Shown here piece by piece: positions 1 through 23,071 of a stretch of 23,071 nt of DNA. A model generated the notes under the pieces. That model worked only from the letters and a program-made list of their open reading frames with translations. It searched no databases and was not told the DNA's origin. The position numbers and the translations under genes are program-made. Each line of letters starts with the position of its first letter. The stretch's first letter is position 1. This stretch comes from a virus. Location: the IMG/VR virus record IMGVR_UViG_3300042878_001581, positions 1-23,071 of that record, one strand, 5' to 3'.

Positions 1-2091
1 TCCTGTTGTACCTGAAGAACCGCTAGTTCCTGATGTTCCTGAAGAACCGCTAGTTCCTGTTGTTCCTGAAGAACCGCTAGTTCCTGAAGAACCTGAAGTT
101 CCTGTTGTTCCGCTAGTTCCTGATGAACCTGAAGTTCCTGAAGTACCACTTGAACCTGAAGTTCCTGTTGTTCCGCTAGTTCCTGAAGTACCGCTAGTTC
201 CTGTTGTACCGCTAGTTCCTGAAGTCCCATCAATTCCTGAAGTACCACTTGAACCTGAAGTTCCTGAAGTACCACTTGAACCTGAAGTTCCTGTTGTTCC
301 GCTAGTTCCTGAAGTACCGCTAGTTCCTGTTGTACCGCTAGTTCCTGAAGTCCCATCAATTCCTGAAGTACCACTTGAACCTGAAGTTCCTGAAGTCCCA
401 CTTGAACCTGAAGTTCCGCTAGTTCCTGATGAACCTGAAGTTCCTGAAGTCCCATCAATTCCTGAAGTTCCTGTTGTTCCGCTAGTTCCTGAAGTACCAC
501 TTGAACCTGAAGTTCCTGAAGTTCCTGAAGTCCCATCAATTCCTGAAGTTCCGCTAGTTCCTGATGAACCTGAAGTTCCTGTTGTTCCTGAAGTACCGCT
601 TGAACCTGATGTTCCGCTAGTTCCTGATGAACCTGATGTTCCTGTTGTTCCTGAAGAACCTGAAGTTCCATCTATTCCTGAAGTACCACTTGTTCCTGAA
701 GAACCACTTGTACCTGTTGTTCCTGACGTACCATCTGTTCCGCTAGTTCCTGTTGTTCCTGAAGTTCCTGAAGTCCCATCAATTCCTGAAGTTCCTGAAG
801 TTCCATCTGTTCCGCTAGTTCCTGAAGTACCATCTGTACCACTAGTTCCTGAAGTACCACTTGTTCCTGACGTACCATTTACACCACTTAACCCTGAAGT
901 ACCACTAGTTCCTGAAGAACCTGAAGTTCCGTCTGTACCACTAGTTCCTGAAGTACCATCTGTACCACTAGTTCCTGATGAACCTGAAGTTCCTGAAGAA
1001 CCTGAAGTACCGCTTGAACCTGATGTTCCGCTAGTTCCTGATGAACCTGAAGTTCCATCTGTACCGCTAGTTCCTGAAGTTCCATCTGTACCACTAGTTC
1101 CTGAAGTACCACTAGTTCCTGATGTTCCTGAAGAACCGCTAGTTCCTGTTGTTCCTGAAGAACCGCTAGTTCCTGTTGTTCCTGAAGAACCGCTAGTTCC
1201 TGTTGTTCCGCTAGTTCCTGATGAACCTGAAGTTCCGTCTGTACCACTAGTTCCTGAAGTTCCTGAAGTACCATCTGTTCCACTAGTACCTGAAGTACCA
1301 TCTGTTCCACTAGTACCTGAAGTACCACTAGTTCCTGTTGTTCCTGAAGTACCATCTGTTCCGCTAGTTCCACTTGTTCCTGAAGTACCATCTGTACCTG
1401 ATGTACCACTAGTTCCTGAAGTTCCGTCTGTACCACTAGTACCTGATGTACCACTAGTTCCTGAAGTTCCGTCTGTACCACTAGTACCTGATGTACCACT
1501 AGTTCCTGAAGTGCCATCTGTTCCGCTAGTTCCACTTGTTCCTGAAGTACCACTTGTTCCTGACGTACCATCTGTTCCGCTAGTTCCACTTGTTCCTGAA
1601 GTACCATCTGTACCTGAAGTACCACTTGTTCCTGACGTACCATCTGTTCCGCTAGTTCCACTTGTTCCTGAAGTACCATCTGTACCTGAAGTACCACTTG
1701 TTCCTGACGTACCATCTGTTCCGCTAGTTCCACTTGTTCCTGAAGTACCATCTGTACCTGATGTACCACTAGTTCCTGAAGTACCGTCTGTTCCACTAGT
1801 ACCTGATGTACCACTAGTTCCTGAAGTACCGTCTGTTCCACTAGTACCTGATGTACCACTAGTTCCTGAAGTGCCATCTGTTCCGCTAGTTCCACTTGTT
1901 CCTGACGTACCATCTGTTCCGCTAGTTCCACTTGTTCCTGAAGTACCATCTGTACCTGATGTACCACTAGTTCCTGAAGTACCGTCTGTACCACTAGTAC
2001 CTGATGTACCGCTAGTTCCTGAAGTACCATCTGTACCACTAGTTCCTGAAGTACCACTAGTTCCTGAAGTACCAGATGTTCCAGTATTTCC
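1..2091 (-). repeat. Nine-base (Gly-X-Y) repeat tract with longer tandem blocks
   Basis: The tract consists of about 232 nine-base units encoding Gly-X-Y. Longer perfect tandem copies sit inside it: a 126-bp unit twice (141-266 and 267-392), a 45-bp unit twice (1396-1440 and 1441-1485), a related 45-bp unit twice (1756-1800 and 1801-1845), and a 72-bp unit twice (1561-1632 and 1633-1704) with a 57-nt third partial copy. All these lengths are multiples of nine, so unequal recombination or slippage would change shaft length without breaking the frame. Both shifted minus-strand frames and one plus frame stay open for long stretches, which gives spurious ORFs. Confidence 0.95.
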
Positions 2092-2952
2092 TGTTATTAC
2101 TACTGTAATGTTTCCACCACCATCATCTATAACCGATGCCCCACTGAATGTAATTCCTGAAACAGAAGTAACTGGTGTTCCACCGTCTCCAACTGATAAG
2201 GCTGAGCCAGACCCTGAAGTTATACCTGTAATTGATACTACACTACCATCACTATTATTAAGAGATAACGTTGAAGTCCCACTATTATAAGTTCCTCCCG
2301 TTACCGTTCCTGTAAATCCTGTGATTGAGATTGTTTGTCCGTTGTTTTCGTATAATTGTAATGTAGTTGTTGCCGAAAAATATGTACCACCTGTTATGAT
2401 AGTATCGTTTAAGTCAGCAATTCTCCATCTTGCATTTTCTCTTGTTACTCCACTAACACCTTCGATTGTTGAACCTGTCCAAGCATCCATAAGGGCTGTT
2501 CCTCCAGCTCCAATATTTACAACTTGATATCCATAATCTCCCTCAGTAATATCACCATCAGCTTCCGCAATAGTCCACAAACTTGAATAGTTAGGAATTG
2601 AAAATTGGTAGGTTGTTTGAGCTTGTTGAACAAATACCAACATTCCAAGTCTTCTTCTTCCACTTGAAATTCCATCGTTAAATAAATTTAACTGATTAAT
2701 TACAGGTGGTGGTGACGCATATCCCCCACAAATAAAACTTATAGGTATTACATTTCCTGAAAAACTGACTTGTCCTCCATCATTATAGGTGTCTATTGGA
2801 ATAGTCCAGTTTAAATCGGCATGTTCCCATACTTCCATGTATCCACCAACAGTGTTTACACTAAAATTTACTCCGCTGTCTGAAATTCTTTCAACAGAAA
2901 ATGGTGCCGCAACTACAGTGTCGGATGTCGGGTTTTTATAATTAAAGCTCAT
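1..2952 (-). CDS. Collagen-like (Gly-X-Y) putative tail fibre / virion adhesin, C-terminus beyond the left edge
   Basis: The frame opens with ATG at 2952-2950 and stays open for 984 codons to the window edge, so it has no stop here. Residues 1-287 form a non-repetitive head. Within it, residues 188-212 and 219-243 are two copies of a beta-type repeat (GGTY..., then N/D-G, then SITG). From residue 288 on, every third residue is Gly: 232 triplets, mostly GTS, GSS, GTT, GTD and GID, with no proline and no aromatic residue. Collagen-like repeats are known in phage tail fibres, where they form trimeric shafts. The order here, globular head then long shaft, suggests attachment by the N-terminus and a receptor-binding tip off-window. 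There is no signal peptide. The leader is A-rich without Shine-Dalgarno. It is probably the last visible member of the adhesin cassette. The coding frame is certain; the fibre role is inferred. Confidence 0.85.
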   Translation of the reverse strand, partial: MSFNYKNPTSDTVVAAPFSVERISDSGVNFSVNTVGGYMEVWEHADLNWTIPIDTYNDGGQVSFSGNVIPISFICGGYASPPPVINQLNLFNDGISSGRRRLGMLVFVQQAQTTYQFSIPNYSSLWTIAEADGDITEGDYGYQVVNIGAGGTALMDAWTGSTIEGVSGVTRENARWRIADLNDTIITGGTYFSATTTLQLYENNGQTISITGFTGTVTGGTYNSGTSTLSLNNSDGSVVSITGITSGSGSALSVGDGGTPVTSVSGITFSGASVIDDGGGNITVVITGNTGTSGTSGTSGTSGTSGTDGTSGTSGTSGTSGTDGTSGTSGTSGTDGTSGTSGTSGTDGTSGTSGTSGTDGTSGTSGTSGTSGTDGTSGTSGTSGTSGTDGTSGTSGTSGTDGTSGTSGTSGTDGTSGTSGTSGTDGTSGTSGTSGTDGTSGTSGTSGTDGTSGTSGTSGTDGTSGTSGTSGTSGTSGTDGTSGTSGTSGTSGTDGTSGTSGTSGTSGTDGTSGTSGTSGTDGTSGTSGTSGTDGTSGTTGTSGTSGTSGTDGTSGTSGTDGTSGTSGTSGTDGTSGSSGTSGTTGTSGSSGTTGTSGSSGTTGTSGSSGTSGTSGTSGTSGTDGTSGTSGTDGTSGSSGTSGTSGSSGTSGSSGTSGSSGTSGTDGTSGTSGTDGTSGSSGTSGTSGLSGVNGTSGTSGTSGTSGTDGTSGTSGTDGTSGTSGIDGTSGTSGTTGTSGTDGTSGTTGTSGSSGTSGTSGIDGTSGSSGTTGTSGSSGTSGTSGSSGTSGTTGTSGSSGTSGTSGIDGTSGTSGTSGSSGTSGTSGTTGTSGIDGTSGTSGSSGTSGTSGSSGTSGTSGSSGTSGIDGTSGTSGTTGTSGTSGTSGTTGTSGSSGTSGTSGSSGTSGIDGTSGTSGTTGTSGTSGTSGTTGTSGSSGTSGTSGSSGTSGTTGTSGSSGTSGSSGTTGTSGSSGTSGTSGSSGTTG

Positions 2953-3005
2953 TTATTTTATCTTTTTTTTTATTTTATCTTTTTATTCTACAAATATTTG
3001 TGTCA
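2953..3005 (-). promoter_or_regulatory. A-rich leader of the collagen-like gene with a repeated 14-mer
   Basis: This 53-bp gap is almost pure A/T. A 14-nt unit (minus strand AAAAAGATAAAATA) occurs twice, offset by 17 nt (2954-2967 and 2971-2984), the first copy ending two bases before the ATG. A 12-bp perfect palindrome (ACAAATATTTGT, 2990-3001) lies near the previous stop codon. No Shine-Dalgarno and no GC stem terminator are visible. An A-rich leader is compatible with Shine-Dalgarno-independent initiation as in Bacteroidota. Calling it regulatory is inference. Confidence 0.4.
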
Positions 3006-4619
3006 CTAAACTAAAGTTCCTCCTTGGAAATAGTTTGGTAAAAATCCTGTTGATAATTGGAATGATGTTCCATTAAATGTTGTATACATTCTATATGTTC
3101 CAGCAGGAAGATTTGTACTTCCTGAATAGTTTATTATTAAACTGTTATAAGTTGGACTCACTGTTCTTGATACCATACCTCCAGACGATGTACCGTTCTT
3201 AACTGTAGAATATTTTTGTCCGTTTGTTGCTCCCGTTGAAACAAATACTGTAACCCAACTTGTTGCTGTAAATGCTCCGATAGGTATTTGAACAGTTTGG
3301 AATGTATATGCCACGATAGGATTGCCATAGGCATCATTACCACCAGATGTTGTTGATATTGGTGCCGTTATGATTGCTGGTTCATCTCCTGTCGCTAAAC
3401 TTCCTGTCCATCCTGAATAAGCAATGTATGCGTTCATCTGAGCATCAAATGTTCCTTGAACTGTAGATGGACTAGAAGAACCTGCAACGTTAAATCCTTT
3501 GAATTGTCCAGGGGCAACAAATCCTTGTGAAATCATCCAATTAGACAAATTAGTTCTAGGTATTGCTGCACCTGTATCCATGAATACATAAGCGAATAAC
3601 GGAGCGTTTGTTGGTGTAGGTGAAGGTGTATTAGTTGGCGTTGTTGTATTAGTTGGTGTCTGTGTTTGTGTTACAGTTGGTGTATTTGTTGGCGTTTCAG
3701 TAGGTGTTGAAGTTACGGTTGCAGTATTAGTTGGCGTCGGCGTCATAGTCGACGTTTCAGTGGCCGTTGCAGTAACCGTTGCAGTATTAGTTGGAGTAGG
3801 TGTTGATGTTGCGGTTTCAGTAGGTGTTGATGTTGCGGTTTCAGTAGGTGTACTTGTAACTGTTGGAGTTTGAGTTGGTGTTTCAGTTGGAGTACTTGTT
3901 GGAGTCTCACTTGGTGTATTTGTAGGAGTTGCGGTATTAGTTGGTGTTACTGTAGGTGTTGAAGTCTCAGTATTTGTTGGCGTATTTGTAGGAGTCTCGC
4001 TTGGAGTCTGTGTTGGAGTTTCTGTATTAGTCGGAGTTACACTTGAAGTATTTGTTGGTGTATTTGTAGGCGTTTCTGTTGGAGTTGGTGTTGACGTTTC
4101 AGTATTAGTTGGCGTGTTTGTAGGAGTCTCACTTGGAGTCTGTGTTGGAGTTTCTGTATTAGTTGGCGTGTTTGTAGGAGTCTCAGTATTTGTCGGAGTT
4201 GAAGTTACGGTTTCAGTTGGCGTATTTGTTACGGTATTTGTAGGTGTAGTTGTTGGAGTAACTGTTGGTGTTTGAGTTGCGGTTTCAGTTGGGGTAGGGC
4301 TAGCGCCTGAGGAAGCCGTTTGACTTGGTGTATTAGTTTGAGTTGGAGTATTTGTTGCTCCTGGTGTTGCCGATGGAGTTGGTGTGGGTGTTGGTGTTAC
4401 ACATTCTAAAGTAACAACAATACCATTAAACATATCGTTTCTTGATGCCGCAGAATAGTAGATAATATCGTCTACATAAATATTAAATGGACCAAGAGCA
4501 TTTGAATTAGAAGCTAATCTAACAATGTATGTGGTACACCCTGTTACCGTTAATTGTTGTTCAATTTCGGTATCACATCCTGGAGCGTTATTTGTGACAA
4601 GAATATTATAAGTGGACAT
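3006..4619 (-). CDS. Thr/Pro-rich stalk protein, putative virion fibre or whisker
   Basis: This 537-residue protein has three parts. Residues 1-73 form a small Cys-containing N-terminal domain with the segment GPFNIYVDD. Residues ~74-339 are a low-complexity stalk of Thr-Pro, Thr-Asn-Thr-Pro and Thr-Glu-Thr units. Residues ~340-537 form a compact Gly/Ser/Thr-rich C-terminal domain ending in GTLV. The layout of anchor, rigid extended linker and tip domain suits a fibre-like virion protein. The dense Thr/Ser would suit O-glycosylation if the host has such a system. No signal peptide or membrane anchor is seen, so a virion role is more likely than a secreted cell-surface role. It is preceded by a 106-bp gap holding a TATTTAT motif. 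I recognise no catalytic motif; the function is inferred from architecture and context. Confidence 0.8.
3601..4400 (-). repeat. Low-complexity Thr/Pro-coding repeat
   Basis: The DNA encoding the Thr/Pro stalk is built of imperfect six- and twelve-base units (ACT/ACA plus CCA/CCT/CCG, AAT, GAG). The copies differ at third positions, so the tract is less homogeneous at DNA level than the collagen-like tract. It has no conserved spacer-repeat structure. Confidence 0.75.
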
Positions 4620-4635
4620 CCGCAGTTTTTATTAA

Positions 4636-4642
4636 ATAAATA
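4636..4642 (-). promoter_or_regulatory. Possible promoter element TATTTAT upstream of the Thr/Pro-rich gene
   Basis: In the 106-bp gap between the 112-codon gene and the Thr/Pro-rich gene, the minus strand reads GGTATTTATTTAAT about 16 bp before the ATG. This resembles the CTATTTATAA motif at three other gaps, with one changed base and a similar distance to the start. The rest of the gap (4643-4725) is A/T-rich, without a convincing hairpin or other feature. In such AT-rich DNA a seven-base match is weak evidence. Confidence 0.3.
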
Positions 4643-4725
4643 CCACAACTATTCTAATTCCTTACTAACAATATTAAAAATAATAAAATGGATTTGTTTT
4701 TATTTTAAATAACTATCATACTACA

Positions 4726-5064
4726 TCATATATCACTCGAATATATGTTGAAATCACAATTTGATTCTTGAATATCAATGTTCACAATACAAGACGCCAA
4801 TTCAATTGTAATTTGGAAAGTACATCCAAATGTGCAGTCTAAAATTTTAAATACAGTGCAATTATTGGAGTCAACTAATGTCAACATTATTTGAGGAGCA
4901 GTCTGAAAAATTGAAGGTATTACTGTGTTATAATAAACTGTAGGTGGGACCGCAGTACTTATGGTACCAATCAAAGTTTGATAATTTCCATAAACATCCG
5001 ATATGTAAACACTAAACGGATACGCAGTACTTCCTGATATTTCGGTTATTCTAACTTGTGTCAT
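4726..5064 (-). CDS. Small hypothetical virion-associated protein, 112 aa
   Basis: I do not recognise a family. The protein is Ser/Thr/Ile-rich with five cysteines in its C-terminal half and no signal peptide or membrane helix. Residues ~15-25 (YPFSVYISDVYG) match in pattern the N-terminal segment GPFNIYVDD of the next protein downstream. Its C-terminal segment (ASCIVNIDIQESNCDF) resembles the strand-Cys pattern at the start of an SprB-like unit in the gene upstream. Its ATG overlaps the stop of that gene by four bases (ATGA), implying translational coupling. It may be a small adaptor or accessory subunit of the fibre cassette; this is inference. Confidence 0.7.
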   Translation of the reverse strand: MTQVRITEISGSTAYPFSVYISDVYGNYQTLIGTISTAVPPTVYYNTVIPSIFQTAPQIMLTLVDSNNCTVFKILDCTFGCTFQITIELASCIVNIDIQESNCDFNIYSSDI

Positions 5065-7196
5065 GATAAACAGATTATGTCGTAAACAATCACTAAGTCG
5101 ATAATAATTTCTTGCCCTTGCAATGACGTATTATCTCTACTTGTTTCAATTGTTATTTGATTATTTAATTGGTCTATAATTACGTCACCAACACCTGGCA
5201 CGCTTAGTAGTAACGATTTGACCGTATTATACCAAGAGTTATCACTTGGAGCTTGTACTAAAGATGTTGATGTAAAGAAGTTTTGTTGTGTTGTTAGTCC
5301 CGCGGGATTTACCAAAACTTTAGCGGTAAAAGTCGCACTAATCAAATTACAACTTGTGTTTCCTGTAGTTAAATCATAAAATCCTTCATTCAACATTTGT
5401 AATAATCCAAATTTAGTTGGTGAGGTAATGTTGAATACTTCTGCCCCCATAACATACGTTTGATATGAAGTGTAGTTTGTATTACATGTTATTGTTGCGT
5501 TTCTTGTTAGAGTACATCCATTTGCATCAACAACCGTTAAACTGTATGTCCCGCCTGTTAATCCTGTTACTTGAATTTGTTGTGGTTCGTTTGGTACGTT
5601 ATTAGACCAATTGAAACTAAATGGAGGCTCACCTGAACTAATAAATGCGGTTATTTGTCCACTATTACCACTTCCACAAGAAGTCGTATACAATGAATAA
5701 TCCAAACGTTGGCTGAATGGGATTAAAAAGTTAGAAGTTTGAACACACCCATCTGAATCTGTTACTGTCACGGTATGTGTTCCTGCAGGTAAATTATTGA
5801 AGGTTACCGCACTTAAACTTGTGTCGATTACATTAAATATTCCATCAACCGAGTAGTCTAAAGGCATTGTTCCCCCTGTTGTTGAATAGACGGTCACTTG
5901 TCCATTATTTTGGTTACAACTCGTTGAAACAACCTCCGTTGATATTGTAAATTTATTTTCGGCAATGATAGTTACTTCTTGAATAAATGAGCATCCTGTG
6001 GCATCAGAAACCGCAACTGTATATGTCCCTGTGCCTAATTCGTCAAAGACTTGAGTTGTTTGGGAGTTACTAATGTTTGTTTGAGCACCTGAAGGATACA
6101 CTAAAGTGTAGGTGTATGGCGTTGTACCTCCGACGACTAAAATCTGAATTGACCCATCAACACTTGAACAAGTTGAATTTTGATTATTTACAGATACTGA
6201 AGTTATTCCTCCAGGTGTTTGTAATGTTGTTCCTGCAAATGTTTGACAGAATCCTGCATCAGTTACTTGGAAGTTATAATTTCCTGCCGATAAACCCGAA
6301 ATTGAAAATGTCTTACTATACGATACCTCAACATTTCCTGTTGAGGCCGAATAATAATATGGTGCGGTTCCCCCTGTAATGGTTAAACTAATAGTACCAT
6401 TACTTTGGAGACATGACGGTGGTGTTGAAGTAATAACTCCTAAACCAATTTGATTAACATTGGTTATTGACCCTTCTGCGGATTTTGTACATCCATACGC
6501 ATCTGTCACAGCAACTGAATAATTACCTGAGGTTAATCCTGTAATTGTACTCCCTGTTTGACCATTACTCCAAAGATATGAGAATGGAGCTTGTCCTGTT
6601 TCTCCAGTCACGATAATCTTACCGATAGGTATTCCACCACAACTAGAATTAGGGACCACATATAAACCAAAATTAAATTCTTCAGAAGTGTCAATTATAA
6701 AACTTTGTGTTGCACCTGTACACCCTCCTAAATCTTCTGCAATTATATAATACGTTCCAGCACTTAATCCCGCAAATACAATTTCAGATGTATTTGTTGT
6801 TGCAGATTGAACCACGGAATCATTTATTCCCAACAAATAAAAATTTGTCGATGAATATTGTGAGCTTGATGTTCCTGTAACGGACCCATTAAAAAAATTA
6901 CATGTTGTATTTTGTACATTAAGAATTGTTGCACATACTCCATTTGAAACCGGAATATTGATAAAAAATTCTAAGTTAGTAGGTAATGTACTATCATTAA
7001 CCCTAACATTATATGTTGATGCGTTAAGTCCTGTGACCACAGACGGCTCTATTGTTACTACATTTGTTTGAGTTAAAGGTGATTGCCATTGCACGGTATA
7101 AGGGGGTGTTCCTCCAAATAAAGACAATTCTATTGCACCACTACCATTATTACTGCAATCCCCTGTTACGGATATATTATAATTAAATTCTGCCAT
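5061..7196 (-). CDS. Protein with seven SprB-like repeats, putative virion adhesin
   Basis: The 711-residue protein has seven repeats of the SprB type: a Cys-containing strand, then G-G/E-T-x-P-Y/F, then GLxxGTYxVxVxDxxGC. The units fall roughly at residues 13-70, 89-159, 186-236, 262-317, 343-402, 427-484 and 507-561. A unique C-terminal domain (~570-711) ends in IICLS. SprB repeats are best known from the giant cell-surface gliding adhesin of Flavobacteriia. Here the gene sits in a phage structural operon, lacks a signal peptide and a visible type IX secretion C-terminal signal, and starts at a TAATG junction with the 995-codon tail gene. It is therefore best read as a virion protein using adhesin-type beta modules, perhaps for host binding. 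The repeat call is confident from the pattern; the role is inferred. Confidence 0.85.
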   Translation of the reverse strand: MAEFNYNISVTGDCSNNGSGAIELSLFGGTPPYTVQWQSPLTQTNVVTIEPSVVTGLNASTYNVRVNDSTLPTNLEFFINIPVSNGVCATILNVQNTTCNFFNGSVTGTSSSQYSSTNFYLLGINDSVVQSATTNTSEIVFAGLSAGTYYIIAEDLGGCTGATQSFIIDTSEEFNFGLYVVPNSSCGGIPIGKIIVTGETGQAPFSYLWSNGQTGSTITGLTSGNYSVAVTDAYGCTKSAEGSITNVNQIGLGVITSTPPSCLQSNGTISLTITGGTAPYYYSASTGNVEVSYSKTFSISGLSAGNYNFQVTDAGFCQTFAGTTLQTPGGITSVSVNNQNSTCSSVDGSIQILVVGGTTPYTYTLVYPSGAQTNISNSQTTQVFDELGTGTYTVAVSDATGCSFIQEVTIIAENKFTISTEVVSTSCNQNNGQVTVYSTTGGTMPLDYSVDGIFNVIDTSLSAVTFNNLPAGTHTVTVTDSDGCVQTSNFLIPFSQRLDYSLYTTSCGSGNSGQITAFISSGEPPFSFNWSNNVPNEPQQIQVTGLTGGTYSLTVVDANGCTLTRNATITCNTNYTSYQTYVMGAEVFNITSPTKFGLLQMLNEGFYDLTTGNTSCNLISATFTAKVLVNPAGLTTQQNFFTSTSLVQAPSDNSWYNTVKSLLLSVPGVGDVIIDQLNNQITIETSRDNTSLQGQEIIIDLVIVYDIICLS

Positions 7197-10183
7197 TAGT
7201 TACCACTACAATTTATACTGATGTTTATTCCCGAATTTAACGATAGAATTTCATCAAGATTTCTATCTGTACACGTTAAACTTGTAATTGTTAAAAAATT
7301 TCCATTTAAATAATATGTATATCCAAAATCATATAATAATGGTAGGTACTGAATTAAAGCATTTCTCCAAACCCTATTTGAAGGTACGTCAGTTAGCCCA
7401 TACCCCGTGTAAAACAATTCTTGTATAAGAATATCACCACCTATTCGTAAATCAACATACCAACTACTTTCAACTGAGTTTTGAACACAGTCATTTAGGG
7501 TGAGCCCACTTGATGCTAACATTGAATTCACTCTATTCGATAAAATCCCACTAAAGTTACTAACATTAATATCATCATTTAACCATGGATATATGTTAAA
7601 ATCCGTATATTCCGTTGTACAAGTATAATCGAATATGTTTGATATGATATAACAAGGGTCAACAGGTACTGGTATAAACTGACATCCTCTTTGTCTTCTA
7701 TAAACAAACTTTTGTTTATGTAAAACTGAGTTTTCCATTTTAACACCTGTATTCCAAATAGTTGTTGCAGGAATCATTTGTTCCACCAACTTCATCCAAT
7801 AAGGACCAATACCGTTCACGTAATCGATTAATTTTTGATACGTATATTTGTTATTTGGTAAACCGACTGTTTCTTCCGATTCAATGTATTTCCACCAAAT
7901 AGATTGTAAGGTAGGGTATCCCCCCGTCTTACCATCTGAGATATATTGTCTATTTCTAACATTAATCATATTTTCCCAAAAGGTTTGAGAGAATTCAAAG
8001 AATGTTTTCTTTTTTGGTTCAGGTTTAATGAATGTCCAATCAACTCCACCTGGAACAGGATATCCGACCGTCAAACCTGATTCAGGTATTGGATAGTCAT
8101 ATCTTCTTGATTGGTCCCAAACATCATATACAAGACCTTGTGCTGGGTTTAAGAACAAATCAACGTTTTTAACGTTCATTACCAATTTCTCATTATCAAC
8201 ATAATAATATGCGTTGTAATCCGCATTAGTTGACACCCTAATTCTATTATCCTCTTCCAACCATGACTTATTATTATCAACTATTTTAGTTAATTTAAAC
8301 CCTTCAGTCATGTACGGGAAATCTCTAAATCTATTTAAATATTCTTGACCATAAGTAAATGGTGATAAGGTAGTTTGAATGTCGTAGTTTTGTCCAGTAT
8401 AAATATTTCCTGTAATTTTAACTTGGTCAGGGCTTCTATGTTGCGGTGTAACTTCATACCATCCAGCACCCACTTGGAAAAAATAATCTTCAGTATTAAT
8501 TGGTGCCGATGGAAAACCTAAATTATCTATTGGGTAGTCTTGTAACTCAACGTTAGCATTCTGATAAGTTGCCGTTGAAGTAAACCCTGAATAAACACGT
8601 CCTTTAATTTTATATGTCTGTCCCGGCAAATATGATGGAATATTATCAACATAAGTTCCACCTGAAATTCTTGCCCATTGTGTGTAGAACTGGTCTAAAT
8701 TAATTTTTTGGTCCGCAAGGTAAATATTCTCGTTAAATTCAATTAACGAATCTGGAGCGCCGATTAACCTCATCATAAACTCAACAGACCTTCTTGTTCC
8801 TTTAGATTTGAAAAGGTATGCTGCATTCAAAATTAAGTTTCGATAAAACGAATAGTTTAATTCCGTTGGGGTTAACGCTCTGGCGTATCCAGGGTATGTT
8901 GGTGTTGTTGTATTCCCAAAAACAGAACTTAAAAAGTCTTCGTTAGTTATCGGTGAAAAATTTGATGTCCACCCTAACGTTTGAGCTAAATTCACAAGTA
9001 ATTGTGATGGTATATCATTTGATGGATTATAACTAACGGAATTCATGTACGCTAACGCATCAATGAATTGTTTAACTTGGTCAAAACTTCTACCATAAAT
9101 TTGAAATATTTTTTCAACTTTTTGTCCCATAGTATCAAACTCTTTTAATGAGTCTGTTACCAAGAACCTTGATAAGAAATTACTCTTAAATGAATCTAAA
9201 TTTATCGCAATAGACTCTAAACTATTTAAGTAGTCGTCAAATAAAAACGACCTAATATTAAGGTTCCACTCACCATCTTTAGGCCATGTGACCGATTGAT
9301 AGTTAGTGTAAAACTCACCATTTTCTGTTTGAGCCGGCACTTGGAAAACCGCCGTGTATTCAGGTCTAACAAGTCGATTTAATAAGAATTTCTCAACTTC
9401 ATCAAAGTCTTCGGAAAATATCTTATCAACAATAAAGTCGTTTGGTCTTATTTGAAAGTTTTCATTAAAAGTTGTTGCGGTTGCGCCAAATGGTGAGCCT
9501 GATACATAAAATTGTAAGTATCCCGTTGACAATGTCTCTGACGGTGTAAATGATACAATGTTATATATGTTACCGTTAATACTGACCGCGTAGTCTAAGT
9601 AAGTATTATATAAGTTCCTGTAGGGTGACACAATTATTTCTCTAACAGATAAATTAGTTGACGCACTTATTGAATAATCAATGTCGAATGGATTATTAAT
9701 TCTATCAACATCAACTTTGAAGTATGTCTCGTCTTGCACTGAATCGTAATCAATATCAAATGCAGTTGCACCTGTTATAAAATCTAAGTTAGTAAATATA
9801 ACATCTAATGCTGCGGGAAAATAATTAATTATTTTTGTAACTGAAACTTGAAATCTTTTACTTAAAGACCCGTACATTGAGAAGTTTAAAACTTGTGACA
9901 CGTCGTAGTTTGGGTACACCCTAAACTGAGTTGCCATAATTCTTCTACTCTCAGTTAAATCATTAATATCTAAATCACCTAAACTAATTGGTTCCGAAAA
10001 CGCTCCAACACTAAAGGTCCTATTAACCTTTTCAACAACTGAAGTTGTGAACTCAAAGTTACCTTGCGTAAGCCCACCACCCTCTACTGTTTGTAATCCT
10101 ACAATGTTGTCAGAAAAGGTTGCCGCCCCACTACCAGGTCTTGGGGGGTAAAAGTATTTTGTATTCTTTTGCGTTATCGCCAT
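7196..10183 (-). CDS. Large tail/baseplate protein with a P2 gpI-like K-G-T motif
   Basis: This 995-residue protein begins MAITQKNTKYFYPPRPG and is soluble throughout, with no signal peptide. Its central part (about 320-480) is helix-rich and contains RNLILNAAYLFKSKGTRRSV at ~448-467, followed by EFMMRLIGAP. A leucine-rich stretch ending in K-G-T-x-x-[AS]-[VI] and then a short hydrophobic helix is characteristic of P2 gpI-type tail proteins and of large tail proteins in environmental phages. Gene order after gp25- and gp6-like genes fits a wedge or tail-fibre attachment role. The C-terminal region has scattered cysteines (ISNIFDYTCTTEY; ends INCSGN). It overlaps its upstream neighbour by one base (TAATG) and its downstream neighbour likewise. 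The family assignment rests on one motif and context. Confidence 0.75.
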   Translation of the reverse strand: MAITQKNTKYFYPPRPGSGAATFSDNIVGLQTVEGGGLTQGNFEFTTSVVEKVNRTFSVGAFSEPISLGDLDINDLTESRRIMATQFRVYPNYDVSQVLNFSMYGSLSKRFQVSVTKIINYFPAALDVIFTNLDFITGATAFDIDYDSVQDETYFKVDVDRINNPFDIDYSISASTNLSVREIIVSPYRNLYNTYLDYAVSINGNIYNIVSFTPSETLSTGYLQFYVSGSPFGATATTFNENFQIRPNDFIVDKIFSEDFDEVEKFLLNRLVRPEYTAVFQVPAQTENGEFYTNYQSVTWPKDGEWNLNIRSFLFDDYLNSLESIAINLDSFKSNFLSRFLVTDSLKEFDTMGQKVEKIFQIYGRSFDQVKQFIDALAYMNSVSYNPSNDIPSQLLVNLAQTLGWTSNFSPITNEDFLSSVFGNTTTPTYPGYARALTPTELNYSFYRNLILNAAYLFKSKGTRRSVEFMMRLIGAPDSLIEFNENIYLADQKINLDQFYTQWARISGGTYVDNIPSYLPGQTYKIKGRVYSGFTSTATYQNANVELQDYPIDNLGFPSAPINTEDYFFQVGAGWYEVTPQHRSPDQVKITGNIYTGQNYDIQTTLSPFTYGQEYLNRFRDFPYMTEGFKLTKIVDNNKSWLEEDNRIRVSTNADYNAYYYVDNEKLVMNVKNVDLFLNPAQGLVYDVWDQSRRYDYPIPESGLTVGYPVPGGVDWTFIKPEPKKKTFFEFSQTFWENMINVRNRQYISDGKTGGYPTLQSIWWKYIESEETVGLPNNKYTYQKLIDYVNGIGPYWMKLVEQMIPATTIWNTGVKMENSVLHKQKFVYRRQRGCQFIPVPVDPCYIISNIFDYTCTTEYTDFNIYPWLNDDINVSNFSGILSNRVNSMLASSGLTLNDCVQNSVESSWYVDLRIGGDILIQELFYTGYGLTDVPSNRVWRNALIQYLPLLYDFGYTYYLNGNFLTITSLTCTDRNLDEILSLNSGINISINCSGN

Positions 10184-11091
10184 TAGGTTGTTATGTTTGT
10201 AAAGTTTTTACTAAAATCAATATTATCATTTCTATTCTGTCTAACCTCATATAACAATGCATTAAATTGGTCTCTAATCTCATACAAGTTGTATTGTCTG
10301 TAGATATTATTTTGACTGTCGTAGATTGTGTAGATACCATCATCAATAGATTTAGTTTGATTACCGTAAAGTGCAATTGCAAGTGATGATATATCGTATT
10401 CAACCATTTCTACCTCCAATGTTATTGGATTGAAGAATGTGTTGGTTATAATAATGTTTTGATTCGGCTGTCCAATAAATGGAGTTGCATTTGGTTTGTT
10501 TGTCGGTGAAGATGACGGTGATAGGGTTAAGAAAATAAGGTTTGAATCTCCATCAACATATCTATATCTAATTGATTTTTGAGAAGTATTTACTTCGTTT
10601 GTTACAACTGGTTCACAATAAAAACTTGAAGTAACAACTCTAAAAAAATTAGGTATCTTAGAACCGTCAGGATTCAAATATTCAATTCTAAATCCAACAA
10701 GTCCTTGAGGTACGAATTTGTTTTGATATTCCGTTGGGACGTTACTAATATCTATTATAATACCTTTAACATTTGGTAGTGCGCTTAGAACTCCGCAATC
10801 TGTAATAACTGTTCTTATTTGTGCAGGCCTTAAATAAAGCGTGTATATCCCTAATGCGTTAAATTGATTTGCAGGTAGTATTAAGTTATATAACCCCCCT
10901 AAAACCTCAACACCTGCGTTTCCACCTGTCTCCGTATTAGCGAAATAAGGTCTAAGTAGGGTTTGTGCGTCCAATTTCGTAAGCACGAATTGGTCTGTCA
11001 CATCTCTTGTTGGAGTGTAGTTCATGATTATCTCAACATCTTGTGGTGAAACATCTGAAGGTCTTATTGTACCGTATGAGCCGATTGCCAT
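10183..11091 (-). CDS. Hypothetical virion structural protein, 302 aa
   Basis: I do not recognise the family. The protein starts MAIGSYGTIRPSDVSPQDVE and appears beta-rich. A Ser/Pro/Asn-rich loop (LSPSSSPTNKPNATP) lies in its second half, and the C-terminus is helical and polar (YEIRDQFNALLYEVRQNRND). There is no signal peptide or membrane helix. Its position between baseplate/tail genes, its one-base TAATG overlap with the 995-codon gene and the shared strand support a tail or baseplate part. It has its own upstream element, the motif TAAACTATTTATAAA ending 15 bp before the ATG, so it may begin a transcript of its own. Confidence 0.75.
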   Translation of the reverse strand: MAIGSYGTIRPSDVSPQDVEIIMNYTPTRDVTDQFVLTKLDAQTLLRPYFANTETGGNAGVEVLGGLYNLILPANQFNALGIYTLYLRPAQIRTVITDCGVLSALPNVKGIIIDISNVPTEYQNKFVPQGLVGFRIEYLNPDGSKIPNFFRVVTSSFYCEPVVTNEVNTSQKSIRYRYVDGDSNLIFLTLSPSSSPTNKPNATPFIGQPNQNIIITNTFFNPITLEVEMVEYDISSLAIALYGNQTKSIDDGIYTIYDSQNNIYRQYNLYEIRDQFNALLYEVRQNRNDNIDFSKNFTNITT

Positions 11092-11105
11092 ATTATCTTA
11101 TTTAG

Positions 11106-11120
11106 TTTATAAATAGTTTA
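11106..11120 (-). promoter_or_regulatory. Repeated motif TAAACTATTTATAAA, candidate late promoter
   Basis: The minus strand reads TAAACTATTTATAAA in the 43-bp gap before the 302-codon gene. Exactly the same 15-mer precedes the 1588-codon gene at almost the same distance from its ATG (14 versus 13 bp between). The 3' part TATAAACT matches the T4 late promoter consensus TATAAATA at six of eight positions. T4-like phages use such short late elements. If it is a promoter, the mRNA leader would be very short. Promoter activity is inference. Confidence 0.5.
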
Positions 11121-11134
11121 GTTCTTTTTTTCAA

Positions 11135-12223
11135 TTAGGTTCTTTCTTTATTCTCGACATTAAAAAATCCATAACCGTAATTTATCATATCTCCTAAGTT
11201 ATCCACCTCACCCATTCTCATCACTCTTTCATAGGCACTGTTCTTACCTCTCTCGACAAATACGTTACTTTGTACTTGAGCTTGGTCAACAACTTTTAAT
11301 AAAACTTCATCTTTAGTTATTGGACTTGCCTGTAAATTATTTTCAGTTAATCCTGAAGATTGTTGAAAAAAGATTGTAGTCCCATCATTATAATCATAAT
11401 AGTCAACACCCGTAATAGTGTAAGCAGTAAATGTTGGATTGATATTTGAAATTGCTCCCCATATTTGTCCGTTAGAAATGACAGGAACTCCGACTTGAAA
11501 TTTTGGTGACCCATATTGGGATAACTCATTTACTCGGGATTTGGTAATCCCAGAAACGGTAAATGGTATTGTGACGTAGTTAATTGATGTTTGTGCTGAT
11601 ACTACATTAACCGCATCTCCTGAAAATATGTAATCGTATGACACGGGTGTTCCCACCCAATTACCTGATGAAGGAGCAAAAAATGCCTCTCCGTTTGGGT
11701 TATAAATTGTTGGGTTAGTGAATGGTGTATTTATTTTTTTAGAAACTTTAGTTACTCCCCACGGATTTGTTTGTTCCATGGTTATAATGTATTCTTTCGT
11801 CTCCGATGGATATGTATGGTTCAGTGTGTTTGGCGTATAATTCGTTATTATTTGTTTTGGCGTACCATCACCCCAATCTACTTGATATGAAGACAAGTTC
11901 AAAAATTTTTGAAATTGGTCTGAAGTATTGTAAATGTTATAAACGTATGGTAATTCCGTTGTTGATGAAAATAAAAAATTAGTTACCACATCTTTTTGAA
12001 GAACCGCACCATCAAATGGACTATAATAACCCGAATCTGCCGCTGTTTGTCTAAATAGGATTGGTACGCTTAAATTTGTTAACAATGACGCTCCGTTTGG
12101 ACCCGAACTAACTACTTTAGTCATCGCAGAATAAACTCCAACAGGAGTTCCATCGTAATCCACAACGGATAAGTCTCTCGCAACGTTTTCGGGTGATACC
12201 GTTATTTTATAGTAATCTGACAT
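11135..12223 (-). CDS. Virion structural protein with a PKD-like domain, 362 aa
   Basis: The protein starts MSDYYKITVSPENVARDLSV. Residues ~108-165 carry a PKD-like pattern: YQVDWGDGTPKQ (W-G-D-G-T at 117-121), then NHTYPSETKEYIITME (HTYPS at 136-140) and TNPWG. PKD domains are small beta sandwiches common in surface proteins, and also occur in phage tail and capsid decorations. The rest is beta-rich with no recognised family. The C-terminus is MGEVDNLGDMINYGYGFF plus a charged tail. It begins two bases after the stop of the 276-codon gene's upstream partner run, that is, the 276-codon gene's stop lies just downstream of this ATG. It is likely a baseplate or tail accessory protein; the exact role is unknown. 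Confidence 0.75.
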   Translation of the reverse strand: MSDYYKITVSPENVARDLSVVDYDGTPVGVYSAMTKVVSSGPNGASLLTNLSVPILFRQTAADSGYYSPFDGAVLQKDVVTNFLFSSTTELPYVYNIYNTSDQFQKFLNLSSYQVDWGDGTPKQIITNYTPNTLNHTYPSETKEYIITMEQTNPWGVTKVSKKINTPFTNPTIYNPNGEAFFAPSSGNWVGTPVSYDYIFSGDAVNVVSAQTSINYVTIPFTVSGITKSRVNELSQYGSPKFQVGVPVISNGQIWGAISNINPTFTAYTITGVDYYDYNDGTTIFFQQSSGLTENNLQASPITKDEVLLKVVDQAQVQSNVFVERGKNSAYERVMRMGEVDNLGDMINYGYGFFNVENKERT

Positions 12224-12225
12224 TG

Positions 12226-13056
12226 TTATGGATTTACATATTCATACCATTTTATGGGTAAATTAGTCCCTAATCTTTGACCGTATGTATTAAAAACTTG
12301 GTACGTTTGAGTTGGGTAATCCAACTTAACCGTATAGTATAAAAATTGTGTATTATCGAAAGCGTATTTATTTGTTCCTACTCCAAACAGGGCTTGTGGT
12401 CCGTCGGTTAAGTCAAACGGTGTTGTTCCTTTACCCGTCATCATTGTCGTAAACTGACCTGTTTTGGCATTAAAAAATTTGGCGCTCATGTAAAAGGTAT
12501 CGATATCCAAAAATGTTCTTTTCTTTAACCAATAAAGGAAAAACCCTTCCTTATCTCCAACATAATCTAAAACAAATTCAGGTTTTTTAATTGATACCAA
12601 CGTTCTTTGCATCTGAGTGTCCATCTTCAACCCTTGTTGTGTTGGTAGAATAACTGTTAAATAATTAGTTTGTTTCTTTTCATCGGGAGTGTCGTAAAAA
12701 TCCAACTTAAAAAATGAGTTAGTGAAATTGTTTTCGTAGTAATAAACCTCTTGAGGTGTAAACCCTTCACTTAGATAGTTAACTCTCCAATTATTAATGT
12801 CATTCATCGAACCACCTGAATAGAAATAAAACTCATAGTTGATTTCGGTGTTATTCGTTGTTCCTGTTGCAGGGGCATGAGCAAACCTTGAGATTTCAAA
12901 ATCTCTACCGACACCGATAACTTCTGTCACAATGTTTGTTTCGTATTCATCAATAGCCATATCTAATCCCAAGTAGTCCCATTTAAGTTCTACCGGAATG
13001 TTGATTTGTTTATCATCAAATCCATCTTGTCTAATAATAAATTTATTCACACTCAT
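12226..13056 (-). CDS. Hypothetical virion structural protein, 276 aa
   Basis: I do not recognise the family. I chose the ATG at 13056 (MSVNKFIIRQDGFDDKQ) over a TTG one codon upstream, because ATG starts are the rule here. The protein is rich in Tyr, Phe and Asn, looks beta-structured, and has no signal peptide or membrane helix. Its 5' end overlaps the 3' end of the 563-codon gene by 14 bases, and its stop lies two bases before the ATG of the 362-codon gene on the downstream side. Tight packing with baseplate genes argues for an assembly-module protein. Confidence 0.75.
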   Translation of the reverse strand: MSVNKFIIRQDGFDDKQINIPVELKWDYLGLDMAIDEYETNIVTEVIGVGRDFEISRFAHAPATGTTNNTEINYEFYFYSGGSMNDINNWRVNYLSEGFTPQEVYYYENNFTNSFFKLDFYDTPDEKKQTNYLTVILPTQQGLKMDTQMQRTLVSIKKPEFVLDYVGDKEGFFLYWLKKRTFLDIDTFYMSAKFFNAKTGQFTTMMTGKGTTPFDLTDGPQALFGVGTNKYAFDNTQFLYYTVKLDYPTQTYQVFNTYGQRLGTNLPIKWYEYVNP

Positions 13057-14734
13057 CAATTAACGGTTTAAATGAGAAGTCACTTTGAACTTCGTTATAA
13101 TTTATCCCCTCAGGTATTAGTCTAAATACAACATTTTTAAACGGATAATGGGCAGTATTAAAAAACGGGTATTCAACACCTCTATCAAGATTATCTACAA
13201 AACCATAAGTATATAAATCTCTCCATCTAAATTGTTGGTCAGCCGAAGAATAAAACGACCAACTAGGCGCTTGGTCTAAAAACCCAATATCCGCAGTTTC
13301 AATATAATCTGAAAATACTCTTAAAGTCATGGGATTATGTGGTTTATAATAATACCCTGGAGCGTTGTTTGTTGGTACCGTGGTAGTTGCAAATACGGTT
13401 TGATTGAACTTCATTTTGTGATAATATGGTGACACAACTCTTTCCGCCTGTTCGTAGTCATTCCACTCACAAAAATCTCCATCCATGATATCATCCTTTT
13501 TTAAATCCAAGTTATAGAAGAAACTTTTGGTTTCACCATTAGTTAGTGTATATCCCGAAACAGGAATTGTTGTGTTTGATTTTTGGTTATTATCGCTCCA
13601 CCAAGGATTAATTGTTTTTGACAAATTAAACTCCCATCCTTGTTTTAGTCCAATACCATCAAAAGGCATATTAAAATATCCTGAGAACCCTTTATTTATG
13701 ATTGTAAGATTAATCTCAGACAATGGTCTCATTTGGTTATCTCTATATCCTGCCAAATCAATATCGTAATTCGATGTGAAGTTATAGGCGTTACTACTAG
13801 ATTTTTGTGAAACTCTCGTAACATTGTTTGGGGTTATTGAACTGTATTCTAACTTCATTTGTTCCCCAAAAACATTCTTTTCAAAACCAACTTTAGTAAC
13901 CGCTAAATCAGTTAGGTTAGTTAGTACCTTATACTGTTTAACATAATACTCTGACCTTGTTTCCGTTAAATTATCAGGATTAATCACTCGTTTAAAAGTA
14001 CCTGTAGTACCGTTATTGAATGTTGTGCCCGTATACCCAATGTTTAATACATTAAACGTATACACATCTGTACCGAATAATCCAGTCCCCAGTGAATACA
14101 CTTGAAAGATGTTTGAATTTCTATAAGTTAATGATAACTCAACATACTCATTTGGTGTTAGTCCGTGAGGAGCAACGCAAGTAAATGAAATTAACCCATT
14201 ACCATTTTGTGATGTATTAGTAATTGTAAACGCAATACCATCACTAGCCTTCCAAGTAATATCGTTAGAGTCACTTGAATAATATGTTAATTCTTTATCG
14301 TAATCATTATCTGAAGGATAAGTTAAATAATATGTCCAATTGTATGTGTAAGCACTTTTAGCTTTATATTGAAAGTATTGGTCCTTAACATCGGGTCTAT
14401 AAAAATCAAACTCATAATACTGTGGAAACCCCCTCCAAATACCACTTTGTTTTGACGATTCGGGAGAAGTGTAATAAAGATTATCTCGAAATGGTATATA
14501 ACCTGTAGTACCTGTATAAGCGTTATCGTATAAATAAGTGACTTTAAATGTAGGTCTAAAAATAGTACATACCTGTCTTTCATCGTCATACACTTGAGCG
14601 AGACTTACTGTAGCACTTCTGTCGTACTCGGTAATTTCCTGACTTTGTTCGTCAAGATTAATCGAAATTTTCTGATTAACAGATGGTGCACCCTTATACT
14701 TTAAACCACTTGGAACTATTGTATATCTATTCAT
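13043..14734 (-). CDS. Hypothetical baseplate/tail structural protein, 563 aa
   Basis: The protein starts MNRYTIVPSGLKYKGAPSVN and ends FKPLIDECE. It is very rich in Tyr, Asn, Thr and Phe, appears to be mainly beta sheet, and has a Tyr-rich N-terminal third (residues ~85-150). I see no enzyme motif, signal peptide or membrane helix. Its ATG overlaps the stop of the 1588-codon gene by eight bases, so the two are probably translationally coupled and their products may interact. In T4 the genes after gp6 encode the remaining wedge proteins gp7 and gp8; this gene stands in an equivalent place, but I see no sequence match to either. Structural role inferred from context. Confidence 0.75.
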   Translation of the reverse strand: MNRYTIVPSGLKYKGAPSVNQKISINLDEQSQEITEYDRSATVSLAQVYDDERQVCTIFRPTFKVTYLYDNAYTGTTGYIPFRDNLYYTSPESSKQSGIWRGFPQYYEFDFYRPDVKDQYFQYKAKSAYTYNWTYYLTYPSDNDYDKELTYYSSDSNDITWKASDGIAFTITNTSQNGNGLISFTCVAPHGLTPNEYVELSLTYRNSNIFQVYSLGTGLFGTDVYTFNVLNIGYTGTTFNNGTTGTFKRVINPDNLTETRSEYYVKQYKVLTNLTDLAVTKVGFEKNVFGEQMKLEYSSITPNNVTRVSQKSSSNAYNFTSNYDIDLAGYRDNQMRPLSEINLTIINKGFSGYFNMPFDGIGLKQGWEFNLSKTINPWWSDNNQKSNTTIPVSGYTLTNGETKSFFYNLDLKKDDIMDGDFCEWNDYEQAERVVSPYYHKMKFNQTVFATTTVPTNNAPGYYYKPHNPMTLRVFSDYIETADIGFLDQAPSWSFYSSADQQFRWRDLYTYGFVDNLDRGVEYPFFNTAHYPFKNVVFRLIPEGINYNEVQSDFSFKPLIDECE

Positions 14735-17700
14735 CTAATGAGTATTTTGTTTTAAATCTGTCTAAAGCAGATTGCCCTTTAACCACACCGAAATAGAATT
14801 GGAATGGTGCTCCAACTAAAAATCTACTTGAAGTTTGTGGTGTTGAGGTGTATTTCCCTCCTACAGTCGGGTAACTTGTTACATTTCCGTCTACACTATA
14901 TATGTACCCTCTAGCGGTTAAGTCATTAGCTATAGATGTTCCATTTAGAAAGTACTTAGTATTTGTTGTTGACCTATCTAACCCTTGATAATTATTCTGA
15001 ATAATGTCTTGGGGGGTGGTTGCCCAATCATTTAATTGGTTTCCAAAAATCGTACTACTATCAGGATTTAATTTCCACTGATAAAATGGTACTAATTGTG
15101 ATTTAATACCATACGGATATGGGTAGTATCCAACATTGTCCGAACCTCTAAAATTAATTCTACCAGGTGTTAGGTAGTCTTTAGTTTGTAAATCTTGAGT
15201 TGTTGATGAAAACCATACAGCCATAATTGGGTCTTCACTTGTACCTAATATGTTTGTTGGGTTAATTGCTCCAGGTCTAATATTGTAGTATTCAGGTGAG
15301 AAATTTACATTACCTATCTCCGAATTTATTGACATAAGTTGAGCTAAGTCGCCATCAATTCGTCTTTCGGGTCTTGAAAATAATTGATTTAGAGAATTGT
15401 CACCCAATGGTATTATATTAGATAAAAATGAATTATCCGTAATACGAGAGATTACAAATAGATTAACTAAGTCCGAAGTGTCCCCATAACTTGTAGAATC
15501 AATATTCGGTATTATATATCCTTTTGTTGATGAGTCGAAGGTTATTTCGGAATAAAAGTAATCTTTCATTCCTAAATTTATGATTGTGGTTGGAAATAAT
15601 AAATTTAAATCATTTAGTGTTCCAACGTTCCCTGTTCTTTTACCAATAAATTTGTTTAAACTATCACTCCACGGACTACTTCTATAATAAAAATTATTAC
15701 TATCCATATTGAAATAAACAACTTCGTTGGCAAACCTTGGATATTCAGGTTTATTCTTACTATCATAATAAGTGTTTACCTGTAATGGGAACATATATAA
15801 CGAACCATTAATCCAATTATTCATAAAGGATTGAGAAAGTACTCCTCGACACAACCCATAGAAAAATCTAAATCTGAACCCCCATTCTCCGAAATTACTG
15901 ATGTCTTTACCTAAATCAAGTAATGGTCTTCTCAAAAACATGTAACATCCTCCCTCAACAGCGTCTTTGGTAGTACATTGTTGATTAATCGTGAAATTAT
16001 CTCCAAATCCTGTGTAACAGTCTAATCCAACCATACTCTCACAGTTGAAACTTTCTATTACAGTAATCTCATTAGGAAGTCCTTCTAAGTCAGGAGTTAT
16101 TGTCTGAGCACCTGTTGAAAACGCATCTGATGTAATATCCTCGGAATCAGTGTTAATTAAGTAAACACTGAAATTATTATTTTGTTGTAGTAACGATGGG
16201 TTATTAATAAATGAAGAGCCATCTAATCCGTCTGATGATGGAAGTCTATCTGTTCTTAAAATATTTTTAACATCATTACTAATTGTCATAGTTGGATTTG
16301 TACTAAAAAATGTTTTAGTGTAGTATGAATAACCTAACTCATTAAAAAATGGATTACTTAATTTAAGTATGTTAAAATTATTACTACTTATGAATGCAGC
16401 CCCACTAACATCTTCAGATAAATCGTATTTCGATGCGGATTCATTTGAAGTGTAAAACCCATTTGAAGTTATTGTAATCACCTTACCAGAACTTATTGTG
16501 GTTTTATTAGGTCTTGTTGCCGTTGTTGAGTCAAGTAATCCATAATACGCGGTATTGGTAGTTGTAAATCCTGTGAAGGATTGTCCCGCTGTTGGTGTAG
16601 TTGTTGTCCCTGGTTTGAAAAAATATGACTGAAAATACATCTCATCTTGATTGTAGTTTTGAATCGTGGGACTACTCTGATTAACTTTTTGAATTGGTAT
16701 GTTTATTCTAGTATTGGCAGTAAATGTCCAATTAGGGTCGTTTTCATTCGTTCCAAATAAATTACCGAGACTATATTCATTAGCATATTTTGGAGAATAT
16801 GGGTCCACTCCTCGTTGGAGTACTAAAATATATTGACTACCACCATCAGTAAAATATTCATACGGACTAATATTTTCAGTGGTTTCTATTTCCCATTTAC
16901 TACTTCTTAAAAAATTAGAATCCACATAAACATAACGTAACGTTTGACTATTAGCGTATAATATATCACCAAAAGACTGTGTAGTGTTTTTATTCCATAT
17001 CTTCGCAGCGTCTGATACAGTTATAGCAGTCACTACCTGATAATATTCCACATCTGAAGGGAATTTATAATTCGTTTCTTCAGAACCATAAGGAAGTACA
17101 TATCTTACAGGAGTAACAATATTTGTTGTTTGGGTTGTTGCATATGAAATGTCTACATATGTTGCGCCACTGCCGTTATACGTTTCCCCACTAATACCCG
17201 TTATAATACCGTCCGCAGTTGAAGCACTATAAAGGTAATTTGTGTCTGTGGTGGCACTTAAATTAACAAAAGTCAAAAGGTCTCCAGCCTCAAATTGTTC
17301 TTGACACAGTACTGTTATTGTATTATCATAATGATATTTTCCAAGATTATTATCTTTTGCAAATGTTAATTTTATTTTATTTTCTCCGTTAAAGTAAGAA
17401 CTTCTATTATTAAAAATATTGATTCTTTCACCGATTGGTAAGTCAGTAGAAAGAACTGTTCTTGAAATTAATTCTTGTGAAAGAGGTATTTTATACCTTG
17501 TTGTATCTCCAATATATTGTTGTAGTCCCATACCAGCAATTGCCTCGGAGTTCATTATAGATAGGTCATCCCCATTTTCAGTGTCTGCTGAAAATTTAAC
17601 TGACGCCAATAAATCATAATATGAATCAGGCGAGGACACGTAACTTAAAATACCTGACCCTGTTTCATTTTGACCAGCATTTCTAGATGTTTTTAAATTT

Positions 17701-19493
17701 TGAGAACACTCGCAAGCCTGACATTCAGGATAGGTTATCATTGGTAGTCTAATCGTATAATCTTTCTTATTGCAATTAATATTTAACGCTTTGCAAATCC
17801 ATCTGAACGGGTAAACTTTAATAATTGGTATTCTAGTACCACAAATCCAACATATTACTTGAATAACTAAATTATATAGAAAAATTAATATGTGAGCAAC
17901 AGTTAACGTAATTAACGCAACTGGTTGTATTACAGTAAAAATTATTGAAAATAAAAAGAATAGGAAATCAAAATTCCTAAACCCGTCATTAACAGGAAAC
18001 TTATTTACACTATCTTCACAATCTTGGCTGTCAATTTCTTTAATACCAATAAATTTACCATTCCCTCTACCCTTTTTAAATTGGTCAATTAACGAAGACA
18101 CAGTGTAAACTCTGTTATATTGAAATTCATAGAACGTGTCTTCACAATCAATAATCTCATTAAGTCTGTCAATTCTTGATTGTCCTATAAATCCGTTAGT
18201 ATATCCACTCCATACCAACCCAAAATAATATGAACTTTGTTGCTGTCTTTTTTCATTAGTATTAACTAAAGGAAATAACACTGATGGAGATGGGTCGGAG
18301 GATGGAGAAGTTCCCCACCCATACTCTTTAACGTTTGGAACCAAATAATAAGGCCTTCTTGTTTGTAAGGTTAAATCGTTTGGCTGAGACCATTTAATCT
18401 TAAATCGATATTTTGATTTAGTTGGTATTCCGACAGCTGGGTCATTTGAAAGTACTTTTTCCCCAAATTCGTTGGTAATGAAATAATCCAAATTCATTGG
18501 TAATTCGATTAACCACGTTCCACTACCGTCAATAACATTACCCGATTGTTCTAATTCATATTCTTCTAAAATAGGATTTCCATCTTCGTCTTGTTGGATT
18601 GTTTGTCTAATTGCCAATATTTGACCTGGAGACGTAGTTAAAGAACATAAGTTTCCCATATTATCTCTTGGTCTAGCATTAGCCCTTAACCTAAAACTAT
18701 CCGCTGTTGAAAACATTGAACCCATAAACACAGAGGTTGGTTGGATGTCCACGTTCGCATCATCTCTTAAATCAAAGTCTAATCTGTTTACTGCAATTTC
18801 ACAGACTGTTGGGTCACCCCATAAAGGAGATATGTCAACATTTTTAGTTAGATTAATTATTTGAGGTAATGAATTTAAATCTGTTGACGACCTGAATCTA
18901 CTGCCCGCAACTTGAGCTTCACTCGCAAGACCAATTCTTATTAAATCTTGTGGTGTTAATGAAAACTCACCAATGTCCGATAAATCAACATCCATAACAA
19001 TATTTTGTTCCCCTAAAGGAACTCCCATTATCATGTAATCACCACTCTCATTTGTCTTAGCTGTATATCTATAATACGTATCAAAAATTTCAACCGCGGT
19101 TGTATCTATTAACACGTCAGACCTTGTCGGTAATGTCCCCGTTGCCGAGTGAGTGGAATAAGAATTTTCGTATGGTAAAAGATTATATCTAAACCCATCT
19201 TCATTTTTATCACTTGGAGACTTGTAAGGGTATATACTTGAAATTAATGGGTTTGACTCATCTATTGGAGTAACAGGTATAAATACAGATACTCGAGCAT
19301 TAGGTAACCCTAAACCATTATTAGCGGTTACCCTACCGACAAGAACACCATAATCCGCACAACTTCTTGTGTAAACATCAGATTGTTGTATCTTTAACGA
19401 TAAAATTTCCAAAAACTCAAAGTCTTGGTCTAACTGTATATTAATCGTTTTGTTAGCCCCGAGTTCAGTTTTTATTCTATATGATTGACCCAT
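14727..19493 (-). CDS. Giant baseplate/tail protein with N-terminal regulatory-like beta sandwich and a central membrane-like hairpin
   Basis: This is the largest gene, 1588 residues. Residues ~48-72 (YGVLVGRVTANNGLGLPNAR onward) with ~148-170 (NESGDYMIMGVPLGEQNIV) match the two halves of a carboxypeptidase-regulatory-like beta sandwich, split by a ~75-residue insertion. Residues ~507-552 form two adjacent very hydrophobic segments (FDFLFFLFSIIFTVIQP and VAHILIFLYNLVIQV). Cysteines follow at about 548, 551, 567, 574, 591, 594 and 596, including C-W-I-C and C-Q-A-C-E-C. The remaining ~1000 residues are polar and beta-rich, ending near FQFYFGVVKGQSALDRF. Lying directly after gp6, it takes the place T4 gives gp7, but homology is not evident. 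The membrane hairpin and possible metal site are unusual for a baseplate component. Confidence 0.8.
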   Translation of the reverse strand: MGQSYRIKTELGANKTINIQLDQDFEFLEILSLKIQQSDVYTRSCADYGVLVGRVTANNGLGLPNARVSVFIPVTPIDESNPLISSIYPYKSPSDKNEDGFRYNLLPYENSYSTHSATGTLPTRSDVLIDTTAVEIFDTYYRYTAKTNESGDYMIMGVPLGEQNIVMDVDLSDIGEFSLTPQDLIRIGLASEAQVAGSRFRSSTDLNSLPQIINLTKNVDISPLWGDPTVCEIAVNRLDFDLRDDANVDIQPTSVFMGSMFSTADSFRLRANARPRDNMGNLCSLTTSPGQILAIRQTIQQDEDGNPILEEYELEQSGNVIDGSGTWLIELPMNLDYFITNEFGEKVLSNDPAVGIPTKSKYRFKIKWSQPNDLTLQTRRPYYLVPNVKEYGWGTSPSSDPSPSVLFPLVNTNEKRQQQSSYYFGLVWSGYTNGFIGQSRIDRLNEIIDCEDTFYEFQYNRVYTVSSLIDQFKKGRGNGKFIGIKEIDSQDCEDSVNKFPVNDGFRNFDFLFFLFSIIFTVIQPVALITLTVAHILIFLYNLVIQVICWICGTRIPIIKVYPFRWICKALNINCNKKDYTIRLPMITYPECQACECSQNLKTSRNAGQNETGSGILSYVSSPDSYYDLLASVKFSADTENGDDLSIMNSEAIAGMGLQQYIGDTTRYKIPLSQELISRTVLSTDLPIGERINIFNNRSSYFNGENKIKLTFAKDNNLGKYHYDNTITVLCQEQFEAGDLLTFVNLSATTDTNYLYSASTADGIITGISGETYNGSGATYVDISYATTQTTNIVTPVRYVLPYGSEETNYKFPSDVEYYQVVTAITVSDAAKIWNKNTTQSFGDILYANSQTLRYVYVDSNFLRSSKWEIETTENISPYEYFTDGGSQYILVLQRGVDPYSPKYANEYSLGNLFGTNENDPNWTFTANTRINIPIQKVNQSSPTIQNYNQDEMYFQSYFFKPGTTTTPTAGQSFTGFTTTNTAYYGLLDSTTATRPNKTTISSGKVITITSNGFYTSNESASKYDLSEDVSGAAFISSNNFNILKLSNPFFNELGYSYYTKTFFSTNPTMTISNDVKNILRTDRLPSSDGLDGSSFINNPSLLQQNNNFSVYLINTDSEDITSDAFSTGAQTITPDLEGLPNEITVIESFNCESMVGLDCYTGFGDNFTINQQCTTKDAVEGGCYMFLRRPLLDLGKDISNFGEWGFRFRFFYGLCRGVLSQSFMNNWINGSLYMFPLQVNTYYDSKNKPEYPRFANEVVYFNMDSNNFYYRSSPWSDSLNKFIGKRTGNVGTLNDLNLLFPTTIINLGMKDYFYSEITFDSSTKGYIIPNIDSTSYGDTSDLVNLFVISRITDNSFLSNIIPLGDNSLNQLFSRPERRIDGDLAQLMSINSEIGNVNFSPEYYNIRPGAINPTNILGTSEDPIMAVWFSSTTQDLQTKDYLTPGRINFRGSDNVGYYPYPYGIKSQLVPFYQWKLNPDSSTIFGNQLNDWATTPQDIIQNNYQGLDRSTTNTKYFLNGTSIANDLTARGYIYSVDGNVTSYPTVGGKYTSTPQTSSRFLVGAPFQFYFGVVKGQSALDRFKTKYSLDE

Positions 19494-19506
19494 GTAATGT
19501 CTTTAA

Positions 19507-19521
19507 TTTATAAATAGTTTA
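19507..19521 (-). promoter_or_regulatory. Repeated motif TAAACTATTTATAAA, candidate late promoter
   Basis: This is the second exact copy of the 15-mer, in the 96-bp gap before the 1588-codon gene and 13 bp upstream of its ATG. Here the continuation TATAAATT matches the T4 late consensus TATAAATA at seven of eight positions. The rest of the gap (19522-19589) is A/T-rich with only weak A/T-only inverted repeats. Confidence 0.5.
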
Positions 19522-19589
19522 TGTGTTAATTTTAAAGTATAAACACACTCTTTTAAAATTATAAACTAAACGATTCGAGAATAAACCTA

Positions 19590-21428
19590 TTAAGAGAAGG
19601 TAACTGATTGGAAATTTTTAACCGAAACTCTAATGTCTTTGTTTGGATAACGAATTTGATATACTTGTGAGGGTTGAGCAAATACCGTATCATCAACAGG
19701 AGCAATTTCTTTAGTTTCAGGATTTGAATATTCCATTGAGGTTTCTGCTGAAGAATACTGACCACCCACATTATTGTAAACATTAATTCCTGCAACAGTT
19801 AATACCCCATTTTGATTTTGGATAATACTTCTTAATTCAGAAAGATATACGTTTTGACCTAATTCCCTTACTTGTGGGTTAAAGTACGCCGAAATCTTAT
19901 CAACAACATCTGTAATAACTTGTCCTGAGTTTTGAGCAGAATCTAATACAATTTGAACATCAATGCTAAGGTCAATAACCTCAGCGGTTAAGATTGAAAT
20001 GTAGTCATTCATCATTCTATAATTTGATAGGTATGTTGCAACATTTTGTCTCAAAGTGTCAGAAACAATATTGGTTAATTTACCTGAAGTGTCGTAAGAT
20101 AATAACTGAATTAATATTTTGTTATTATTTTCAGTTATTGAAACTTTTGCAGGTGCTCCAAATTCTGATGGCATATTTCTGATTATAGACTCATAGTCTT
20201 GAACTGTAACCGCTCTTTTCTGAGCCGAGAAGTTAAATGAGACGTAGTTTCTAATTTCTTCTAAAGACGGGAGACCTGCTCCACCAATTGCCGCAGTTAC
20301 GTTGGTACACCTTAATGAGTTAACTACCGAAGAATTTGTTAATTCTGAAGGACCGTTAACATAGAACGATACTGTACCAATTTGATTAATTACATTGGTA
20401 CCTAAGTTTGTTGCCAAACCACCACCTACTCTGTACTGAACAAATAGTGTTGAGTTTGGAGTTAATGCTGAACCTAATGAGAAATTGTTTGAATATCTTT
20501 GTAAGTCTAATGTAGTTCCTAATGTTGTGAATTGATTTAAAGCATCTTGAGCTGTATTGGTACCACCTCCAAATGTCATCTTCTTAAACCCTTCAGGGGT
20601 ATACTCACTAATGTACCTATCTTGAGTTTGAATATATCTACCAACTTTAATTCCTGGTTGGTCCGACACCTTTGTTGGGTCCTCTATGAATACTCTATCT
20701 TCAGCCAAAGCGTCAACTTCATACCATCTATTTGAAACACCTAAGAACTCAGCACTTGTTGGTATGTTAGTATATTCGGTACCACTTTTAAGTAATACAC
20801 TGGTGATACCTAAAACATTTTTTTCAGGTAAGAATAATTCGAAAAATGGTCTAACATCATTTGGACTAATAACTCTTTTGAATACTTTAGTTATACCATT
20901 GACCACCAGTTCTCGTTTAGTAATTGTATAATTAATTAAAACATTATTGGCGTTGAAATTAGGTATTTTTAATCTATTTGGAAAACCTTGAGCATTGTAT
21001 GGTGAAGTAAAATCAATATCATATATGTTTTCAAATACAATACCTGCACCAGTTACTTGTGAACCTCTTGTTAATGTACCCAAATATCTTTCGTCTTCTT
21101 TATCTCCAAATGCCGGTACAGTAATTGAGAAGTCGACAAGAGCAACTGAAGGTCTTTGCCCCGGTAATTTTAGGCCATAGGTTCTTGCTATGTTATAAAT
21201 TGAAGACCTTTGTTGGGCGTATTGAAGGACTGTCTCTTGAATACTTCTATCGATATGGTAATGTAAGTTATCGGCTACGGCTGCATTCAAATCTAAAAAG
21301 ACCGAAAATACCGATGCGTCATTAAAATCCTGTATAAGTTCAGGGTAATATGTTCTCACATAATTTAGTAATTCAGTTCTTATACCCTGATAATCTCTGG
21401 TTGTATACGATATTTTACGATTTGCCAT
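19590..21428 (-). CDS. Baseplate wedge protein, gp6 / baseplate J-like
   Basis: The 612-residue protein is close to the ~660 residues of T4 gp6. The N-terminus shows the family pattern: RTELLNYVRTYYPELIQDFN, then DASVFSVFLDLNAAVADNLHYHIDRSIQET, then a tA-x-x-R-x-S-x-x-x-x-A-x-x-x-G-x stretch (QQRSSIYNIARTYGLKLPG). This is the hallmark of baseplate J/gp6 wedge proteins, which dimerise and connect wedges around the hub. The C-terminal half includes SLEEIRNYVSFNFSAQKRAV and VQDYESIIRNMPSEFGAPAK, also typical of this family. It follows the gp25-like gene by five bases, matching the usual gp25-gp6 wedge pairing in contractile tails. No signal peptide. Confident in family, less so in detailed orthology to T4 gene 6. 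Confidence 0.88.
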   Translation of the reverse strand: MANRKISYTTRDYQGIRTELLNYVRTYYPELIQDFNDASVFSVFLDLNAAVADNLHYHIDRSIQETVLQYAQQRSSIYNIARTYGLKLPGQRPSVALVDFSITVPAFGDKEDERYLGTLTRGSQVTGAGIVFENIYDIDFTSPYNAQGFPNRLKIPNFNANNVLINYTITKRELVVNGITKVFKRVISPNDVRPFFELFLPEKNVLGITSVLLKSGTEYTNIPTSAEFLGVSNRWYEVDALAEDRVFIEDPTKVSDQPGIKVGRYIQTQDRYISEYTPEGFKKMTFGGGTNTAQDALNQFTTLGTTLDLQRYSNNFSLGSALTPNSTLFVQYRVGGGLATNLGTNVINQIGTVSFYVNGPSELTNSSVVNSLRCTNVTAAIGGAGLPSLEEIRNYVSFNFSAQKRAVTVQDYESIIRNMPSEFGAPAKVSITENNNKILIQLLSYDTSGKLTNIVSDTLRQNVATYLSNYRMMNDYISILTAEVIDLSIDVQIVLDSAQNSGQVITDVVDKISAYFNPQVRELGQNVYLSELRSIIQNQNGVLTVAGINVYNNVGGQYSSAETSMEYSNPETKEIAPVDDTVFAQPSQVYQIRYPNKDIRVSVKNFQSVTFS

Positions 21429-21433
21429 CTATA

Positions 21434-21904
21434 TTAAATATTAATAATAACAAAATCACTCTGAGCAAATGTGTTACTATCTACTGAGTAATCTATTTTA
21501 ATTTTTGCAGTGTATTCTGAAGTCCCTTTTCCAGGAAACCTATAAATTGGTGACTCACTAGTCCCTACTATATTTTGTCCTTCCGCAATATCCACTTCTT
21601 CCATTGGGTCTGCGGGTGTGATTGAGATATTATTTAATAGTAAATTTGGCATGTATCTTGATACCGCTTCTCTGATATCAGATTGAATAGCATCAAATGT
21701 AAGACCATCAAAAGGTTCAAATAAAAATTCATATAATCTTGTTCCAAAATCAGGTAAGTAATATCTTGTTCCCTTTCTGGTTAATAATAAGTGAACTAAA
21801 TCCGCTTTAATCTGTTGAGCCTCAAACTCTGTTAATTGTAAGTAATCCCCTCTTTTAGAATCTCTAAAAGGAAAATTAATACCATATGTAGTTCCATCTG
21901 CCAT
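21434..21904 (-). CDS. Baseplate wedge protein, gp25-like
   Basis: The 156-residue protein is slightly longer than T4 gp25 (132). The core pattern is clear: LLLTRKGTRYYLPDFGTRLY followed by EFLFEPFDGLTF and DIREAVSRYMP. This is the conserved gpW/gp25 signature, in which a Lys-Gly-x-Arg loop, Pro-x-FG-x-x-L and E-P lie in order. gp25 proteins join the inner baseplate to the first sheath ring and are needed to trigger contraction. I start at ATG 21904 (MADGTTYGINFPF). A GTG 42 bases upstream would place the hairpin and promoter-like motif inside the gene and add a segment without family similarity. The nearest purine-rich run (GAGGG) is ~17 bp from the ATG, too far for a normal Shine-Dalgarno. 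Confidence 0.9.
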   Translation of the reverse strand: MADGTTYGINFPFRDSKRGDYLQLTEFEAQQIKADLVHLLLTRKGTRYYLPDFGTRLYEFLFEPFDGLTFDAIQSDIREAVSRYMPNLLLNNISITPADPMEEVDIAEGQNIVGTSESPIYRFPGKGTSEYTAKIKIDYSVDSNTFAQSDFVIINI

Positions 21905-21906
21905 AA

Positions 21907-21943
21907 CTATAAATATAATACCCTCGTTTTTCCTTATAAATAG
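21907..21943 (-). promoter_or_regulatory. Two TATTTATA-type elements upstream of gp25, candidate late promoter
   Basis: On the minus strand CTATTTATAA (21943-21934) lies immediately downstream of the nrdA terminator stem, and TATTTATAG (21915-21907) lies a few bases before the ATG. The first shares ten bases with the 15-mer found before the 302- and 1588-codon genes. Standing between a terminator and the first gene of the structural operon, it is in the right place for a promoter. Activity is inference. Confidence 0.45.
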
Positions 21944-21950
21944 CACAAAA

Positions 21951-21982
21951 TAAATAATCCCGATGTTGGTCGGGATTATTTA
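21951..21982 (-). terminator. Intrinsic terminator after nrdA, probably bidirectional
   Basis: The sequence forms a perfect 13-bp stem (left arm TAAATAATCCCGA, 21951-21963; right arm 21970-21982) with a six-base loop TGTTGG. A/T pairs extend it to 17 bp (21947-21986). The GC core CCCGA/TCGGG is flanked by A and T runs on the two sides, so it can end transcripts in either direction. It begins five bases past the nrdA stop codon and separates the nucleotide-metabolism transcript from the structural operon. Confidence 0.88.
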
Positions 21983-21987
21983 TTTTA

Positions 21988-23071
21988 TTAAGATGAACAA
22001 CCGAAACACTCGATTTCAATACCCTCAGGTTTTGGTGGTAAATTCATATTGGTGTAATCTATCTTCGGAGTTTCCACCGTTTGTTTTGGTTTCTGTACTT
22101 TAGATAAATCAACCGCTAAGTGTTTTGCTCCTGTTGAAATCGCCTTTGTTCTAACATAGTAACATAATGTCTTTAAACCTTTTTCCCACGAGTGAAAATG
22201 TGATGATGTGATTTTAGACAACGTAGGATTACTCATATAGATGTTCATAGATTGTGATTGGTCTATAAACGGAGCTCTGTCCGCCGCCATATCAATCAAT
22301 TCTCTTTGTGAAATTTCCCAAATCGTTTTGTATTTTGGAATCAAGTGTTCAATTCTCTTAACCTTCTTATTGTAATTTCTATCTTCAGGGTCAAGGTATT
22401 GATTAAAGTTAATGTTTTGAATTGAACCTTCGTTCACAATGATTTCATTTTTCAAATCTTCACACCATACCCCTATTTTTTCAAAATCATTAATTAAGTA
22501 TTTGTTAACAATCATGATTTCACCACCAACAACTCTTCTGTTAAATAACGCTGAGTGAGCGGGTTCTGTCATTTCAAATGAACCTGTAATCTTAGCTGAA
22601 GACGCAACTGGCATCTGAGCCGTGAATAGTGAGTTACAAACTCCATATTCTTTTACGTCATTTTTTAAAGTTACCCAATCCAAAAATAATTCAGATTCAT
22701 TTAATCCCCACATATCAAATTGGAAAATACCTTTAGACATTGGTGACCCTTCAAAGAATTTATACGGTTTTCTAATACCTTTTTTACACAAGTCGTTACT
22801 TTCAGTGATAGCCGCGAAGTAGATAGCTTCGAATATATTTTTGTTTAAAATTTTTGCCTCTTCAGATGTGAAAATGTAATCCATTAAATAGAATACATCT
22901 GCTAACCCTTGAGTACCAATCGCAATTGCTCTTTGTTCAAGTCCGCCCTTCAAACCTTTTTCAGTTGAATAGTTGTTCTTATCAATAACGTTGTTCAACG
23001 CTCTAACCGCTCTTCTAACTTCTTCAATTAATAATTTGTAATCAAATTTACCATCAACAATAAAGTTTTTC
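21988..23071 (-). CDS. nrdA: Ribonucleoside-diphosphate reductase class Ia, large (alpha) subunit, 5' part beyond the right edge
   Basis: This partial gene gives the last ~360 residues of an enzyme usually ~750-800 long; the frame is open to the edge. It reduces ribonucleoside diphosphates to deoxyribonucleotides with an NrdB radical subunit, supplying phage DNA synthesis. Visible family segments in order are EEVRRAVRALNNVIDKN, IAIGTQGLADVFYLMDY, EGSPMSKGIFQFDMW, AQMPVASSAKITGSFE, FIDQSQSMNIYMSNPT, and YYVRTKAIS, which holds the Tyr-Tyr pair of the radical-transfer path (equivalent to E. coli Tyr730-Tyr731). The C-terminus CFGCSS carries the redox-active Cys pair that re-reduces the active site. 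The catalytic NxCxE region lies off-window. The TTG at 22998 is internal, since the conserved frame continues upstream of it. Confidence 0.95.
   Translation of the reverse strand, partial: KNFIVDGKFDYKLLIEEVRRAVRALNNVIDKNNYSTEKGLKGGLEQRAIAIGTQGLADVFYLMDYIFTSEEAKILNKNIFEAIYFAAITESNDLCKKGIRKPYKFFEGSPMSKGIFQFDMWGLNESELFLDWVTLKNDVKEYGVCNSLFTAQMPVASSAKITGSFEMTEPAHSALFNRRVVGGEIMIVNKYLINDFEKIGVWCEDLKNEIIVNEGSIQNINFNQYLDPEDRNYNKKVKRIEHLIPKYKTIWEISQRELIDMAADRAPFIDQSQSMNIYMSNPTLSKITSSHFHSWEKGLKTLCYYVRTKAISTGAKHLAVDLSKVQKPKQTVETPKIDYTNMNLPPKPEGIEIECFGCSS

Follow-up and report, generated by a model that had tools for sequence, protein, structure and literature searches.

SprB-type repeats are Ig-like domains found in tandem in adhesins of Bacteroidota, among them SprB of Flavobacterium johnsoniae and the grappling-hook protein GhpA of Aureispira. 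The 711-residue protein described here has the same tandem architecture, and GhpA is its best match both structurally and among PDB sequences. It is encoded at positions 5061..7196 of a 23,071-base virus record, hereafter called the window; all genes and domains of the window mapped below are on the minus strand. Unlike the SprB-type adhesins, however, the phage protein has no signal-peptide-like start and no type IX secretion system (T9SS) domain, consists of a fixed number of seven units followed by a phage-type C-terminal domain, and is encoded in a phage tail operon. Ig-like modules are also part of phage virions, in Hoc and other decoration proteins (phrog_3945, phrog_2973), the profiles of which are matched by the repeats; unlike hoc, the repeat gene lies beside baseplate genes, and the C-terminal domain of its product is homologous to that of a baseplate-operon protein. 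Arrays of another domain family, BACON, vary in copy number, unlike the invariably seven-unit array of the window protein. A report on crAss-like phages (PMC6949934) likewise describes a phage protein bearing the Bacteroides-associated BACON domain in tandem. A phage protein of the kind analyzed here is already listed in UniProt, in name only, as “SprB repeat” (A0A6J5LD72, from an uncultured Caudovirales phage), and no study of such proteins was found in the partial literature library searched.

The repeat gene starts with ATG and ends with a stop codon at 5061-5063. The seven units are arranged as follows: unit 1 (6939..7196, amino acids 1-86), unit 2 (6678..6938, 87-173), unit 3 (6450..6677, 174-249), unit 4 (6207..6449, 250-330), which yields the top match to the Pfam SprB family PF13573, unit 5 (5955..6206, 331-414), unit 6 (5712..5954, 415-495) and unit 7 (5481..5711, 496-572). 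The PF13573 profile matches the complete protein with 80.9 bits (E = 5e-23), with five stretches passing individually, and two single repeats, alone or with their neighbours, exceed the curated cut-off of 28 bits. When each unit was compared with an HMM of the other six, the scores ranged from 26.0 to 47.4 bits, whereas the best of 1000 shuffles per unit reached 16.2 bits, so the array cannot be attributed to chance and the presence of seven SprB-type repeats in 5061-7196 is confirmed. In the AlphaFold2 model (mean pLDDT 83), these form seven beta-sandwiches that are followed by a disordered linker and an alpha/beta domain.

The sequence-only reading of this DNA had described seven units with shared motifs. 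The number of units holds in the leave-one-out comparison, but the exact GGTxPY motif is present only in units 1, 4 and 5 (three of the seven), and unit 1 lacks the final GC, so these motifs represent a consensus rather than universal features of the repeats. The absence of a signal peptide, claimed in the same reading, agrees with the protein start, MAEFNYNISVTGDC, which, as judged by eye rather than with a predictor, contains no hydrophobic core. A Pfam scan of the 711-residue protein detected no T9SS sorting domain of the CHU_C/TIGR04131 type; a comparable scan did pick up CHU_C in a secreted-type protein of the record LR756502, which is discussed below. The proposed coupling to the adjacent genes is also evident: at 7196, the start codon shares bases with the TAA stop of the upstream gene (TAATG), and the next gene is coupled through ATGA at 5064-5061.

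Overlooked in that reading was the part of the protein that follows the repeats, namely, a flexible linker (~573-595; 5412..5480), for which the full-length model gives pLDDT values below 50, and a non-repeat alpha/beta domain (amino acids ~596-711; 5064..5411). The invariant QMLNEGF core of this domain, for which we propose a docking function, is the longest invariant run of the repeat protein among 31 phage sequences. A profile of the C-terminal region (573-711) matched the phage loci and had no match in the LR756502 locus or in 79 bacterial-genome loci, which were picked by similarity to the whole repeat protein and thus represent a selected set rather than a full genome survey. The same profile matches the C-terminus (7199-7636) of H995, the 995-residue product of the baseplate-operon gene at 7196..10183 that is coupled to the repeat gene by TAATG, with an HMM domain E-value of 4.8e-6 and, in hhalign, E = 1.1e-6 at a probability of 91%; a second, weaker match covers residues 270-316 of H995 (E = 1.5e-4). 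By these profile comparisons, the C-terminal domains of the repeat protein and H995 are homologous. Within H995, the homologous domain ranks among the less conserved parts, which counts against the proposed docking. The domain common to the two proteins offers a starting point for studies of how such arms are attached to the virion.

A structural search of the PDB with the C-terminal domain yielded no significant match, so no known structure underlies the proposed docking function. The sole significant match in the viral structure library is A0A6J5LD72 (E = 1.4e-10, TM 0.82), a 714-residue protein whose structure matches the domain and which very likely belongs to the same family as the window repeat protein. 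The second match in this library, which is not significant, is an uncharacterised phage protein of 985 residues, a length close to that of H995. Homology of the C-terminal domain to the 112-residue protein encoded next to the repeat gene, or to the N-terminus of the 537-residue protein beyond it, was not supported. Likewise, a suspected identity of H995 as a P2 gpI-like connector gained no convincing Pfam match across the 31 relatives and no convincing PDB match.

We also considered LR756502.1, a 642-kb record deposited as a phage, which encodes at 12784-17796 (locus L077) a 1670-residue protein with 13 SprB repeats. This protein resembles the host adhesins in its signal-peptide-like start, its PKD domain and its type IX secretion domain (CHU_C). 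There is no match to ribosomal protein S3 or Terminase_6C in the record. Because no H995 match was found there and the C-terminal domain was not detected in the fetched locus, the membership of LR756502 in the phage group analyzed here is not supported.

The assignment of the neighbouring genes to the phage tail in the sequence-only reading fits the operon, which encodes, upstream of the repeat gene, a gp25-like (21434..21946; phrog_261, 3e-18) and a gp6-like (19590..21428; phrog_6, 4e-24) baseplate wedge subunit. The gp6-like gene is separated from the remaining operon genes by one for a 1588-residue protein (14727-19493, minus strand) with only a weak CarboxypepD_reg match. On the other side of the repeat gene, and coupled to it by ATGA, lies the gene for the 112-residue protein (4726..5064), which belongs to no known family in Pfam or PHROGs, followed by those for the 537-residue protein with a long Pro/Thr-rich stalk (3006..4619) and for a collagen-like, (GTSGTDG)n fibre-type protein that is truncated by the contig end (1..2952). 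In the cultured Microcystis phage Mel-JY01, a tail-lysozyme (gp25-position) gene precedes one whose product is partly similar to H995.

On balance, the repeat protein is probably a tail component of a large, contractile, T4-related phage of Bacteroidota, namely, a baseplate-docked arm of seven domains that contacts the host. Under this scenario, the seven Ig-like domains would make up a flexible rod of constant unit number, the alpha/beta domain in common with H995 would dock this rod in the baseplate/fibre complex, and the rod, with the variable first repeat probably outermost, would touch the host surface during adsorption. Whereas the repeat array with its age and constant unit number, the synteny, the homology of the C-terminal domains, the host signatures and the contractile tail of relatives are demonstrated, the presence of the protein in the virion, its docking through the C-terminal domain, its orientation and its role in host contact are inferred. 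Such an arm would tie a host-adhesin module to the baseplate region of widespread, large freshwater phages of Bacteroidota and would allow a concrete test of the engagement of the host adhesin layer by phages that infect gliding bacteria.

Relatives of the repeat protein are encoded at 69 distinct viral-contig loci, with 35-85% identity; after the removal of near-copies, 30 non-redundant relatives remained, for a total of 31 sequences including the window protein. Within the DNA fetched for them, the 30 relatives keep the gene order E277-F362-G302-H995-repeat protein, with D563 present in most, and conservation declines towards the fibre side, from 69-98% in G302 (302 residues) to 49-93% in H995 and 36-85% in the repeat protein. 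Each of the 31 sequences has the complete set of seven repeat positions (217 units). The length of the repeat protein is mostly 708-713 residues; the longer relatives consist of 740, 788, 815, 848, 854, 874 and 1095-1097 residues, and the locus of the single shorter one (664 residues) ends at that point. At least three of the longer relatives (L057, L048 and L065) extend beyond the C-terminal domain with a Pro/Thr-rich stalk plus another domain, and a similar stalk is encoded in the window by a separate gene, the one at 3006-4619. This fusion suggests a joint action of the repeat and stalk proteins in one complex. A contractile sheath match was found in five relatives, and two of the five relatives searched for it encode a capsid protein of the gp23 type. 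Pfam and PHROGs scans named no fibre-side protein of the 309-kb relative (G001), and the search for a terminase with PF17289 in this genome and in LR756502 found none, a result that is uninformative.

The similarity to decoration proteins raises the alternative that the Ig-like array is anchored on the capsid or neck and extends from there, not from the baseplate, in the manner of a Hoc-like head decoration or a whisker like T4 wac. The best PHROGs matches of the repeats are indeed to the Hoc-like family phrog_3945 (1.1e-9), which is matched by 13 of the 31 relatives and, in the window protein, by units 6 and 7 over residues 451-565; sequence searches of the PDB return, among others, 9occ, a putative neck whiskers protein, and the decoration proteins 5lxk and 8zvi, and in T4, wac, the neck whisker gene, follows the baseplate and short-fibre genes. 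The baseplate is favoured instead by the homology between the C-terminal domains of the repeat protein and of H995, its neighbour in the baseplate operon. In the 309-kb relative, moreover, the repeat gene lies near 90 kb and gp23 near 197 kb, ~106 kb apart, although T4 hoc is not located beside gene 23 either. All considered, a head or neck location appears rather unlikely, though it deserves attention.

A different possibility is that the repeats are a structural spacer or a rod that sets length, with receptor binding performed by the neighbouring collagen-like and Pro/Thr-stalk proteins. The fixed number of units, purifying selection (dN/dS below 1 in every unit tested) and the long stalk or collagen-like proteins encoded next door, or the stalk fused to the repeat protein in relatives, are all compatible with a spacer. 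Unit 1, however, is the most divergent unit between closely related phages (70% identity in close pairs versus 82-88% in the other units), as expected of an exposed contact surface, so we consider a pure spacer function unlikely. For the host-contacting arm that we favour, this divergence suggests that the N-terminal end is exposed and points outward. The divergence of unit 1 could instead reflect relaxed constraint, and the compared pairs share ancestry and are not independent. Given the stalks fused after the C-terminal domain in relatives, the C-terminal side can project as well, and the C-terminal domain may sit mid-fibre.

The sequence-only reading had named host surface glycans as a possible target of the repeats and had also raised the possibility that the repeats were borrowed from hosts. 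In a tree that combines 84 units of 12 phages with 80 repeats for comparison (79 of them from bacterial genomes and one from LR756502), built from 83 alignment columns with a bootstrap that had not settled, units 1 to 6 each form one clade by position across the phages, and unit 7 requires two changes, for which one long-branch row is responsible. The comparison repeats, those of Bacteroidota included, join only at deep, poorly supported forks. Recent borrowing is thus not supported: across the phage group, the units are orthologous by position and, as judged from this tree, the seven-unit array has long been a fixed component of these large contractile-tailed phages. The tree argues against recent acquisition and does not bear on the first source of the array. 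The earlier attribution of SprB repeats to Flavobacteriia proved too narrow: the link to Bacteroidota stands, but the nearest cellular repeats span many lineages of this phylum, and the nearest genome loci all belong to Bacteroidota except for one Glaciecola genome.

The age of the array also bears on the idea that it imitates or binds SprB-type adhesins of the host, such that the phage would dock on, or ride, moving adhesin filaments. The divergence of the phage repeats from those of the hosts is ancient, with no indication that the former track the latter, and Ig-like modules are commonly plain spacers or glycan binders. On the other side, the phage repeats belong to the same family as those of the host adhesins, and in Flavobacterium, the gliding machinery has been proposed to include the phage receptors (PMC7345892). 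Such imitation or binding seems to us quite improbable, and we would give still less credence to its most specific form, in which the arm would bind the mobile host adhesin by repeat-repeat contacts, with the gliding machinery serving as the receptor and carrying the phage along the surface.

That the host belongs to Bacteroidota, as the sequence-only reading surmised from the repeats, is supported independently of them by scarce Shine-Dalgarno motifs, enriched promoters and relatives that encode bS21. The TTTG-N17-21-TAnnTTTG pattern, which is the Bacteroidota-type promoter, occurs 64 times in the 309-kb relative, versus 23 for its mirror image, and 14 versus 3 times in the family loci. Shine-Dalgarno-like motifs (GGAG, GAGG or AGGA) precede 9 of 196 genes in the 309-kb relative (4.7 expected) and 3 of 72 genes in 11 family loci (1.6 expected), compared with 25 of 39 genes (6.1 expected) in a stretch of T4; according to PMC9976891, Shine-Dalgarno sequences go unrecognised by Bacteroidia ribosomes. 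Genes for bS21, a trait of freshwater phages with predicted Bacteroidetes hosts (PMC9723584), are present on the contigs of two relatives. A spacer-like search against 400 Flavobacterium genomes, in which two candidates were scored per genome, returned three matches with 72-88% identity over 42-99 bases.

Several additional features of the related phages were observed. In the 309-kb relative, an extra ORF of 279 residues with a zinc-finger-like METKVCTKC motif lies between the F362 and G302 genes (95138-95977) and is possibly an inserted homing endonuclease, and two ORFs in the fibre region (78294-80008) resemble, by eye, a glycosyltransferase and a sulfotransferase. Short SprB-like matches were also found in other proteins of the related phages, at 74247 in G001, 162009 in G004 and 64207 in G007.
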